A DNA stretch of 64,000 nucleotides, taken from assembly GCF_030269305.1 (NCBI RefSeq), contig NZ_BSTC01000014.1, forward strand, positions 124,001 through 188,000, written 5' to 3'. A program made the position numbers and the translations under genes. Every line of letters starts with the position of its first letter. The first letter of the stretch is position 1. Below the pieces are notes generated by a model. The model was not told where the DNA came from. It was given only the letters and a program-made list of their open reading frames with translations, and ran no database searches. This DNA comes from Kineosporia sp. NBRC 101731 (GTDB taxonomy: Bacteria > Actinomycetota > Actinomycetes > Actinomycetales > Kineosporiaceae). Of the stretch, positions 1 to 64,000 are shown piece by piece.

Positions 1-591
1 CCGCGTCATCCACGAGAGGTAGTCGAAGACCCCACCCCGGTCGGGGGTCATGACCATCGCGGTGCGCAGGGCCACCCGGCGGGTTCGCGGCGTGTCCGCG
101 GCGGCCTGTTCCTGTTCCCAGCGCCGGGCGATCCGCACGCTGTACTCCCAGTACAAGGGGACGTCGGGCTCGCTCCCGCCGATGGTCCCGGTGGTCTCGT
201 CCTGGGGAAGACCGTCGTGACGGCTGCGCGCGTCCGCGTAGATCGTGGCCGTGCTCATCTGGAGCCAGACCCGCGGCGGCACGGCTGCCTTCGCGATCGC
301 CTCACCGACCACGCGGGTCGAGTCGACGCGTGAGTGCATCATCTGGCGCAGGTTCTCGTCGGTGTAGCGGCAGCTGACCGTGCGCCCGGCCAGATTGATC
401 ACGGCGTCGGCACCGTCCACCTCGTCGGCCCACGCACCGAGCGTGCGACCGTCCCACACCTGGTGGCGAACTCCGTGCTCGAGCTGCTCCGGTCGCCGGC
501 TCAGCACCGTGACCTCGTCACCCCGGGCCATCAGAGCCCTGCGCAGCAGCCCGCCGACCTGGCCGGTACCGCCGGGAATCACGATCTTCAC
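1..591 (-). CDS. TIGR01777-type NAD(P)-dependent epimerase (C-terminus outside window)
   Basis: The reverse strand encodes about 197 N-terminal residues of a short-chain dehydrogenase-like sugar-epimerase fold protein, and the frame runs off the left edge. A Rossmann dinucleotide loop (IPGGTGQVG) lies at residues 5-13. It is followed by VINLAGR and the stretch HSRVDSTRVVGEAI, which are typical of the TIGR01777/YfcH/SulA group. The biochemical substrate of this family is not established. The start is a GTG preceded by GGGGAG. The gene is divergent from the TSUP exporter, and the roughly 100-bp spacer holds two palindromic operators that may control both. The family call is firm; the physiological role is unknown. 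Confidence 0.85.
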   Translation of the reverse strand, partial: MKIVIPGGTGQVGGLLRRALMARGDEVTVLSRRPEQLEHGVRHQVWDGRTLGAWADEVDGADAVINLAGRTVSCRYTDENLRQMMHSRVDSTRVVGEAIAKAAVPPRVWLQMSTATIYADARSRHDGLPQDETTGTIGGSEPDVPLYWEYSVRIARRWEQEQAAADTPRTRRVALRTAMVMTPDRGGVFDYLSWMTR

Positions 592-603
592 CTCAGGCTC
601 CCC

Positions 604-627
604 ACTGTTGAGCAGTCGCTCAACAGT
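604..627. promoter_or_regulatory. Palindromic operator 1, ACTGTTGAGC-N4-GCTCAACAGT
   Basis: This is a perfect inverted repeat with 10-bp arms and a 4-bp centre, just upstream of the epimerase GTG start. Its core TTGAGC-N4-GCTCAA recurs 34 bp away at 642-657. The size and symmetry suit a TetR-family dimer, but no TetR gene is adjacent. The cognate regulator is unknown. Confidence 0.65.
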
Positions 628-641
628 GAAGGTAGCAAAAG

Positions 642-657
642 TTGAGCGATCGCTCAA
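642..657. promoter_or_regulatory. Palindromic operator 2, TTGAGCGATCGCTCAA
   Basis: This is a perfect 16-bp palindrome with the same TTGAGC-N4-GCTCAA core as the site at 604-627. It lies 31 bp upstream of the TSUP exporter ATG. Two copies of one core in a divergent promoter region suggest co-regulation of the epimerase and the exporter by one dimeric repressor (inference). Confidence 0.65.
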
Positions 658-688
658 GAATCTCCGGATCTGCCAGACTGGCGCGCTC

Positions 689-1426
689 ATGATCCTCGCC
701 TCCGCCCCCACCGCCATCACCTGGCTCGTCCTCGTTCTCGCCGCCCTGTGCGCCGGTTTCGCCAAGACGGCGGTCGGCGGCATCGGACTGATCAGCGTCG
801 TCCTGGCCGCCACGGTGATGCCCGCGGCCGAGTCCACCGCCGCCGTGCTCCTGTTGCTGATCATCGCCGACGCCTGCGCGGTGGCCCGCTATCACCGGCA
901 CGCCGACTGGAAGCTGATCCGCCAGGTCGTACCGGCGGTGCTGCCCGGGCTACTGATCGGCAGCGTCCTGCTCGCCGTGCTGCCCGACACGGTGCTGCGC
1001 CGCAGCATCGGCGGCGTGCTGCTGTTCATGGTGGCGCTACAACTGCTGCCGCTGCCCCACACGCCGAGCGCGAACCGCGCCACCGCGACCGTGGCCGGAC
1101 TGGGCGCCGGGGCGTGCACGATGATGGCCAACGCGGCCGGGCCGGTGATGACGCTTTACCTGCTCGCCCGGGGTCTGGACAAACGCCGGTTCCTCGGGAC
1201 CTCAGCCTGGTTCTTCGCCGGCGTGAATCTCTGCAAGGTGCCGTTCGCCGCCGGGTTGGGCCTTTTCGACGCGCAGATGCTCCTGCGCACCCTGATCCTC
1301 GCCCCCGCGGTGCTCCTGGGCGCACTGCTCGGCGTCACCGTGGTGAACCGGCTCCGGCAGCAACTGTTCGACCGGGCCGTGCTGGCCGCGAGCGCCGTGA
1401 GCGCGCTGGCCCTCATCCTGCTCTGA
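689..1426 (+). CDS. TSUP family (TauE/SafE-like) membrane exporter
   Basis: The 245-residue protein is very hydrophobic with about 7-8 predicted membrane segments. An N-terminal motif AGFAKTAVGGIG is characteristic of the sulfite exporter TauE/SafE (TSUP) family, and a second GLGAGACTMMANAAGPV motif marks the internal repeat of that fold. Family members move sulfite, sulfonates or other organic anions across the inner membrane; the substrate here cannot be read from sequence. I chose the ATG following the operator pair, because an in-frame extension upstream would run through both operators and would be polar and atypical. It is probably repressed through the shared divergent operators. Confidence 0.85.
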   Translation: MILASAPTAITWLVLVLAALCAGFAKTAVGGIGLISVVLAATVMPAAESTAAVLLLLIIADACAVARYHRHADWKLIRQVVPAVLPGLLIGSVLLAVLPDTVLRRSIGGVLLFMVALQLLPLPHTPSANRATATVAGLGAGACTMMANAAGPVMTLYLLARGLDKRRFLGTSAWFFAGVNLCKVPFAAGLGLFDAQMLLRTLILAPAVLLGALLGVTVVNRLRQQLFDRAVLAASAVSALALILL

Positions 1427-1441
1427 CCTGATAGTGACAAG

Positions 1442-1693
1442 ATGTCCGGTATGAGCGCTACGGAGCCCCGGCACCTCAGCGACGACCCGACCGCGACCCG
1501 ACCGCCCCGCGTGGTGGCACCCACCCCGAAACAGGTGGTGTTCCATCTGTTCGTCGGCCTGCTGGTCATCCTGCAGCTGAGCCTCGACCGCCCCATCTGG
1601 GCCCAGGCCCTCTGGGTCCTCGCCCTGCTCTGTATCGCCTACTGCCTCTACACCGACGTCCGCGACTACCGCGCGACCCGGAAGGCCGGCTAG
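1442..1693 (+). CDS. Small two-helix membrane protein, unknown function
   Basis: The 83-residue protein has a polar, Pro/Thr-rich N-terminal third. Two hydrophobic helices follow, roughly residues 32-48 and 52-68, and a short basic tail ends the protein. I do not recognise a named family. It starts 15 bp after the TSUP exporter on the same strand, so the two may be cotranscribed. A second in-frame ATG three codons downstream is an equally good start. Its stop lies 5 bp from the convergent stop of the next gene. Confidence 0.6.
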   Translation: MSGMSATEPRHLSDDPTATRPPRVVAPTPKQVVFHLFVGLLVILQLSLDRPIWAQALWVLALLCIAYCLYTDVRDYRATRKAG

Positions 1694-1698
1694 CCCCC

Positions 1699-1893
1699 TC
1701 AGCGCACGACGACCGTGGGCACGCCCTCCTGGTCGAGGTTCCAGATCACCGCGTGGACGGCGTACGACTCGGGGCCCGCCTCGACGTCTTCGCCGACCCG
1801 CGGAACCGCCGGCCAGTCGACCAGGAGCTGACCGCGCGCGTCCGATCCCTCGGGCCTGTCCATCGCGTTACTGAAGTCCAGCCGGATCTGCAT
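1699..1893 (-). CDS. Small conserved-looking cytosolic protein, unknown function
   Basis: The 64-residue protein begins MQIRLDFS and ends in a balanced, non-repetitive sequence (WNLDQEGVPTVVVR) with ordinary amino-acid composition, unlike the Arg/Pro-rich translations of non-coding frames here. I see no membrane segment and no metal or nucleotide motif. It fills the gap between the small membrane protein, with which it converges, and the divergent tetR at 1995. It may be expressed from the tetR promoter region. The function is not recognisable. Confidence 0.5.
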   Translation of the reverse strand: MQIRLDFSNAMDRPEGSDARGQLLVDWPAVPRVGEDVEAGPESYAVHAVIWNLDQEGVPTVVVR

Positions 1894-1933
1894 CCCGGCA
1901 GCCTACTGAGCCCACCGCCCGGGGGACAGCGGT

Positions 1934-1971
1934 TGAGACATTTCTGTCTCATGTGAGACAGTCGAGTCTCA
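1934..1971. promoter_or_regulatory. Tandem TetR operators, two TGAGAC-N6-GTCTCA sites
   Basis: Two inverted repeats with identical 6-bp arms and 6-bp spacers occupy 1934-1951 and 1954-1971. Their centres are 20 bp apart, about two helical turns. They lie 23 bp upstream of the GTG start of tetR, whose product is therefore the likely ligand-responsive repressor (autoregulation, inferred). Paired sites of this geometry suit cooperative binding of two dimers. Confidence 0.7.
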
Positions 1972-1994
1972 AGCCGAGCAGAGGACTGATCCAC

Positions 1995-2555
1995 GTGAAC
2001 TCCCGGGACGCGATCCTGGCCGCCTCCCAGCGGCGCCTCAACGTCGACCCGCGGGCCTCGATGGCCGAGCTCGCCACCTCGGCGGGCGTGGGCCGCGCCA
2101 CCCTGCACCGGCACTTCTCCACCCGTGAAGAACTGCTGCACGTGCTCGGTATCCGCTCGCTCGACCGGTGGGAGCAGAGCATCGAGCAGGCTGACGCGCC
2201 GGGCGCCATCGCCTCGGGCGAGGCGGCCCGGATCGAGGCCTGCATCCGCGACCTCTTCCACCGGTACATCACCGACTACGAGGAGTTCGGGCTCGCCCTC
2301 ACCGATCCCTACCTCTGCACCGCCCCCGAACTCGTCGAGCGCACCGAGATCCTGGCCGAGCGCGAGACCGAACTGCTCGCCGCCGGGCAGAAGGCCGGTG
2401 TCCTGCGCGCCGACCTGCCGGCCCGGTGGCTGTCGACCACACTGTACGGACTGCTCGTGGCCGCCCGCGAGGCATCTGCCACCGGCCGGGTCGCCCGCGC
2501 GGAGCTCGACGAGTACGTCATCTCCACCTTCTTCGACGGCACGAGAGCGAAATGA
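1995..2555 (+). CDS. TetR/AcrR family transcriptional repressor of the downstream MFS pump
   Basis: The 186-residue protein has an N-terminal TetR helix-turn-helix (residues ~5-50; GVGRATLHRHFSTREEL is the recognition helix region). A variable C-terminal helical ligand-binding domain of about 135 residues follows. A longer in-frame reading exists, but its extra codons run through the tandem operators. The GTG at the chosen start is preceded by AGAGGA, so the shorter form is preferred. The stop overlaps the ATG of the MFS gene (ATGA), so the pair is translationally coupled. It probably represses its own operon by binding 1934-1971 and is released by a pump substrate. The inducer is unknown. 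Confidence 0.85.
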   Translation: MNSRDAILAASQRRLNVDPRASMAELATSAGVGRATLHRHFSTREELLHVLGIRSLDRWEQSIEQADAPGAIASGEAARIEACIRDLFHRYITDYEEFGLALTDPYLCTAPELVERTEILAERETELLAAGQKAGVLRADLPARWLSTTLYGLLVAAREASATGRVARAELDEYVISTFFDGTRAK

Positions 2556-4042
2556 CCACCGAGACCACCGCACCCATCACCGCCACGGCACCGAGCCCCC
2601 GACGCTGGGCCGGCCTCGCCGTGCTCGCCGCCAGCCTGCTGGTGGTGGTGATGGACATGACGGTGCTGAACGTCGCCCTGCCCGATCTCATCGCCGACCT
2701 GAAACCCGGCGCCGTGTCGCAGTTGTGGATCGTCGACGCCTATCCCGTGGTGCTGGCCGGCCTGCTCGTGCCGGTCTCCTCCCTGGCCGACCGGTGGGGC
2801 CGGCGGCGCATGCTGCTCTCGGGTTTCACCGTGTTCGGGGTCGCGTCGTCGCTGGTGCTGCTGGCCGACTCCCCGGCTCAGGTCATCGCCCTGCGCGCCG
2901 CGCTCGGGGTGGGCGGCGCCATGATCATGCCGACCACCCTCTCGCTGATCCGCACGCTGTTCCCCGATCCGGTCGAACGGGCCACCGCGCTGGGCATCTG
3001 GGCCGCCACGGCCTCGCTCGGCAGTGCCCTCGGCCCGATCCTGGGCGGCGCGCTGCTGGAGATGTTCAGCTGGCACTCGGCCTTCCTGGTGAACGTGCCG
3101 CTGATGGTGGTGGCCGTGATCGCGGGCCTCGTCCTGCTGCCGGAGAGCCGCTCGGCCCGGCCCGGCCGGCTCGACGCCCTCGGCGTGGCCCTGTCGGTCG
3201 GTGGAATGGTCGCCATCGTCTACGCCATCAAGCAACTCGGCAAGGACGGGGTCGAGGTGCTGACCCTGGGCATCCTCGCGGCCGGCCTGGCCGCCCTGGC
3301 CGCCTTCGCCTACCGCTGCCTCACCCAGCCCGAGCCCATGCTCGCCGTCGACCTGTTCCAGAACCGGGTGTTCCGCTCGGGCGTGATCACGGCGGTCGCG
3401 CACAGCGGCGTCACCATGGCCCTGCTGCTGGTCGGCTCGCAATGGCTGCAGCTCGTGCAGGGCTGGTCGCCGCTCAAGGCCGGTGCGGCGCTGCTGCCGA
3501 TGGCCCTGGGCGGGATGATCGGCTCACCCTTCGCCCCGGCCGTGGCGGCCCGGATCGGCGTGCGCACCGTCCTGGTCACCGGGCTGCTGACCACCGCGAC
3601 CGGGCTCGCCGTCATCGCCGTACTGCCCCATCCGATGCCCTACCCGGGTATCGCCTTCGCCCTGCTGTGCAACGGCCTCGGCGGTGCCGCCCTGGGCGTC
3701 GGGTCGGCCCTGATGATGGGCAGCGCCCCGGCCCACCAGGCCGGCTCGGCCGCCGCCATCGAGGAGATGTCGTTCGAGGTCGGCGCGGTGCTCGGGGTCT
3801 CGGTGCTGGGCAGTCTGGCCGGGATCGTCTACCGCGGCGGCCTGCCCGACGGGGTGGACGACGCGGTCTCCGAATCGGTGGCCGGCGCCCTGGGCACCGC
3901 CACCGAGAAGGCGGCCACCGCGTCCTTCGTCGACGCCTTCGCCATGGTCGGACTGGCCGGTGCGGTGGCCGTCGTGCTCACCGCCGCCGTGGTCTGGTGG
4001 TGGGTACCGGGTGACCTCGACCTGGCCGACGCCCACCATTAG
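2552..4042 (+). CDS. DHA2-family (EmrB/QacA-like) MFS multidrug exporter
   Basis: The 496-residue integral membrane protein is of the size expected for 14-helix drug:H+ antiporters. The first helix carries VVVMDMTVLNVALPDL, the motif D1 region of the DHA2/EmrB group (D-x-T-x-x-N-V-A-L-P). The loop between helices 2 and 3 has the MFS motif A variant SSLADRWGRRRML. It is the second gene of a coupled tetR-efflux pair. It likely exports cationic or amphipathic toxic compounds from the cytoplasm using the proton gradient. Substrate range cannot be read from the sequence. Confidence 0.9.
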   Translation: MTTETTAPITATAPSPRRWAGLAVLAASLLVVVMDMTVLNVALPDLIADLKPGAVSQLWIVDAYPVVLAGLLVPVSSLADRWGRRRMLLSGFTVFGVASSLVLLADSPAQVIALRAALGVGGAMIMPTTLSLIRTLFPDPVERATALGIWAATASLGSALGPILGGALLEMFSWHSAFLVNVPLMVVAVIAGLVLLPESRSARPGRLDALGVALSVGGMVAIVYAIKQLGKDGVEVLTLGILAAGLAALAAFAYRCLTQPEPMLAVDLFQNRVFRSGVITAVAHSGVTMALLLVGSQWLQLVQGWSPLKAGAALLPMALGGMIGSPFAPAVAARIGVRTVLVTGLLTTATGLAVIAVLPHPMPYPGIAFALLCNGLGGAALGVGSALMMGSAPAHQAGSAAAIEEMSFEVGAVLGVSVLGSLAGIVYRGGLPDGVDDAVSESVAGALGTATEKAATASFVDAFAMVGLAGAVAVVLTAAVVWWWVPGDLDLADAHH

Positions 4043-4106
4043 TGGCGATCCAGGCGCCGTACTGCTACACCAACGTCCGGAGCAATGACTACGGACAAGG
4101 GCAGCT

Positions 4107-4493
4107 ATGGATCAGGCGTGGCAGTACGAGGAAGATTTCTGGCAGGCCGGCATCGAGGGGCGGGCGGCCGAACACTACGCACGGGTCCTGGCGACGGACG
4201 CGTTCGTCGTGGTTCCCGATCGCGTGCTGACCCGTGACGACCTGATCCACCAGTGGCAGAGCCGGGCCGCCTGGGCCGAATACACGCTGAGCGAGCGCCG
4301 TGACGTCCTGATCAACGGAGAGACCGCCGTGCTGTCCTACCGGGTCAGTGCCCGCCAGGTCGACGGCCATCTCTACAACGCCCGGGTCTCCAGCGTGTAC
4401 ACCTGGATCACCGGCTGGGCGCTGGCCTTCCGCCAGCACACCCCCGACACCGGCAGCGACCCGCGGCTGGCCCCTCCTGTGGACCAGCCCTAG
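4107..4493 (+). CDS. NTF2-like / SnoaL-type (DUF4440-like) small protein
   Basis: The 128-residue cytosolic protein has the N-terminal pattern W-x-A-G-I-E-G-R-A-A-x-H-Y, a central region with VVVPDRVLTRDDLI, and a later strand pair (AVLSYRVSARQVDG...YNARVSSVYTW). This is the layout of NTF2-like cone folds. Such proteins can be small-molecule isomerases or hydrolases, or simple binding proteins. No catalytic set is clear here. The ATG follows AAGGGCAG. It stands alone, and its stop codon lies in a short tandem repeat that also contains the convergent tetR stop. Confidence 0.65.
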   Translation: MDQAWQYEEDFWQAGIEGRAAEHYARVLATDAFVVVPDRVLTRDDLIHQWQSRAAWAEYTLSERRDVLINGETAVLSYRVSARQVDGHLYNARVSSVYTWITGWALAFRQHTPDTGSDPRLAPPVDQP

Positions 4494-4518
4494 ATCAGCG
4501 CTAGATCAGCGCTAGATC
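4491..4518. repeat. 11-bp tandem repeat TAGATCAGCGC (about 2.5 copies)
   Basis: The unit TAGATCAGCGC occurs at 4491-4501 and 4502-4512, with a partial TAGATC after that. It contains the TAG stop of the NTF2-like gene. On the other strand it contains the TAG stop of the convergent tetR. It probably arose by slippage. Confidence 0.8.
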
Positions 4519-5114
4519 TGGGCCGTGCTCAGGCTCTGGAAGTACTCACGGGCCTGCTCGGCCATGTCCATCGAATCCCGGTCGAGCAGCCACTGCACCT
4601 GAAGACCGTCCATCATCGCGATGATGCGCTGCGACTCCCGGCCCGGGTCCACGCCCTCGCGTAGTTCCTGGCGTGCCGCCATCTCCTCCAGACCCTGCCG
4701 CACCCGCTCCCGGGTGGCCGCATACCGCCGCAGGAAGTACTCGTGCGCCGGGTGCTCGGGGTTGGTCGCCTCGGCCGAGAGGATGCAGTAGAGCTCGGTC
4801 AGGCCGGGCGTGCCCTGGTTGCGGCGCACCACCTCGACCATCCCCCGCAGGAAGTCCGCGCCCGAGCCACCGAGCAGGGCCGGGCTGGTCTGCTCGTCGC
4901 GCAGCTCCAGCACGCCCGCCAGCAGATCGCTCTTGGTGGGGAAATGGTGCAGCAGTGTGGTGTGGGCGATGCCGATGCGCTGGGCGATGTCACGCATCGA
5001 GCCACTGCGGTAACCGACCTGCGAGAACACCTCGAACGCGGACTCGAGGATCGCGCGCTGCCGCTGGGCGGTACCCGCGTACGGTCCCCGCCGGCGGGCC
5101 GTTGGGCTGGACAT
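4512..5114 (-). CDS. TetR/AcrR family regulator divergent from GH3 glycosidase
   Basis: The 200-residue protein has a TetR helix-turn-helix at residues ~18-65, containing IGIAHTTLLHHFPTKSDLL. A C-terminal ligand domain has the TetR_C-type stretch YFLRRYAATRERVRQGLEEM. It is divergent from the GH3 glycosidase with a ~100-bp intergenic region holding TCGACC-ACAT-GGTCGA. Control of the glycosidase by a glycoside or aglycone ligand is therefore likely, though inferred. It contains no other domain. The 3' end converges on the NTF2-like gene. Confidence 0.85.
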   Translation of the reverse strand: MSSPTARRRGPYAGTAQRQRAILESAFEVFSQVGYRSGSMRDIAQRIGIAHTTLLHHFPTKSDLLAGVLELRDEQTSPALLGGSGADFLRGMVEVVRRNQGTPGLTELYCILSAEATNPEHPAHEYFLRRYAATRERVRQGLEEMAARQELREGVDPGRESQRIIAMMDGLQVQWLLDRDSMDMAEQAREYFQSLSTAQI

Positions 5115-5156
5115 TCCGCGAGATTAGCCGCTGACGGGTGACATGCGGAACCATCC

Positions 5157-5172
5157 TCGACCACATGGTCGA
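5157..5172. promoter_or_regulatory. Palindromic operator TCGACCACATGGTCGA
   Basis: Perfect 6-bp arms (TCGACC / GGTCGA) flank a 4-bp ACAT centre in the only intergenic space between tetR and the GH3 gene. It is the best candidate for that TetR protein's binding site and lies about 45 bp upstream of the GH3 start. Confidence 0.55.
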
Positions 5173-5217
5173 ATTTCAGTTATGGTCAGGTCACCACCCT
5201 CGACGAGGAGACCACTC

Positions 5218-7455
5218 ATGACTCACCCGCTGATCGCGCAACTGACGCTCGAGGAGAAGGCCTCGCTGGTGTCGGGGGCCTCGTTCTGGACAACCCGTGA
5301 CATCGAACGGGTCGGCATCCAGGGCGCCACCCTGACCGACGGCCCCCACGGCGTGCGCATGCAGACCGGCAACGCCGACCACCTCGGCCTCAACGCTGCC
5401 CACCCCGCCACCGCGTTCCCGACCGCCGCGTCCCTGGGCTCGTCCTGGGACCCCGCGCTGGTGGAGGAGATCGGCCGGGCACTGGGCGAGGAGTCGCGGT
5501 CCCTGGACGTCGACGTGCTGCTCGGCCCGGGCGTCAACATCAAGCGTTCCCCGTTGTGCGGCCGCAACTTCGAGTACTTCTCCGAAGACCCTCTGGTGGC
5601 CGGCGCCCTCGGCTCCGCCTGGGTGAAGGGCGTGCAGTCCCGCGGGGTGGGCGCCTCGCTCAAGCACTACGCGGCGAACAACCAGGAGACCGACCGGATG
5701 CGCGTCAGCGCCCAGGTCGACGAGCGCTCGCTGCGCGAGATCTACTTCCCGGCCTTCGAGAAGACCGTCACCTCCTCGCAGCCGGCCACCGTGATGTGCT
5801 CGTACAACCGGGTGAACGGCGTGTTTGCCTCGCAGAACCACTGGCTGCTCACCGACGTCCTGCGCGGTGACTGGGGCTTCGAGGGCTACGTGGTGTCCGA
5901 CTGGGGTGCGGTCGTCGACCCGGTGGCCGCGCTCGCGGCCGGTCTCGACCTGGAGATGCCCTCCTCGGGCGAGCGGGGTCCTTCGGCCATCGTGGACGCG
6001 GTTCACGACGGATCTCTCGAGGAGTCGCTGCTCGACCTGGCGGTCTCGCGGGTGCTGACGACGCACGACCGGCTGCGGGCGACCCGCACCCCGGCCTCGT
6101 CGGTGGAGAACACCACGGAGCAGCACCACCAGCTGGCCCGCCGCGCGGCGGCCGCCGGCTCGGTGCTGCTGACGAACGAGGGCGGCCTGCTGCCTCTCTC
6201 GGCCTCCGAGGGTGGTCGCATCGCCGTGATCGGTGAGTTCGCCCGCACCCCGCGCTACCAGGGCGCCGGCAGCTCGCACATCAACCCCACCCGCCTGGAC
6301 AGCGCGCTCGACGCGATCCGCGCGGCCACGAGCCGCGCCGTCGCCTACGAGCCCGGATTCACGCTCGACGGCGAGTTCTCGCCGGAGCTGCAGGAAGCCG
6401 CGGTCGGGGCGGCCCGGGCGGCGGACGTGGTGGTCGTCTTCCTGGGGCTGCCCGACGCGCAGGAGTCGGAGGGCTTCGACCGCACGCACATCAACCTGCC
6501 GCCGGTCCAGACCGGGCTGCTGGAGGCCCTTTCCGCGGTCAGCCAGAAGATCGTCGTGGTGCTGAGCAACGGCTCCGTGGTCGCGCTCGACGGGGTGAGG
6601 GAGCACGCCCGGGCGGTGCTGGAGATGTGGCTCGGCGGCCAGGCGAGCGGCACCGCGGCGGCCGACATCCTCTTCGGCACGGCCGAGCCACAGGGCCGGC
6701 TGGCCGAGACCGTCCCGGTGCGGCTGCAGGACACCCCGGCCTACCTGAACTGGCCGGGCAGCGACCGCGAGGTCGTCTACGGCGAGCGCGTCTACGTGGG
6801 CTACCGCTGGTATGACACGATCGACCGCGACGTCGCCTTCCCCTTCGGCCATGGCCTGGGCTACACCACCTTCTCGTTCACCGACGCGTCCGTGACCGTC
6901 CCCGACCCCACCGTGGCCGCCGCCACGGTCGAGGTGACCGTGACCAACACCGGCGACCGGGCCGGCGCCGAGGTGGTGCAGGTCTACGTCGCCGACCCGG
7001 TGGCTGGCGTCGACCGTCCGGCCCACGAGCTGCGGGCCTTCGCCAAGGTGCACCTGGCCGCGGGCGAGTCGCGGCAGGTCACGCTGGACCTGGACGAGCG
7101 GGCCTTCGCCTACTGGTCGAAGACCGGCTGGCTGGTCGAGCCGGGCGAGTTCGTCGTCGAGATCGGCGCCTCGTCCCGCGACATCCGCCACCGTGCGTGG
7201 ATCACCCTCGACATCGACCTGCCCACCCCCGAGCTCGACACCGATTCGACCTTCGAGGAGTTCGAGGCCCACCCCCAGGGCTCGAAGGTGCTCGAGGAGT
7301 TCCTGGCGGGCCAGGGCGAGGGCGCCGCCATGTTCCGCGACCCGGAGAGCCGCAAGCTCCTGGCCAGTATTCCGATGACGGCCATGCTCTCGTTCACCGG
7401 TGAGCCCGACGTCCAGGGCACCCTGAACAGCCTGCTGGAGAAGACCCGCGCCTGA
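5218..7455 (+). CDS. Glycoside hydrolase family 3 beta-glycosidase (BglX-like)
   Basis: The 745-residue protein has no signal peptide, so it is probably cytoplasmic. It has the GH3 N-terminal TIM barrel, in which SDWG carries the retaining nucleophile Asp228, and the conserved K-H-Y-A-A-N-N-Q-E sugar-binding loop upstream. The GH3 C-terminal alpha/beta sandwich follows (GAGSSHINPT), then a fibronectin-III-like domain (VTVTNTGDRAGAEVVQVYV). The family removes terminal beta-glucose, xylose or related sugars from oligosaccharides or glycosides. The chosen ATG follows GAGGAGA; a 25-codon extension upstream is possible but lacks a ribosome-binding site. It probably works with the rhamnose genes downstream in using plant-derived glycosides (inference). 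Confidence 0.92.
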   Translation: MTHPLIAQLTLEEKASLVSGASFWTTRDIERVGIQGATLTDGPHGVRMQTGNADHLGLNAAHPATAFPTAASLGSSWDPALVEEIGRALGEESRSLDVDVLLGPGVNIKRSPLCGRNFEYFSEDPLVAGALGSAWVKGVQSRGVGASLKHYAANNQETDRMRVSAQVDERSLREIYFPAFEKTVTSSQPATVMCSYNRVNGVFASQNHWLLTDVLRGDWGFEGYVVSDWGAVVDPVAALAAGLDLEMPSSGERGPSAIVDAVHDGSLEESLLDLAVSRVLTTHDRLRATRTPASSVENTTEQHHQLARRAAAAGSVLLTNEGGLLPLSASEGGRIAVIGEFARTPRYQGAGSSHINPTRLDSALDAIRAATSRAVAYEPGFTLDGEFSPELQEAAVGAARAADVVVVFLGLPDAQESEGFDRTHINLPPVQTGLLEALSAVSQKIVVVLSNGSVVALDGVREHARAVLEMWLGGQASGTAAADILFGTAEPQGRLAETVPVRLQDTPAYLNWPGSDREVVYGERVYVGYRWYDTIDRDVAFPFGHGLGYTTFSFTDASVTVPDPTVAAATVEVTVTNTGDRAGAEVVQVYVADPVAGVDRPAHELRAFAKVHLAAGESRQVTLDLDERAFAYWSKTGWLVEPGEFVVEIGASSRDIRHRAWITLDIDLPTPELDTDSTFEEFEAHPQGSKVLEEFLAGQGEGAAMFRDPESRKLLASIPMTAMLSFTGEPDVQGTLNSLLEKTRA

Positions 7456-7460
7456 TCCGG

Positions 7461-7509
7461 GGATCGGGGAAGGTTCGTGCGGCCGTACCGCACGAACCTT
7501 CCCCGATCC
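7461..7509 (+). terminator. Long hairpin terminator after GH3 gene
   Basis: This is a perfect 22-bp stem with a 5-nt loop (CCGTA), starting 5 bp after the GH3 stop codon. No strong T-run follows, only CTTGTTT. It probably acts as a GC-rich terminator or 3'-end stabiliser and separates the GH3 transcript from the rha operon. Confidence 0.75.
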
Positions 7510-7542
7510 GCTTGTTTGCGACCGAGGAACGCACTTCCTCGC

Positions 7543-7554
7543 TGAGACGTTTCA
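7543..7554. promoter_or_regulatory. Auxiliary LacI-like operator TGAGACGTTTCA
   Basis: This 12-bp site differs at one base from the perfect operator at 7722-7733 and lies 179 bp upstream of it, centre to centre. That distance would allow DNA looping by a tetrameric LacI-family repressor (inference). A chance match is not excluded. Apart from the terminator and the two operators, the gap from 7456 to 7755 shows nothing else recognisable. Confidence 0.4.
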
Positions 7555-7721
7555 CCAGGTCGGGCCAGTACCTCGACGAGCTCTCGCGAGCGGGTTCTCG
7601 TCCACCATTTCGCGTCGCCCCGCGAACCTCTCGGCGCCCACCCGGGTGACCGCCCACCGACGGCCACAATCTCCGGCCGACGTGTACTGGATGCCTCCGC
7701 CTCGCCCGTGCTACGTTCACT

Positions 7722-7733
7722 TGAAACGTTTCA
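7722..7733. promoter_or_regulatory. LacI-family operator TGAAACGTTTCA of the rha operon
   Basis: This is a perfect 12-bp palindrome with the central CG typical of LacI/GalR operators. It lies 22 bp before the rhaI ATG and just downstream of a possible -10 (TACGTT, 7711-7716), a good position for repression. A near-identical site (TGAATCGTTTCA) precedes the rhamnogalacturonan lyase at 23941. No LacI-family gene lies in this window. Confidence 0.7.
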
Positions 7734-7755
7734 GCGACGAACGGACAACGCCGTC

Positions 7756-8919
7756 ATGACTCGACTCATCGATGTCGCCCCTCAGCTGGCGCAGCAGGCG
7801 ATCGAGCTTCCCTCCTGGGCCTTCGGTAACTCGGGTACGCGCTTCAAGGTCTTCGGCTCGCCCGGCACCGCGCGCGATCCCTTCGAGAAGATCGCCGATG
7901 CCGCGCAGGTGCATCGCTACACCGGGCTGGCCCCCTCCGTCGCCCTCCACATCCCCTGGGACCGGGTCGAGTCGTTCGACGCCCTGCGCAAACACGCCGA
8001 AGACCTCGGTGTGCAGCTGGGCACGATCAACTCCAACACCTTCCAGGACGACGACTACAAGCTCGGCGCCCTCACCCACACCGACGCCGCGATCCGCCGC
8101 AAGGCGATCGATCACCACCTCGAGTGCATCGACGTGATGGATGAGACCGGCAGCCGGGACCTGAAGATCTGGCTGGCCGAGGGCACCAACTACCCGGGCC
8201 AGGGCGACCTGCGCGGGCGCCAGGACCGGCTCGCCGAGTCACTGGCCACGATCTACCAGCGCATCGGTGAGAACCAGCGCCTGGTGCTCGAATACAAGTT
8301 CTTCGAGCCGGCGTTCTACCACACCGACGTGCCGGACTGGGGCACCTCCTACGCCCAGGTCAGCGCCCTGGGTGAGCGCGCCGTGGTCTGCCTCGACACC
8401 GGCCACCACGCGCCGGGCACGAACATCGAGTTCATCGTCATGCAGCTGCTGCGGCTGGGGAAGCTCGGCTCGTTCGACTTCAACTCACGCTTCTACGCCG
8501 ACGACGACCTGATCGTGGGCGCGGCCGACCCGTTCCAGCTGTTCCGCATCATCTTCGAGGTGGTGCGTGGCGGCGGCTACGCCAACCCGGACGTGGCGTT
8601 CATGCTCGACCAGTGCCACAACATCGAGCAGAAGATCCCCGGTCAGATGCGCTCCGTGCTCAACGTGCAGGAGATGACGGCCCGGGCCCTGCTGGTGGAC
8701 ACCGAGGCACTGAAGGTCGCGCAGGAGGCCGGTGACGTGCTCGGCGCCAACGCGATCTTCATGGACGCCTTCTACACCGATGTGCGCCCCGGTCTGGCCG
8801 CCTGGCGCGAGGAGCGGGGTCTGCCCGCCGACCCGATGAAGGCCTACGCCGCATCGGGCTACCAGCAGCAGATCGAGACCGACCGGGTGGGCGGCTCGCA
8901 GGCGAGCTGGGGCGCCTGA
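7756..8919 (+). CDS. rhaI: L-rhamnose isomerase (RhaI type)
   Basis: The 387-residue protein matches the RhaI type of L-rhamnose isomerase found in Gram-positives and Pseudomonas stutzeri, rather than the ~420-residue enteric RhaA. It converts L-rhamnose to L-rhamnulose in the cytoplasm on a metal-dependent TIM barrel. Likely metal-binding and catalytic segments are LVLEYKFFEPAFYHTDVPDWG, CLDTGHHAPG and SFDFNSRFYADDDL, the last two holding the conserved His/Asp clusters. The ATG after the operator is chosen, because a longer GTG/ATG reading would include the operator itself. It is the first gene of a four-gene operon with a 61-bp gap to rhaD. The isomerase call is firm. Confidence 0.93.
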   Translation: MTRLIDVAPQLAQQAIELPSWAFGNSGTRFKVFGSPGTARDPFEKIADAAQVHRYTGLAPSVALHIPWDRVESFDALRKHAEDLGVQLGTINSNTFQDDDYKLGALTHTDAAIRRKAIDHHLECIDVMDETGSRDLKIWLAEGTNYPGQGDLRGRQDRLAESLATIYQRIGENQRLVLEYKFFEPAFYHTDVPDWGTSYAQVSALGERAVVCLDTGHHAPGTNIEFIVMQLLRLGKLGSFDFNSRFYADDDLIVGAADPFQLFRIIFEVVRGGGYANPDVAFMLDQCHNIEQKIPGQMRSVLNVQEMTARALLVDTEALKVAQEAGDVLGANAIFMDAFYTDVRPGLAAWREERGLPADPMKAYAASGYQQQIETDRVGGSQASWGA

Positions 8920-8980
8920 GTCTCCCCGCACGTCCCTCATTTTCATTCGACCACGCAGAAGACAAGACGAGGAAGCACGC

Positions 8981-11017
8981 ATGACGAACGAGACCGTCGC
9001 CGCGCTGATCGCCCGTAGCAACCGCCTCGGCGCCGACCCGAAGAACACCAACTACGCCGGGGGCAACACCTCGGCGAAGGGCACCGAGATCGACCCGGTC
9101 ACCGGCCGGCCCGTGGAGCTGGTCTGGGTCAAGGGCTCGGGTGGCGACCTGGGCACCCTGACCGAGAAGGGCCTGGCCGCCCTTCGCCTGGACCGCATGC
9201 TCGCCCTGGTGAACGTCTACCCGGGCATCGAGCGGGAGGACGAGATGGTCGCCGCGTTCGACTACTGCCTGCACGGCAAGGGGGGCGCGGCGCCGAGCAT
9301 CGACACCGCCATGCACGGGCTGGTCGACGCCGCCCACGTCGACCACCTGCACCCCGACAGCGGCATCGCGATCGCGACCGCCGCCGACGGTGAGGCGCTG
9401 ACCAAGCAGGTCTTCGGCGACAAGGTGGTGTGGGTCCCCTGGCGCCGTCCGGGTTTCCAGCTCGGCCTGGACATCGCCGAGATCAAGAAGGCCAACCCGC
9501 AGGCCATCGGCACCATCCTGGGCGGCCACGGCATCACGGCGTGGGGTGACACCAGCGAGGAGTCCGAGAAGAACTCGCTGTGGATCATCGAGACCGCGGC
9601 CGCCTACATCGCGGCCAACGGTTCGGAAAAGCCTTTCGGCGAGGTGCGCGCCGGCTACGAGGCCCTGCCCGCCGAAAGGCGCCGGGCCAAGGCCGCTCGA
9701 TTGGCCGCCACCGTGCGGGGGCTGGCCAGCCGGGACAAGCGGATGGTCGGCCACTTCACCGACGCCGACGTGGTGCTCGATTTCCTGGCCAGCGAAAGCG
9801 CGCCCGAACTGGCCGCTCTGGGCACCAGCTGCCCCGACCACTTCCTGCGCACCAAGGTCAAGCCGCTGATCCTCGACCTGCCGGCCACGGCGAGTGTCGA
9901 GGAGAGCATCGCCCGGCTCAAGGAACTGCACGAGGAGTACCGGGCGGACTACACCGCCTACTACGAGAAGCACGCCACCGCCGACAGCCCGGCCATCCGC
10001 GGCGCCGACCCGCTGATCGTGCTGATCCCGGGTGTGGGCATGTTCAGCTACGGCGCGAACAAGCAGACCGCGCGCGTCGCCGGTGAGTTCTACATCAACG
10101 CGATCAACGTGATGCGGGGCGCGCAGTCGCTCTCCACGTACTCCCCCATCTCGGACGCGGAGAAGTTCCGCATCGAGTACTGGGCCCTGGAAGAGGCCAA
10201 GCTCCAGCGCATGCCGAAGCCGAAGCCGCACGCCGGGCGCATCGCGTTCGTCACCGGAGCGGCCTCGGGCATCGGCAAGGCGATCGCCCAGCGCCTGGCC
10301 GCCGAGGGTGCCTGTGTCGTGGTGGCCGACCTGGATCTGGAGAAGGCCCGGGCCGCGGCGGCCGAGATCGGCACCAGTGACGTGGCGATCGGGGTCGCGG
10401 CGAACGTGGCCGACGGTGCGGCCGTCCAGAAGGCGGTGGACGAGGCGCTGCTCGCGTTCGGCGGTCTCGACCTGGTGGTCAACAACGCCGGGCTGTCGCT
10501 CAGCAAGCCGCTGCTGGAGACCACCGAGGCCGACTGGGACCTGCAGCACGACGTGATGGCCAAGGGCTCCTTCCTGGTCTCCAAGGCCGCGGCCAAGGCG
10601 CTCATCGAGCAGGGCCTGGGCGGCGACATCATCTACATCTCCTCCAAGAACAGTGTTTTCGCCGGCCCGAACAACATCGCCTACTCCGCCACCAAGGCTG
10701 ACCAGGCCCACCAGGTGCGGCTGCTCGCGGTAGAGCTCGGCGCCTACGGGGTGCGGGTGAACGGCGTGAACCCCGACGGGGTGGTGCGGGGTTCGGGCAT
10801 CTTCGCCTCCGGCTGGGGCGCCAACCGCGCCGCCACGTACGGGGTCAAGGAAGAGGATCTCGGCCAGTTCTACGCCAACCGCACGATCCTCAAGCGCGAG
10901 GTCCTGCCCGAGCACGTCGCCGACGCGGTGTTCGTGCTGACCGGTGACGAGCTCAGCCGCACCACCGGGCTGCACGTACCCGTCGACAGCGGTGTCGCGG
11001 CGGCCTTCCTGCGATGA
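8981..11017 (+). CDS. rhaD: Bifunctional rhamnulose-1-phosphate aldolase / lactaldehyde dehydrogenase
   Basis: This 678-residue fusion has an N-terminal class II aldolase domain (residues ~1-400; HVDHLHPDSGIAIA and GGHGITAWGD hold the zinc-site histidines). It also has a C-terminal short-chain dehydrogenase domain (~415-678) with TGAASGIG at 425-432 and catalytic Tyr568/Lys572 in YSATK. The known RhaD-aldolase/ADH family cleaves rhamnulose-1-phosphate to DHAP and L-lactaldehyde and then oxidises the aldehyde to lactate with NAD. The ATG follows GAGGAAGC. The stop overlaps the rhaB ATG (ATGA), so the two are coupled. The direct fusion channels the reactive aldehyde. Confidence 0.94.
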   Translation: MTNETVAALIARSNRLGADPKNTNYAGGNTSAKGTEIDPVTGRPVELVWVKGSGGDLGTLTEKGLAALRLDRMLALVNVYPGIEREDEMVAAFDYCLHGKGGAAPSIDTAMHGLVDAAHVDHLHPDSGIAIATAADGEALTKQVFGDKVVWVPWRRPGFQLGLDIAEIKKANPQAIGTILGGHGITAWGDTSEESEKNSLWIIETAAAYIAANGSEKPFGEVRAGYEALPAERRRAKAARLAATVRGLASRDKRMVGHFTDADVVLDFLASESAPELAALGTSCPDHFLRTKVKPLILDLPATASVEESIARLKELHEEYRADYTAYYEKHATADSPAIRGADPLIVLIPGVGMFSYGANKQTARVAGEFYINAINVMRGAQSLSTYSPISDAEKFRIEYWALEEAKLQRMPKPKPHAGRIAFVTGAASGIGKAIAQRLAAEGACVVVADLDLEKARAAAAEIGTSDVAIGVAANVADGAAVQKAVDEALLAFGGLDLVVNNAGLSLSKPLLETTEADWDLQHDVMAKGSFLVSKAAAKALIEQGLGGDIIYISSKNSVFAGPNNIAYSATKADQAHQVRLLAVELGAYGVRVNGVNPDGVVRGSGIFASGWGANRAATYGVKEEDLGQFYANRTILKREVLPEHVADAVFVLTGDELSRTTGLHVPVDSGVAAAFLR

Positions 11018-12468
11018 CGAACAACTCGCCCGGCCGGGCTCTCGCGCAGAGCCCGGCCACCGTGGCCGCCGTCGACCTGGGCGCCACCAGCGGCCGGGTG
11101 ATCCTCGGATCGTTCGCCGACGGCGGCCTGCAGATGCGCCATGTCGCCCGTTTCCCCAACGACCCGGTGAGTTTCGGTGGCGGCCTGCACTGGAACGTGG
11201 TGGAGCTGTACCGGCAGGTCCTGTCCGGACTGGGCACCGCCGAACGTCAGGCCCCCGGGGAGATCGTCAGCGTCGGTATCGATTCCTGGGCCGTGGACTA
11301 CGGCCTGCTGCGGGGCGGCGAGCTGCTCGGCGTCCCGTTCCACTACCGGGACGCCCGCACGGCGGCCGGGGTGGCCTCGGTGCACGAGCAGTTCGACGCC
11401 GCGGAGCTGTACCGCCGCAACGGGCTCCAGCACCTTCCGTTCAACACCGTGTTCCAGCTGGCCTGCGAGGGTTTCCTGGACGTGGCCGAGACCGTGCTGC
11501 TGATCCCCGACCTGCTGACCTACTGGCTGACCGGCACGCAGGTGGCCGAGCGCACCAATGCCTCCACCACCGGCCTCCTCGACCCGCGCACGGGTCGGTG
11601 GGACCTGGCTCTGGCCGCCGACCTGGGCTTTTCGTCGTCCTTGTTCCCCCGGCTGGTGGACGCGGGAACAGGCGTCGGTTCCCTCGGCACCGAGGCGGCG
11701 GGCGTGGTCGGGCGGGCCCTTCCGGTGGTCACCGTCGGCTCGCACGACACCGCCTCGGCGGTGGTGGCCGTGCCCAACACCGGGCGCGACTTCGCCTACA
11801 TCTCCTGCGGCACCTGGGGTCTGGTCGGGCTGGAGCTCGACGGGCCGGTGTTCGGCGACGCCGCCCGGGAGGCCAACTTCACCAACGAGGGCGGTGTCGA
11901 CGGCCGGATCCGTTTCCTGCACAACGTGATGGGTCTGTGGCTGCTGTCGGAGTCGGTGCGCTCGTGGGACCGGGCCGCCAACAGCAGCCAGCGCTCCAGC
12001 ACCCTGGAGCAGTTGCTCGCCGAGGCCACTTCGGTGCCTTCGCCGGCCGAGGTCTTCGCCGTGGACGACCCCCGCTTCATGGCGCCGGGCGACATCCCGG
12101 CCCGGATCGCGGCCTGGTACACCGAACACGACCTGCCCGCGCCCCGGACCCCGGCCGAGTTCACCCGGGCGATCATCGAGAGCCTGGCCCAGGCCTTCGC
12201 CGACACCGTGCTGGCCGCCGTGAAGATCGCCGGTCACCCGGTCGACGTGATCCACATCGTCGGTGGGGGCGCCCAGAACCGGTTGCTGTGCCAGGCCACC
12301 GCCGACCGCAGCGGGCTGCCCGTGCTGGCCGGGCCGGTCGAGGCCACCGCCGTCGGTAACATCCTCGTGCAGGGGCGCACCGCGGGCCTGGTCGAGGGTG
12401 ATCTCGCCCAGATGCGCGACCTGGTCGCCCGGGCCTTCACGCCGGTCCGCTACACGCCCCGCCCCTGA
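11014..12468 (+). CDS. rhaB: Rhamnulokinase
   Basis: The 484-residue FGGY-family carbohydrate kinase phosphorylates L-rhamnulose with ATP to give the RhaD substrate. The N-terminal ATP phosphate-binding loop is VDLGATSGRVILG. Rhamnulokinase-typical segments follow: HWNVVELYRQ, IDSWAVDYGLL, a GSHDTASAV nucleotide-domain motif, and HIVGGGAQNRLLCQATADRSG near the C-terminus. Length and order fit the family. It is translationally coupled to rhaD, and the next gene begins 27 bp downstream. Confidence 0.94.
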   Translation: MTNNSPGRALAQSPATVAAVDLGATSGRVILGSFADGGLQMRHVARFPNDPVSFGGGLHWNVVELYRQVLSGLGTAERQAPGEIVSVGIDSWAVDYGLLRGGELLGVPFHYRDARTAAGVASVHEQFDAAELYRRNGLQHLPFNTVFQLACEGFLDVAETVLLIPDLLTYWLTGTQVAERTNASTTGLLDPRTGRWDLALAADLGFSSSLFPRLVDAGTGVGSLGTEAAGVVGRALPVVTVGSHDTASAVVAVPNTGRDFAYISCGTWGLVGLELDGPVFGDAAREANFTNEGGVDGRIRFLHNVMGLWLLSESVRSWDRAANSSQRSSTLEQLLAEATSVPSPAEVFAVDDPRFMAPGDIPARIAAWYTEHDLPAPRTPAEFTRAIIESLAQAFADTVLAAVKIAGHPVDVIHIVGGGAQNRLLCQATADRSGLPVLAGPVEATAVGNILVQGRTAGLVEGDLAQMRDLVARAFTPVRYTPRP

Positions 12469-12495
12469 CCTTCTCACCACAAGGAGTAGCACGCC

Positions 12496-13734
12496 GTGGT
12501 GCAACGCCAGTTCCCCAAGCCCGCCGAGGTCTTCGAGCTCCTGCAGTTCAAGAAGCCCGAGTTCAACGGCCGCAAGCGCCGGCTGGACAAGGCGCTGACG
12601 ATCTACGACCTGCGCGACATCGCCAAGCGCCGCACTCCGCGCGCGGCGTTCGACTACACCGACGGCGCCGCCGAGGGTGAGCTCTCGCTCCAGCGCGCCC
12701 GGCAGGCCTTCGAAGACGTCGAGTTCCACCCCTCGGTGCTGCGCGACGTCGCCCAGGTCGACACCTCCACCACGGTCTTCGGCGGCACCTCGGCCCTGCC
12801 CTTCGGCATCGCCCCGACCGGTTTCACCCGGCTGATGCAGACCGAGGGCGAGATCGCCGGGGCCGGGGCCGCGGCGGCCGCCGGCATCCCGTTCTGCCTG
12901 TCCACGCTGGGCACCACGTCGATCGAAGACGTGAAGGCCACGAACCCGGCCGGCCGCAACTGGTTCCAGCTCTACGTGATGAAGCAGCGCGAGATCTCCT
13001 ACGCCCTGGTGGAACGCGCCGCCGCCAGCGGCTTCGACACGCTGTTCTTCACCGTCGACACCCCTGTGGCCGGAGCCCGGCTGCGCGACAAGCGCAACGG
13101 CTTCTCCATCCCGCCGCAGATCAGCGCGGGCACGATCCTCAACGCGATCCCGCGGCCCTGGTGGTGGTACGACTTCCTGACCACGCCCAAGCTGGAGTTC
13201 GCCTCGCTGTCCGCCACCGGCGGCACGGTCGGTGAACTGCTGGACTTCGCGATGGACCCCACCATCAGCTACGAGGACCTGCGCATAATCCGCGAGATGT
13301 GGCCCGGCAAGATCGCGATCAAGGGCGTGCAGAACCTCGAGGACTCACGCAAGCTCGCCTCCCTCGGTGTCGACGGGATCGTGCTGTCCAACCACGGCGG
13401 CCGCCAGCTCGACCGCGCCCCCATCCCCTTCCACCTGCTTCCGGAGGTGGTGCGCGAGGTGGGCCAGGACGTCGAGGTGGTGGTCGACACCGGCATCATG
13501 AACGGCGCCGACATCGTCGCCTCGATCGCCCTGGGCGCGAAGTTCACCCTGATCGGCCGCGCCTACCTCTACGGCCTGATGGCCGGCGGGCGCCAGGGTG
13601 TGGACAAGACCGTCGAGATCCTCTCCGACCAGATCGTCCGCACCATGAAACTGCTGGGCGCCCACTCCCTGGAAGAACTCACCCCGCAACACGTCACCCA
13701 GCTGGAGCGCCTGGGCCCCATCCGCCGCAGCTGA
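12496..13734 (+). CDS. lldD: FMN-dependent alpha-hydroxy-acid dehydrogenase (L-lactate dehydrogenase type)
   Basis: This 412-residue flavoprotein belongs to the glycolate oxidase / lactate dehydrogenase family. FMN-barrel features run from [11 protein letters not shown] and [12 protein letters not shown] to [10 protein letters not shown], where His300 is the catalytic base, followed by [11 protein letters not shown]. Sitting last in the rhaI-rhaD-rhaB operon, it most likely oxidises the L-lactate made from lactaldehyde to pyruvate, passing electrons to the respiratory chain. The GTG start has an AAGGAG ribosome-binding site 10 bp upstream. Mycofactocin-type MftD members look similar, but no mycofactocin genes are nearby, so lactate is preferred. 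Confidence 0.85.
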
Positions 13735-13752
13735 CCGCAGCACCAAACCTTC

Positions 13753-13835
13753 CGTGATCATGCAAAACCTCCCCGGCGTTCTAGAACTGTTCGAGCAGGA
13801 GTTCTAGAACTCTGGGGAGGTTTTGCATGATCACG
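13753..13835. repeat. Nested palindromic element, copy 1 (bidirectional terminator position)
   Basis: An outer 22-bp inverted repeat (CGTGATCATGCAAAACCT... / reverse complement) encloses 3-nt spacers and an inner inverted repeat built on GTTCTAGAACT / AGTTCTAGAAC, with an 11-nt loop. It lies between the convergent lldD and tetR 3' ends and is followed by a pyrimidine-rich run. Near-identical copies occur at 21467-21547 and 42899-42985. Confidence 0.9.
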
Positions 13836-13876
13836 AACAAACTTTCTTTCTCTTTCTGCGAGGTACGGCTGCAGGA

Positions 13877-14452
13877 TCAGCGGCTGACGACCAGATCGTC
13901 CACTGCTGAATTCAAGGTCGCGGCGGCGGCCTCTCCCCCGGACAGGTAGCCCGCCACCATCGCCCCGTCGCGCTGGGCCAGCCAGCGGCGGGCACCCTGC
14001 ACCGGGTCGGGGTGACCGGCCCGGCGCAGGGCCGTGGTCACGCTCGCTTCCAGCCAGGTGCGGTGCTCGGCCACCGCGAGCCGCACCGGATGGTCCGCGG
14101 CCGGGTACTCGGCGGCTGCGTTGATGAACGGGCAGCCGCGAAAACCCGGGCCGCACAGCTCTCTTCCAATGCCGCGAGTGAATTGCCGGACCCACTGGCG
14201 AGCGCCCTCGGCATCGTCCGGCACCGGTCCGACGGCCTCGCGCACCGCCGTGTCCAGGCCCCGCAGATACGCCACGACCAGCGACTCCTTCGACGGGAAG
14301 TGGCGGTAGAACGTAGCCCGGGTGATGCCGGCGCGCTCGATGACCCGGTCGACCCCGACCGCGCGCAGCCCTTCGCGGTAGAAGACCTCGCTGGCCGCCA
14401 GCAGCAGGCGCTCCCGAGCCGGTGACCTCCGCACAGCTCCACTCACGCACAT
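13877..14452 (-). CDS. TetR family regulator divergent from ohr
   Basis: The 191-residue protein has a TetR helix-turn-helix in the first 60 residues (AGITRATFYRHFPSKESLVVAYLRG). Its C-terminal domain contains GPGFRGCPFINAAAEYP, typical of the TetR group that carries a conserved cysteine here and often reacts to electrophiles or oxidants. It is divergent from ohr with an AGAACGTTCT palindrome between them. It is a likely thiol-based repressor of ohr in place of the usual MarR-type OhrR (inference). The start is uncertain: ATG is given, but an upstream GTG/ATG ten codons earlier and a GTG two codons later are also possible. Confidence 0.82.
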   Translation of the reverse strand: MCVSGAVRRSPARERLLLAASEVFYREGLRAVGVDRVIERAGITRATFYRHFPSKESLVVAYLRGLDTAVREAVGPVPDDAEGARQWVRQFTRGIGRELCGPGFRGCPFINAAAEYPAADHPVRLAVAEHRTWLEASVTTALRRAGHPDPVQGARRWLAQRDGAMVAGYLSGGEAAAATLNSAVDDLVVSR

Positions 14453-14504
14453 CACACTAGCCGCGATTGACGCGTCCACCATCTGGTGATTGTCTTAATG
14501 AGAC

Positions 14505-14514
14505 AGAACGTTCT
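14505..14514. promoter_or_regulatory. Palindrome AGAACGTTCT in tetR-ohr intergenic region
   Basis: This is a perfect 10-bp palindrome within the context GACAGAACGTTCTATG, 26 bp before the ohr GTG. It is the only clear symmetric site between the divergent genes and the probable operator of the neighbouring TetR protein. Confidence 0.55.
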
Positions 14515-14539
14515 ATGTTTATCTCCAGGGAGAACTCCT

Positions 14540-14965
14540 GTGCCCAGCATCTACACCGCCGTCGCCACCGCCTCCGGCGACGGCCGTAACGGCCACGCCC
14601 TCTCCTCCGACGGCATCCTCGATCTCGAGCTGGCCACCCCGAAGGAGATGGGTGGCGCCGGCGGCGCGACCAACCCCGAGCAGCTCTTCGCCGCCGGCTA
14701 CGCGGCCTGCTTCCACAGCGCCCTGAAAATGGTGGCCCGGGGGCGCAAGATCGAGCTCACCGACTCGTCCGTGACCGCCGAGGTCGGCATCGGCCCGACC
14801 GCCGACAACACCGGTTTCGCCCTCGAGGTCACCCTGCGCGTCGAGATCGGCCAGATCGACCAGGCCACGGCCGACGAGCTGGTCGAGGCCGCCCACGGTG
14901 TGTGCCCCTACTCCAACGCCACCCGCGGCAACGTCCCGGTCACCCTCGAGACCACGGTCGGCTGA
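14540..14965 (+). CDS. ohr: Organic hydroperoxide resistance protein (Ohr/OsmC family)
   Basis: The 141-residue protein has the standard Ohr length. It carries the two reactive cysteines in AACFHSAL (peroxidatic) and VCPYSNATRGN (resolving). The first residues SIYTAVATASGDGRNG and LATPKEMGG...TNPEQLFAAGYAACF are diagnostic of Ohr rather than OsmC. It reduces fatty-acid and other organic hydroperoxides in the cytoplasm using lipoyl-dependent electron donors. The GTG start is supported by AGGGAG 8 bp upstream. The gene is monocistronic and divergent from the TetR gene. Confidence 0.94.
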   Translation: MPSIYTAVATASGDGRNGHALSSDGILDLELATPKEMGGAGGATNPEQLFAAGYAACFHSALKMVARGRKIELTDSSVTAEVGIGPTADNTGFALEVTLRVEIGQIDQATADELVEAAHGVCPYSNATRGNVPVTLETTVG

Positions 14966-15097
14966 GGAATACCGCACTCGCGGTACGTCCGACGCCCCGC
15001 GGGGCTGACGCCCCCGGGGCCCGGCGAAGGAAAAGTGGTGGGTACGACGGCGAGAACGTCGTCGTCCCCCATCACCCCTGAGCCGAAGGAACATCCC

Positions 15098-17278
15098 GTG
15101 GTCAGACTGGCAAACTGGTGCACCCGTAGGTGGTACCTCGTCATCGGGGGCTGGCTGGTCGCGCTGATCGCCCTCGCCGGGCTCGTCGTGGCGAACGGCA
15201 CCGCCTTCACCGACGCGACCGAGCTGCCCGACAGCGAGTCCGCCACTGCCTACAGCCTTCTCGGTAGCTCAGCGAGCGCGGACGCGGAAACCGGCCGGAT
15301 CGTCTGGCAGACCGCAGACGGCACCTCGGTGACCGGCCGGGCGACGCGCGCCGAGATCACCACCCTGATCGACGATCTGAAGAACACCGAGGGTGTGCTC
15401 CAGGTGGTCAGCCCTTACACGAAAGCCGGCGCGAGCCAGATCAACCGGGAGGCGAACACCGCGTTTGCGACGGTCACGGTCGCTGCCGATGCCGACATCG
15501 AGCCGATGGTGGACGTTGTCGACAGCGCGCGGTCCGGTGGGCTCGCGATCGAGGCAGGTGGGCAGGCGTTCACGGAGCAGCCGGGGGCCAGCGGCGGCAC
15601 CGAGGCGATCGGGCTGATCGTGGCGCTGGTGCTGCTGCTCCTGTTCTTCCGGTCGTTCGCGGCGGCGGTGCTGCCGATCGTCACCGGGGTCGCCGGAGTC
15701 GGGGTCTGTCTGCTCGGCGTGATGGCGGTGTCGCACGTGGTCGACCTGTCCGCGAACTCGCTGACGATGGGCGCGCTGATCGGGCTCGGGGTCGGTATCG
15801 ACTACGCGCTGTTCATCGTGAACCGGCACCGCAAGGCCCTGCTGGCCGGTACCGACGTGCCGGGCGCGATCGCCCAGGCCCTCAACACCTCCGGGCGGGC
15901 CGTGGTGTTCGCCGGCCTGACCGTGATCGCCGCCCTGGTCGGGATGTACGTGATCGGCGTGGGCATCCTCACCGGCATGGCCTTCGCCGCCGCCTTCACC
16001 GTGCTGGCCACCGTGATCGCGGCCAACACCCTGCTGCCCGCGCTGCTGCGGGTGCTCCGGCTGAAGGTCCTGTCCCGCCGGCAGCGCGCCGAAGCCCGCG
16101 CGGACACGCGTCCCCCATCAGACCAGCCGAAACTGGCCGCCCGCTGGGCGGACGGCGTGCAGCGCCACCCGGTCCTGGCCGCCCTGGCCTCGCTGGTCGT
16201 CGTGGCGGCCCTGGCCGTTCCCGCCCTGAGCCTGCGACTGGGCAACGCCGACGCCAGTAGCGACCCGGCCGGTTCGGCCTCGCGCGCCTACTTCGAGCTG
16301 ATGTCGGAGGGTTTCGGCGAGGGCGCCGACGCCACGCTGCTCCTGGTCGGCAAGACCCCCGACGCCTCCTCGGTCACGGCCTTCGCGGACATGGTCGAGA
16401 CCCTGCCGACGGTGCCGCACGTCGCCTCGGCCGTGCTCACCTCGCAGGCCGGCGGCGTCTCGGTCGCGGCCCTCACCCCGACCGACAGCGCCCAGACGCA
16501 GGAGACCTCCGACCTGGTGCACACGCTGCGCGACAGCGTGATCCCGGACAGCGGGGTCAGCGTGTATGTCGGCGGTACCACCGCCACGAACATCGACCTG
16601 TCCGACGCGATCATGGACAAGCTGCCGCTCTACCTGGTGCTCGTCGCCCTGCTCGGGTTCTTGTTGCTGGTGCTGGCCTTCCGCAGTCTGCTGGTGCCGT
16701 TCCTGGGTGCCGTCACCAACCTGGCCACGATCTGCGTGGGCCTCGGCGTGATCACAGCCGTGTTCCAGTTCGGCTGGGGCAGTGAACTTCTCGGGGTCGG
16801 CGAGGGCGCTCCGATCCTCTACCTGGTGCCGGTGCTGATCGCCGGCGTGATCTTCGGCCTCTCGATGGACTACCAGGTGTTCCTGGTCAGCTCGATGCAC
16901 GAGCACTTCCACCGCAGCGGCGACAACCGCAGCGCGGTGCGCGAGGGTCTGGCCGAGAGCGCGGGCGTGATCGTCGCCGCGGCCACGATCATGCTGGCGG
17001 TGTTCGCGTCGTTCGCGTTCAGCGGCCAGCGCATCGTGTCGGCGATCGGGCTGGGCATGGCGATCTCGGTGGTGGTCGACGCGTTCGTGATCCGGCTGAC
17101 GCTGATGCCGGCGCTGATGACGCTGATCGGGCGGGCCACCTGGTACTACCCGAAGCCGCTGGACGCGATCACGCCGCGGCTGGCGCTGGAGAACGCCGAG
17201 CCTCCGGCTCCCGCGAGCGAGCCGGAGCCGGTATACAGCTACAGCGGAAACTCCGGTACGACGACGGGAACGAGATGA
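15098..17278 (+). CDS. MMPL-family RND transporter
   Basis: The 726-residue membrane protein has a helix at residues ~12-32, an extracytoplasmic domain, and a helix block with GVGIDYALFIVNRHR. A second half repeats the layout, with FGLSMDYQVFLVSSMHEH carrying the Asp-Tyr pair of proton-relay helices. This duplicated 2 x (1+5) helix plan is that of MmpL/ActII-3-type exporters of lipids, polyketides or drugs. The GTG after GAAGGA is preferred over a codon 63 bp upstream. It ends 1 bp before the sensor kinase start, forming an operon with the two-component pair. The substrate is unknown. Confidence 0.9.
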   Translation: MVRLANWCTRRWYLVIGGWLVALIALAGLVVANGTAFTDATELPDSESATAYSLLGSSASADAETGRIVWQTADGTSVTGRATRAEITTLIDDLKNTEGVLQVVSPYTKAGASQINREANTAFATVTVAADADIEPMVDVVDSARSGGLAIEAGGQAFTEQPGASGGTEAIGLIVALVLLLLFFRSFAAAVLPIVTGVAGVGVCLLGVMAVSHVVDLSANSLTMGALIGLGVGIDYALFIVNRHRKALLAGTDVPGAIAQALNTSGRAVVFAGLTVIAALVGMYVIGVGILTGMAFAAAFTVLATVIAANTLLPALLRVLRLKVLSRRQRAEARADTRPPSDQPKLAARWADGVQRHPVLAALASLVVVAALAVPALSLRLGNADASSDPAGSASRAYFELMSEGFGEGADATLLLVGKTPDASSVTAFADMVETLPTVPHVASAVLTSQAGGVSVAALTPTDSAQTQETSDLVHTLRDSVIPDSGVSVYVGGTTATNIDLSDAIMDKLPLYLVLVALLGFLLLVLAFRSLLVPFLGAVTNLATICVGLGVITAVFQFGWGSELLGVGEGAPILYLVPVLIAGVIFGLSMDYQVFLVSSMHEHFHRSGDNRSAVREGLAESAGVIVAAATIMLAVFASFAFSGQRIVSAIGLGMAISVVVDAFVIRLTLMPALMTLIGRATWYYPKPLDAITPRLALENAEPPAPASEPEPVYSYSGNSGTTTGTR

Positions 17279-17279
17279 C

Positions 17280-18482
17280 GTGGGAGAGGCCGTGACGGCC
17301 GGTGGCCAGGCCCGGGAGAGAACGTTCTCCGGGGCCTGGCCCGCGTTCGACGTGCTCTACCTGCTGGGCATGTTCGTGACCGCGACGGTGCGCGAGAGCG
17401 GTCGGGACTATCCGGGTCCGGAGCTGACCGCGTTCGTCATCGTGTCGTGGCTGCCCCTACTCCTGCGCCGGCGCCACCCCCGGGCGGTGCTGGCGGTCGT
17501 GGCGGTCGTGGAGGTCCTGCACATCGCGATCGGGGTCTCGGTGCCGCCCGACCCGACCGCCAATGTGGCGATGGGTGCGTTCCAGCCGGTGCCTCTGGCC
17601 ACGATGGCGGCCGCCTTCACCCTGGCGGTCCGGGTCCCGGGACGCCGGGGCTGGGCCCCCGCGGTGGTGTCGGCGGTCGCGCTGCTCGCCGTCGGCGTCA
17701 CCGTGCACGGCCGGGTGCTGCTGGCCACCAGCTTCGTGGCGTTCGACCTGGTGCTGATGGCCGTCGGCGCCGGCGTGCTGCTCAGCAACCGCCGCGAGCG
17801 CCTGGCCCGTGACGAGCACGACCGGCTGGCGCAGATCCGCGGGGAGGTGATCGCCGAGCGCATCCGGATCGCCCAGGACCTGCACGACGTGCTGGCCCAT
17901 CATCTGACCCTGGTGAACGCCCAGGCCGGGGTGGCCGACTACCTGCTGCGCACCGATCCGGCGGCCGCCTCCGACGCGCTGCAGGACATCGCGGGCAACA
18001 CCCGGCAGGCGCTGGACGAGCTGCGGGCGACGGTGGGGATGCTGCGGGACTCCTCCGACGGGGATGCCCTCCGGCCCACCCCCGGCACGGATCAGCTCAG
18101 CGAGCTGCTCGACGGTTTCCGGTCCGCGGGCACTGCGGTCTCGCTGCTGACCACCGGTGAACCGGTGAAGCTGCCCGCGGGCCAGGACCTCGCCGTGTAC
18201 CGGATCATTCAGGAAGCGGTCACCAACGCCACCAAGCACGCCCCCGGCGCCCCGGTCGACATCGGCCTGCACTGGCAGCGGCGCAACCTGGCCCTGATCA
18301 TCACGAATCCGGTGGGCCACACCCCGGGTTTCCAGGGGCCGGGCACCCGCCACGGCCTCATCGGCATGCGCGAGCGGGCCGTCACCGCCGGCGGATCGCT
18401 GTCCGCCGGTCCCACCCCGTCCGGAGGATTCGACGTGCGCGCTGCCATTCCCCTCCATACCCCGCAGGAGCCCCCGGCATGA
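17280..18482 (+). CDS. NarL-type sensor histidine kinase (HisKA_3)
   Basis: The 400-residue protein has about five N-terminal membrane helices (residues ~20-165). The dimerisation/phosphoacceptor domain carries LHDVLAHH with His202, and a HATPase_c domain follows (GHTPGFQGPGTRHGLIGMRERAVTAGG, the G-box region). It autophosphorylates in response to an unknown membrane-proximal cue and passes phosphate to the response regulator encoded immediately downstream (ATGA overlap). Either GTG at this position or one 12 bp later may be used; the later one is preceded by GGGAGAGG. Its operon with an MmpL exporter suggests a cell-envelope or drug-stress signal. Confidence 0.92.
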   Translation: MGEAVTAGGQARERTFSGAWPAFDVLYLLGMFVTATVRESGRDYPGPELTAFVIVSWLPLLLRRRHPRAVLAVVAVVEVLHIAIGVSVPPDPTANVAMGAFQPVPLATMAAAFTLAVRVPGRRGWAPAVVSAVALLAVGVTVHGRVLLATSFVAFDLVLMAVGAGVLLSNRRERLARDEHDRLAQIRGEVIAERIRIAQDLHDVLAHHLTLVNAQAGVADYLLRTDPAAASDALQDIAGNTRQALDELRATVGMLRDSSDGDALRPTPGTDQLSELLDGFRSAGTAVSLLTTGEPVKLPAGQDLAVYRIIQEAVTNATKHAPGAPVDIGLHWQRRNLALIITNPVGHTPGFQGPGTRHGLIGMRERAVTAGGSLSAGPTPSGGFDVRAAIPLHTPQEPPA

Positions 18483-19153
18483 GCATCCGCGTCCTTCTCG
18501 TCGACGACCAGGCGCTGCTGCGCTCCACCCTGGGCCTGCTGTTCCGCGCCACGCCGGACATCGACCTCGTCGGGGAGGGCGGAACCGGGCGCGAGGCGGT
18601 CGAACTCGCCCGGAGCACGCGCGCCGACGTGGTGGTCATGGACATCCGGATGCCGGACATGGACGGCATCGAGGCCACCCGGCACATCACCGCCGACGAG
18701 AACCTGGCCGGGGTACGTATTCTCGTGCTCACCACCTTCGAGACCGACGACCTGGTGGTGCGCGCCCTGCAGGCCGGGGCCAGCGGATTCCTCGGGAAGG
18801 GCGCTTCCCCGGAGGAACTCATCGCCGCCGTGCGCACCGTCGCGGCCGGTGAGTCGCTGCTCTCCCCATCGGCGACCACCGCGCTGATCGGCCGGTTCCT
18901 GGAGCAGCCGCAGATCACCACCGAGGTCAGTACCCAGGCCCTGGTCGCCCTGACCGAGCGGGAGAAGGAGATCACCACCCTGGTCGGGGCCGGTCTCTCC
19001 AACCAGGACATCGCGATGCGCCTGTTCATCAGCCCGGCCACCGCGAAGACCCATGTGAACCGGGCGATGATGAAGACCGGGGCGCGGGACCGGGCCCAGC
19101 TGGTGGTGTTCGCCTACGAGGCAGGGCTGGTCACCCCGGCCCGGCGCGATTAG
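18479..19153 (+). CDS. LuxR/NarL-family response regulator
   Basis: The 224-residue protein has a receiver domain (residues 1-~120) with acidic pocket Asp9/Asp10, phosphoacceptor Asp55 in VVVMDIRMPDMDG and a conserved Lys in FLGKGAS. A C-terminal LuxR helix-turn-helix (LTEREKEITTLVGAGLSNQDIAMRL...TAKTHVNR) completes it. Phosphorylated by the adjacent kinase, it probably activates its own MmpL operon (inference). Its stop overlaps the stop of the convergent ABC exporter by 4 bp. Confidence 0.93.
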   Translation: MSIRVLLVDDQALLRSTLGLLFRATPDIDLVGEGGTGREAVELARSTRADVVVMDIRMPDMDGIEATRHITADENLAGVRILVLTTFETDDLVVRALQAGASGFLGKGASPEELIAAVRTVAAGESLLSPSATTALIGRFLEQPQITTEVSTQALVALTEREKEITTLVGAGLSNQDIAMRLFISPATAKTHVNRAMMKTGARDRAQLVVFAYEAGLVTPARRD

Positions 19154-20919
19154 CCGGCCTGGGCGTGATGCAGGGCCGCGTACCGGCCGCCGCGAGCGAG
19201 AAGCTCGTCGTGACCGCCGATCTCGGCCATGGCACCGTGTTCCAGCACCACGATGCGATCGGCCTGGCGGATGGTGGACAGGCGGTGCGCCACGACCAGC
19301 GTGGTGCAGCCGCCCATCAGCCGCGACAGGGCCTGTTTCACCTTGACCTCGGACTCCGGGTCGAGCGCACTGGTCGCCTCGTCGAGCAGCAGGATGCGGG
19401 GCTCACGGATCAGCGCCCGGGCAATGGCGATGCGCTGGCGCTGCCCGCCGGACAGCCGGGCTCCCCGCTCGCCCACCACGGTGTCCCAGCCCTGCGGCGA
19501 CGACTCGACGATGTCGAGGGCCTGGGCGTCGCGTAATGCCGCGTGCACCCGCTCGTCGGGCACGTCGCCGAGCCCGTAGGTGACGTTGTCGCGGATGCTG
19601 CCCTCGAACAGCACCGGCTCCTGCGGCACGACCGACACGAAACGCCGCACCGCGCGTAGGTCGAGCTCCTGCATGTCGACCCCGTCGAGCAGGATCTGCC
19701 CGCGGGTGGGCCGGATGAAGCCGAGCACCAGGTTCAGCACGGTCGACTTGCCGGCGCCCGAGGGCCCGACGAACGCCACGGTCTCGCCCGGCCGGACCAC
19801 CAGGTCGATGCCGTGCAGGGAGTCGGCCTTCGCGTCCGGATGGCGGTGCGTCACGTGGTGCAGTTGCAAGGCTCCGGTCACCGCCGTCACCGGCCGTTTC
19901 CCCTCGTTCAGTTCCAGGTCGGACTCGGCCAGCACCTCGGCGATCGAGCGCACCGACTCCACGCCCCGGGCCGCGACCGGCAGCAGGCCCAGCAGCTGGA
20001 TCAGCCCTTGGGTGAGCAGGGTGAAGTACGTGGACAGAAGGACGACGTCGCCCGGGCCGACGGGAAGGGTGCCGGTCAGGGCGGCCAGGGCGGCGAGGGC
20101 CAGGCAGCCCACCCCGAGGAACTGCATGGCCACCCAGGACATCGACGCGGTGTGCCCGTTCAGCATGTCCAGCTTCAGCGCCTGGGTGCGCACCCGGTCC
20201 ACACCGGTCGCGACCCGGTCGGTCGCGGTCTGCTCCAGGCCGTGTGCCCGGGTCACCGGGATCAGCGAGGCCATCTCCCCCACCCGGGCGGCCAGGCCCT
20301 CCATCTCGAGGCGGAACTGCTCGTTGCGGACCCGCGAGCGGCGGGCCGCCGTGTGCCGCACGAGCAGGGCCATCGGCACGGTCAGCAGGTAGACCGGCAG
20401 GAACTGCGGCACCACGACCGCGGTCATCACGGTGGCACCGGTCACGACCATCACGGCCGACAGCAGCGGGTGAGCCACCTGCTGCAGCATCAGCTCGATG
20501 TTCTCCACGTCGCGCACCACCTTGTTCTGCACGACGGCACTGGTGGAGCGGGCATGAAAGCCGATCGAGAGCACCTGCAACCGGGCGGCGAGCACATTGC
20601 GCAGCTGCGCGCCGGTGTCCCGCACGACCATCATGAAGTTGTGCGTGTAGACGAGGTGGTGGGGGTAGTTCTGCGCCAGCAGCACGCAGGCCAGTACCAG
20701 CCAGCCCACCACCGTGCTGATCTCCCCGTGTTGCGAGACCGTGTCGATGATCCCGGCGGTGATCACCGGCAGCATCCACATCGGGATCTCCTTGACCGTG
20801 AAAGCGCCCAGCGCCAGGGCCATTCGTCCGGGTCTGCGGGCCAGGAGACGCAGCAGCGACCGCACCGGGCGCGCACCGTCGACGAGTTGGGGCGGGTGGG
20901 AAAGCGCTTGCCCAGGCAT
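19150..20919 (-). CDS. ABC exporter, fused transmembrane and ATPase domains
   Basis: This 589-residue half-transporter has six membrane helices in residues ~35-310 and a nucleotide-binding domain at ~350-580. The ATPase domain has Walker A GPSGAGKST (385-392), Q-loop VPQEPVLFEG, signature LSGGQ (489-493), Walker B ILLLDEA and switch histidine in VVAHRLST. It would act as a homodimer exporting lipids, peptides or drugs, because no partner half-transporter gene is adjacent. It converges on and overlaps the response regulator by 4 bp, so it is not part of that operon. The substrate cannot be assigned. Confidence 0.92.
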   Translation of the reverse strand: MPGQALSHPPQLVDGARPVRSLLRLLARRPGRMALALGAFTVKEIPMWMLPVITAGIIDTVSQHGEISTVVGWLVLACVLLAQNYPHHLVYTHNFMMVVRDTGAQLRNVLAARLQVLSIGFHARSTSAVVQNKVVRDVENIELMLQQVAHPLLSAVMVVTGATVMTAVVVPQFLPVYLLTVPMALLVRHTAARRSRVRNEQFRLEMEGLAARVGEMASLIPVTRAHGLEQTATDRVATGVDRVRTQALKLDMLNGHTASMSWVAMQFLGVGCLALAALAALTGTLPVGPGDVVLLSTYFTLLTQGLIQLLGLLPVAARGVESVRSIAEVLAESDLELNEGKRPVTAVTGALQLHHVTHRHPDAKADSLHGIDLVVRPGETVAFVGPSGAGKSTVLNLVLGFIRPTRGQILLDGVDMQELDLRAVRRFVSVVPQEPVLFEGSIRDNVTYGLGDVPDERVHAALRDAQALDIVESSPQGWDTVVGERGARLSGGQRQRIAIARALIREPRILLLDEATSALDPESEVKVKQALSRLMGGCTTLVVAHRLSTIRQADRIVVLEHGAMAEIGGHDELLARGGRYAALHHAQAG

Positions 20920-21029
20920 GCTCGAATCCTAAGGGTTCAAAGGTGATCAAAAAGTCAATGCCCGGCGGCGGTGAGGGCGCTACGATCCGGCAGCTGGTGA
21001 CACTTCGTGCCTTGACCTAGGAGATTCTG

Positions 21030-21422
21030 ATGGTGCGGTTCCTGCCGGTGCTCATCGAGCTGGGGCTGCTCATCTTCTGCCTCATCGACTGCATCCAGAC
21101 CGACTCGACCCTGGTGCGGAACCTGCCCAAACCGCTGTGGATCCTGCTCATCGTGTTCCTGCCGCTGATCGGCTCGATCGCCTGGCTGGTGGCGGGCCGC
21201 ACCTGGCCGTCGCAGGCGGGCAACCCGGTGCCGTGGCGTTCGACGGCCACGGCCGGTTTCCCCGAGTACGAGCGCCCGGGTGCTGACCGGCACGATGCGG
21301 CCGCCATCGACGAGCAACTACGCCGCGACACCGAACGCGTCGACCGCGAGCACGAAGAGGCCCTGCGCAAGTGGGAGGAGAGCCTGAAGGAGCGCGAGCG
21401 CAAGCTCGGCGAAGGCGTCTAG
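21030..21422 (+). CDS. PLDc_N-domain membrane protein with C-terminal coiled coil
   Basis: The 130-residue protein has two membrane helices (residues ~5-22 and ~35-55) separated by a short loop, with the LPKPLWILLIVFLPLIGSIAWLVAGR pattern of the phospholipase D N-terminal (PLDc_N) domain. The domain is common as a stand-alone membrane module in actinobacteria. No PLD catalytic HKD motif is present. The C-terminal ~45 residues are highly charged and heptad-like (IDEQLRRDTERVDREHEEAL), a probable cytosolic coiled coil. It is monocistronic. The function is unknown. Confidence 0.85.
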   Translation: MVRFLPVLIELGLLIFCLIDCIQTDSTLVRNLPKPLWILLIVFLPLIGSIAWLVAGRTWPSQAGNPVPWRSTATAGFPEYERPGADRHDAAAIDEQLRRDTERVDREHEEALRKWEESLKERERKLGEGV

Positions 21423-21466
21423 GGCTGAGGCTGGGGCGCTGCGAAGCACCACCCACCCATTCTTCC

Positions 21467-21547
21467 GTGATCATGCAAAACCTCCCCAGCGTTCTAGAAC
21501 TCTAGCTCTCACAGTTCTAGAACTCCGGGGAGGTTTTGCATGATCAC
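21467..21547. repeat. Nested palindromic element, copy 2
   Basis: The outer 21-bp arms (GTGATCATGCAAAACCTCC... and reverse complement) and inner GTTCTAGAACT / AGTTCTAGAAC arms match copy 1. Only the 3-nt spacers and the 11-nt loop differ. Like copy 1 it sits between convergent gene ends (PLDc_N gene and rhamnogalacturonan lyase), so it may end transcription in both directions. Confidence 0.9.
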
Positions 21548-21573
21548 AACAAGGGGTGGTGGTTTGGGGGGGG

Positions 21574-23916
21574 TTAGCGGGGCACCGTGGACCAGTCCGT
21601 GTCCGAGGCCAGGTAGAAGCTCGGGTACGAGGGCTGGTTGTAGGTGGTCTGCTGCCGGGCCACCTCGACGCGGTACTGCGGGTCTTGCATCAGGGTGTAG
21701 AGCTTGTGGTTCGTCAGCTCGGTGCTCAGGTACACCCGGATCGCGGAACTGTCGGCCGTGCGGACCAGTAGTTCCTCCCGCCAGTCGCCGAACACGTCCG
21801 CGACCAGGCTCGCCGTGCCCTTGGTGCCGTTGTTGGCCCGCGTGCCCTCGGCGGTCAGTAGCGTGCCGCGCGACCAGTCGCCGATCGTCGGGGTGACGTC
21901 GCCGGAACCGCTCAGGATCTGCGTGGTCAGGTCGCCCGACCAGCGGATGCTCTGGTTCGTGCCCGGGCTGGTGCCGGTGAGCAGATCGCCCTGCGCCGAG
22001 TGCAGGCCCAGGGCACCGGATCCGCCGGGCATGCTGGCCCAGTTCTCCAGACCCGGGTGATCGGGCAGCACGTCGCCGATCATGCCGCGACCGGTGTCCG
22101 CCCCCGAATAGGTGCCGAAGAGCACCTCGCCGCTCGCCGCGTCCCTCATCGCCATCCCGTAGGGCGCCGACGTGGCGCCCTCGTGCACGGTGAAGATCTC
22201 CAGGCCGGGACGGGACGGGTCGATGTCGGTGACGTGCATGGCGTCGCCGTGCCCGAGCCGGGCGCTCGTGCCCGGGGCGGAACTTCCGGCCGGCAGGGTG
22301 TCGAAGGACGAGTGGAGCACGCTGCCGTCGTCGTCGATCGTCGCACTGCCGTAGACGATCTCCTGCTTGCCGTCACCGTCCACGTCGGCCGCGCTCAGCG
22401 AGTGGAAGCCCTGCGTGGTGATCTTCCCGTACTCCGGGCTGGTGCCGTCGCGCCCGTGCGGTGAGTCGTTGAACGGGTTCGTCATCGGGGTCCACCCGCT
22501 GTCGACGTACCAGTTCTCGGTGAGCTTCCGGCCGTTCCAGCCGTAGGCGACCAGCGTCGTGCGGGTGTAATAGCCCCGGGCGAAGACCGCCGAGGGGGTC
22601 TTCCCGTCGAGATAGGCCACCCCGCCGAGGAATCGGTCCACCCGGTTACCCGGCTCGATGCGGGCCATCGCGTAGTCGCCCCACAGGAGTCCGTCGTCCG
22701 TACGCCCGGGCTTGTAGTGCGTGGTCTCGAGCTCCTGGCCCGTGGCTCCGTCGAACACGGTCAGGTACTCCGGCCCGTCGACGATGAACCCGGCGAAGGC
22801 CCGCAGGTTGTTACGCGTGCTACGCGCGGGTGCGTAGACGTCCATGAAGTAGTCGGTGAGCTTCTGGGCATCGGCCTGACTCAGCGGGTAGTCGTACTGC
22901 TGCTCGATGCCGAAGGCCTCTTCGAGGGTGGCCGGCCACTGCCCGCTCTTCACCTCCTTCCGGTCACTCCAGCCCCGGAACATCGCCACCATGTGGTCGT
23001 AGTACCCCGCGGCACTGAGCCGGTAGTCGTCGGTGTTGGCGTAACCGGCCTTCACATCGGCCTGGGGCAGCGTGACGTATTTCTGCGAGAGGACTTTCCC
23101 GGCCTTGTCATACCGGGTGATCTTCGTGCCGGGGGCGGTCTTGAACATCAGCTCCGAGCGGCCGTCACCGTCGAAGTCGTAGACCAGGAACTGTGTGTAG
23201 TGCGCCCCCGCGCGGATGTTCACACCCAGGTCGATGCGGTGCCGAAGGGTGCCGTCGAGCTCGTAGGTGTCGATGTACACGTTGCCCGTGTACCCCACCT
23301 GGGAGACGTCTTTGGAGTTGGACGGATCCCACTTCACCACGTACTCGTACTGCCCGTCACCGTCCACGTCGCCGACACTCATGTCGTTCGCCGAGTAGGT
23401 GTACGCCTCGCCGGCCGGGGTGACGCCGTCGGCGGGCTTACGCAGCGGCAGGTCGTAGTGGCTACCCGCCCAGGGCTTCACCCGGGCAGAGCTACCGAAC
23501 TCCTGGCCCTTGCGCACCGGCACCACCCGGTACGTGGCCTTCGGGTCACCGGCCTTGTCCAGGTAGTTCGTGCTGCCGGTCACCGTCGCGAGTTTCTTCC
23601 CGCCCCGGTAGACGTTGAAGTCGGTTCCGGTCAGGCCGGTCCCGCTCGATCCGGTGGCCTCGGCCTTCAGGAGGCGCCAGCTGAGGAAAACCCCCTCGCT
23701 GGTCGTGGCCGCGGTCAGGCCCCGATCGAGCTTCTCGAGCTGGGCGGCGACTTCCCGGTCCGAGGTCCGGGTGGTGGTCGTGGTGGTCGTGGTGTTCTTC
23801 GTGGTCGTGGTGTTCTTCGTGGTCGTCGCGCCGGCCGCCGGGCCGCCGAGCATCAGCCCGGCGGTACAGGAGGCGGCCAGAGCGACCTGGAGCAGGCGTT
23901 TGGTGCGGGGACTCAT
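21574..23916 (-). CDS. Secreted rhamnogalacturonan lyase, polysaccharide lyase family 11
   Basis: The 780-residue exported enzyme resembles the YesW/YesX group, which cleaves the rhamnose-galacturonate backbone of pectin by beta-elimination. An N-terminal signal peptide with probable cleavage near AAGA is followed by an unusual Thr-rich tract (residues ~30-50). A FN3-like domain (~60-150) comes next, then a long beta-propeller with repeated Ca-binding loops DVDGDGQYE, DFDGDGRSE and DVDGDGKQE. The ribosome-binding site GGAGGAGA precedes the ATG. A LacI-like operator 25 bp upstream nearly equals that of the rha operon, so released rhamnose units likely feed that pathway. Confidence 0.92.
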   Translation of the reverse strand: MSPRTKRLLQVALAASCTAGLMLGGPAAGATTTKNTTTTKNTTTTTTTTRTSDREVAAQLEKLDRGLTAATTSEGVFLSWRLLKAEATGSSGTGLTGTDFNVYRGGKKLATVTGSTNYLDKAGDPKATYRVVPVRKGQEFGSSARVKPWAGSHYDLPLRKPADGVTPAGEAYTYSANDMSVGDVDGDGQYEYVVKWDPSNSKDVSQVGYTGNVYIDTYELDGTLRHRIDLGVNIRAGAHYTQFLVYDFDGDGRSELMFKTAPGTKITRYDKAGKVLSQKYVTLPQADVKAGYANTDDYRLSAAGYYDHMVAMFRGWSDRKEVKSGQWPATLEEAFGIEQQYDYPLSQADAQKLTDYFMDVYAPARSTRNNLRAFAGFIVDGPEYLTVFDGATGQELETTHYKPGRTDDGLLWGDYAMARIEPGNRVDRFLGGVAYLDGKTPSAVFARGYYTRTTLVAYGWNGRKLTENWYVDSGWTPMTNPFNDSPHGRDGTSPEYGKITTQGFHSLSAADVDGDGKQEIVYGSATIDDDGSVLHSSFDTLPAGSSAPGTSARLGHGDAMHVTDIDPSRPGLEIFTVHEGATSAPYGMAMRDAASGEVLFGTYSGADTGRGMIGDVLPDHPGLENWASMPGGSGALGLHSAQGDLLTGTSPGTNQSIRWSGDLTTQILSGSGDVTPTIGDWSRGTLLTAEGTRANNGTKGTASLVADVFGDWREELLVRTADSSAIRVYLSTELTNHKLYTLMQDPQYRVEVARQQTTYNQPSYPSFYLASDTDWSTVPR
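23771..23828. repeat. In-frame 18-bp direct repeats encoding the Thr-rich linker
   Basis: Two exact 18-bp units (23783-23800 and 23801-23818) plus flanking partial copies of the same GTGGTCGTGGT motif lie within the lyase gene. They code for a TTTKNTTTTKN-type linker just after the signal peptide. Copy-number change would alter linker length without shifting the frame. Confidence 0.8.
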
Positions 23917-23940
23917 CCTTGGGTCTCCTCCGACACGTGC

Positions 23941-23952
23941 TGAATCGTTTCA
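23941..23952. promoter_or_regulatory. LacI-like operator TGAATCGTTTCA upstream of PL11 lyase
   Basis: The site matches the rha operon operator at 7722-7733 in 11 of 12 positions and keeps the central CG. It lies 25 bp upstream of the lyase ATG, an arrangement like the 22-bp spacing at rhaI. It is the sequence basis for proposing one pectin/rhamnose regulon. Confidence 0.65.
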
Positions 23953-24343
23953 GATGGTGCGGTGTCAGCTTTACCCGACAATTCGGTCACGTCAATGACC
24001 ACTGACCGATTGAGGACGTCCGTCCCCGGCGATCGCGGTGATGTCCAGTCACATCTGGGGCCCGGTGCGGTGATCACCGACGTTCGCCGGTCGCCCTCGC
24101 GTTCCTTCGTTCGTGATCAGGCAAAGTCACCCCGGGGAAACTTTGCCTGATCACGAACAAGAAGGTGGCCGACCTTCCCGGTCACCGCGCCAGGGAGCGA
24201 CCGAGACGCAGCGCGTCCGGCCGGGCACCGGAGCCCTGACCGGTGGGACATGCCGACGGCCATCGGTCTCGGTAGCCTGGACAACCTTCACCACGTCGAC
24301 TGCGCGGCCCGGGTCACGTCACGCCGGGCGACCGAAAGGAACA
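23953..24343. other. Intergenic region, divergent promoters plus one long hairpin
   Basis: This gap separates the lyase from the lipoprotein gene. It holds a near-perfect long hairpin (24109-24158, listed separately). Short frames read here are Arg/Pro-rich and unsupported. No other operator or RNA gene is recognisable. Confidence 0.5.
24109..24158. repeat. Related hairpin element (GTTCGTGATCAGGCAAAGT arms)
   Basis: Perfect 19-bp arms flank a 12-nt GC-rich loop. The outer TTCGTGATCA is shared with the three nested palindromes, but the element is shorter, reads AGGCAAAGT instead of TGCAAAACC, and lacks the inner TTCTAGAA repeat. It lies between divergent genes, so a simple terminator role is less obvious than for copies 1 and 2. 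Confidence 0.8.
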
Positions 24344-24964
24344 ATGAGGCTCTCGGTGCTGGGAACGACGGCGGCCGTGCCGCTGGCCGGGCTCCTGCTG
24401 GCCGCGTGCACGAGCGCCCCGGTGACCTCGGAACCCCATTCGGCGTTCGGCAGCGGCCCCGTGCCCACGGTCAGCAGCACCTGGGACGTGGACCCCGACC
24501 AGGACGCCGCGTGGACGGCCGAGCTCGACGACATCGAGACCACGATGACGAAGATCTGGCCGGCGGTGGAGGACGACCGCCCGGTGGCCCTGACCGCCTA
24601 CGCCGACCTGATCGACCGCACCAACGACGTGCTGTACGACATGGCCACGACCGTCGGCGTCGCCGGGATCGGGCACGTGGCCTGCGAGGTGCTGCCGGTG
24701 CAGATGATCAGCATCCCGCACAGCTACACACCGGAGCAGACGGCCCGCAACCTCGGCATCTTCTGGGCCCGGCCGATCGCGGCCACCGGCGTCGGCGAGG
24801 CCGGCAGCTTCGCCGACGCCCAGTTCGACACCCGCACCCGCGAACAGTGCCCGGACGTGCACCAGCTGGTGCTCGAGGCCGCGGGACTGTCCTCCCTGGA
24901 CGACCTCTACGAGTACGCCAGGGCCGCCCGGACCTCGGAAAGCCCGGCACCCGAGGTGATCTGA
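24344..24964 (+). CDS. Putative lipoprotein of unknown function
   Basis: The 206-residue protein begins with a lipoprotein signal (MRLSVLGTTAAVPLAGLLLAAC) whose lipobox LLAAC places the lipidated Cys at residue ~22. It should be anchored on the outer face of the membrane. The mature part is acidic and mostly helical, with two further cysteines (HVACEVLP and REQCPDVH) that could form a disulfide. I do not recognise a family. The ATG has a GAAAGGA ribosome-binding site; a longer in-frame reading upstream would bury the signal peptide. It is monocistronic and convergent with the amidohydrolase gene. Confidence 0.7.
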   Translation: MRLSVLGTTAAVPLAGLLLAACTSAPVTSEPHSAFGSGPVPTVSSTWDVDPDQDAAWTAELDDIETTMTKIWPAVEDDRPVALTAYADLIDRTNDVLYDMATTVGVAGIGHVACEVLPVQMISIPHSYTPEQTARNLGIFWARPIAATGVGEAGSFADAQFDTRTREQCPDVHQLVLEAAGLSSLDDLYEYARAARTSESPAPEVI

Positions 24965-24977
24965 GGCCGACCGGCCG

Positions 24978-26591
24978 TCAGGAAGCAGATCCGGACCGGT
25001 ACACCTCGGCACCGTCGACGAAGGTGAGATCCACCGCCGCCGCACCGATCTCCTGCGGCGGGCCGGCGAACGGGTCACGGTCGAGCACCACCAGGTCGGC
25101 GCGGTGGCCCACCGTCAGGGCGCCGGTGTCGTCGAGGTGGTTCACGTAGGCGCTGCCCGCGGTGTACGCCTCGACGGCGGTGACCAGGTCGAGGCTCTGG
25201 GACGGCCGGAACGGCGGTGAGGGGTGGCCGTGGACCTGCCGGTTGACGGCGGTGTGGATTCCGGCCAGCGGGTCGGGGCTGCTGACCGGCCAGTCGCTGC
25301 CCGCCGCCAGTCGCACGCCGGACCGGTGCAGGTCGCCGAAAGGGTACTGGTGGTCGGCCAGGTCGCCACCCAGGAAGGGGATGGTGAGCTCGTCCATCTG
25401 CGGCTCGTGGGCGGCCCACAGCGGCTGGAGGTTGGCCGTGACCCCCAGCTGGGCGAAACGCTTCACGTCGTCCGGGTGCACGACCTGCAGGTGCGCGAGA
25501 TGGGGCCGGGTGTCACGGAATCCGTGGGCCTGGCGGGCGGTCTCGATCGCGTCGAGGGCCTCCCGCACGGCCCGGTCACCGAGGGCGTGCACGTGCACCT
25601 GGAAGTCGAGAGCGTCCAGCGCGGTGACGTATTCGCGCAGGGCCGCCGGGTCGACGAAGCTCAGCCCGCTGTTGCCGGTCGCGCAGCCGCAGGAGTCGCG
25701 GTAGGGGACGGTCATTCCGGCGGTGAAGTTCTCGGCCACCCCGTCCTGCATGATCTTGACGGTGGACGTCGTCAGCCGGCCCACGCTGAAATGGTCGCGC
25801 TTGGCCACGAGTTCGGGGATCTGCTCGGCGCCACGGTCACGGTCCCACCACAGAGCGCCGACCACGGACGACGTCAGCGAGCCGTCGAGCGCGGCGGTCC
25901 GGTAGGCGTCGGAGACGTCGGGGTAGCCGTTCGTGGCGCAGAGCATCGCGTCCTGCCAGGCCGTGATCCCCAGGGAGTGGAACAGCTTCTGGGCGCGCAG
26001 CAGGGCGTCCAGCCGGTCCTGGGCCGACGCCTTCGGGGCGAGGTCGGCGACGAGCGCGACCGCCCCCTCCTGCAGGCACCCGACCGGATGACCGTCCGCG
26101 TCCCGGTTGATCACCCCGTCCGCCGGATCGACGCTCTCGCGGGTGATACCGGCCCGGCCCAGGGCCTGCGAGTTCACCCAGGCACCGTGGTGGTCGCGGT
26201 TGTAGAGGAACACCGGCCGGTCCGCCACCACGTCGTCCAGCATCCTCGCGGTGGGCACCCCGCCCGGGAAACTCTCCATCGACCAGCCGCCCCCCAGGAT
26301 CCACTCGCGCTCGGGGTGAGCGGCGGCATACTCCCCGATCCGGCGGCGGTACTCCCCCAGGTCGGTGGTGCCGGACAGGTCGCACTGGCCCAGCTCGAGC
26401 CCGCCGAAGACCGCGTGCACGTGCGCGTCCTGAAACCCGGGCAACAGCCGGCGCCCGGCCAGGTCGACCACCTCGGTCCCGGGACCGGCCGTCCCGGCCG
26501 CGCCGGCGCCGACCGCACTGATGCGACCCCTGGTCACGGCCAGCTCGGTGGGCCCGTTGACGAAGACAAGATCAGCAGCGCGGTCGGGCAT
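24978..26591 (-). CDS. Amidohydrolase family protein (YtcJ-like)
   Basis: The 537-residue protein belongs to the amidohydrolase-3/YtcJ branch of the metal-dependent hydrolase superfamily. The first metal pair is DAHVH near residue ~60 after LPGF. A carboxylated-Lys/His region follows (VHVHALGDRAVREAL), then HLQVVHPDD and a late Asp in SDWPVSSPDPL. Substrates in this branch are N-acyl or cyclic amides, mostly undefined. It follows the mmsA-aminotransferase genes on the same strand, but a 38-bp hairpin stands between. It may supply amino compounds to that pathway or be separately transcribed (inference). Confidence 0.85.
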   Translation of the reverse strand: MPDRAADLVFVNGPTELAVTRGRISAVGAGAAGTAGPGTEVVDLAGRRLLPGFQDAHVHAVFGGLELGQCDLSGTTDLGEYRRRIGEYAAAHPEREWILGGGWSMESFPGGVPTARMLDDVVADRPVFLYNRDHHGAWVNSQALGRAGITRESVDPADGVINRDADGHPVGCLQEGAVALVADLAPKASAQDRLDALLRAQKLFHSLGITAWQDAMLCATNGYPDVSDAYRTAALDGSLTSSVVGALWWDRDRGAEQIPELVAKRDHFSVGRLTTSTVKIMQDGVAENFTAGMTVPYRDSCGCATGNSGLSFVDPAALREYVTALDALDFQVHVHALGDRAVREALDAIETARQAHGFRDTRPHLAHLQVVHPDDVKRFAQLGVTANLQPLWAAHEPQMDELTIPFLGGDLADHQYPFGDLHRSGVRLAAGSDWPVSSPDPLAGIHTAVNRQVHGHPSPPFRPSQSLDLVTAVEAYTAGSAYVNHLDDTGALTVGHRADLVVLDRDPFAGPPQEIGAAAVDLTFVDGAEVYRSGSAS

Positions 26592-26630
26592 CGGGTGGAT
26601 ATCCGTTCGAAGGGGGTTCGGAGGAACACC

Positions 26631-26668
26631 TCGGCCCGGTCCGGACGTGCAGGTCCGGACCGGGCCGA
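26631..26668 (-). terminator. Hairpin terminator between aminotransferase and amidohydrolase genes
   Basis: A perfect 16-bp stem (TCGGCCCGGTCCGGAC and its complement) with a 6-nt loop lies 8 bp past the aminotransferase stop. It has no T-run. It would end or attenuate the mmsA-aminotransferase transcript before the amidohydrolase. Confidence 0.7.
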
Positions 26669-26675
26669 CGTGCGA

Positions 26676-28019
26676 TCAGAGTGCGGCGCGGGCCTGGGTC
26701 AGGGCTGCGTCGAGGGCGGCCAGACCCTCCCGGGCCTGGTCGTCCGTGATGTTCAGCGGCGGCACCACGTGGATACGGTTGTAGTTGGCGAACGGCAGCA
26801 GACCCTGCTCCCGGCACGCCGCCAGCACCGCCGCCATCGCCGGACTGCTGCCCCCGTACGGGGCCAGGGGTTCCCGGGTCTCGCGGTCGGCCACCAGTTC
26901 CAGGGCCCAGAAGGCCCCGGTGCCGCGGACCTCGCCGATCCAGTCGTGGGTGGCGGCGAGTTCCCGCAGCGCGGGCCCGATCACGTCCTCGCCCAGCCGG
27001 GCCGCGGCGGCGACGGTCGCCTCGTCCTCCATCGTGCGGATCGTCGCCACCGCCGCCGCGCAGGCGAGCGGGTGACCCGAGTAGGTCAGCCCGCCGGGGT
27101 AGACGCGCTCGGAGAAGGTCGCGTAGATCGCGTCACTGATGGCGACGCCGCCCAGCGGCACGTACCCGGAGTTGACCCCCTTGGCGAAGGTCAGCAGATC
27201 GGGCACGACACCGGCGTGGTCGATCGCGAACCACTTCCCGGAGCGGCCGAAACCGGACATCACCTCGTCGGCGATGAACACGATGCCGTACCGGTCGCAG
27301 AGCTCCCGCACGCCGGCCAGGTAGCCGGGCGGCGGGACCATGATGCCGGCGGTGCCGGGGATCGACTCCAGCACGATCGCGGCGATCGTGGAGGCACCCT
27401 CCAGAGTGATCACCTGCTCCAGGTGGGCGAGCGCGCGCTGCGACTCCTCCTCCGGCGTGGTCGCCGAGAAGACACTGCGGTACAGGAACGGGCCGAAGAA
27501 GTGCACCGTGCCGGACGATCCGTTGTCGCTCGCCCAGCGCCGCGGGTCACCGGTCACGTTCACGGCCAGGTGCGTGCCACCGTGGTAGGAGCGGTAGGTG
27601 GAAAGCACCTTGTGCTTGCCGGTGTGCAGCCGGGCCATCCGGATCGCGTGCTCGTTGGCGTCGGCGCCGCCGTTGGTGAAGAACACGTGGTTCAGGTCAC
27701 CCGGGGTGTGCGAGGTGATCAGCCGCGCGGCCTCCGAGCGGGCACCGTTGACGTAGGCGGGCGCGACCGTACACAGCGTCGCGGCCTGTTCCTGGATCGC
27801 GGCCACGATCCGCGGGTGCTGGTGGCCGAGGTTGGTGTAGACCAGCTGGGAGGTGAAGTCCAGCAGACGCTTTCCTTCGCCGTCCCAGATGTAGGGGCCC
27901 TCGGCCTTGGTGATGACCATGGGGTTCAGCGAGCCCTGCGCCGACCAGGAGTGGAAGACGTGGGCGCGGTCGAGATCGTAGGCCCGCTGCGGGTCCTGGG
28001 TACCGTCAAGATCTGACAT
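26676..28019 (-). CDS. Class III PLP-dependent aminotransferase (omega-amino acid type)
   Basis: The 447-residue fold-type I aminotransferase carries FTNGGADANEHAIRMARLHTGK (phosphate cup), IFIADEVMSGFGRSGKW (Asp to the pyridine nitrogen) and TFAKGVNSGYVPLGG with the PLP-binding Lys. Class III enzymes transaminate terminal amines such as beta-alanine, GABA, ornithine or taurine. It lies 14 bp downstream of mmsA on the same strand. Together they suggest transamination of beta-alanine (or 3-aminoisobutyrate) to the semialdehyde, which MmsA then converts to acyl-CoA. The amine substrate is inferred from context. Confidence 0.88.
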   Translation of the reverse strand: MSDLDGTQDPQRAYDLDRAHVFHSWSAQGSLNPMVITKAEGPYIWDGEGKRLLDFTSQLVYTNLGHQHPRIVAAIQEQAATLCTVAPAYVNGARSEAARLITSHTPGDLNHVFFTNGGADANEHAIRMARLHTGKHKVLSTYRSYHGGTHLAVNVTGDPRRWASDNGSSGTVHFFGPFLYRSVFSATTPEEESQRALAHLEQVITLEGASTIAAIVLESIPGTAGIMVPPPGYLAGVRELCDRYGIVFIADEVMSGFGRSGKWFAIDHAGVVPDLLTFAKGVNSGYVPLGGVAISDAIYATFSERVYPGGLTYSGHPLACAAAVATIRTMEDEATVAAAARLGEDVIGPALRELAATHDWIGEVRGTGAFWALELVADRETREPLAPYGGSSPAMAAVLAACREQGLLPFANYNRIHVVPPLNITDDQAREGLAALDAALTQARAAL

Positions 28020-28033
28020 CGTCGGGGAACTCC

Positions 28034-29560
<1,527 letters not shown>

Positions 29561-29594
29561 GGTTCAGCATGCTGCAACGCCGGGCCCTTGATCG

Positions 29595-29615
29595 CCGCCG
29601 ACAATCCGTCGGCGG
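29595..29615 (-). terminator. Short hairpin after the GGDEF gene
   Basis: An 8-bp perfect stem CCGCCGAC / GTCGGCGG with loop AATCC lies 6 bp past the GGDEF stop and before the mmsA start on the same strand. It is a weak candidate terminator because there is no T-run. Confidence 0.4.
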
Positions 29616-29620
29616 TCGTG

Positions 29621-31078
29621 TTAATTCCTGGACACAACGTCGTCCGGGGCCAGTACGGTGCGGTTTCGCCCCGAGTCCTTGGCCTCGTAGAGCGCCACGT
29701 CCACGGTGCGCAGCAGCCCGGCCGGGTCCTGGGTACCGTTCCAGCGGGCCACCCCGATGGAGCAGGTCTGACCGAACGGCACCAGGCGACGCAACTCGTC
29801 GAGCGTGTGCAGCCCGGCCTCGACCCCGGGGCAGCGCAGGGCGACGGCGAACTCCTCACCACCCCACCGGGCGATCCGCCCCTGTGGCCCGACCCCGAGG
29901 CTCCAGGCCCGGGCCGCCTCGCGCAGCAGGTCGTCGCCCGCCTGGTGCCCGAACGCGTCGTTGTACTTCTTGAAGTGGTCGAGGTCGAGCAGCGCCACCA
30001 GCAGCACCGCTCCCGAGCTGCGCGCCAGCGCCATGGCCCGGGCCAGCTCGAAGTCCCACGAGCGGCGGTTGGCCACCCCGGTGAGCGGGTCGGTGCGGGC
30101 CATCCGGGACATCTCGTCGGACTGGTGACGCAGTTGCTGCAGCAACGTCCAGATCCGCACCACCACCATGGCCAGCAACACCAGTGAGCCGATCCCGAGC
30201 AGCACGGCCCCCTCGTACTCACCGACCGAGGCCCTCACGATGAGCACGGCCAGGGGCAGGCTCGCCGAGAACGCCAGCACCGCCAGCCGGGTCATCGTCA
30301 GCCCCACGCCCTGCACGACCGGGGCCCGGGACACCTCACCCTCGCGACCGGCACTCACGGCCCCGCACGCCACCAGCAGGAAGAAGCCGGCCCAGGCCAT
30401 GCTCATCCAGCCGGGGAACGCGTAGTCGCCGCTCAGCACCCTGACGTTCAGGGCGACGTCGGCCGTCAGCGAGCAGACGATCCCTGCCACCACCCAGTAG
30501 GCCACGGCCGAGCGGTTCGGACTGGCGATCAGCAGCCGGGCCACCAGGAACACCAGCAGCACGTCGATCAGCGGGTAGACGCTGCCGCTGACCCGGGAGG
30601 CGATGCCCTGAGAGGTGTCGGTGAGCAACGGCAGCACGACGAATACCAGTGAAAGCACTGCTGCCGCGGCCGTGACCACGGCGGCGTCGAGCATCCCGCC
30701 GAACGGGGGCCGGTGGTTGCGCTGCCGGTCCAGGGCGATCACCCCGCAGGCCGTCATTACGTACGAGCTGGTGTAGAGCACATCCACCGGCAGCGACCAG
30801 ACCTCCAGGCCCCGGAACGTCAGGACGGCCGAATAGATCTCCCCCGCCAGGGCGAGAACCTGCATGGTCAGCAGGAAGTACCAGGGACGCCGGAGACGGG
30901 CGGGCATGCCCCGTACGGCCAGGACCAGAAAGGCGGCCGAGCAGGCCACGGCGCCGGCGTAGACCACCATGGCCGCCCCGGTCGCCGGATCGATGAAGGC
31001 CAGGGCCACGATCAGCGTGAGGCACACGGCTGCGGCCAGACCCGTCGTCCCGCTGCTCAGCCCTGCCCGCGTGGTCAT
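29621..31078 (-). CDS. Membrane-bound GGDEF diguanylate cyclase
   Basis: The 485-residue protein has about eight to nine N-terminal hydrophobic helices (residues ~10-300) and a C-terminal GGDEF domain (~325-480). The active-site motif is RWGGEEF, an accepted GGEEF variant, and is preceded by DLDHFKKYNDAFGHQAGDDLLREAA, the metal and GTP-binding region. It should make cyclic di-GMP at the membrane in response to an unknown signal. The inhibitory I-site (RxxD) expected just before the motif is not present (GVGPQGRIA instead). The ATG after GAAGATGGA is preferred to one nine codons upstream. It is flanked by unrelated catabolic genes and is not obviously part of their operon. Confidence 0.9.
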   Translation of the reverse strand: MTTRAGLSSGTTGLAAAVCLTLIVALAFIDPATGAAMVVYAGAVACSAAFLVLAVRGMPARLRRPWYFLLTMQVLALAGEIYSAVLTFRGLEVWSLPVDVLYTSSYVMTACGVIALDRQRNHRPPFGGMLDAAVVTAAAAVLSLVFVVLPLLTDTSQGIASRVSGSVYPLIDVLLVFLVARLLIASPNRSAVAYWVVAGIVCSLTADVALNVRVLSGDYAFPGWMSMAWAGFFLLVACGAVSAGREGEVSRAPVVQGVGLTMTRLAVLAFSASLPLAVLIVRASVGEYEGAVLLGIGSLVLLAMVVVRIWTLLQQLRHQSDEMSRMARTDPLTGVANRRSWDFELARAMALARSSGAVLLVALLDLDHFKKYNDAFGHQAGDDLLREAARAWSLGVGPQGRIARWGGEEFAVALRCPGVEAGLHTLDELRRLVPFGQTCSIGVARWNGTQDPAGLLRTVDVALYEAKDSGRNRTVLAPDDVVSRN

Positions 31079-31230
31079 GATCCATCTTCGACCGGCCCGG
31101 CGCATACCTCACGTCCCGACGGCACCCCGACCCGTTCGGTGCAGACTCCGGCGGCGGGGCATTACCCACCGTGAGGCCCGGCACGACACACCGACGGTCG
31201 ACGGGACCCGGCTCAGGCAGACTGTCAGGT

Positions 31231-32883
31231 GTGCTCCACCCTCGTCCCCCGGCCGGCCCGACGGCGCTCCTGACCGTCGCCGACGTGCTGCGCCTGCCCA
31301 TCGTCCGCCAGGGCGGCCCAGTGGTGCTGGCCGGCCGCGACGGGCTGGACCGGCCTCTGCGCTGGGTGCACGCCACCGAACTGGCCGACATCGCCCCGCT
31401 CCTGCGGCCGGGTGACCTGGTGCTGACCACCGGGGTCGGGCTGCCGGACGACATCGACGAGGCGGCGCTGCGCCGGTTCGCCCGCAGTCTGGCCGAGGCC
31501 GAGTGCGCGGGGATCATGGTCGAGTACGGACGACGCTGGCAGGACCGGCTGCCGGCCGCCCTGGTCGGTGCGTGCGAGGACCTGGGCCTGCCGCTGGTGG
31601 CGCTCACCCACGAGACCCGCTTCGCGGCCGTGATCCAGACCGTCGGCGAGCTGGTGGTGGACCGGCAGGTCGCCGAGCTGCGCGACGCCGAACGGGTGCA
31701 CGAGACGTTCACCGAGCTGAGCTTCGGCGAGGCCGGGCACCTGGAGGTGCTGGAGGCCGTGCGCACGCTGGCCACCGCACCGGTCGTGCTGGAGAACGAG
31801 CAGCACCGGCCTCTGGACTTCCTGCCCGGTCCCGACGGTTCCCACACCTTCCTGGAGGGCTGGCAGGCCCGCTCGTCCCGGGTCACGATCACCGGGCGCA
31901 CCGGCTGGCACGAGGACAACGGCTGGCTGGTGACCCGCCTGGGCACCCGGGACCGCTCGTGGGGGCGCCTGGTGATCGGCTCCCCCGCCCCACCGTCGCA
32001 ACGGCTCGTCGCCGTCGCGGAGCGGGCCGCCGCGTCGCTGGCCCTGCACCGGCTCCACGACCGGGACCGGGACAACCTGACCCGGCGCCGTCACCACGAG
32101 CTGCTGGTGACCCTGCAGACCGGGCCCCCGTCCGACGACGTGCTGCAACGCTGCGAACTGGCCGGACTGCCGGTGGACCGCCGCCGGTTCGTCGGGCTGG
32201 TGTTCCGCCCCGCCCTGGTGGGTGCGGGCCGGCAGGACCTGGACGACATCATCGCCTCGGTGGTGGGCGCCTCCCACGCCACCCGCACGCCGGCCCTGGT
32301 CTGCGAGATTGACCGGGAGATCAAGGTTCTCGTCTCGATCCCACGCGGCGCCGACGTCGAGGGGGCCGTCGACCGGATCGCCGGTCAGGTGGCCCAGCGG
32401 CACGCCGTGCTGATCTGCGCCGGGCGGGTCTCCCCCGATCCCGCCACGATCGACCGCACCCTGCTGGAGGCCCGCCAGGTCGCCGACTCCCTCCCCGTGC
32501 GCACGTCCGGGAGCCCCGCCCCGGCGCGTACCGGCGTCCACCGGCTCGAGGACGTGCACCTGCGCGGCCTGCTCACGCTGCTGGGCGACGACGACCGCCT
32601 GCGCCTGTTCACCGACCGGGAACTGGGCCCGCTGCGTGAGCACGACGCCGCTCCCGGGGGCCGGACCGCCCCGTTGCTCCCGGTGCTGCGGGCCCTGCTC
32701 GACCACCCGGCGAGCAAGTCCGGCGCCGCGGCGGCCCTGCACCTGTCCCGGGCCGCCTTCTACGACCGGCTGGCCCGCCTGGAGAAGCTGCTGGGCCTGG
32801 ACCTCGACGACCCCGACATCCGGGTCTCGCTGCACGTGGCCCTGCTGGCCGACGAACTGGCCCGGTTCCGTCGCTCCGAGTGA
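31231..32883 (+). CDS. PucR-family transcriptional regulator
   Basis: The 550-residue protein has the PucR N-terminal domain (residues ~10-130; LTVADVLRLPIVRQGGPVVLAGRDGLDRPLRWVH is diagnostic). A central GGDEF-like/sensor region follows, and a C-terminal PucR helix-turn-helix (SKSGAAAALHLSRAAFYDRLARLEKLLGLDL). Members activate purine, allantoin, GABA or beta-alanine catabolism genes. It is divergent from the GGDEF gene, with the aminotransferase-mmsA pair just beyond, so that pair is the probable target (inference). The start is a GTG; upstream in-frame codons are polar and lack a ribosome-binding site. Confidence 0.88.
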   Translation: MLHPRPPAGPTALLTVADVLRLPIVRQGGPVVLAGRDGLDRPLRWVHATELADIAPLLRPGDLVLTTGVGLPDDIDEAALRRFARSLAEAECAGIMVEYGRRWQDRLPAALVGACEDLGLPLVALTHETRFAAVIQTVGELVVDRQVAELRDAERVHETFTELSFGEAGHLEVLEAVRTLATAPVVLENEQHRPLDFLPGPDGSHTFLEGWQARSSRVTITGRTGWHEDNGWLVTRLGTRDRSWGRLVIGSPAPPSQRLVAVAERAAASLALHRLHDRDRDNLTRRRHHELLVTLQTGPPSDDVLQRCELAGLPVDRRRFVGLVFRPALVGAGRQDLDDIIASVVGASHATRTPALVCEIDREIKVLVSIPRGADVEGAVDRIAGQVAQRHAVLICAGRVSPDPATIDRTLLEARQVADSLPVRTSGSPAPARTGVHRLEDVHLRGLLTLLGDDDRLRLFTDRELGPLREHDAAPGGRTAPLLPVLRALLDHPASKSGAAAALHLSRAAFYDRLARLEKLLGLDLDDPDIRVSLHVALLADELARFRRSE

Positions 32884-33124
32884 GCGGACCGCATCGCCTG
32901 GATGATGCGCCCCGGACCCGGCTGAACCGCGCCCCCGCCCGGCCCGACGTCAGATCATGCGCCTGCCCACCGGACGACGGTACCTGCTCGTCGCGGCGGT
33001 CCTGATCGGCAAATCCGCAGGTGAGACCGTAGTGGCCGCACCGGCGCCCACAGCGCACCCGTCCTGAGCGCCATCCGCCGACCGGACGCGCGGGCATCCG
33101 CTTTACCGCCTATTGTCGATTCTC

Positions 33125-35425
33125 GTGCGTCACACGGGGAACGAAGGGCGGGAGCGAAAGCTTCACCCCACCGCGTCTCCTGCCGATCGCACCCGGGTGC
33201 CTGCCGATCCCGCGACCGACGACCGTTACATCGCCGCGGCCGTGGTGAGCCTGGAGGGAGCGGTCGCGGACTGGGACCCGGCCGCCCGGGACGACCTGAG
33301 GAAGGCCGTCGACTACGGCATCCGGGCCCACGACGGGCAGTTCCGCCGCAGCGGCGAGCCGTACATCACGCACCCGCTCGCGGTCGCCACGATCGTGGCC
33401 GGGCTCGGGGCCCAGCCGGCCACGGTGATCGGCGCGGTGCTGCACGACACCGTCGAGGACACCGAGGTGACGCTGGACGACGTGCGCACCACCTTCGGCC
33501 CGCAGGTGGCCGTGCTCGTGGACGGCGCCACGAAGGTGGCCGCGGTGCGCGGCGACGACCCGGACACCACCGAGGCGGCGCGCCTGCGCAAGCTGTTCGT
33601 GGCCCTGGCCGCCGATCCCCGGGTGGTCACCATCAAGCTGGCCGACCGGCTGCACAATCTGCGCACGATCGGCTCCCTGCCCTCGGCGAAGGCGGCGAGG
33701 ATCGGCCGGGAGTCGCTGGCCATCCACGGGCCGCTCGCCCACCGGCTGGGTTTCGCCCTGCTGAAGGCCGAACTCGAGGACCGCGCGTTCGCAGTCGCCT
33801 ACCCGGACGAGTACCTGGAACTGCGGGCCGAGCTGATCAACCGCCCGCACCTGGAGGAGACGCTCCACGAGGCGATGAGCGCCCTGGAAGCACATCTCGA
33901 CGCGGCCGACGGCTCGGGCAACAGCTCAGGCAACGGCTCGGGCAACAGCTCCGGCCGGCACGAGATCACCGGCCGGATCAAGCATCTGTGGAGCATCTAC
34001 CGCAAGACGCACACCAGCGGCCGGGACCTGGAGAGCCTGCACGACCTGATCGGCGTGCGGGTCGTGGTGGACGACGTGGAGGACTGCTACCGGGTGCTGG
34101 GTCTGGTGCACGCGCTCTGGGAACCCGTGCCCGACCGGTTCAAGGACTACATCGCCCGCCCGAAGTTCAACGCCTACCGCTCGCTGCACACCACCGTGCT
34201 GCTGAACGGGCGCATGGTCGAGGTCCAGGTGCGCACACACGAGATGCACACCGCCGCCGAGCACGGCAGCGCCGCGCACCACGCCTACAAGCACGAGACC
34301 GGCGTCGAGCCGCAGTGGCTGTCGCGGGTGCTGGACTGGCACGACGTCGACGACAGCGAATACCTCTCCGCCGTCGCCGGGGAGCTGACGTCCGAGGAGA
34401 TCTGGGTGCTCACCCCGCGCGGTGACGTGATCTCGCTGCCGGCCGGCGCCTCCGTCGTCGACTTCGCCTACGCCGTGCACTCCGAGATCGGTGACCGCAC
34501 CTCCGGGGCCCGTGTCAACGGCGCCCTGGTACCGCTGAGCACCCGCCTGATCAGTGGCAACACGGTCGAGATCATCACCCGCCGCACCACCGGCCCGTCG
34601 CTGGACTGGCTGGAGTGGACCGTCACCGCCCGCGCCCGCCAGCGCGTGCGGGCCTGGCACACCCGCCACCGCCGCGACAGTGAACGCGCCACGGGTGAGG
34701 CCGCCCTGGTGCAGTTGCTGTCGCGCCGGCGACTGCCCCGGGCCCAGGCCGAGACCGCGCTGCTGCGGGCCACCGGCCTGAACTCCCTCGACCTCCTGGC
34801 CGAAGAGGTCGGCGCCGGGCGGATCGAGATGGAGACCCTCTCGCAGGTCCTCACCGCGGCCGCCACCTCCACCCCGCACGCCCCGGGCCCGCCCACGCTC
34901 CCGGCCCCGGCCCGGCCGGCCGGATCCTCCGGGTCATCCGGGTTCGAGGACGACCTGCCGCCCGGCCCGGCTCCCACCCCGGCGGGCGTGCCGCTCCTGC
35001 ACGTCACCGCCCCGGGCCTCACCGGCGTGAGCCTGACCTGGCCGGGCTGCTGCCACGCGGTGCCCGGGCGGGGTCTTCTGGGTGTGCTCTCGCGCACGCG
35101 CGGCGTCGTGGTGCACGCCGCCGACTGCCCCCAGGCCCTGGCCCACCTGGCCAAGGACCCGGCCCGCAACGCCCGGCTGGCCTGGGTCCGGGCCGGCTCG
35201 CAGATGTCGATGATCGACCTGGTCTGCGAGAACACCCCGGGCATGGTCGCCCGGGTGGTGCTGGCCCTGGCCGACCTGGGCTGCGACATCGAGTCGTCGT
35301 CCTCGTACATCGGTGAGGACGGCGCCGGGCACCAGACCTACGAGGTCGTGCACCCGGGCAGCCGGTCACAACTGTCGACGAGGTTGCGCGAGCTGCCCGG
35401 GGTGCGCTCGGCCCTGGTGCGCTGA
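33125..35425 (+). CDS. RelA/SpoT-homologue (p)ppGpp synthetase/hydrolase, divergent paralogue
   Basis: The ~766-residue protein has the full long-RSH order. An HD hydrolase domain comes first (THPLAV, LHDTVEDT, DRLHNLRT intact), then a synthetase domain with RFKDYIA and EVQVRT present. A TGS domain (VLTPRGDVISLPAGASVVDFAYAVH) follows, then a CC/zinc-finger region (PGCCHAVPG...VHAADC) and a C-terminal ACT domain. It should make and degrade the stringent-response alarmones. Oddities are a Gly/Ser/Asn-rich insert between hydrolase and synthetase (~residues 257-270), a normally conserved TGS His replaced by Asp457 (GDRTSG versus GHRC), and no apt/secDF neighbours. It may be a second, RshA-like RSH. 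The start is uncertain (GTG, or TTG 12 bp upstream). Confidence 0.9.
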   Translation: MRHTGNEGRERKLHPTASPADRTRVPADPATDDRYIAAAVVSLEGAVADWDPAARDDLRKAVDYGIRAHDGQFRRSGEPYITHPLAVATIVAGLGAQPATVIGAVLHDTVEDTEVTLDDVRTTFGPQVAVLVDGATKVAAVRGDDPDTTEAARLRKLFVALAADPRVVTIKLADRLHNLRTIGSLPSAKAARIGRESLAIHGPLAHRLGFALLKAELEDRAFAVAYPDEYLELRAELINRPHLEETLHEAMSALEAHLDAADGSGNSSGNGSGNSSGRHEITGRIKHLWSIYRKTHTSGRDLESLHDLIGVRVVVDDVEDCYRVLGLVHALWEPVPDRFKDYIARPKFNAYRSLHTTVLLNGRMVEVQVRTHEMHTAAEHGSAAHHAYKHETGVEPQWLSRVLDWHDVDDSEYLSAVAGELTSEEIWVLTPRGDVISLPAGASVVDFAYAVHSEIGDRTSGARVNGALVPLSTRLISGNTVEIITRRTTGPSLDWLEWTVTARARQRVRAWHTRHRRDSERATGEAALVQLLSRRRLPRAQAETALLRATGLNSLDLLAEEVGAGRIEMETLSQVLTAAATSTPHAPGPPTLPAPARPAGSSGSSGFEDDLPPGPAPTPAGVPLLHVTAPGLTGVSLTWPGCCHAVPGRGLLGVLSRTRGVVVHAADCPQALAHLAKDPARNARLAWVRAGSQMSMIDLVCENTPGMVARVVLALADLGCDIESSSSYIGEDGAGHQTYEVVHPGSRSQLSTRLRELPGVRSALVR

Positions 35426-35455
35426 AGCACGCTCTTCGTTCGTGATCCGGGGGGT

Positions 35456-36418
35456 CTAGGCGGTGAAGGGCCTCGGCGGGGTGGTCGGCGTGGCCAGCAT
35501 GTCCAGGAGGAACTTCTCGAAGCCGGGCGCGTCGATCTCCTCGACCACCGTGGCGTTGGGGGTCAGGCCGTGCACGCCCCACGACATGGCCGCGTAGCCG
35601 CGGGTCAGCTCGGAGCCGGTCTCGATGTCGACGTGGTACTGCGCCGACCTCGTCACCAGGTCCGGGCGCAGCAGCACGGCCACCGACAGCGAGTCCGGGT
35701 GCGTGGTACCGGGAATGCCGACGCTCTCGTCGAACGCCAGGGTGGACGAGCAGACCCGGGTGAAGAACTCCGACAGCGGGGTACCGATCGCGGCGATGCG
35801 GTCGAGCACCGGGCGTCCGAAGACGGCCTGCTGCAACGTGAGAGGCGCCCAGGGCACGACGGTGACGTGGAACCCGGCGTCGAACACGATCTTCGCGGCC
35901 TCGGGGTCGACGTAGAAATTGAACTCGGCCGCGGCGGTGATGTTGCCGCGGGCGTTGTTCGAGCCGCCCATCACCACGAGATGCTTGACCTGCTGGGCAA
36001 ACTCGGGCCGCTTGACGACCGCGAGCGCGATGTTGGTCAGCGGCCCGATGGCCACGATGCTGAGTTCACCGGCGGCCTCGTCGGCCAGGCGCAGCAGAGC
36101 GTCGACGGCGTGCTCGGTCTCGGGCTCCAGACCGGTGAAGTCCATGTCGAGGCCGCCGGCGCCGTCACCGTGCACGTTCTCGGCGGAGACCCAGGGGCGT
36201 ACCAGAGGACGACGCGAGCCCAGGTAGATGGGTACGGCACCGAGTCGGTCGCTGGCGTTCAGGGTCAGGTACGCGTTGCGCACCTGCCGGTCGAAGCCGA
36301 CGTTGCCGGCCACCATGGTGATCGCCCGCAGGTCGGCTCCCTCGGTGAGAAGGCCGGCCAGGATCGCGACGCAGTCGTCCTGCGCGGTATCGGTGTCGAT
36401 CACCAGGGGGATGCTCAC
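35456..36418 (-). CDS. Nucleoside hydrolase (IunH/RihA family)
   Basis: The 320-residue protein starts with the family calcium-binding signature DTDTAQDD. It continues with IVAIGPLTNIALAV, VVMGGSNNARGNITAAAEFNFYVDPEAA and a later THPDSLSVAV holding the last Ca ligand Asp. It hydrolyses N-glycosidic bonds of ribonucleosides (purine or pyrimidine) to base and ribose in the cytoplasm. Specificity cannot be set from sequence. The GTG start overlaps the TGA stop of a truncated upstream gene, so it likely uses that gene's promoter and translation. It converges on the RSH gene with 30 bp between. Confidence 0.92.
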   Translation of the reverse strand: MSIPLVIDTDTAQDDCVAILAGLLTEGADLRAITMVAGNVGFDRQVRNAYLTLNASDRLGAVPIYLGSRRPLVRPWVSAENVHGDGAGGLDMDFTGLEPETEHAVDALLRLADEAAGELSIVAIGPLTNIALAVVKRPEFAQQVKHLVVMGGSNNARGNITAAAEFNFYVDPEAAKIVFDAGFHVTVVPWAPLTLQQAVFGRPVLDRIAAIGTPLSEFFTRVCSSTLAFDESVGIPGTTHPDSLSVAVLLRPDLVTRSAQYHVDIETGSELTRGYAAMSWGVHGLTPNATVVEEIDAPGFEKFLLDMLATPTTPPRPFTA

Positions 36419-36594
36419 GGGTTTCTTCCTCCAACGTCCAGGTCTGACGGGAGGAATCTAGCTGGTGGGGGTGCTGGAGAGCTCCGGGGCCGGTCGTCGC
36501 GGCCCAGGATCTCCACCGTGTTGTCACCCCGGGTGACGAGGTCGGCGATGACGGGGCCCATGTTGCCGTTACCGATGATGCTGACGTGCGTCAT
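36415..36594 (-). pseudogene. Truncated NAD(P)-binding (F420-reductase/Npd-like) gene remnant
   Basis: The first ~34 residues (MTHVSIIGNGNMGPVIADLV...VEILGRDD) are a clean N-terminal Rossmann unit with GxGxxG variant GNGNMG, as in NADPH-dependent F420 reductase-like proteins of ~200 residues. The sequence then turns into 25 Pro/Arg-rich residues and stops. The TGA overlaps the GTG of the nucleoside hydrolase. It looks like a gene whose 3' five-sixths were deleted, leaving promoter, ribosome-binding site (AGGAGCACGAC) and start. Alternatively it is now a leader peptide for the hydrolase. Confidence 0.6.
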
Positions 36595-36653
36595 GTCGTG
36601 CTCCTTGCGATCCGGGGGCCGCCCGTTCGGCAGCCACACCAGCATCAAGGTAG

Positions 36654-36665
36654 TTGAAGGTTCAA
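36654..36665. promoter_or_regulatory. Palindrome TTGAAGGTTCAA upstream of the truncated gene
   Basis: Perfect 5-bp arms TTGAA / TTCAA flank a GG centre, 60 bp before the start of the gene remnant and likewise 60 bp before the divergent phosphodiesterase start. It could be the operator of a small regulator such as an HxlR protein, which often controls NAD(P)-reductase genes (inference). Confidence 0.35.
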
Positions 36666-36724
36666 ATATTTCATCGACCTCCTGTGACGCCGGACACCCG
36701 GCGGGAACCCCGTAACCTGCCCGG

Positions 36725-38839
36725 ATGCCGCAAGGGCTGAACATCAGCAGCCGGGACCTGCGCGACGCCCTGATCGGCCTCGTGCCGAACGCCGCCGCTC
36801 TCCTGGTGTCGTCGTGGATCCTCGCCGACCTGGAGATCGACCACTGGTGGTGGGCGTTCGCCGTGGCCGCGGTGACCGCCGCGTTCGACGCGCTCGTGCG
36901 ACCGGCCCTGCGCCTGGTGGCCGGGCTGGCCGGGGCCTTCACCGCCCTGGCCCTGGGCCTGAGCGCCCAGCTCGTCCTGATCATGACCGCGCTGCTGGTG
37001 GTGCCGGGGGTGGTGTTCACCGGGATCGACGCGGTCGCGCAGACCCTGCTGCTGGCCGCCCTGCTGGCCGCGTGCACCCGGTGGCTGGTCGGGGTCAACG
37101 ACAGTTCCTACCTGGTCGCCGACCTGATCCGGCGCGGGGAGTCCCGTCGGCGCCGCGCCGGGCGGCAGCACCGCTACGACGACCCGGCCGGGGTCGTCAT
37201 CGTGCAGATCGACGGCCTGCCCTATCCCCTGCTGCAGAACGGCATCGTCTCCGGCGTGCTGCCCACGCTGTCGCGCTGGGTGCGTTCGGGCAGTCACGAG
37301 ATGATGCCGTGGTGGGCCCGGGTGCCCTCGACCACCCCGGCCAGCCAGGCCGCGCTGCTGCACGGCAGCAACGACGGCATCCCGGCCTTCCGCTGGTACG
37401 AGAAGGAATCCGGGCGGCTGATCGTGGCCAACCGCCCGGCCGACGCCGCGCTGATCGAGGCCCGGCTCTCCGACGGGCGCGGTCTGCTGGCCGACGGTGG
37501 GGTCAGCGTCAGCAACATGTTCAGCGGTGACGCCCCGACCGCCCTGATGGTGATGAGCCGTGCCGCCCGCCGGGGAGACCTGGGCCCCGGCAGCGCGTAC
37601 ATCCGCTTCTTCTTCAGCCCGTTCGTCCTCGCCCGGGCCCTGGTGCTGACGGTCGCCGAGATCGTCAAGGAGCTCTACCAGGGCCGCCAGCAGCGGGTGC
37701 GCGGCATCGAGCCACGGATCCGCCGCCGGGGCTCGTACGTCGCGCTGCGCGGGCTGACCAACGTGGTGCTGCGCGACCTGAACGTCGCGCTGGTCGCCGA
37801 GCACATGATGGCCGGGGCCCCGTCGATCTTCGTGGACTTCGTCGACTACGACGAGATCGCCCACCACGCCGGGGTCTCCCGCAGTGAGGCGATGGACGCG
37901 CTGACCGGTCTGGACCTGGTGCTGCACACGCTGGAGCGGGTCGCCGCCGCCGCCCCGCGCGACTACCGGTTCGTGGTGCTCTCCGACCACGGCCAGAGCC
38001 AGGGCTCGACGTTCCGGCAGCTCACCGGGCGCACCCTGGAGGCCGCCGTGCGCTCGTACTGCGGCGCCCCGCAGGGCCGCAGCGTCGAGGAGACCGGTGA
38101 CGTGGAGGGCTGGGGCCCGGTCAACGCCCTGCTCGGTGACGTGCTCGCGTCCCGCCCGAAGGCCCGGTGGGCCGGCCGCCGCAGCCCGGCCGGTGTGCTC
38201 GTCGGACCCCAGCGCAGTGAGGACGAGGAGGAGGAACGCCCGGAACTGGTCGTCGTCGGTTCCGGCAACCTCGGCCTGGTCTGGTTCCCGCGCCGGCCCG
38301 GGCGGGTGACCGTGGAGACCTTCACCGAGATTCACCCCGGGCTCATCCCCGGTCTGGTCACCGAGCCCGGGGTGGGCTTCGTGCTGGCCGACAGTGTGCG
38401 CGGGCCCCTGGTGATCGGGCCGAAGGGGGTGCGCCTGCTGCTCGAGAACGACGTGGAGGGAGAGGACCCCCTGGCCCCGTTCGGGCCCCGCGCCGTCAAG
38501 GACCTGCTGCGGGTGGCCACCATGAAGAACTGCCCCGACCTGTACGTGCACTCCTCGATCCACCCGCGCACCGGTGAGGTGCACGCCTTCGAGGAACTCG
38601 TCGGCTCCCACGGCGGGCTGGGCGGCTGGCAGAACCAGGCGGCGCTGGTGCACCCGGCCGGCTGGTTCGTCGACGAGGACCTGCTCGACCGCTCGGTCGA
38701 GGGGGAGGAACTGCTCTACGGCGCCGACGTCGTGCACCAGCAGCTCGTCCGCTGGCTGGAACGCTGCGGTGCGCGCCGGGCACCCTCCCAGGAAGTGTTT
38801 CCGGACGCCGACATTCAAGACCAGTCCAAGCCTGCGTGA
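36725..38839 (+). CDS. Holin-like 4-TM domain fused to an alkaline-phosphatase-superfamily phosphodiesterase
   Basis: The 704-residue protein opens with four membrane helices (residues ~15-125) resembling the mycobacterial 4-TM phage-holin superfamily. A soluble domain follows that begins VVIVQIDGLPYPLLQ, the first metal Asp of type I phosphodiesterases / alkaline phosphatases. Next come VPSTTPASQAALLHG, with the nucleophile Thr region, and FVDFVDYDEIAHHAG and VVLSDHGQSQG with the remaining Asp/His metal ligands. It is probably a membrane-tethered phosphodiesterase or phosphotransferase acting on envelope lipids or polymers. The holin label reflects the fold family, not a phage origin. It is monocistronic. 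Confidence 0.82.
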   Translation: MPQGLNISSRDLRDALIGLVPNAAALLVSSWILADLEIDHWWWAFAVAAVTAAFDALVRPALRLVAGLAGAFTALALGLSAQLVLIMTALLVVPGVVFTGIDAVAQTLLLAALLAACTRWLVGVNDSSYLVADLIRRGESRRRRAGRQHRYDDPAGVVIVQIDGLPYPLLQNGIVSGVLPTLSRWVRSGSHEMMPWWARVPSTTPASQAALLHGSNDGIPAFRWYEKESGRLIVANRPADAALIEARLSDGRGLLADGGVSVSNMFSGDAPTALMVMSRAARRGDLGPGSAYIRFFFSPFVLARALVLTVAEIVKELYQGRQQRVRGIEPRIRRRGSYVALRGLTNVVLRDLNVALVAEHMMAGAPSIFVDFVDYDEIAHHAGVSRSEAMDALTGLDLVLHTLERVAAAAPRDYRFVVLSDHGQSQGSTFRQLTGRTLEAAVRSYCGAPQGRSVEETGDVEGWGPVNALLGDVLASRPKARWAGRRSPAGVLVGPQRSEDEEEERPELVVVGSGNLGLVWFPRRPGRVTVETFTEIHPGLIPGLVTEPGVGFVLADSVRGPLVIGPKGVRLLLENDVEGEDPLAPFGPRAVKDLLRVATMKNCPDLYVHSSIHPRTGEVHAFEELVGSHGGLGGWQNQAALVHPAGWFVDEDLLDRSVEGEELLYGADVVHQQLVRWLERCGARRAPSQEVFPDADIQDQSKPA

Positions 38840-38914
38840 AATCTCCGCACACGACCGGCACCAGGACCTTGGTCCTACTCCGGTCGGCTCCGCGGGGTCC
38901 TAGGCTCGACCACC

Positions 38915-39835
38915 ATGCCGTCCCTGACCAAGCGCACCACCGCTCTCGTGGCCACCGCGGCCGTGGCCCTGACTGCGTCCGCCACCGCGGCCACCGCCGT
39001 GAACAAGTCCTCCGGTGACACCGCGAAGGTGACCACCTCGTCCTCTGGTACCGCTGTGACCGAAGCCTCTGCAGCGAAGAAGGACACCATCGGCAGCGTC
39101 AAGAAGGGCGCCGCCCTCTGGAAACAGAAGGGCATCACCAAGTCCCTGAAGAACTCGGGTGTCTCCTGGTTCTACAACTGGTCGCCCACCCCGAACGGGG
39201 TGAAGGCACCGAAGGGCGTGGACTTCGTCCCGATGATCTGGGGCGCCGACTCGGTGACCACGGCCAATCTGGCCACGGCGAAGAAGAACGGCGACACCCT
39301 CCTGGGCTTCAACGAGCCGGACCTGGCCGAGCAGTCGAACATGAGCGTGACCAAGGCCCTGAACCTGTGGCCGAAGCTGGAGAAGACGAACATGCGTCTG
39401 GGCAGCCCGGCCGTGGCCTGGGGCGCCGACCAGAACGGCCAGTGGCTCGACAAGTTCATGAAGGGCGCCAAGAAGCGCGGCTACCGCGTCGATTTCATCA
39501 CGCTGCACTGGTACGGCTCCGACTTCAACAGCAAGAACGCCACGCAGCAGCTGAAGTCGTACATCCAGGGGGTGCACAAGAAGTACCCGAAGAAGAAGAT
39601 CTGGATCACCGAGTACTCGCTGATCAACTTCGGCGCGGGCAGCAAGTTCCCGACGGCCGCCAACCAGGCGACGTTCGTGAAGCAGTCCACGGCCATGCTC
39701 CAGAAGCTCTCCTACGTGGAGCACTACTCCTGGTTCGCCTTCCCGACCTCGACCAACGGCAAGGACGAGACCGGCCTGTACCGTCCGAACGGCACCGCCA
39801 CGAAGGCCGGCAAGGCCTACCGCGCCGCCGGCTGA
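38915..39835 (+). CDS. Secreted glycosyl hydrolase, Asl1-like / GH128 type
   Basis: The 306-residue protein has a signal peptide (residues 1-~28) and a Thr/Ser/Lys linker. A TIM-barrel domain follows with the GH128 catalytic pair: Glu134 in GFNEPDL and Glu233 in WITEYSL. WFYNWSPTP, FVPMIWG and THLHWYGS-like LHWYGSDF are family blocks. GH128 enzymes are endo-beta-1,3-glucanases, so it likely attacks fungal or plant callose-type glucan outside the cell. It is Lys-rich with AAG codons throughout, unlike the Arg-rich neighbours, as some secreted actinobacterial enzymes are. It is monocistronic. Confidence 0.85.
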   Translation: MPSLTKRTTALVATAAVALTASATAATAVNKSSGDTAKVTTSSSGTAVTEASAAKKDTIGSVKKGAALWKQKGITKSLKNSGVSWFYNWSPTPNGVKAPKGVDFVPMIWGADSVTTANLATAKKNGDTLLGFNEPDLAEQSNMSVTKALNLWPKLEKTNMRLGSPAVAWGADQNGQWLDKFMKGAKKRGYRVDFITLHWYGSDFNSKNATQQLKSYIQGVHKKYPKKKIWITEYSLINFGAGSKFPTAANQATFVKQSTAMLQKLSYVEHYSWFAFPTSTNGKDETGLYRPNGTATKAGKAYRAAG

Positions 39836-39848
39836 GATTTCAAGGCCC

Positions 39849-40652
39849 CTAGAGCACGGGAATCCCGGCCTGCTCGCCCAGCCCCAGCACCATCGGGCGG
39901 CAGTCCGGGGCCACCCGTTCCAGGGCCCGCACGAAGTCGGGCCCACCCGCGTCCATCCACCCGCGCGGGAACCGACCCACGACCGGTGCGCGCAGCGTTC
40001 CCCAATGCACCGGGACCGCCGCCCGGGCACCCACCCGGGCACACGCCTGCGCCGCCTGTTCGGGGTCCATGTGACCGCCCGACAGCCGCGGCCCCCAGCC
40101 CCCGATCGGCACGACGGCCAGGTCGATCCGGCCGCCGGCCAGCTCGGGCAGACGCTCCATCCCGTCGTACAGGCTGGTGTCGCCCGCCAGCCACACCGAC
40201 AGGCCCGGCGCCGTGACCAGATGACCGTTCACGGCGTTGGGACGGTGCGGCATCGGCCGGTGCCCGTGCTCGGCGCGCACCAGGCGCACCTGGGCCTTGG
40301 TGCCCGGCACGTCGTGCGCCTGCTCCGGTTCCAGACCGGTCCCGTTCAGTCCCCTGGCCCGCAGCCAGACCGCGTTCGCCGGTGCCGTCAGCACCGGGGC
40401 CGGGGCCACCAGCCGCAGCGAGCGCAGTTCGGCGTGGTCGTGGTGCAGGTGGCTGAGCAGCACGGCGTCGGGTTCTTCCCACAGAATTGAGGACGGTCGG
40501 GAGCCTCGACGGCGCAGCGGCCCGTTGTGTCTGAGCAGGAGTGGGTCGGTCAGGATCCGGGCGCCCCCGGCCTCCAGCACCACGGTCGAATGACCCAGCC
40601 AGGAGATCAGAGGGCTGTCCGCGTCCGCCGGGGGAACCATTTCGTCCAACAC
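39849..40652 (-). CDS. MBL-fold metal-dependent hydrolase (UlaG-like)
   Basis: The ~267-residue protein begins with LISWLGHSTVVLEAGGARILTDP and carries the metallo-beta-lactamase motif HLHHDH (H-x-H-x-D-H). It then has VWLAGDTSLYD, with the bridging Asp, and VPVHWGTL, with the last His. This layout is that of UlaG/YtnP-like or NAPE-PLD-like cytosolic hydrolases. The natural substrate is unknown. The start is uncertain: GTG is given; an ATG four codons later is equally possible. The longer upstream reading is low-complexity and unlikely. It is divergent from the DedA gene. Confidence 0.85.
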   Translation of the reverse strand: MLDEMVPPADADSPLISWLGHSTVVLEAGGARILTDPLLLRHNGPLRRRGSRPSSILWEEPDAVLLSHLHHDHAELRSLRLVAPAPVLTAPANAVWLRARGLNGTGLEPEQAHDVPGTKAQVRLVRAEHGHRPMPHRPNAVNGHLVTAPGLSVWLAGDTSLYDGMERLPELAGGRIDLAVVPIGGWGPRLSGGHMDPEQAAQACARVGARAAVPVHWGTLRAPVVGRFPRGWMDAGGPDFVRALERVAPDCRPMVLGLGEQAGIPVL

Positions 40653-40749
40653 CGTGCCAGCATGCTCCTGGGCCGACCCGCCCGGCACGTCGAGGTGACG
40701 GGCCCGAACTGAGCACAGATGCAGATGGATGGACAGGAGCCTCACGGGC

Positions 40750-41364
40750 GTGCACGCAGTCACTCCGGCCGATGCCGTGGACCTGTCCTCGGGTCTGGGC
40801 GCGGCCGCCCTGGCCGGCCTGTTCCTGACCGTGACGCTGGGCGCGATCGTGCCGGTGGTGCCGACCGGGGCCGCCGTGAGCGCTTCGGCGGCGTTCGCCT
40901 GGCACAACGAGCCCTGGGTGCTGGTCGTCGTGCTGGCGCTGGGGGCGGCCGGGGCCTACCTGGGCGACCTGGCCACCTACGCGATCTGCCGGCTGGGCGG
41001 TCGGGCGATGGCCCGCCGGCTGCGCTGGCTGCGCGACGAGGAGCACCTGGGCGCGGTGGAGGACCGGCTGAACGCCAACCCCCTGCAGACCCTGCTGGTG
41101 TCACGACTGCTACCGGGCGGGCGCATCCCGGTGCTGCTGGCGGCGGCGTTCCTCGGGCTCGACTGGCGCACCTTCCTGGTCGCGAACGCGCCCGCCTGCG
41201 CGCTGTGGTCGATCGTCTACGGGGCGATGGGCACCGTGGGCGGCAGCATCTTCCCCGAGCCCTGGCAAGGAGTGGTCGCCGCGCTGGTGATCGCGCTGGT
41301 GGTGACCCAGATCGTCGCCCGGGTGAACCGCCGCCGCTCCCCCGCCTCCCCGGGGCACCCGTGA
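40750..41364 (+). CDS. DedA-family membrane protein
   Basis: The ~204-residue membrane protein has about five helices. It contains the DedA/SNARE-associated core: an acidic helix start (LGAIVPVVPTGAA), YLGDLATYAICRLGGR, and the re-entrant segment SRLLPGGRIPVLLAAAFLGLDWRTFLVANAPACALW with the conserved Arg and Gly-rich turn. DedA proteins are linked to lipid scrambling or carrier recycling and to proton-motive-force maintenance. The GTG is preceded by AGGAG; an ATG seven codons upstream is possible. It probably forms a transcription unit with the alpha/beta hydrolase 20 bp downstream. Confidence 0.85.
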   Translation: MHAVTPADAVDLSSGLGAAALAGLFLTVTLGAIVPVVPTGAAVSASAAFAWHNEPWVLVVVLALGAAGAYLGDLATYAICRLGGRAMARRLRWLRDEEHLGAVEDRLNANPLQTLLVSRLLPGGRIPVLLAAAFLGLDWRTFLVANAPACALWSIVYGAMGTVGGSIFPEPWQGVVAALVIALVVTQIVARVNRRRSPASPGHP

Positions 41365-41383
41365 CTACTGCCAAAGTAGGACC

Positions 41384-42871
41384 GTGCGCTTGGGATTCGG
41401 TGCCGCTGCGCGAGCAGGGTGGGACACTCCGTTACGTCGGCTGAGCCGTTTCGACGGGGTGATGTTCCATCCTGTCGAGGAGTCGAGCATCACCGAGCGC
41501 TACGTCCACGTGTTCGTGCACGGCTGGCAGCCCGGCTTCCGGCTGCAGGAGCGGCTGCACGCCATCACCGACCTGGTGCCCGCCCTGCCGGCCTGGGACC
41601 CGCGCCTGGTCGATCCGGTCGGGCGCACCCTCAGCTCGTACCACGTGGAGCTGCTGGGGGCCCTGGAAGCGCTGGGCCCCGACCACTGCGTGCTGCACTA
41701 CTCGTGGATCGACGAGTCCGCGACCGACGTGGGCCTGATGATGGCCCACCGCTCGCGCCAGGCCACCCAGGTCAACGGCCGGCGTCTGGCCGCGGCCCTG
41801 CAGCAGTCGCTGAAGAACCCCGATCAGGACGAGGCCCAGCTCCACCTCATCGGTCACAGTCACGGCAGCGCCGTCGCCGTGCACGCCGCGGCCGCCCTGG
41901 GCCGCGCCCCGCGCCAGGTGACGCTGCTCGACGCCCCGGAGAACCGGCTCAGCCGGCTCAGTGGCGCCGCCGACCTGATCGACGTGGTGCTGCCGCGTAT
42001 CCGCCCCACCCGCGACGACAAGGGCCCGTTCGTGGACTCGTACGCGTCGGTGTTCGGGCGTCCCTACCACCGCAAGGGCGGGATGTCGGCCGTCGTCGAC
42101 GTCTCCCTGTACGCCGGTCTCGCCCTGAAACCCACGTTCTTCGAGGCAGTTTCCGAAGCGCACCTGTACGCCGTGGACTGGTACGCGCTCTCGGTGCGCG
42201 AGGCGGCGCGCGGTGTCGGGTACGGCTGGTCGCCCCTGCACGACGCCGATGTCAGCCACCTCTCCTCCTACTACCATTCCCGGGGCCGCAAGAAGCCGCT
42301 GGTGCTCGGGCGCCGGGCCGGCCTGCAACAACTGATGGGCGCCCAGCGGCCCCTGCCCGTCCCGCACCGCGACAGCCGGGTGACCGACGTCGAGCTGCAC
42401 CTGAACCGGCGGTTTCCCGCGTCTGCCAAGGTGTTGCGTCTGCTGCCGGGTGACGGGCTGATCACCTTCGACATCGAGGTGAACGGTGGTGACGGCACCG
42501 AGCAGATCCTGATCGAGCTCGACGCCGTGCCGGTCTTCATCAGCCTCACGCGCTACCCGGTGCCCGCCTCCGGCCGCTACATCGCGCTGGCCGACGGCAG
42601 CGCCGGCGACCACCTGCTGACCGCCCGGCTGGTGACCGGCTCGTCCAGCGACGCCTACCCCCGGGTGCTCATCACCGACGTCACCATCGTGTCGTGGCCC
42701 GACGTGCAGCCCGGCTTCACGATGGAACGCGTGGCCATGCAGACCTTCGTGTCCGGGCTGGTCGTCGGCACCGCGGGCACCCTGTTCACCCAGATGGCGT
42801 GGCGTTTCGCCCGGTGGATGCTGCGCCCGCTGCCGAAGGTCGTGAGGGCCCTGCTGGCCGAGCGCCTCTGA
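41384..42871 (+). CDS. Alpha/beta-hydrolase-like protein with C-terminal extension
   Basis: The 495-residue protein has a VFVHGWQPGF oxyanion-type loop (residues ~43-52) and a nucleophile elbow LIGHSHGSAV (G-x-S-x-G), which support a lipase/esterase-like alpha/beta-hydrolase core of ~260 residues. The later ~220 residues form a beta-rich domain (VTDVELHLNRRFPASAKVLRLL...VFISLTRYPVPASGRYIAL). They end in a hydrophobic stretch (FVSGLVVGTAGTLFTQMAW) near the C-terminus that may dip into the membrane. No signal peptide is visible. I do not recognise a named family. The GTG start lies 20 bp after DedA. Confidence 0.65.
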   Translation: MRLGFGAAARAGWDTPLRRLSRFDGVMFHPVEESSITERYVHVFVHGWQPGFRLQERLHAITDLVPALPAWDPRLVDPVGRTLSSYHVELLGALEALGPDHCVLHYSWIDESATDVGLMMAHRSRQATQVNGRRLAAALQQSLKNPDQDEAQLHLIGHSHGSAVAVHAAAALGRAPRQVTLLDAPENRLSRLSGAADLIDVVLPRIRPTRDDKGPFVDSYASVFGRPYHRKGGMSAVVDVSLYAGLALKPTFFEAVSEAHLYAVDWYALSVREAARGVGYGWSPLHDADVSHLSSYYHSRGRKKPLVLGRRAGLQQLMGAQRPLPVPHRDSRVTDVELHLNRRFPASAKVLRLLPGDGLITFDIEVNGGDGTEQILIELDAVPVFISLTRYPVPASGRYIALADGSAGDHLLTARLVTGSSSDAYPRVLITDVTIVSWPDVQPGFTMERVAMQTFVSGLVVGTAGTLFTQMAWRFARWMLRPLPKVVRALLAERL

Positions 42872-42898
42872 CGGCCGGCGCCCCTGCTCTTTCCTATC

Positions 42899-42985
42899 TT
42901 CGTGATCATGCAAAATCTCCCCAGACCTCTAGAACTGTCGACCACAGAGTTCTAGAACGCCGGGGAGGTTTTGCATGATCACGAA
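42899..42985. repeat. Nested palindromic element, copy 3
   Basis: The outer 24-bp arms begin TTCGTGATCATGCAAAA, with one G-T wobble. The inner TCTAGAACT / AGTTCTAGA arms and an 11-nt loop match copies 1 and 2. The 3-nt spacers (AGA left, GCC right) are the reverse complement of copy 1 (GGC left, TCT right), so this copy appears inserted in the opposite orientation. It lies after the alpha/beta hydrolase stop and before a gene on the same strand. Confidence 0.9.
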
Positions 42986-43180
42986 CAAGGGGTGAGGGGT
43001 CGCCATATCCCACGTCCCACGTCCCCGGTGGTCTCGGGCCGGTCCGAGTAGCTGCGCCGAGCGGGTGGTCCGGCTCGCCCCGGTTCGTTCCGAGGGACCC
43101 GTCGGGCCCCCGCACAGGGGCCGTGCGCGTCCACCCTTGATCGGGTCGCCGCTCCCCCAGGACAGGCAGAACCTGTTGGC
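42986..43180. other. Intergenic DNA between palindromic element and pentapeptide gene
   Basis: These ~195 bp, together with the element before them, make up the 309-bp gap. I see no operator, RNA or credible small gene; it must contain the promoter of the pentapeptide-repeat gene. Confidence 0.4.
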
Positions 43181-44056
43181 ATGGTTGCTAACAGCGACGC
43201 CGAAGATCATCTGGCCGGGCGGGACCTGCGCCACACCCGGCTGCGGGACTACCGGCTCGACGGCGCCGACCTGAGCCGGTGCATCCTGCGGGGTACCGAT
43301 CTGCGGGGCACCGACCTGCACGGTGCGAACCTGACCGGCGCGAACCTCGAGGGAGCGAACCTGGCCGGGGTCGACCTGCACGGGGCCCGGCTGGAACACA
43401 CCGTGCTGACCTGGGCCAATCTCAAGGGCGCCCAGCTCGGCTCCGCCGATCTGCGCGACGGGCACCTGCACGGGGCCGACCTGTGCAACGCCGACCTGCA
43501 CGATGCCGACCTCGACCACGCCGATCTGGGTGACGCTGCCGTGCGCGGTACCGACCTGCGCGGAGCCCGGCTCACCTGGGCCCGCCTGTCGGGAGCCGAT
43601 CTGAAACAGGCCGAGGCCTCCACCGCCGACCTGGCGCACGCCCACCTGGACGGCGCGCACCTGACCGAGACCCGGATGACCGCGGCCCGGTTCGGCGAGG
43701 CCGACCTGAGCGGCGCCACGCTGGCGGGGGCCGACCTGTCCGGCGCCGGGCTGCAGGGTGCCCGCCTGCGCGGCATCACCATGGGCCTGTCGTCGCGGCA
43801 GGACCCGGTGAACCTGGAGGGCGCCGACCTGGCCGGCGCCGACCTGCGTGACGCCCGGCTCTCGTCGGTGAGCCTGACCGGCGCCGATCTGCGCGGGGCC
43901 GACCTCAGCGGTGCGTCCGCCTTCAACGTCGAGCTCACCGACGCGCACTGGGACGGGTCGACCCGCTGGGACTATCACCACGCACTCCAGATCAGGGACG
44001 CGTCGGTGCCCTGGCAGGGCGGCTACCGGGTGGCCCGGCGGTACGTGATGCGCTGA
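43181..44056 (+). CDS. Pentapeptide-repeat protein
   Basis: The 291-residue protein consists almost wholly of A(D/N)LxG-type pentapeptides from residue ~25 to ~255. Examples are ANLTGANLEGANL and GADLAGADLRDARL, giving a right-handed quadrilateral beta-helix. The C-terminal ~35 residues (WDGSTRWDYHHALQIRDASV) are non-repeat. Such proteins include DNA-mimic gyrase protectors (Qnr, MfpA), but most have unknown roles, and the MfpA-type dimerisation end is not evident. There is no signal peptide. The ATG start is chosen because no in-frame codon lies nearby upstream. It ends just before a PLP-enzyme gene on the same strand (28-bp gap). Confidence 0.88.
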   Translation: MVANSDAEDHLAGRDLRHTRLRDYRLDGADLSRCILRGTDLRGTDLHGANLTGANLEGANLAGVDLHGARLEHTVLTWANLKGAQLGSADLRDGHLHGADLCNADLHDADLDHADLGDAAVRGTDLRGARLTWARLSGADLKQAEASTADLAHAHLDGAHLTETRMTAARFGEADLSGATLAGADLSGAGLQGARLRGITMGLSSRQDPVNLEGADLAGADLRDARLSSVSLTGADLRGADLSGASAFNVELTDAHWDGSTRWDYHHALQIRDASVPWQGGYRVARRYVMR

Positions 44057-44078
44057 TCATCAGGGTGATCATTAGGGT
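44055..44078. repeat. Imperfect 12-bp direct repeat GATCATCAGGGT / GATCATTAGGGT
   Basis: Two adjacent copies differing at one base span the pentapeptide-protein stop codon and the leader of the next gene. Slippage duplication is likely. It may space the ribosome-binding site of the PLP-enzyme gene. Confidence 0.6.
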
Positions 44079-44084
44079 GCGGTG

Positions 44085-45311
44085 ATGGAGAATCTCGACG
44101 AACGTCGGCCCGACAAGCACGATCCGGCCAGTGTGGGTGACAGCACCTGGGCGGTGCACGGCGGCAACGGTGTGGACGGGGGCAGTGGGGCGATCCGCAC
44201 GCCCCTGGTGATGGCGAACTCCTACCGGCTGCCCGACGACCCGGCGGCGATGAACTGGTCGGCCACCGACCGGCCGCTATACACGCGCAACGGCAACACC
44301 AACCAGGCCGGTCTGGAGCGCAAGCTCGCGGCGATGGAGGGTGGTGAGGCGGCGGCAGTGTTCGCCACCGGGGTCGCCGCGCTGCACGGGGTGTTCTTCA
44401 CACTGCTGAAGAGCGGTGACCACGTGGTGGTCTCGGACGTGACCTACGAGGCCGTGTGGCGCCTGTTCGCCCAGCTGCTGCCCGATCGCTACGGCATCGA
44501 GGCGACCTTCGTCGACGTCGCCGACCTGGACGCCGTGCGCGCCGCGATCCGCCCGAACACCCGCATCGTCCATGTCGAGACCATCGCCAACCCGACCACC
44601 AAGGTGGCCGGCATCCGGCAGCTGGCGCAGATCGCCCACAGCGCCGGCGCCCGGCTGACCGTGGACGCCACCTTCACCCCACCACCGCTCTACCGCGCGC
44701 TGACCGACGGCGCCGACCTGGTCGTCCACTCGCTGACGAAGTACATCAACGGCCACGGCGACGCCATGGGCGGTGCGGTGATCGGTGACGCGGAGACCAT
44801 CGGCCGCCTCCGCCACGACGCCCTGGTCGATGTGGGCGGCGTGATCTCGCCGTTCAACGCGTGGATGATCATGCGCGGCTCGGTGACCCTGCCGCTGCGG
44901 CTGAAACAGCATCTGGCCTCGGCCGAACGGATCGCCGGGTTCCTCGCGGACGACCCCCGCATCGCGTTCGTCGCCTATCCCGGCCTGCCGTCGCACCCGC
45001 AGCACGACCTGGCGCGGGAACAGTTCGGCGGCCGGGGTTTCGGGGGCATGATGGCCTTCGCGCTGGCCGGTGACTCCGCTACCCAGAACCGGTTCGTGGC
45101 ACAGCTGGGAGTGATCACGTCGGCCGTCTCCCTGGGCCACGACGAGTCGCTGATCGTGCACGTCGGGCCGGACGCGCGGGGCGGCAGCGAGAACTACCCG
45201 CCGCCGTTCCTGCGCTACGGCCACCTGCGCCTGTCGGTCGGCCTGGAAGACACCGAAGACCTGCTGCGCGACCTGGGTTCGGCGCTGGACCGGACCCGGA
45301 TCACTCCCTAG
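44085..45311 (+). CDS. Cys/Met-metabolism PLP-dependent enzyme (cystathionine gamma-synthase / methionine gamma-lyase family)
   Basis: The 408-residue protein contains PLYTRNGNTNQAGLERKLAAMEGGEAAAVFATGVAAL (the family N-terminal PLP-phosphate loop), FTPPPLYRALTDGADLVVHSLTKYINGHGDAMGG with the Schiff-base Lys in SLTKY, and a C-terminal SVGLEDTEDLLRDL typical of the group. It catalyses gamma-elimination or gamma-replacement on methionine or cystathionine-like substrates. Which reaction cannot be settled by eye. A GTG one codon earlier is an alternative start. It overlaps the convergent Lrp gene by 11 bp. Confidence 0.88.
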   Translation: MENLDERRPDKHDPASVGDSTWAVHGGNGVDGGSGAIRTPLVMANSYRLPDDPAAMNWSATDRPLYTRNGNTNQAGLERKLAAMEGGEAAAVFATGVAALHGVFFTLLKSGDHVVVSDVTYEAVWRLFAQLLPDRYGIEATFVDVADLDAVRAAIRPNTRIVHVETIANPTTKVAGIRQLAQIAHSAGARLTVDATFTPPPLYRALTDGADLVVHSLTKYINGHGDAMGGAVIGDAETIGRLRHDALVDVGGVISPFNAWMIMRGSVTLPLRLKQHLASAERIAGFLADDPRIAFVAYPGLPSHPQHDLAREQFGGRGFGGMMAFALAGDSATQNRFVAQLGVITSAVSLGHDESLIVHVGPDARGGSENYPPPFLRYGHLRLSVGLEDTEDLLRDLGSALDRTRITP

Positions 45312-45804
45312 AACCAGCAGAACCAGCAGAACCGGTCAGCCGCTCCAGCAGCGGGGCCATCCGCAGCGACCGCACCCGCCGCAGCACGATCGCCGTGCTG
45401 GTGCGCTCGATACCAGGCATGTCGACGAGCATCTCGGTGATCCGGTTGAGGTCGCCGGTGTCCTTCGCCACCACCCGCGCCAGCAGGTCGCCGTCGCCGG
45501 TGGTGGCGAGCAGCTCGACCACCTCGGGCAGCGAGTCCAGGGCCTGGGTGGCTTCCCCCCGCATGCGCTGGCTGATCGACACCGTCACCAGTGCCAGCAG
45601 CGGGTACCCCACGGCCTCGGGCTCGACCCGGCAGCTGATCCGGCTCAGGGCGCCGTTCTCGCTCATCCGCCGCAACCGGGCCTGCACGGTGTTGCGGGCC
45701 AGCTGCAGATCGTTCGCGAGCGCGACGACCGTGGCCTGGGGGTCGCGGTCCAGGGCCAGCAGGATGCGCGCGTCGGTGGCATCCACAGGTGTCAGCTTGC
45801 TCAA
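45301..45804 (-). CDS. Lrp/AsnC-family transcriptional regulator
   Basis: The 167-residue protein has an N-terminal AsnC helix-turn-helix (DATDARILLALDRDPQATVVALANDLQLARNTVQARLRRM) and a RAM/AsnC ligand domain (VTVSISQRMRGEATQALDSLPEV...ATTGDGDLLARVVAKDTGDLN). It binds amino acids and typically controls nearby amino-acid genes. It is divergent from the decarboxylase-aminotransferase operon, whose promoter has an AGAATGC/GCATTCT inverted repeat. TTG is chosen as start because AAAGGA sits 7 bp before it; longer readings run through the divergent promoter. A 9-bp tandem repeat encodes a GSAGSAGS tail. Confidence 0.9.
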   Translation of the reverse strand: MSKLTPVDATDARILLALDRDPQATVVALANDLQLARNTVQARLRRMSENGALSRISCRVEPEAVGYPLLALVTVSISQRMRGEATQALDSLPEVVELLATTGDGDLLARVVAKDTGDLNRITEMLVDMPGIERTSTAIVLRRVRSLRMAPLLERLTGSAGSAGSRE

Positions 45805-45835
45805 TGCCAATCCTTTCGACGACGGCCAATGAAGC

Positions 45836-45872
45836 AGAATGCTCAACCTCAAACCAGCATATTGCGCATTCT
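45836..45872. promoter_or_regulatory. Inverted repeat AGAATGC-N23-GCATTCT in lrp-ipdC spacer
   Basis: Perfect 7-bp arms are separated by 23 bp, so the half-site centres are 30 bp (about three helical turns) apart on one DNA face. This fits an Lrp octamer/dimer wrapping arrangement and divergent control of lrp and the decarboxylase operon. Confidence 0.5.
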
Positions 45873-45897
45873 GAGGCACAGCCTTCATGTTGTTGGG

Positions 45898-47535
45898 ATG
45901 ACGGAGCAGATCACTCTGGCGGAGTACCTGGGTCACCGACTGCGGCAGGCCGGCGTCGGGCACCTCTTCGGTGTGCCCGGCGACTTCAACCTGACCCTGC
46001 TCGACCACCTGACGAAGGTGCCCGACCTGCAGTGGACCGGTTCACCCAACGAGCTCAACGCCGGGTACGCGGCCGACGCCTACGCCCGCTCCCGCGGCCT
46101 GGCCGCGCTCGTGACCACCTACGGGGTGGGCGAACTCAGCGCCTTCAACGCGGTGGCCGGCAGCGCGGCCGAGGACGTGCCGGTGGTGCACATCGTCGGC
46201 AGCCCCTCCACCGCGACCGTCGCCCAGGGCCGCAAGGTCCACCACACGCTGGCGGACGGCGTCTTCGACCGCTTCTCCACCGCGTTCGCCCAGGTGGTGG
46301 TGCACCAGGAGACGGTGACCGCCGACCGCGCCGCCGAGCAGATCGACGCGGTACTGCTCGCCGCGACCACGCACCGGCGCCCCACCTACCTGAGCATCCC
46401 GATGGACCTGGCCACGCTCCCGCTCGACGCTCAGCGTCTGAACACCCCGCTGCGCAGCGCCAGTGACCCGGCCGCGCTGCGCGCCCTGACCGCCGATCTG
46501 ACCCGAAGGCTCGCCGCCGCAACGAAACCCGTGTTCGTCGTCGGTCACCTCGTCCCCCGTTTCGATCTTTCCGCAGCCGTGCTCGAGGCCGCCCGCGCCG
46601 CCAACATCCCCCTGGTCACCTCGCTCGCCGCCAAGGGCGCGATCGATGCCTCGCAGCCGCTGCACCGGGGCCACTACGCGGGCACGATGGTGGACGCATC
46701 GACGGCGGCTCTGGTCGCGGAGGCGGACCTGGTCGTCGAGCTGGGTACGGTGGCCAGTGACGTGCTCACCGGCTTCTTCACCCACCGGGCGGAAGACGTT
46801 CGGGACATCCACTTCTCGGCCACCCGCGCGGGTGGGCACGAGGTCCTGTTCACCGACGCCGTGCGCGTCCTGGCCGAGGTCTGCGCCACGGTGCGGTTCC
46901 CCGACCGCCCGTACCCGGCCCGGCCGGTCCGGACCCCGGTGGCGGTCGACCCGGACGACGCCCTCACCCAGGAATCGCTCTGGCAGACGATCGAGGCCTG
47001 GCTCCCCTCCGGCACGGCCGTGCTCGCCGACACCGGCACCGCGTACTTCGGCTCGGTCCGGATGAACCTGCCCGACGACACCGTGTACGTCGGCCAGCCG
47101 GTCTGGAACTCCATCGGGTACGCCCTGCCCGCCACCCTCGGCCAGGGTCTGGCCGAACCGGGCCGCCGCCCGGTGCTGTTCGTCGGCGACGGCGCGGCCC
47201 AGATGACCGTGCAGGAGCTGAGCACGATCGCCCGGGCCGGTCTGAACCCGGTGGTGGTGCTGATCAACAACGACGGCTACACGATCGAGCGGGCCCTGCA
47301 GAGCCCGAAAGCCGCCTACAACGACATCGCCGCCTGGGACTGGACGGCGCTGGCGCTCGCGCTGGGCGATGGCCTGGTGAGCACGCGCACGGTATGGACC
47401 AACGGTGAGCTCGAGGTCGCCCTGGCCGAGGCGCCCACCGACGAGATGGTGCTGCTGGAGGTGGTTCTGGACATGTTCGACTCCCCGCCCCTGCTGAAGG
47501 AACTGGCTGAACGCAACGGTGGGGGTGCGCAGTGA
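45898..47535 (+). CDS. Thiamine-diphosphate-dependent alpha-keto acid (indolepyruvate/pyruvate) decarboxylase
   Basis: The 545-residue enzyme has the decarboxylase-specific signature set: catalytic Glu52 in SPNELNAGYAADAYAR, the His115-His116 pair in KVHHTLAD, and the C-terminal GDGAAQMTVQEL...INNDGYTIE ThDP/Mg motif. It cleaves CO2 from 2-keto acids to give aldehydes. The HH pair and length fit both pyruvate and indolepyruvate decarboxylases. An adjoining aminotransferase (GTGA overlap) and Lrp regulator favour keto acids from amino acids, such as indole- or phenylpyruvate. ATG is chosen; a 23-codon upstream extension crosses the operator. Confidence 0.88.
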   Translation: MTEQITLAEYLGHRLRQAGVGHLFGVPGDFNLTLLDHLTKVPDLQWTGSPNELNAGYAADAYARSRGLAALVTTYGVGELSAFNAVAGSAAEDVPVVHIVGSPSTATVAQGRKVHHTLADGVFDRFSTAFAQVVVHQETVTADRAAEQIDAVLLAATTHRRPTYLSIPMDLATLPLDAQRLNTPLRSASDPAALRALTADLTRRLAAATKPVFVVGHLVPRFDLSAAVLEAARAANIPLVTSLAAKGAIDASQPLHRGHYAGTMVDASTAALVAEADLVVELGTVASDVLTGFFTHRAEDVRDIHFSATRAGGHEVLFTDAVRVLAEVCATVRFPDRPYPARPVRTPVAVDPDDALTQESLWQTIEAWLPSGTAVLADTGTAYFGSVRMNLPDDTVYVGQPVWNSIGYALPATLGQGLAEPGRRPVLFVGDGAAQMTVQELSTIARAGLNPVVVLINNDGYTIERALQSPKAAYNDIAAWDWTALALALGDGLVSTRTVWTNGELEVALAEAPTDEMVLLEVVLDMFDSPPLLKELAERNGGGAQ

Positions 47536-48599
47536 CCCGCCCCCTGCTGCGCGCCGCCGTCAGCGGTCTGCCCGGTTACGTCCCCGGCCGCCGCTCGGCC
47601 AGTGCCGACGTGGCCGCCCTGGCCTCGAACGAGAGCCATTTCGACCCGCTGCCCTCGGTGCAGGCCCGGGTGCTCGACGCCGCGCACCGGGTGCACCGCT
47701 ATCCCGACCTGAGCTGCCTGGCCCTGCGCGAGCGCATCGCCGCCGAGTTCGGTCTCACCGGTGCGGACGAGGTGGTCGCCGGGCCCGGCAGCGTGGGTGT
47801 ACTTCAGCAGGTGCTGCAGGCCGTGCTCGACCCGGGTGACGAGGTGGTGCACGCCTGGCGTTCCTTCGAGGCCTACCCGATCCTGATCGCGATCGCGGGT
47901 GGGGTCAGCGTGCCGGTGCCCCTCACCCCGGACGAGCACCACGACCTGCCCGCGATGCTCGCGGCGATCGGCCCGGCGACCCGCGCGGTGCTGCTCTGCT
48001 CGCCGAACAACCCGACCGGCGTGGCGATCTCGCACCGGGAGCTGACAGCCTTCCTGGACGCGGTGCCCGCGCACGTGCTCGTGGTGCTCGACGAGGCGTA
48101 CATCGAGTTCGTCACCGGGCCCGACCGCGCCGACGCCCTGGCCGCCTACCGCCGCCACCCGAATCTCTGTGTGCTGAGGACGTTCTCCAAAGCGTACGGG
48201 CTGGCGGGCCTGCGCGTCGGGTACGCGATCGCGCAGACCGAGCTGGCCGAGGGCGCCCGGCGCACCGCCATCCCGTTCGGGGTCACCGCGCTGGCCCAGG
48301 ACGCGGCGATCGCCTCGCTGGACGCCCGCGACGAGATCTCCCACCGGGTGGCCGAGGTCGTCACCGAGCGGGCGTACCTGGCGGCCGGGCTGCGCTCGCA
48401 GGGCCGGCACGTGCCCGACAGCGCGGCCAACTTCGTCTGGCTGCGGCTGGACGACGACGCCGTCCGGCGCACGGTCGAGGCTCTCGCCGCCGCCGACATC
48501 CTGGTGCGCGCCTACCCGGGTGACGGCATCCGGATCACCGTCGCGGACCGGGCGACGAGCGACCGGGTGCTCGCCGCCCTGCCTCTCCTGGTCCGGTGA
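47532..48599 (+). CDS. Class I/II aminotransferase, HisC/aromatic type
   Basis: The 355-residue fold-type I aminotransferase has the HisC-like layout: LASNESHFDPLPSVQ at the start, LCSPNNPTG, VLDEAYIEF, and the PLP Lys220 in TFSKAYGLAGLRVGY. Such proteins serve as histidinol-phosphate or aromatic/phenylalanine aminotransferases in actinobacteria (hisC, pat). No his genes are nearby. It is translationally coupled to the keto-acid decarboxylase, so it most likely makes that enzyme's keto acid from an aromatic or branched amino acid (inference). Confidence 0.85.
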   Translation: MTRPLLRAAVSGLPGYVPGRRSASADVAALASNESHFDPLPSVQARVLDAAHRVHRYPDLSCLALRERIAAEFGLTGADEVVAGPGSVGVLQQVLQAVLDPGDEVVHAWRSFEAYPILIAIAGGVSVPVPLTPDEHHDLPAMLAAIGPATRAVLLCSPNNPTGVAISHRELTAFLDAVPAHVLVVLDEAYIEFVTGPDRADALAAYRRHPNLCVLRTFSKAYGLAGLRVGYAIAQTELAEGARRTAIPFGVTALAQDAAIASLDARDEISHRVAEVVTERAYLAAGLRSQGRHVPDSAANFVWLRLDDDAVRRTVEALAAADILVRAYPGDGIRITVADRATSDRVLAALPLLVR

Positions 48600-48667
48600 G
48601 GGGTTCCGGACGTGGCCGGTAACGCCAGTACCTGCCACGATCCGGCGGGCGTGTCTACCGTGGGGGG

Positions 48668-49534
48668 ATGAGTTCCACCGACGTCCGCACCCAGATTCGC
48701 GACTTCCTGGCCAGCCGGCGGGCCCGGATCACCCCCGAACAGGCCGGTCTGCCCGCCTACGGCGGTAACCGCCGGGTCCAGGGACTGCGCCGCGAGGAGG
48801 TCGCCATGCTCGCGGGCGTGTCGGTGGACTACTACGTGCGGATGGAACGCGGCAATCTCGGCGGCGCCTCCGACAGTGTGCTGGAAGGGCTGGCCGACGC
48901 GCTGCACCTGGACGAGGCCGAGCGCACCCACCTGTTCGACCTGGCCCGCCAGAGCGCGCCGGTGACCCGGTCGCGGCGCTCGCCGGCGCCGCACACCAAG
49001 GTGCGACCGGTGATCCAGCAGGTGCTGGACGCCATGCCCGACACCCCGGCCTGGGTGCGCAACGGCCGGCACGACATCATCGCGATGAACCAGATGGCCC
49101 GGGCCCTGTACTCCCCCGTGCTGTCCGGGGCGCGGCAGCGCGCCAACACCACCTGGTTCGTCTTCATGGATCCGGCCGCCGAGGACTTCTTCGTCGACTA
49201 CGACCGGATCGCCGCCGACGCCGCGGCCATGCTGCGGCTGGAGGCCGGGCGCCGGCCGAACGACAAGGCGCTGATCGAGCTGGTCGGAGAGCTGTCCACC
49301 CATTCGGAGCTCTTCCGGCAGCGCTGGGCCGCCCACAACGTGAAGTTTCACCGCAGCGGCACCAAACGCCTGCGCCACCCGGTAGTGGGGCAGCTCGACC
49401 TCGACTTCGAGTCGATGGAGCTGGCCTCCGAACCCGACCTGCGGCTGAACATCTACACGTCCGCCGTCGGCACCCCGACCGCGGACGCGCTGAAGATGCT
49501 CGCCTCCTGGGCAGCCTCGCCCGCGAACGCCTGA
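48668..49534 (+). CDS. XRE-type HTH regulator with MmyB-like ligand domain
   Basis: The 288-residue protein has an N-terminal helix-turn-helix (residues ~15-85; RRVQGLRREEVAMLAGVSVDYYVRMERG is the hallmark). A C-terminal MmyB-like PAS-related domain follows (WVRNGRHDIIAMNQMARAL...FVFMDPAAEDFFVDYD), which in relatives binds fatty acids or other small ligands. This architecture is abundant in actinobacteria and often represses an adjacent oxidoreductase gene. Here no such partner is next to it. It is followed by a strong hairpin terminator, so monocistronic. Confidence 0.92.
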   Translation: MSSTDVRTQIRDFLASRRARITPEQAGLPAYGGNRRVQGLRREEVAMLAGVSVDYYVRMERGNLGGASDSVLEGLADALHLDEAERTHLFDLARQSAPVTRSRRSPAPHTKVRPVIQQVLDAMPDTPAWVRNGRHDIIAMNQMARALYSPVLSGARQRANTTWFVFMDPAAEDFFVDYDRIAADAAAMLRLEAGRRPNDKALIELVGELSTHSELFRQRWAAHNVKFHRSGTKRLRHPVVGQLDLDFESMELASEPDLRLNIYTSAVGTPTADALKMLASWAASPANA

Positions 49535-49566
49535 AGGCCGGACCGCGCTGAAGCGGTCCGGCCTTC
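49533..49566 (+). terminator. Hairpin terminator after the HTH regulator gene
   Basis: A perfect 14-bp stem (GAAGGCCGGACCGC and its complement) with a 6-nt loop begins at the stop codon of the regulator. It is followed by TCGG and no T-run. It also lies downstream of the convergent pflA. Confidence 0.75.
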
Positions 49567-49592
49567 TCGGCTCCTCACGGGGGCGAACCCCT

Positions 49593-50399
49593 TCAGCTCA
49601 CCGTGAGCCCGCGGTCGGCGAACCGGCGGCGGGTGTCCTCCACCTGCTCCCAGGTCGGTGGTTCGGTTCCCTCCAGCCGGTACCGGATCCGCAGCCGGTC
49701 GTACTTGTCCACCCCGAGACGGTGGTAGGCCAGCACGTCCACCCGCTCGACGTTGCCGAGACCGGCCGCGAAATCGGCCAGCCCGTCGATGTTGGCGGGG
49801 TCGTCCGTGAGTCCGGGTACCAGCACGAACCGCAGGTTCACCGGCTTACCCAGTTCGGCCAGACGTTTCGCGAACCGCAGGGTCGGGGCCAGTTCACGCC
49901 CGGTCACCCGCTGGTAGGTCTCCGGGTCGAACGACTTGATGTCGAGCAGCACCAGATCGGTGTCCTCCAGCATCTCGTCGGTCGCGAGATGGCCGAGGAA
50001 CCCGGCCGTGTCCAGGGCCGTGTGCAGCCCCATCTCGCGGGCACCGCGCAGGAAATTCGCCACGAACCGGGGCTGGGCGAGCGGCTCACCGCCGGAGACC
50101 GTGACACCGCCCTTCCCGGCGATCAGCGCCGTCCGGTAACCCCGTACCCGCTCCAGCACCTCGTCGACCTTCGTCATCTGACCGCCCCGAGGCGTCCAGG
50201 TGTCGGGGTTCTCGCAGTACTGGCACCGCAGGGGGCAACCGGCGGTGAACATCACGAACCGGGTACCCGGGCCGTCCACACCCATGGACGTGTCCCACGA
50301 GTGCACCCAGCCGGCCTCCCCGCGCCGCCAGACCTCCGGGTCGTACCCGGGAAGCGGCGGACGCGGCGCGGCCATCAGAGCGATGCCGATGGAGTTCAT
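49593..50399 (-). CDS. pflA: Pyruvate formate-lyase activating enzyme (radical SAM)
   Basis: The 268-residue radical SAM protein has the CxxxCxxC cluster motif at Cys55/Cys59/Cys62 (GCPLRCQYC) and [14 protein letters not shown], the SAM-binding GGE loop. It has the compact length of PflA rather than the ferredoxin-domain forms. It installs the glycyl radical on PflB using SAM and reduced flavodoxin, and works only without oxygen. Its ATG overlaps the pflB stop (ATGA), so activator and target are coupled. Confidence 0.93.
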
Positions 50400-52666
50400 T
50401 TGACGAGCGGGTCGCCGTGGAAGGTGCGGTTGATGACGTCCATCTGCTGCTCCTGGGTGAGGCGGACGAAGTTGACCGCGTAGCCCGAGACCCGGATGGT
50501 GAGGTTCGGGTAGTTCTCGGGGTGTTCCATGGCGTCGACGAGCGTCGCGCGCTCCAGCACGTTGACGTTCATGTGGTAGCCGCCGGAGGTCATGTACGCG
50601 TCCAGCACACCGACCAGGCTGCTGATCCGGTCCTCGGGGGTGCGGCCGAGAGCCTGCGGCACCGTGGTCGAGGTCAGCGAGATGCCGTCCCGGGCGTCCG
50701 CGTAGTCGATCTTCGCCACGCTCAGCGCCGAGGTGAGCAGACCGTGCTTGTCGCGCCCGTTCATCGGGTTGGCCCCGGGGGCGAAGGGCTCCCCCGCGCG
50801 GCGTCCGTCCGGAGTGTTACCGGTCTTCTTGCCGTACACCACGTTCGAGGTGATGGTCAGCACGGACTGGGTGATCTCGGCGTTGCGGTAGGTGGAGTGG
50901 GTGCGCAGCTTCTCCATGAACCGGTGCACCAGCTCCGACGCGATGGCGTCGGCCCGGTCGTCGCCGTTGCCGTAGCAGGGGTACTCGCCCTCGACCGTGT
51001 AGTCGACCACGAGCCCGGTCTCGTCCCGCACCGGCGTGACCGACGCGTACCGGATCGCCGACAGCGAGTCGGCCGCGACCGACAGACCGGCGATGCCGCA
51101 GGCCAGCATCCGGTGCACCGGGTAGTCGTGCAGGGCCATCTGAACGGCCTCGTACGCGTACTTGTCGTGCATGAAGTGGATGATGTTCAGCGCGTCGACG
51201 TAGGTGTCGGCGAGCCAGTCGAGCATCTCGTCGTACCGCTTCATCACGTCGTCGTAGTCGAGCGTGTCACCGGTCACCGGCTGGGCGCCCGGGGCCACCT
51301 GGGCCCCGCTGACCTCGTCGCGGCCACCGTTGATCGCGTACAGCAGGGCCTTCGCCAGGTTGGCCCGGGCCCCGAAGAACTGCATGGCCTTACCGACCGC
51401 GGCTCCCGAGACACAGCAGGCGATCGCCGCGTCGTCACCGTTCATCGGGCGCAGCAGATCGTCATTCTCGAACTGGATGGCGCTGGTGTCGATGGACACC
51501 TGCGCGCAGAACCGCTTGAAGCCCTCCGGCAGGCTCGGCGACCACAGCACCGTCAGGTTCGGCTCCGGCGCCGGCCCGAGGTTGTACAGGGTCTGCAGGA
51601 ACCGGAACGAGGTGCGGGTGACGAGCGGCACGCCTTCCTGGGTGACGCCGCCGATCGACTCGGTGACCCAGGTCGGGTCGCCGGAGAACAGCGCGTCGTA
51701 GTCCGGGGTGCGCAGGAAGCGGATGATCCGCAGCTTCATCACCAGGTCGTCGACGAGTTCCTGGGCCTGCGACTCGGTCAGCGTGCCGTCCAGGCGGTCA
51801 CGCTGCACGTAGATGTCGATGAAGCTGGAGGTCCGGCCGAACGACATGGCCGCGCCGTTGCCCTCCTTGGCGCCGGCCAGGTAGGCCAGGTAGAGCCACT
51901 GGATCGCTTCCTGGGCGGTGCCCGCCGGGCGGGAGACGTCGAAGCCGTAGCTCGCGGCCATCGTCTTCAGGTCGCGCAGGGCCCGGATCTGCTCGGACAG
52001 TTCCTCGCGGTCGCGGATCACGTCTTCGCTGGAGCGGAAACCGTTGAGCAGGGCCTTCTCGCGGCCCTTGTCCTCGATCAGCGCGTCCACGCCGTAGAGG
52101 GCCACCCGGCGGAAGTCGCCGATGATGCGGCCGCGTCCGTAGGCGTCGGGCAGGCCGGTGATGATGCCGGCCTTGCGGGCGGCCAGGATCTCCGGGGTGT
52201 AGGCGTCGAAGACGCCCGCGTTGTGGGTCTTGCGGTGCTTGGTGAAGATGTCCTTCACCACCGGGTCGATCTCGTAACCGTAGGCGGCGAGGCCGTTCTC
52301 GACCATCCGCAGCCCGCCCTTGGGCATGATGGCCCGCTTCAGCGGCGCGTCTGTCTGCAGCCCGACGATCAGCTCGGCATCTTTGTCGATGTACCCGGGT
52401 GCGTGACTGGTGATCGTCGAGGGCGTCTTCGCGTCGGCGTCCAGGATGCCGCGTTCGCGCTCGATCTTCGTCAGCTCACTGATGCGCTGGTGGATCGACT
52501 CCGTGCGAGGGGTCGCCGTCGCCAGGAATGCCTCGTCGCCCTCGTAGGGCGTGACGTTGGCCTTGATGAAGGCGCTGACGTCGATCCGGTTCTGCCACTC
52601 CTGCCCGGCGAATCCACGCCAGGCAGCCGGAGCGGCCGAATGTTCCGTGGTCTGCAGGGTGTCCAT
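50396..52666 (-). CDS. pflB: Formate C-acetyltransferase (pyruvate formate-lyase)
   Basis: The 756-residue glycyl-radical enzyme has the adjacent active-site cysteines Cys417-Cys418 (ACCVSG), which distinguish true PFL from other glycyl-radical enzymes. The radical Gly728 lies in [12 protein letters not shown] near the C-terminus. It splits pyruvate with CoA to acetyl-CoA and formate under anoxia. The ATG (MDTLQTT) is chosen; an upstream extension of 24 codons overlaps the promoter region. It is divergent from an unknown small gene across an inverted repeat. No formate channel or formate dehydrogenase lies within the window. Confidence 0.95.
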
Positions 52667-52742
52667 GACTGCATCGTCCGCCTGCCGCAACAGGACCCGT
52701 AGAGGCCAAGTGCCCCTGTTCGGACAGTCCTTGGTCAAAGGT

Positions 52743-52771
52743 CGTTGGTCCCGGGACCGGACCGACCAACG
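52743..52771. promoter_or_regulatory. Inverted repeat CGTTGGTC-N13-GACCAACG between pflB and small gene
   Basis: Perfect 8-bp arms flank a 13-bp centre that itself contains GGTCCCGGGACC overlapping the left arm. It sits in the only intergenic space between the divergent genes. It is a candidate site for a redox or oxygen regulator, though it does not match the FNR consensus. Confidence 0.45.
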
Positions 52772-52826
52772 GCTGGTGCGCGCCCCGTCCTCCCGTCGTT
52801 ATCCTTGATGCCGGCAGGAGGCGCAG

Positions 52827-53129
52827 ATGAATCACCGTTCGATGTCCGGCACCAACCTCACCCTCGAGATGGCGCAGATCGCGGCCCTCGAGGAACACCT
52901 GACCAGAAGACACCACGCACCACTCACAGCGGGTGTTCTCGGCCTTGCAACCGTTCCTGAGAAGGCCGTCCTGCAGCACGTGACAGCTGTCGGGCCAACG
53001 TGTTACCCGTTCGTATACGGGCATTTCCGGGCGTCCGGCGACCAGTCGGAGGTCGCGGTCGAGCTGCACACCCAGCAGTTGCGCCGGCTCAGCGACACCT
53101 TCCGGCTGCATCAGCACTGGGGGCTCTGA
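52827..53129 (+). CDS. Small cytosolic protein of unknown function, divergent from pflB
   Basis: The 100-residue protein is preceded by a strong GGCAGGAGGCGCAG ribosome-binding region. It has ordinary composition and no signal peptide or membrane helix. One Cys (GPTCYPF) and several His residues are present, but there is no motif I can name. It shares the divergent promoter region and the inverted repeat with pflBA, so a role connected with anaerobic or formate metabolism is possible but unproven. A second in-frame ATG lies five codons in. It converges on the VOC gene. Confidence 0.6.
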   Translation: MNHRSMSGTNLTLEMAQIAALEEHLTRRHHAPLTAGVLGLATVPEKAVLQHVTAVGPTCYPFVYGHFRASGDQSEVAVELHTQQLRRLSDTFRLHQHWGL

Positions 53130-53132
53130 GCT

Positions 53133-53822
53133 CTACAGCAGACAGAACTCGTGGCCGTCGGGGTCGGCCAGCTGCCCGCTGTCGCGCACGGTCGCACCCA
53201 GGTCGAGCAGACGCTCCCGCTCGGTCTGCCGGTCGGTGCCGGGTGCAGGGGCGATGTCGAAGTGGGGACGATAGCGGCGGCCGGTTCTGGGGGCCAGGGG
53301 CGGACCGCCCCAGGTGATCTTGGGTCCACCCCGCGGCGACTGGATCGCGGTCTCCTCGTCCTGGTCCCAGACCAGCGGCCAGTCCAGCACGCGGCTCCAG
53401 AAGTACCCGTTCGCCCGCGATCCGTCGCCGGCCAGCGCCCCGATGGCGCCGGTCCCGGCCAGGAACTGGTTGCCGGGCTCGATCACGCAGAACTCGTTGC
53501 CACCCGGGTCGGCGAGCACCACGTGCCCCTCCTCGGGACGCTGACCGACGTCGTGGTGCCGCGCGCCCAGGGCCAGGGCCCTCTCGACAATCTGCCGCTG
53601 ATCCTCCAGCGAACTGCTGGTCAGATCGAAGTGCAGGTAGTTGGGCGCGGTCTTCGGCTCGTCAGTGGGCAGGAACCGCAGCACGAAGCCGGGATCCAGC
53701 ACGGCCGGGGCGTGGGCGGTGGTGCCGTCCCGCACGTCCCAGCCCAGGAACCCCGCCCAGAAACCGGTCAGGCGTACCGGGTCTTCGGTGTCGAAGCACA
53801 AAGCGACCAGCTGAGCCGTCAT
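53133..53822 (-). CDS. VOC-family (glyoxalase/bleomycin-resistance) protein with two domains
   Basis: The 229-residue protein is two vicinal-oxygen-chelate modules in tandem. The first runs from LVALCFDTEDPVRLTGFWAGFLGWDV to HVVLADPGGNEFCVIEPGN. The second covers ANGYFWSRVLDWPLVWDQDEETAIQSP to LADPDGHEFCLL. Paired G-N-E-F-C / G-H-E-F-C strand ends support a duplicated fold forming one metal or ligand site. The function may be a lyase, dioxygenase or small-molecule binder. The ATG (MTAQLVAL) is chosen; the in-frame extension is Arg-rich and overlaps the DUF4235 gene. Confidence 0.85.
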   Translation of the reverse strand: MTAQLVALCFDTEDPVRLTGFWAGFLGWDVRDGTTAHAPAVLDPGFVLRFLPTDEPKTAPNYLHFDLTSSSLEDQRQIVERALALGARHHDVGQRPEEGHVVLADPGGNEFCVIEPGNQFLAGTGAIGALAGDGSRANGYFWSRVLDWPLVWDQDEETAIQSPRGGPKITWGGPPLAPRTGRRYRPHFDIAPAPGTDRQTERERLLDLGATVRDSGQLADPDGHEFCLL

Positions 53823-53869
53823 GCGCCCGAGTGTGCGCCGCCCGAGGGCTGGCGCGCACCCGGTTTTCG

Positions 53870-54148
53870 TCACTCCTCGCCGGGCCACTCCCCCGTCCAG
53901 CGCTCGAACGCCACGGCTCCGCCCCGGTCGACGGCCGCCTTCACCGCGGCGAAGATCGCGCCCTGGACCGTGGCGGCGAGCAGCACCTGCCCCCACCCGA
54001 AGCGCCGGTCGTTGGCCTCGGGGGTGTCGTCGGCGTCGGACACGTGCTTCCACACCTGCTTGAACAGCACGCCCGCGATCAGGCCGGCGCCGACGCTGCC
54101 CGCCAGACCGAAGGGCTTGTACAGAATTCGGGCGGAAGTATTGGCCAC
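53870..54148 (-). CDS. DUF4235 membrane protein
   Basis: The 92-residue protein has two helices with the DUF4235 pattern: KPFGLAGSVGAGLIAGVLFKQVWKHV near the start, WGQVLLAATVQGAIFAAVKAAVDRGGA later, and a typical C-terminal ...FERWTGEWPGE. The family is widespread in actinobacteria, is usually a small inner-membrane protein, and has no known function. The 5' side is followed by four 11-bp tandem repeats that form its leader. It is probably monocistronic. Confidence 0.85.
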   Translation of the reverse strand: MANTSARILYKPFGLAGSVGAGLIAGVLFKQVWKHVSDADDTPEANDRRFGWGQVLLAATVQGAIFAAVKAAVDRGGAVAFERWTGEWPGEE

Positions 54149-54160
54149 GGTCTCTCCTTG

Positions 54161-54204
54161 CAGGTCACGGGCAGGTCATAGGCAGGTCATGGGCAGGTCA
54201 TGGG
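54161..54204. repeat. Four 11-bp tandem repeats (GCAGGTCATGG)
   Basis: Four adjacent units (GCAGGTCACGG, GCAGGTCATAG, GCAGGTCATGG, GCAGGTCATGG) lie just upstream of the DUF4235 start. The 11-bp period is close to one helical turn, so the units could be a stacked protein-binding array, or simple slippage DNA. No gene occupies the 217-bp gap to the MFS gene. Confidence 0.8.
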
Positions 54205-54365
54205 CACTGATGAAGCGTCTCTACGGTGACCTGCCCCGGCGGATCGGCAAGTGGAGCGACCCGGGGTGTAACACCTGGGACACTGGTGCCGTTAGAAACA
54301 GCGGGGCCCTGCAGGGCGGCAGCGCCTCGTGTCCGACCGTTCGTTCTGCCTGTCTTGAGGTCTTT

Positions 54366-55598
54366 GTGTTTCACCCTGTGCGCCAGCACTTCCCCCTGGC
54401 GCTGGTTTTTCTCTGTGTCGGCCTGGCCAGCGCGATGGCCACTCCCTTCCTCACCCTCTTCCTCACCGACGCGGTACACGCCAGTGGTCTGCAGATCACC
54501 GCGTTCCTCGTCGCCGCACCCCTGTCGTCCGTGGTGGTGTCGCTGGGGCTCGCCCGCTGGTCGGACCGTCTGCCCTCGCGGCGCGGACTGATCATCGCGG
54601 CCGCCCTGACCGGCGCCGCCGGCTCCCTGCTGACGGCCTGGCTACGGGACTACTGGCTGCTCCTGGGCCTGACCGTGACCGCGTCGGCCGTCGCGAGTGC
54701 CCTCGTGCCCCAGGTGTTCGCCCACGCGCGGGGCAGCCTGGCCGGTTCGCCCAACGCCGTCATGACCATGACCACCCTGCGCACGGTGCTGTCCCTGTCG
54801 TGGGTGGGCGGGCCGTTCCTGGCGACGATGCTGCTCACCGCCGGTGACTTCACCGCCGTCTACGGTTTCGCCGCCACGATGTTCACGATCGCCGCAGTGG
54901 TGACGTGGCGGATGTTCCCCTCGACGCCTGTCCCGGTGGCCACCGTCGCGGCGCAGACCCTGGAGTCGGAACCCGGCCGGGACGAGAGCAGCCGGGTGCT
55001 CGTGCTCACCATGGTCGCGCTCGTGCTCCTGCAGTGCACCGGAAACCTCTCGCTGCAGGCTCTTCCGCTGTTCCTGAAGAGCGAGCTGAACGCCGGGCTG
55101 GGTGACGCGGGCCTGATCATGGGCCTGTGCGCCGGGCTGGAGATCCCGCTGATGCTGGGCTTCGGGATGCTCGCGGCCCGGTACCCGCTGCGCCGGCTGA
55201 TGCTGGCCGGGCCGGCGCTGGCCCTGGTCTACACCGCGATCGTCGCGGTCTCCTCCGACACCTGGCAGCTCGCCGCGGCCCAGGTTCTCAACGCGGCCGC
55301 GATCGCTCTGCTCCAGGGCCTGGGCATCAGCTACGTGCAGGACATGCTGCCCAGCCGCCCGGGCCACGCCTCCACGCTGTTCATCAGCGCCGGGCCGGTC
55401 GGGGCCATGCTGGCCGGCCCGATCCTCGGTGCGGCAGCCGGTTTCGGCTACCGGCAGGCCTACCTGATCGGTGCGCTGCTGTGCGCCGTGGCCTTCGTGC
55501 TGCTGCTCGTGGCGCGCCCGACCCTCACCGGCGCCCGCATCACCCGCACGACGCGGATCGGGCGCGAGACCGAGGCGAAGCAACTCGTCGAGGCCTGA
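54366..55598 (+). CDS. MFS transporter, sugar-efflux (SetA-like) type
   Basis: The 410-residue protein has about 12 helices. It begins HPVRQHFPLALVFLCVGLASAMATPFLTLFLTDAV and carries the MFS loop motif LGLARWSDRLPSRRG. A central charged loop (~residues 190-215) divides the two halves, and the second half has QALPLFLKSELNAGLGDAGLIMGLCAGLEIP, as in SetA-family sugar or glycoside efflux pumps. It likely exports sugars or sugar analogues with protons. The GTG after GAGG is preferred; the frame is open far upstream but non-protein-like. The C-terminal coding end is immediately followed by 18-bp tandem repeats. Confidence 0.85.
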   Translation: MFHPVRQHFPLALVFLCVGLASAMATPFLTLFLTDAVHASGLQITAFLVAAPLSSVVVSLGLARWSDRLPSRRGLIIAAALTGAAGSLLTAWLRDYWLLLGLTVTASAVASALVPQVFAHARGSLAGSPNAVMTMTTLRTVLSLSWVGGPFLATMLLTAGDFTAVYGFAATMFTIAAVVTWRMFPSTPVPVATVAAQTLESEPGRDESSRVLVLTMVALVLLQCTGNLSLQALPLFLKSELNAGLGDAGLIMGLCAGLEIPLMLGFGMLAARYPLRRLMLAGPALALVYTAIVAVSSDTWQLAAAQVLNAAAIALLQGLGISYVQDMLPSRPGHASTLFISAGPVGAMLAGPILGAAAGFGYRQAYLIGALLCAVAFVLLLVARPTLTGARITRTTRIGRETEAKQLVEA

Positions 55599-55614
55599 TC
55601 CAGGAGCGAGGCCC

Positions 55615-55686
55615 GGGCCAACGTCGAGGACCGGGCCAACGTCGAGGACCGGGCCAACGTCGAGGACCGGGCCAACGTCGAGGACC
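55615..55686. repeat. Four exact 18-bp tandem repeats (CGGGCCAACGTCGAGGAC)
   Basis: Four identical 18-bp units lie 17 bp past the MFS stop. Being a multiple of three, they read as RANVED repeats in the MFS frame, which stays open for long after the single TGA. They could be a former C-terminal extension or a non-coding array. Unit length and absence of spacers exclude CRISPR. Confidence 0.9.
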
Positions 55687-55853
55687 GGGCCCGCGTTGGG
55701 CCCCGGCGCAGCGACGGCCCCTGGGCCAGCGCCGGACCCGGGCCAGCGCCGAGGGGCCGGACCAGTGGCGGCACCCGGTCCAACGCCGTTGCGCTGGATG
55801 AGGCGGGGCAGCAGCTCTGCTCCACCGGCCCCGACCCCACCGGCGAAGCCTCT
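55687..55853. other. GC-rich low-complexity spacer
   Basis: This stretch between the tandem repeats and the 54-bp palindrome contains degenerate GGGCCAGCGCC-type near-repeats and no credible gene. It may be decayed copies of the upstream array. With the flanking elements and riboswitch it fills the 680-bp gap before cbiM. Confidence 0.5.
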
Positions 55854-55907
55854 GCCGTGTGTACACCTGGTACACCCGGTACCGGGTGTACCAGGTGTAC
55901 ACACGGC
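55854..55907. repeat. 54-bp perfect palindrome
   Basis: Every base from the outer GCCGTGTGTACACC to its complement pairs, with no loop (centre GGTACC). Inside, GGTACACC and GGTGTACC units recur, so it may be a nested set of binding sites. It would extrude as a cruciform or form a long RNA hairpin at the MFS 3' end. The next hairpin starts at the following base. Confidence 0.9.
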
Positions 55908-55951
55908 GTTCCTTGCTCCCGGAGCCGTGAGCCGCTCCGGGAGCAAGGAAC
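55908..55951. terminator. 18-bp-stem hairpin abutting the palindrome
   Basis: Perfect arms (GTTCCTTGCTCCCGGAGC and its complement) enclose an 8-nt loop CGTGAGCC. It probably forms part of a strong terminator isolating the MFS and repeat region from the cobalamin riboswitch 115 bp downstream. A T-run is absent. Confidence 0.65.
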
Positions 55952-56066
55952 GTCTGCGCGGCCGGAAGCAGACGGACGAACGTTCGTGGCCGTCGCACGG
56001 GAAAGGAGCGCGGTACTCATATCGGACGCCGCGTGGTTAGATGCGCCAGTCAACTAAACACGAACC

Positions 56067-56217
56067 GCGACGGCAGTGAAGGAAGCCGGTGAGAATCCGG
56101 CGCGGTCCCGCCACTGTCACCGGGGAGCAGACCCCTCGCCGTGCCACGGCCTGTTGAACCAGGCCGGAAGGCCGGGGCGAGCCTTGATCCGGGAAGCCAG
56201 GAGACTTCGGCCGTCGC
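56067..56217 (+). promoter_or_regulatory. Cobalamin (B12) riboswitch
   Basis: This is the adenosylcobalamin riboswitch leader of the cbiMNQO operon. A perfect 8-bp P1 (GCGACGGC, 56067-56074, with GCCGTCGC, 56210-56217) encloses the conserved core. The core includes GAAGCCGGTGAGAATCCGGC, the B12 box GGTCCCGCCACTGT around 56104-56117, and the 3' GGGAAGCCAGGAGAC at 56191-56205. It is expected to lower expression of cobalt uptake when cobalamin is plentiful. No strong terminator lies between it and the start codons, so control is probably at translation initiation (inference). Confidence 0.95.
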
Positions 56218-56249
56218 ATCGATCCAGGGCGCGGACCCGAGGAGATCTG

Positions 56250-56294
56250 ATGACGAACACGCTGTCCGGCGGGGTGCTCCGTGCACATCGCTGA
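56250..56294 (+). CDS. 14-residue leader ORF overlapping cbiM start
   Basis: ATG follows a good GAGGAG ribosome-binding site and encodes [14 protein letters not shown]. Its TGA lies 11 bp inside the cbiM coding region, in another frame. The cbiM GTG itself has no good ribosome-binding site, so ribosomes ending the leader probably restart on cbiM. The riboswitch would then gate leader translation. It is too short for homology support, and coupling is inferred from spacing. Confidence 0.5.
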
Positions 56295-57033
56295 GGGCTA
56301 TCTGCCGCCCCTGCACGCCGCCGCCTGGACCGTCGCGGCAGCCCCCTTCGTGGTGCACGGCGCCCGCTGTGTGGTGCGCGAGGTGCGCGAACGTCCCGAG
56401 TCCCGGCTCCTGCTGGGCGCGGCCGGGGCCTTCACCTTCGTCCTGTCGGCGATCAAGCTGCCCTCGGTCACGGGCAGTTCCAGCCACCCCACCGGCACCG
56501 GCCTGGGCGCGGTGCTCTTCCGGCCGCCGGTGATGGCCGTACTCGGCGCCGTCGTGCTGTTGTTCCAGGCCCTGCTCCTGGCCCACGGCGGGATCACCAC
56601 GCTCGGCGCCAACGTGTTCTCGATGGCGATCGTCGGACCCTGGGTGGGGTACGCCGCCTATCGCGCCTGTCTGGCGGTGGGCCTGCCCTTCCCGGTCGGT
56701 GTGTTCGCAGCCCTGTCACTGTCCGATCTCTCCACCTACGTGGTGACGTCGGTGCAGCTGGGTCTGGCGCACCCGGACCCCTCCGGCGGTGTACTGGGCT
56801 CGATCGGCGAGTTCCTCGGCATCTTCGCCCTCACCCAGATCCCGCTGGCGATCGCCGAGGGTCTGCTCGGCGTGCTGGTGTTCCGCATCCTGGCCCGCAT
56901 CGCCCCCGAGGAACTGGGCCTGCTGGGCCTGAAGGCCGCTCTCCCGGGACCCACCGACGACGGCGGGCCGACCGCCCGGGCGACCACGACGTCCTCAAGC
57001 ACCGAAAATCGCCCCGACCGCTCAGGAGCGTGA
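56281..57033 (+). CDS. cbiM: Cobalt ECF transporter substrate-specificity protein CbiM
   Basis: The 250-residue membrane protein begins [10 protein letters not shown], the conserved CbiM N-terminus whose first Met/His residues bind the Co2+ ion. The family patterns [25 protein letters not shown] and [18 protein letters not shown] follow. It captures cobalt at the membrane for vitamin B12 synthesis. Together with CbiN, CbiQ and CbiO it forms an energy-coupling-factor transporter. It is controlled by the B12 riboswitch directly upstream. The GTG is fixed by the conserved N-terminus, since its ribosome-binding site is poor. Confidence 0.95.
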
Positions 57034-57038
57034 CCACC

Positions 57039-57368
57039 ATGACCACCCGTACCCCACGCCGCCTGGCCGTCGACCTGGGCCTCCTGCTGCTCGTCATCGC
57101 CATCTTCGCCATCCCGCTCACCCTGCGGCTGAACACCGACGGCCAGCCCGAGGGCGAGTCCTACGCCGGCAGTGACTCCTCGGCCGCCACCAAGGTGGAG
57201 GAGATCAACCCCGGCTACCACGTCTGGTTCAGCCCGCTCTTCCAGCCCTCGTCGGGTGAGATCGAATCGGGCCTGTTCGCCCTGCAGGCCGCGGCCGGGG
57301 CCGGGGCGCTCGGCTTCGTGCTGGGCCGGCTGTCCGGCCGCCGCACCCGGAAGACCAGTGCCCCTTGA
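57039..57368 (+). CDS. cbiN: Cobalt transporter accessory subunit CbiN
   Basis: The 109-residue protein has an N-terminal helix (~10-29), an extracytoplasmic loop with [44 protein letters not shown], and a second helix. This matches CbiN, which helps load cobalt onto CbiM. The ATG lies 10 bp after AGGAG; a GTG overlapping the cbiM stop is an alternative. The stop overlaps the cbiQ TTG. Confidence 0.9.
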
Positions 57369-58114
57369 GCGCTCCGGCGATCGACGTCGCCGCCTGGGCC
57401 AGTCCCTGGCGGCGGTACTCACCGGGCGACAAGGTGCTGCTCAGCCTCGGCCTGGTGATCAGTGCCCTGGTGCTGCCGACCTGGCCGGCCTCGGTGCTCG
57501 TGACCGTGACCGCGCTGGGTCTCGTGCTCGGCCCGGGCCGTGTACCCGGCCGCCTGCTGGTGCGGGCGGCCCGGGGCCCGGCCGCGTTCATCCTGCTGGG
57601 CACCGTGACCATCGCGGTGACCTGGCGCACCGACGGTTTCGGCCCGACCGTGACCGGCGAGAGCCTGGACGCGGCCGTCCAGACCCTGGCCCACGCGGTC
57701 TCGGGCACATCGGCCGTGATGCTGCTGGCCGCGACCACCCCGATGACCGACCTGCTGGCCTGGGCCCGGCGCCGGGGAGTGCCCGAAGCGATCGTGGACA
57801 TCGCCGGGCTGGTCTACCGTCTGCTGTTCGTGCTGCTGGAGTCGGCCGGCGCCGTACGGGCCGCGCAGACGGCCCGGCTGGGCTACACCAGCCGCCGGGC
57901 CACTCTGCGCTCGGCCTCGATGCTGGCCGCCGCCACCCTCACCCGGGCCTTCGACCGCGCCCGCCGCCTGGAGAACGGACTGGCCGGGAGGGGTTTCGAG
58001 GGGGTCATGCGCACACTCGCCGACCAGCAGCCGTCGTCGCGGCCCTTCGTGGCCACCACCCTGGCCGGGCTGACCGCCCTGGCGGCCGTCTCTCTTCTGC
58101 CGGGTGCCCGGTGA
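57365..58114 (+). CDS. cbiQ: ECF transporter transmembrane subunit CbiQ
   Basis: The 249-residue membrane protein has about five helices. The ECF-T coupling motifs are [26 protein letters not shown] and [13 protein letters not shown] (A-R-G type), which contact the ATPase. It transmits ATP-driven motion to CbiM. TTG overlaps the cbiN stop (TTGA), a translational-coupling start. Length agrees with CbiQ. Confidence 0.92.
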
Positions 58115-58932
58115 ACGGGCAGATCGAGGTCGAGGGCCTCGAATTCCGCTATTCCGGAGGCCCTCCCGTGCTGACCGGCGCCGATCTGCAGGTCCCGCCG
58201 GGCACCCGCCTGGCCGTACTGGGCGCCAACGGATCGGGCAAGAGCACGTTGTTACGCTGCCTTTCGGGAGCCCTGCGTCCCACCGCCGGCCGGATCACCG
58301 TCGGCGGGCGCGAACTGCGCCACACCCGCACCGGACTGCGCGAGCACCGGCACCAGGTGCAGCTGATCACCCAGGACCCCGACGACCAGCTGTTCTCCGC
58401 CTCCGTCCGCGAGGACGTCTCCTTCGGCCCGGTCAACCAGGGGCTGACCGACGACGAGGTACGCGCCCGCTGTGACGAGGCCCTGACCCTGCTGGCCGCG
58501 ACCCACCTGGCCGCCCGGCCCACGCACCAGCTCTCGTTCGGCGAACGCAAGCGCGTGGCCATCGCGGGAGCCGTCGCGATGCGCCCCGACGTGCTGGTGC
58601 TCGACGAGCCGACCGCCGGGCTGGACCCGGCCGCGGGCCAGGAGGCGACGGCCGCGCTCGCCCGCCTGCACGACCGGGGCACCACGCTGGTCATGGCCAC
58701 CCACGACGTGGACCTGGCGCTCGCCTGGGCCGATCAGGTCGCCGTGCTGGTGGGTGGCCTGGTGCGGCAAGGGCCACCGGAGAAACTTCTGGACGACGAC
58801 ACGTTGCTCATCCAGGGCCGGTTACGCCGGCCCTGGGTCTTGTCGGTGGCCGCGCGATTGAGAGCCCTGGGCGTGCTGGGGCAGGAGACACCGGTGCGGG
58901 ACGAGCCGTCACTACTGGCCGCGCTGGGTTGA
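58111..58932 (+). CDS. cbiO: ECF transporter ATPase subunit CbiO
   Basis: The 273-residue cytosolic ABC ATPase has Walker [10 protein letters not shown] (38-46), Q-loop Gln88 in [11 protein letters not shown], signature LSFGE (141-145) and Walker B LVLDEP with catalytic Glu166. [22 protein letters not shown] is typical of ECF/cobalt ATPases. It powers uptake by the CbiMNQ complex, probably as a homodimer. GTG overlaps the cbiQ stop (GTGA). It is the last gene of the riboswitch-controlled operon. Confidence 0.95.
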
Positions 58933-59072
58933 TCGCAGGCCTGCGAAATATGTACTCATAGCGCCCATCTCTGACACCCATCACTAACCCGTATCGCTTG
59001 GACCGGCAGCGCGCGTTGTCCGGCGGCCCGCGATCATGTCAACCTGACTCGTGATGATGACCGGTGTGACTG

Positions 59073-61460
59073 GTGGACGAACTGGAGCTGTCCGTGGCGG
59101 TTTTTGAAGCCGGGCGGCACGTGCTGCCCGAGCCCGAACGCAAGCAGACCGTGGTGACGGCGGTCGGGATCCACGATCAGCACGCGTCGTTCGAGGCGAT
59201 CGGTGCGACCACGCCGCCGCCCGCGGCGCCCAACGTGGTCATCGTGGTGCTCGATGACCTGGGTTTCGGTTCCTCGAGCGCCTTCGGTGGCCCCTGCACC
59301 ATGCCCACGGCCGAGCGTCTGGCCACGCAAGGCCTGCGATACAACCGGTTTCACGTCAACGCCCTGTGCTCACCGACCCGTCAGTCGCTGATGACCGGCC
59401 GTAACTGCCATTCCGTGGGCATGGGCGGCACCACCGAGATGGCCACGGCCGCGCCCGGCTACAGCGGTTTCCGCCCCGCCAGCGCCGCCACGCTCGCGCA
59501 GATCCTGCACGGCAACGGCTACAGCACGGCGGCCTTCGGCAAGTGGCACCAGACCCCGCCGCGTGAGATCAGCCCGGTCGGCCCGTTCGACCGCTGGCCC
59601 ACCGGTGAGGGCTTCGACAGCTTCTACGGGTTCATGGGCGCCGAGATGAACCACTGGTACCCGCAGCTGTACCGCGGCACCACGCCCTTCGAGCCGGCCC
59701 GGCGGCCGGAAGACGGCTACCACCTGTCCGAAGACCTGGTCGACCAGAGCATCGACTGGATCCGCACCCAGCGTTCCCTCACCCCCGGGCGTCCCTTCTT
59801 CACCTACCTGGCCATGGGCGCCTCCCACGCGCCCCTGCACGTGGCCCCGCAGTGGCGGGAGAAGTACGCCGGCCGGTTCGACGCCGGCTGGGACGTCGCC
59901 CGGGAGGAGATCCTGGCCCGGCAGAAGGAACTCGGGGTGATCCCGGAAGACGCCGCCTTGGCCCCCTGGGCCGACGGCCTGCCGCACTGGGACGAACTGT
60001 CGGACAACCAGAAGCAGATCTCCGCGCGGTTCATGGAGACCTTCGCCGGGTTCACCGAGCACTGCGACACCCAGGTCGGGCGCCTCGTCGACACCCTGGA
60101 AGAGCTCGGTGAGCTGGACAACACCATTTTCGTGTACCTGCTCGGCGACAACGGCGCTTCCGGCGAGGGCGGTGTCGACGGCACGCTCAACGAGCACCGC
60201 CTCGGGCACGGCATCGCCGACGACCCCGATCAGATGATCAACGAGATCGATCTGCTCGGCACGGCCGACAGTTACGCGATCGGCCCGGCCGGGTGGGCCG
60301 TGGCGCTCAACACCCCCTACCAGTGGACGAAGCAGGTCGCCTCACACTTCGGGGGCACCCGCGACGGTCTGGTCATCCACTGGCCTCAAGGTATCGAGGG
60401 CCGCGATCTGGCCGGTGGCATCCGTCCCCAGTTCCATCACGTGATCGACGTGCTGCCGACCATTCTCGACTGCGTGGGCGTGCCCGCGCCGGTCTCGGTG
60501 AACGGTGTGCAGCAGCAGCCGATCGAGGGCACGAGCATGCGGTACACGTTCGACGACCCGCAGGCTCCGGACCGCCGCACCACGCAGTACTTCGAGATGT
60601 GCGGCAACCGCGGCATCTATCACGAGGGCTGGATGGCGGTGACCCGTCACGGCATCCCGTGGCAGATGATCCCCGACCCGGACCGGCGTTTCGAGAACGA
60701 CGTGTGGGAACTGTACGACCTCACCACCGACTGGACGCAGTCCAACGACCTGGCCGCCGCGCAGCCCGGGCGGCTGCGTCAGCTGCAGGACCTGTTCCTG
60801 GTGGAAGCGGCCAAGCACCAGGTTTTCCCGCTCGACGACCGGGTCACCGAGCGGGAGAACCCCACGCTCGCGGGCCGGATCGACCTGCTCGGCGAGCGGC
60901 GATCGATCAGTTACCACGGGGGCATGCGGCGTCTCACCGAGGAGACCACCCCGAACGTGAAGAACCGCTCGCACTCCATCACCGCGGACATCGAGGTGGC
61001 CGAGGGCGCGAACGGTGTGGTGATCGCGCAGGGCGGTGCGTTCGGCGGGTGGAGCCTCTACCTGGTCGACGGCTGCCCCACCTACCACTACAACTATTTC
61101 GCTCTGCAGCGCTTCACCATTCGCACGCAGAGCCCGCTGCCGACGGGCCGGCACCAGGTGCGGGCCGAGTTCACCTACGACGGCGAGGGGGCCGGGCTGG
61201 GCGGTTCCGTGGACCTGTATGTGAACGACGTCTGCGACGGCAAGGGCCGGGTCGAGGCCACCATCCCGTACTACTTCTCCTTCGACGAGACCCTCAACAT
61301 CGGCATTGATCTCGGCACGCCGGTGAGCACCGAGTACCCGCGTCTCGACAACGCCCTGACCGGACTGGTGCACGAGGTACGTATCGATCTGGGCGAGGAC
61401 CAGAGCGGGCACACCGGTAACGACGGTGGGAAGCACGCGCGGGTGATGAGCGCGCAGTAG
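59073..61460 (+). CDS. Arylsulfatase (formylglycine-dependent sulfatase)
   Basis: The 795-residue sulfatase has metal ligands Asp61/Asp62 in VLDDLGFG and the formylglycine precursor Cys99 in CSPTRQSLMTGR (C-x-P-x-R). FFTYLAMGASHAPLH and YLLGDNGASGEGG supply later metal and sulfate ligands. The C-terminal ~150 residues are a beta-sandwich extension. The family hydrolyses sulfate esters of aryl or carbohydrate substrates. No signal peptide is visible, so it is probably cytoplasmic. The formylglycine-generating enzyme is not in the window. A GTG start is used; the ribosome-binding site is weak. It is monocistronic. Confidence 0.9.
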   Translation: MDELELSVAVFEAGRHVLPEPERKQTVVTAVGIHDQHASFEAIGATTPPPAAPNVVIVVLDDLGFGSSSAFGGPCTMPTAERLATQGLRYNRFHVNALCSPTRQSLMTGRNCHSVGMGGTTEMATAAPGYSGFRPASAATLAQILHGNGYSTAAFGKWHQTPPREISPVGPFDRWPTGEGFDSFYGFMGAEMNHWYPQLYRGTTPFEPARRPEDGYHLSEDLVDQSIDWIRTQRSLTPGRPFFTYLAMGASHAPLHVAPQWREKYAGRFDAGWDVAREEILARQKELGVIPEDAALAPWADGLPHWDELSDNQKQISARFMETFAGFTEHCDTQVGRLVDTLEELGELDNTIFVYLLGDNGASGEGGVDGTLNEHRLGHGIADDPDQMINEIDLLGTADSYAIGPAGWAVALNTPYQWTKQVASHFGGTRDGLVIHWPQGIEGRDLAGGIRPQFHHVIDVLPTILDCVGVPAPVSVNGVQQQPIEGTSMRYTFDDPQAPDRRTTQYFEMCGNRGIYHEGWMAVTRHGIPWQMIPDPDRRFENDVWELYDLTTDWTQSNDLAAAQPGRLRQLQDLFLVEAAKHQVFPLDDRVTERENPTLAGRIDLLGERRSISYHGGMRRLTEETTPNVKNRSHSITADIEVAEGANGVVIAQGGAFGGWSLYLVDGCPTYHYNYFALQRFTIRTQSPLPTGRHQVRAEFTYDGEGAGLGGSVDLYVNDVCDGKGRVEATIPYYFSFDETLNIGIDLGTPVSTEYPRLDNALTGLVHEVRIDLGEDQSGHTGNDGGKHARVMSAQ

Positions 61461-61484
61461 GCCTCCCGGCCCGATGGTGGCCGT

Positions 61485-63083
61485 TCAGACCCGGAACCGG
61501 CCCACGAGCTGGCGCAGGTCGGTCGACATCTGCGCCAGTTCACCGGCCGCCCGGTGAGCGTCGTTCGTTCCGGCGGTGGTCTGCTGGATCGATTGAGAGA
61601 CCTCCGAGACAGTATGCGCCACACGGCTTCCCGCATCAGCGGCATCGGATACGCTGCGGTTCATCTCCGCGGTGGTCGCGCTCTGTTCCTCGACGGCGGA
61701 GGCAATGGTGGTCTGGAACTCGTTGATCTGCCCGATGATCTGACTGATCTCCTCGATCGCGGACACCGCGCCCTCTGTGTCGGTCTGAATGGCTGCCACC
61801 CGCACCCCGATGTCCTCGGTCGCCCGGGCCGTCTCCTGGGCCAGGTCCTTGACCTCGCTGGCGACGACGGCGAACCCCTTGCCGGCGTCCCCGGCCCGTG
61901 CGGCTTCGATCGTCGCATTCAGGGCCAGCAGGTTCGTCTGCTCGGCGATCGAGGTGATCAGCTTGATCACGTTGCCGATCTCGGCGGACGAATTGCCGAG
62001 TTTGGCCACCACCGCAGTAGTACTGGCGGTGACGTCCACGGCGCGGGTGGCCACCCCGACGGCGCGGGTGGTGTTCATGGAGATCTCCCGGATCGAGGCC
62101 TCCATCTCCTCCGCCCCCGAGGCGACCGTCTGGATGTTCATCGACATCACGCTCGCCGCGTCGGCGACTGCTGCCGCCTGCCGGGCTCCGTTGTCCGCGC
62201 CCTCGGCTCCCTGGCGGCTGATGATCTCCAGCTGTGACGATGCGGTGGAGAGAGTTTCGGAGTAGCGCATCAGGGTGCTGACCGCATCCCGGAAGGAGGC
62301 CACGGCCAGGGCCAGGAACCCGGCCATCCGGCCCACCTCGTCGCGCTGATGAACCTCACTCTCGAGCGTCAGATCACCGGCCGCCACGGCCTCCAGCACC
62401 GTCGCGACGCGCTTCAGCGGCCGCACGATGGAATTCCCCACCACCAGGGCGAGCAGAACAGCCAGCAGGAGCGAGACCACGAGCAGCACACCGACGACGC
62501 TCTGGGTACGCCCAACCGTGGCGACGTAGTCTTCGCCCTGGACGAGGCTCGCCTCGGCCCGCTCGGTCTCGACCGAGAGCAGTTCCTCGTAGGCCTTGCG
62601 TAGGTCCCGATTCGTAGTGAACGCCAGGTCGACGGCCGCAGTGCGATTGGTGCTGTAGAGGTCGAACTCACTGCTCAGGGCAGCGAACCAGGCGTCGGTC
62701 GCCTGCTGGATCTTCTCCACCTGGGCCCGACCGGTGGCGTCCGTGTTCGTGGCTGCCGCGGCCAGCGAGGCATTGACCTTTTCCTGGCGCCCCAGTGACT
62801 CGTCGCGGAACTTGACGTCCCCGGCGATCAGGTAGCCACGCTCGTCGTTGGCAGCCGCCTTCGCGCTGAGCGCCGCAGCGTTCAGGCTCGTGATGTACGG
62901 CACCGAACGACCCACTTCGTCATTGCGTGTGGTCTGGAGATTAGCCACGCCCAGCAGACTGACGACCCCGATGGCCAACGTGCCGACGATGGCGGAACCC
63001 GCCACGATCAACACCTTCACGGCCACCGGCCGGTCGCTGAGCCACCGATCCAGGAAACCCTTTTTACTGGTGCCGACGGACAT
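61485..63083 (-). CDS. Methyl-accepting chemotaxis protein
   Basis: The 532-residue membrane receptor has TM1 (residues ~21-47) and a ~145-residue extracytoplasmic four-helix-bundle sensor domain. TM2 (~193-219), a HAMP domain (~216-270) and a long signalling coiled coil follow. The conserved hairpin tip ([35 protein letters not shown]) contacts CheA/CheW. It reports an unknown extracellular ligand to the flagellar motor, so the organism is likely motile. AAGGAG lies 5 bp before the ATG; a much longer upstream open frame is non-coding. No che genes are adjacent. Confidence 0.94.
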
Positions 63084-63177
63084 GGAGCTCCTTAGTCGCT
63101 GGCCTGACCAGGGGTATCGGTAGCCCGGTGCCGATCTTGAGCCCAGGGGAATCTTGGACGGACCCCATGCCTTCGGC

Positions 63178-63208
63178 TTGCGCTGGAGTCCACTCCAGTT
63201 CCTAGGGT
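63178..63208 (+). promoter_or_regulatory. MerR-type promoter with 19-bp spacer and palindrome
   Basis: A -35-like TTGCGC (63178-63183) and a -10-like TAGGGT (63203-63208) are 19 bp apart, the over-long spacing typical of MerR-activated promoters. The perfect palindrome CTGGAGTCCACTCCAG (63183-63198) fills the spacer. The start codon follows the -10 by only 7 bp, so the transcript may be leaderless. The MerR gene is not in the window. Confidence 0.6.
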
Positions 63209-63215
63209 CTTTCCC

Positions 63216-64000
63216 ATGACGACCGGATATGCCCTGCTCACCCCCGGCGGCCGGCTCGAGCCCTGGACCTTCCAGCGCCGCGACCTGCGCCCCGACGACG
63301 TTCGCATCCGCATCACCTACTGCGGCGTGTGTCACAGCGACCTGCACGCCATCGAAGGTGCCTCGGAGTTTCCCCTGGTTCCCGGTCACGAGTTCACCGG
63401 CGTCGTGACCGAGGCCGGCCCCGAGGTGGCCGCGTTCACGGTGGGCGACGCGGTGGCCGTCGGCAACATCGTCGACTCCTGCGGCACCTGCGCGGCCTGC
63501 CTCGACGAGGAGGAGTCGTACTGCCGGGAGTTCCCCACCCTGACCTACGGCGGTGTCGACCGGCACGACGGCACACCCCGTTACGGCGCCTACTCGGACG
63601 AGATGGTGGTGCGCGACCGCTTCGTCTACGCCATGCCCGAAGGTCTGGACCCGGCCGGGGTGGCCCCTCTGATGTGCGCCGGCATCACGGTCTGGCAGCC
63701 CTTGCGCCGCCTGCGCGTCGGACGGGGCACTCGCGTCGGCGTCGTCGGCCTGGGTGGGCTCGGTCACCTGGCCGTGAAGTTCGCCAAGGCGCTCGGCGCC
63801 TCGGTGGCGGTGTTCACCACCTCGTCCACCAAGCGTGACCTGGCCCTGGCCCTCGGGGCGGACGAGGTGGTGCTCTCCACCTCACCGGATGACATGGCCT
63901 CCCACGGATACGCTTTCGACGTCATCATCGACACCGCCTCCGGCACGCACGACATCTCGCCCTATGCGCTCACCCTGGACTACGACGGAACGATCTGCAT
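63216..64000 (+). CDS. Zinc-dependent alcohol dehydrogenase, CAD/YahK type (C-terminus outside window)
   Basis: The first ~261 residues are present and the frame runs off the right edge. The catalytic zinc ligands are Cys in CGVCHSDLH and the His/Glu pair in GHEFTGVV. The structural zinc cysteines lie in [15 protein letters not shown], and the NADP-binding loop is [18 protein letters not shown]. This is the cinnamyl-alcohol-dehydrogenase-like group that reduces a wide range of aldehydes with NADPH. It sits behind a MerR-type promoter, suggesting induction by aldehyde or electrophile stress (inference). Confidence 0.92.

Follow-up and report, generated by a model that had tools for sequence, protein, structure and literature searches.

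The 54-bp perfect palindrome in the window (the whole stretch of 64 kb analyzed here) belongs to a family of about 40 copies dispersed over its own genome, that of Kineosporia sp. NBRC 101731 (8.26 Mb in 88 contigs). The explanation that we favor, with a probability of roughly 0.53, is a non-autonomous palindrome of REP/MITE-like character that was dispersed long ago and whose core would be maintained through sequence-specific recognition, probably of the hairpin form. An earlier note, made from the sequence of the window alone, had treated the palindrome together with a neighboring 18-bp tandem array and a hairpin as a single anomaly. This view was not upheld, as the array and the hairpin look like locus-specific companions of a palindrome that itself belongs to a dispersed family. 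The features of the locus are listed in Table 1.

Table 1. Features at the palindrome locus. Positions are those of the 64-kb window; strand is given where the feature has one.
Feature	Position	Strand	Remark
MFS transporter gene (PF07690)	54378-55598	+	Upstream gene; start from our own codon-usage script
18-bp tandem array, 4.7 copies (TRF)	55607-55691	+	Just 3' of the MFS stop codon
Perfect loopless palindrome, 54 bp, two 27-bp arms	55854-55907		Family member
Conserved core, 46 bp, five GTAC at 9-bp pitch	55858-55903		
Hairpin, 19-bp perfect stem, 8-nt loop, without T tract	55907-55952		
Cobalamin riboswitch RF00174, 81.8 bits	56079-56207	+	Precedes the cbi genes
cbiM, first of the cobalt transport genes	56281-57033	+	
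cbiN	57030-57368		
cbiQ	to 58114		
ABC ATPase gene	58111-58932		

The array, the palindrome and the hairpin all lie between the MFS transporter gene and the cobalamin riboswitch that precedes cbiM (ten proteins of the window were scanned with Pfam). As the earlier note had stated, the array unit CCGGGCCAACGTCGAGGA occurs in four exact 18-bp copies, which start at 55613, 55631, 55649 and 55667, and the palindrome is indeed perfect and loopless over 54 bp. The reported perfect hairpin is also present, but its stem measures 19 bp rather than 18 bp, and it overlaps the palindrome at base 55907 rather than beginning one base beyond it. The description of the palindrome as being built of GGTGTACC-type units had to be replaced, the repeating element being GTAC, five times at a pitch of 9 bp. 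In the window copy the 46-bp core is extended on either side by 4 bp of paired, locus-specific stem, and the core carries a symmetric T>C / A>G variant that it has in common with two other perfect copies (L037 and L042). Its folding as DNA has a z of −9.8, palindrome and hairpin together fold as RNA with −105 kcal/mol (z −13.9), and no T tract was seen after either of them. The covariance model of the family matched the window at this place only. Neither the array nor the hairpin was found a second time in the genome among the best 40 of 153 candidates scored, which led us to reject both as parts of the family. Apart from these elements, the window contains a second tandem array upstream of the MFS gene, in the divergent gap (54160-54206; 11-bp unit, about 4 copies by TRF). 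It also contains a second family of palindromes (13753-13835, 21467-21547, 24109-24158 and 42899-42985), with GTGATCATGCAAAACCTCCCC arms and in some copies an insert around TTCTAGAACT. This second family is far more abundant, with 328 arm matches genome-wide at up to 3 mismatches and none in the reversed control, and the fetched sequences contain it at 13 intergenic places.

To be read as lower bounds, since the whole-genome searches scored limited numbers of candidates, the copy counts agree on a multicopy family. By blastn the palindrome was found at no fewer than 38 places in its own genome (best 40 of 153 candidates scored), and its 24-bp centre at 37 places with up to 3 mismatches, far above the chance level, compared to none for the reversed pattern. 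The covariance model gave 80 matches in this genome and 74 in K. mesophila, which corresponds to about 40 and 37 places if both strands match, as they do in most of the matches listed. There were 22 matches in K. babensis and 17 in K. rhizophila, where the copies are fewer and most of them far diverged, and none in two other Kineosporia genomes (G003 and G004). Since these two members of the genus yielded no palindrome, it is not essential there. Eight further genomes, seven of the family and one of the order, gave two weak model matches in one case (best E 1e-4) and none in the other seven. A blastn search with 62 bp against 58 genomes returned the window's own genome, K. rhizophila, K. mesophila and K. 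babensis, together with a weak 30-bp match in G028. In a relaxed 22-mer search of 84,980 species, a set from which the window's own genome may be absent, all 25 matching stretches belonged to Kineosporia (23 in K. mesophila and one each in K. rhizophila and K. babensis). These genome-wide copies led us to discard the idea of a one-off palindrome. A phage or plasmid origin was likewise rejected, as there was no match in phage and plasmid records and none in IMG/VR. Among the titles and abstracts listed on Kineosporia palindromes, perfect-palindrome families and MITEs combined with minisatellites, none described the family. From the window's own genome, the analyses below concern 39 copies; one further place (C14:43512) lies outside this set.

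The consensus core is a 46-bp palindrome with GTAC every 9 bp, five times, that consists of two complementary arms (TGTG...CACA), and its sequence is nearly invariant in the window's own genome and in K. mesophila. When the arms of 62 copies were folded together, the changes clustered at arm positions 9, 10 and 18-20, and only 5 changes, 4 of them at the first base, fell in the outer TGTGTACA. Some copies contain four GTAC units. The orthologues L062 and L114 are distinguished by a single 9-bp GTAC unit, the K. mesophila copy (L114) having 9 bp fewer, which suggests that units may be gained or lost as a whole. In the copy L073, the symmetry is broken and TRF reports a 9-bp GTACACCCG tandem unit around the core. 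Changes within the core are often compensated: in an alignment of 63 copies 10 of the 25 stem pairs were changed on both sides, with 44 such cells compared to 10.4 after shuffling, and in the window's own genome alone there were 28 compared to 7.5 (35 copies), although the related copies inflate these shuffle tests. Shortened copies and most of those from K. babensis and K. rhizophila are not in this alignment, nor are three copies of full length but lower symmetry that were dropped by hand (L073, L113 and L119); the result stands when these three are restored (48 cells versus 11.0 in 65 copies). Since template switching can also produce compensated changes, according to PMC8794818, the covariation alone is no proof of selection on a hairpin. 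In the four bases adjoining the core the sequence varies but the complementarity is kept, with 112 of 140 cells paired in the window's own genome (93.0 when permuted) and 91 of 108 in K. mesophila (73.7 when permuted); beyond these first four flank bases no excess of pairing was found. Since the stem is prolonged in this way by four paired bases whose sequence is free, recognition would probably act on the palindrome extruded as a hairpin or cruciform. There are also traces of a weakly conserved wider element around the 46-bp core: the flank score beyond the paired bases was 12.2 in the window's own genome alone, compared to 3.8 (maximum 4.2) in 20 shuffled sets, and weak alignments (E 2e-4 to 0.009) of five pairs of copies reach about 60-75 bp away from the centre.

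At 25 or more of the 39 sites, K. mesophila likewise has a palindrome next to the corresponding gene or genes; 23 of these have one or more flanking genes in common with a K. mesophila palindrome locus, several of the pairs resting on one flanking gene only, and two (L067/L211 and L068/L214) were added later. In 20 ungapped orthologous pairs the cores differed at 16 of 920 positions (1.7%), whereas the flanks differed at 78 of 400 positions (19.5%) in the first 10 bp on each side, which is about elevenfold faster, and at 139 of 400 positions in the next 10 bp; as they were computed ungapped, the flank values are upper bounds. Three pairs (L040/L118, L062/L114 and L072/L112) were left out of this count because one of the cores was shortened or broken. 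Together with the later pair L067/L211, which differs at 5 of 46 sites, they show that the conservation of the core is incomplete. Of the alternatives "recent origin or function" in the earlier note, the second fits this conserved core, whereas the first is wrong for the family, given the number of sites shared with K. mesophila.

A purely selfish palindrome with no role for the host, whose uniform core would result from ectopic gene conversion or from template-switch repair within the palindrome, is rather unlikely. The copies are dispersed, intergenic and taxon-bound, as such an element would be, and some of their differences have the form that template switching predicts according to PMC8794818. 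These are the symmetric double changes in L044 versus L096 and in L051 versus L098, and the core of L211, which is a perfect palindrome while that of L067 is not, the two differing at 5 of 46 sites, as though L211 had been made symmetric again. L068 and L214 have the same core, and the perfect palindrome has grown to 76 bp in L214 (G002:C41:2390-5561) compared to 46 bp in L068. However, by our estimate self-repair would about halve the divergence rather than lower it elevenfold, and it is for this reason that we add selection on the core to the explanation. Locus-specific core variants are moreover common to both species at L046/L117 and L057/L115, so homogenization between loci is at best incomplete. 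In the REP/MITE-like explanation that we prefer, the palindrome would have spread by non-autonomous insertion without a RAYT transposase, and most copies would now be under selection, with a putative trans-acting factor recognizing the GTAC modules. The reading of the palindrome as a multi-dimer binding site, which had been among the suggestions of the earlier note, fits the conserved core, the site itself being putative.

In bacteria, palindromes of the dispersed type are mostly associated with RAYT transposases. The REP and REPIN elements that go with RAYT (TnpA-REP) resemble the Kineosporia palindrome in being short, intergenic and dispersed, with a single-strand hairpin as a possible substrate. 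The REP stems described in passages of PMC3733652 are 5-13 bp long, whereas the stem is about 25 bp here, and the Kineosporia family further differs from REPs by its about 40 copies with a core kept at many orthologous sites. The GTAG or CGTC tag that belongs to the REP definition (PMC3733652 and PMC8266576) was found at no fixed offset within 60 bp, as GTAG reached at most 1 and CGTC at most 6 of the 62 copies. RAYT mobilization was rejected since the Y1 transposase domain (PF01797) gave no match in the window's own genome or in K. mesophila (one in K. babensis; controls matched in 5 of 14), an absence that is not absolute because these are draft genomes. The match in K. babensis (L182, C23:303160-303417) is the only Y1 transposase domain found in the six Kineosporia genomes and lies in an open frame of 588 aa. 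MITEs have terminal inverted repeats, target-site duplications and a parent transposon with the same ends. The Kineosporia palindrome is similar in its inverted-repeat ends (TGTG...CACA) and its dispersed, non-autonomous occurrence with insertion between genes. Unlike a MITE it has practically no interior, as the arms meet, and neither a target duplication nor a clean insertion boundary was recognized by eye at the palindrome-free junctions, the boundaries of which are ragged. A parS site is a dispersed protein-binding palindrome, and it resembles the present family in its dyad and in having its sequence conserved at many sites, whereas the Kineosporia palindrome differs in its 46-54 bp with five GTAC units at a 9-bp pitch. 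Judged on these sequence features, the family would be of the dispersed-palindrome kind, REP/MITE-like in its spread but deviating from the REP definition, and from MITEs at least in its lack of an interior.

The position of the copies relative to genes was determined with gene calls from our own codon-usage script rather than a published gene finder. All 39 fetched copies of the window's own genome were intergenic, 22 of them in tandem, 11 in convergent and 5 in divergent gaps and one at a contig edge. The other gaps of at least 80 bp in the fetched sequences, drawn from the same neighborhoods, comprised 97 tandem, 17 convergent and 81 divergent ones; divergent gaps are thus depleted among the copies (Fisher p = 0.0008) and convergent gaps enriched (11 of 38 versus 17 of 195, Fisher p = 0.0015). 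The K. mesophila copies were found in 17 tandem, 6 convergent and 5 divergent gaps and at 3 edges, and one of five K. rhizophila copies was inside a weak predicted gene. The positions are biased to gene 3' ends, the nearest of which is at a median distance of 134 bp (range 38-983 bp, 34 copies).

This bias, the very stable stem and the covariation would all suit an RNA hairpin that serves as a bidirectional terminator, an attenuator or a stabilizer of mRNA 3' ends, yet we regard such a role as quite unlikely. A hairpin needs pairing and not a fixed sequence, and the core is nearly invariant in two species. An intrinsic terminator consists of a stable hairpin followed by a T tract, and the strong bidirectional terminator proposed in the earlier note fits less well with the missing T tract and the median distance given above. 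This proposal is further weakened by copies in same-strand junctions (L052, L048, L066, L069 and L050) that measure 3-77 bp in a relative: L052 has 3 bp in G004 and L069 about 5 bp in K. mesophila, and the L048 copy separates a permease gene from a binding-protein gene. GC-rich terminator hairpins without a T tract are common in actinobacteria, and they share with the palindrome a stable hairpin beyond gene ends. The palindrome differs from them in its conserved sequence and in lying often far from the stop codon or inside same-strand junctions that are short in relatives.

The abutting hairpin at 55907-55952, on the other hand, does fit a GC-rich terminator of this kind. In K. mesophila and G003 a perfect stem of 12-13 bp with a loop of 7-8 nt is located 24-58 nt after the MFS stop codon, and imperfect hairpins were seen there by eye in G004 and K. 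babensis; in K. rhizophila no hairpin was found after the stop. As no perfect stem reaching 9 bp occurs in the first 120 nt after the MFS stop in the window, we read the abutting hairpin as the MFS terminator, which was plausibly pushed about 300 bp downstream. The displacement was probably caused by the insertion itself, between the MFS gene and the cbi riboswitch. The counterpart of this junction in G003 is shorter and has no palindrome before cbiM, and in K. mesophila it has been rearranged so that two genes face the MFS gene convergently, and the palindrome is missing, so the window copy, as opposed to the family, may be recent. In K. mesophila (L149, C27:6788-10022) the riboswitch is followed by apparent remnants of the end of cbiM and the end of the ABC ATPase gene, which by eye looks as if most of the cbi genes had been deleted.

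That the palindrome is the operator of a transcription regulator, controlling the cbi genes at this locus, is improbable. The perfect dyad with repeated GTAC units and the location upstream of the riboswitch are as expected for an operator, but 11 of 38 copies lie between convergent genes, divergent gaps are depleted, and the palindrome is missing before cbiM in G003. In a Pfam scan of 70 of the 75 listed neighbor proteins, neither a transposase nor a recombinase came up, nor any partner shared between copies; the functions ranged from carboxyltransferases to sigma factors with none in common, and for this lack of a theme among the scanned proteins a regulon was rejected. Finally, an assembly artefact, which the earlier note had named as the case that would refute its observation, is very unlikely, close to negligible, since at corresponding junctions of another species, which was assembled separately, the same palindrome is found again, even though four copies (L038, L101, L116 and L119) lie near contig ends.

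Most junctions that lack the palindrome are shorter, the difference being about 100-460 bp. Six junctions of the window's own genome with both flanks aligned are palindrome-free in K. mesophila (L055, L053, L073, L050, L069 and L060); with 80-bp pads subtracted, their spacers measure 273, 286, 428, 399, 213 and 171 bp compared to 25, 185, 75, 6, 5 and 58 bp, respectively. Similarly, the five shared sites L056, L052, L039, L066 and L048 span 3-134 bp in the palindrome-free genomes G003 and G004 (8 measurements) versus 256-521 bp in the window's own genome and K. mesophila. There are also long gaps despite the absence of a palindrome, namely L073 in G004 (424 bp) and L056 in K. babensis (413 bp). 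Of the sites found in the window's own genome only, the comparison covers those other than L037, L043, L061, L063, L070 and L071, which had one flank or a contig end only or no match, and L038. Tandem arrays were present in 32 of 61 palindrome-bearing spacers compared to 7 of 82 without a palindrome (p = 8e-9; spacers of 150-1200 bp in the window's own genome and K. mesophila, orthologous spacers counted separately), and among spacers of 300-450 bp in 15 of 22 compared to 3 of 22. An array beside a palindrome is thus a regular association, with units that are specific for each locus. It may come about either through forks that stall at the palindrome or because the insertion went into lax DNA.

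A more far-reaching version of our explanation, which we put forward only tentatively and regard as rather unlikely in all its parts together, would see in the family a mark of the clade. About 40 palindromes would be bound as hairpin or duplex by a putative protein reading the GTAC modules at their 9-bp pitch, having been seeded by a mobile process other than RAYT and kept by selection at gene junctions, while forks stalled at the palindromes would let nearby spacers grow and minisatellites arise. In most of the shared copies the core survives while the surroundings drift, and no mobilizer was found; the passages of the REP survey concerned (PMC3733652) do not name this phylum. The family links palindromes to the growth of spacers and the formation of tandem arrays, and it lends itself to testing, in a natural setting, which of three things maintains a palindrome: a binding protein, a role as RNA or its own template-switch repair.
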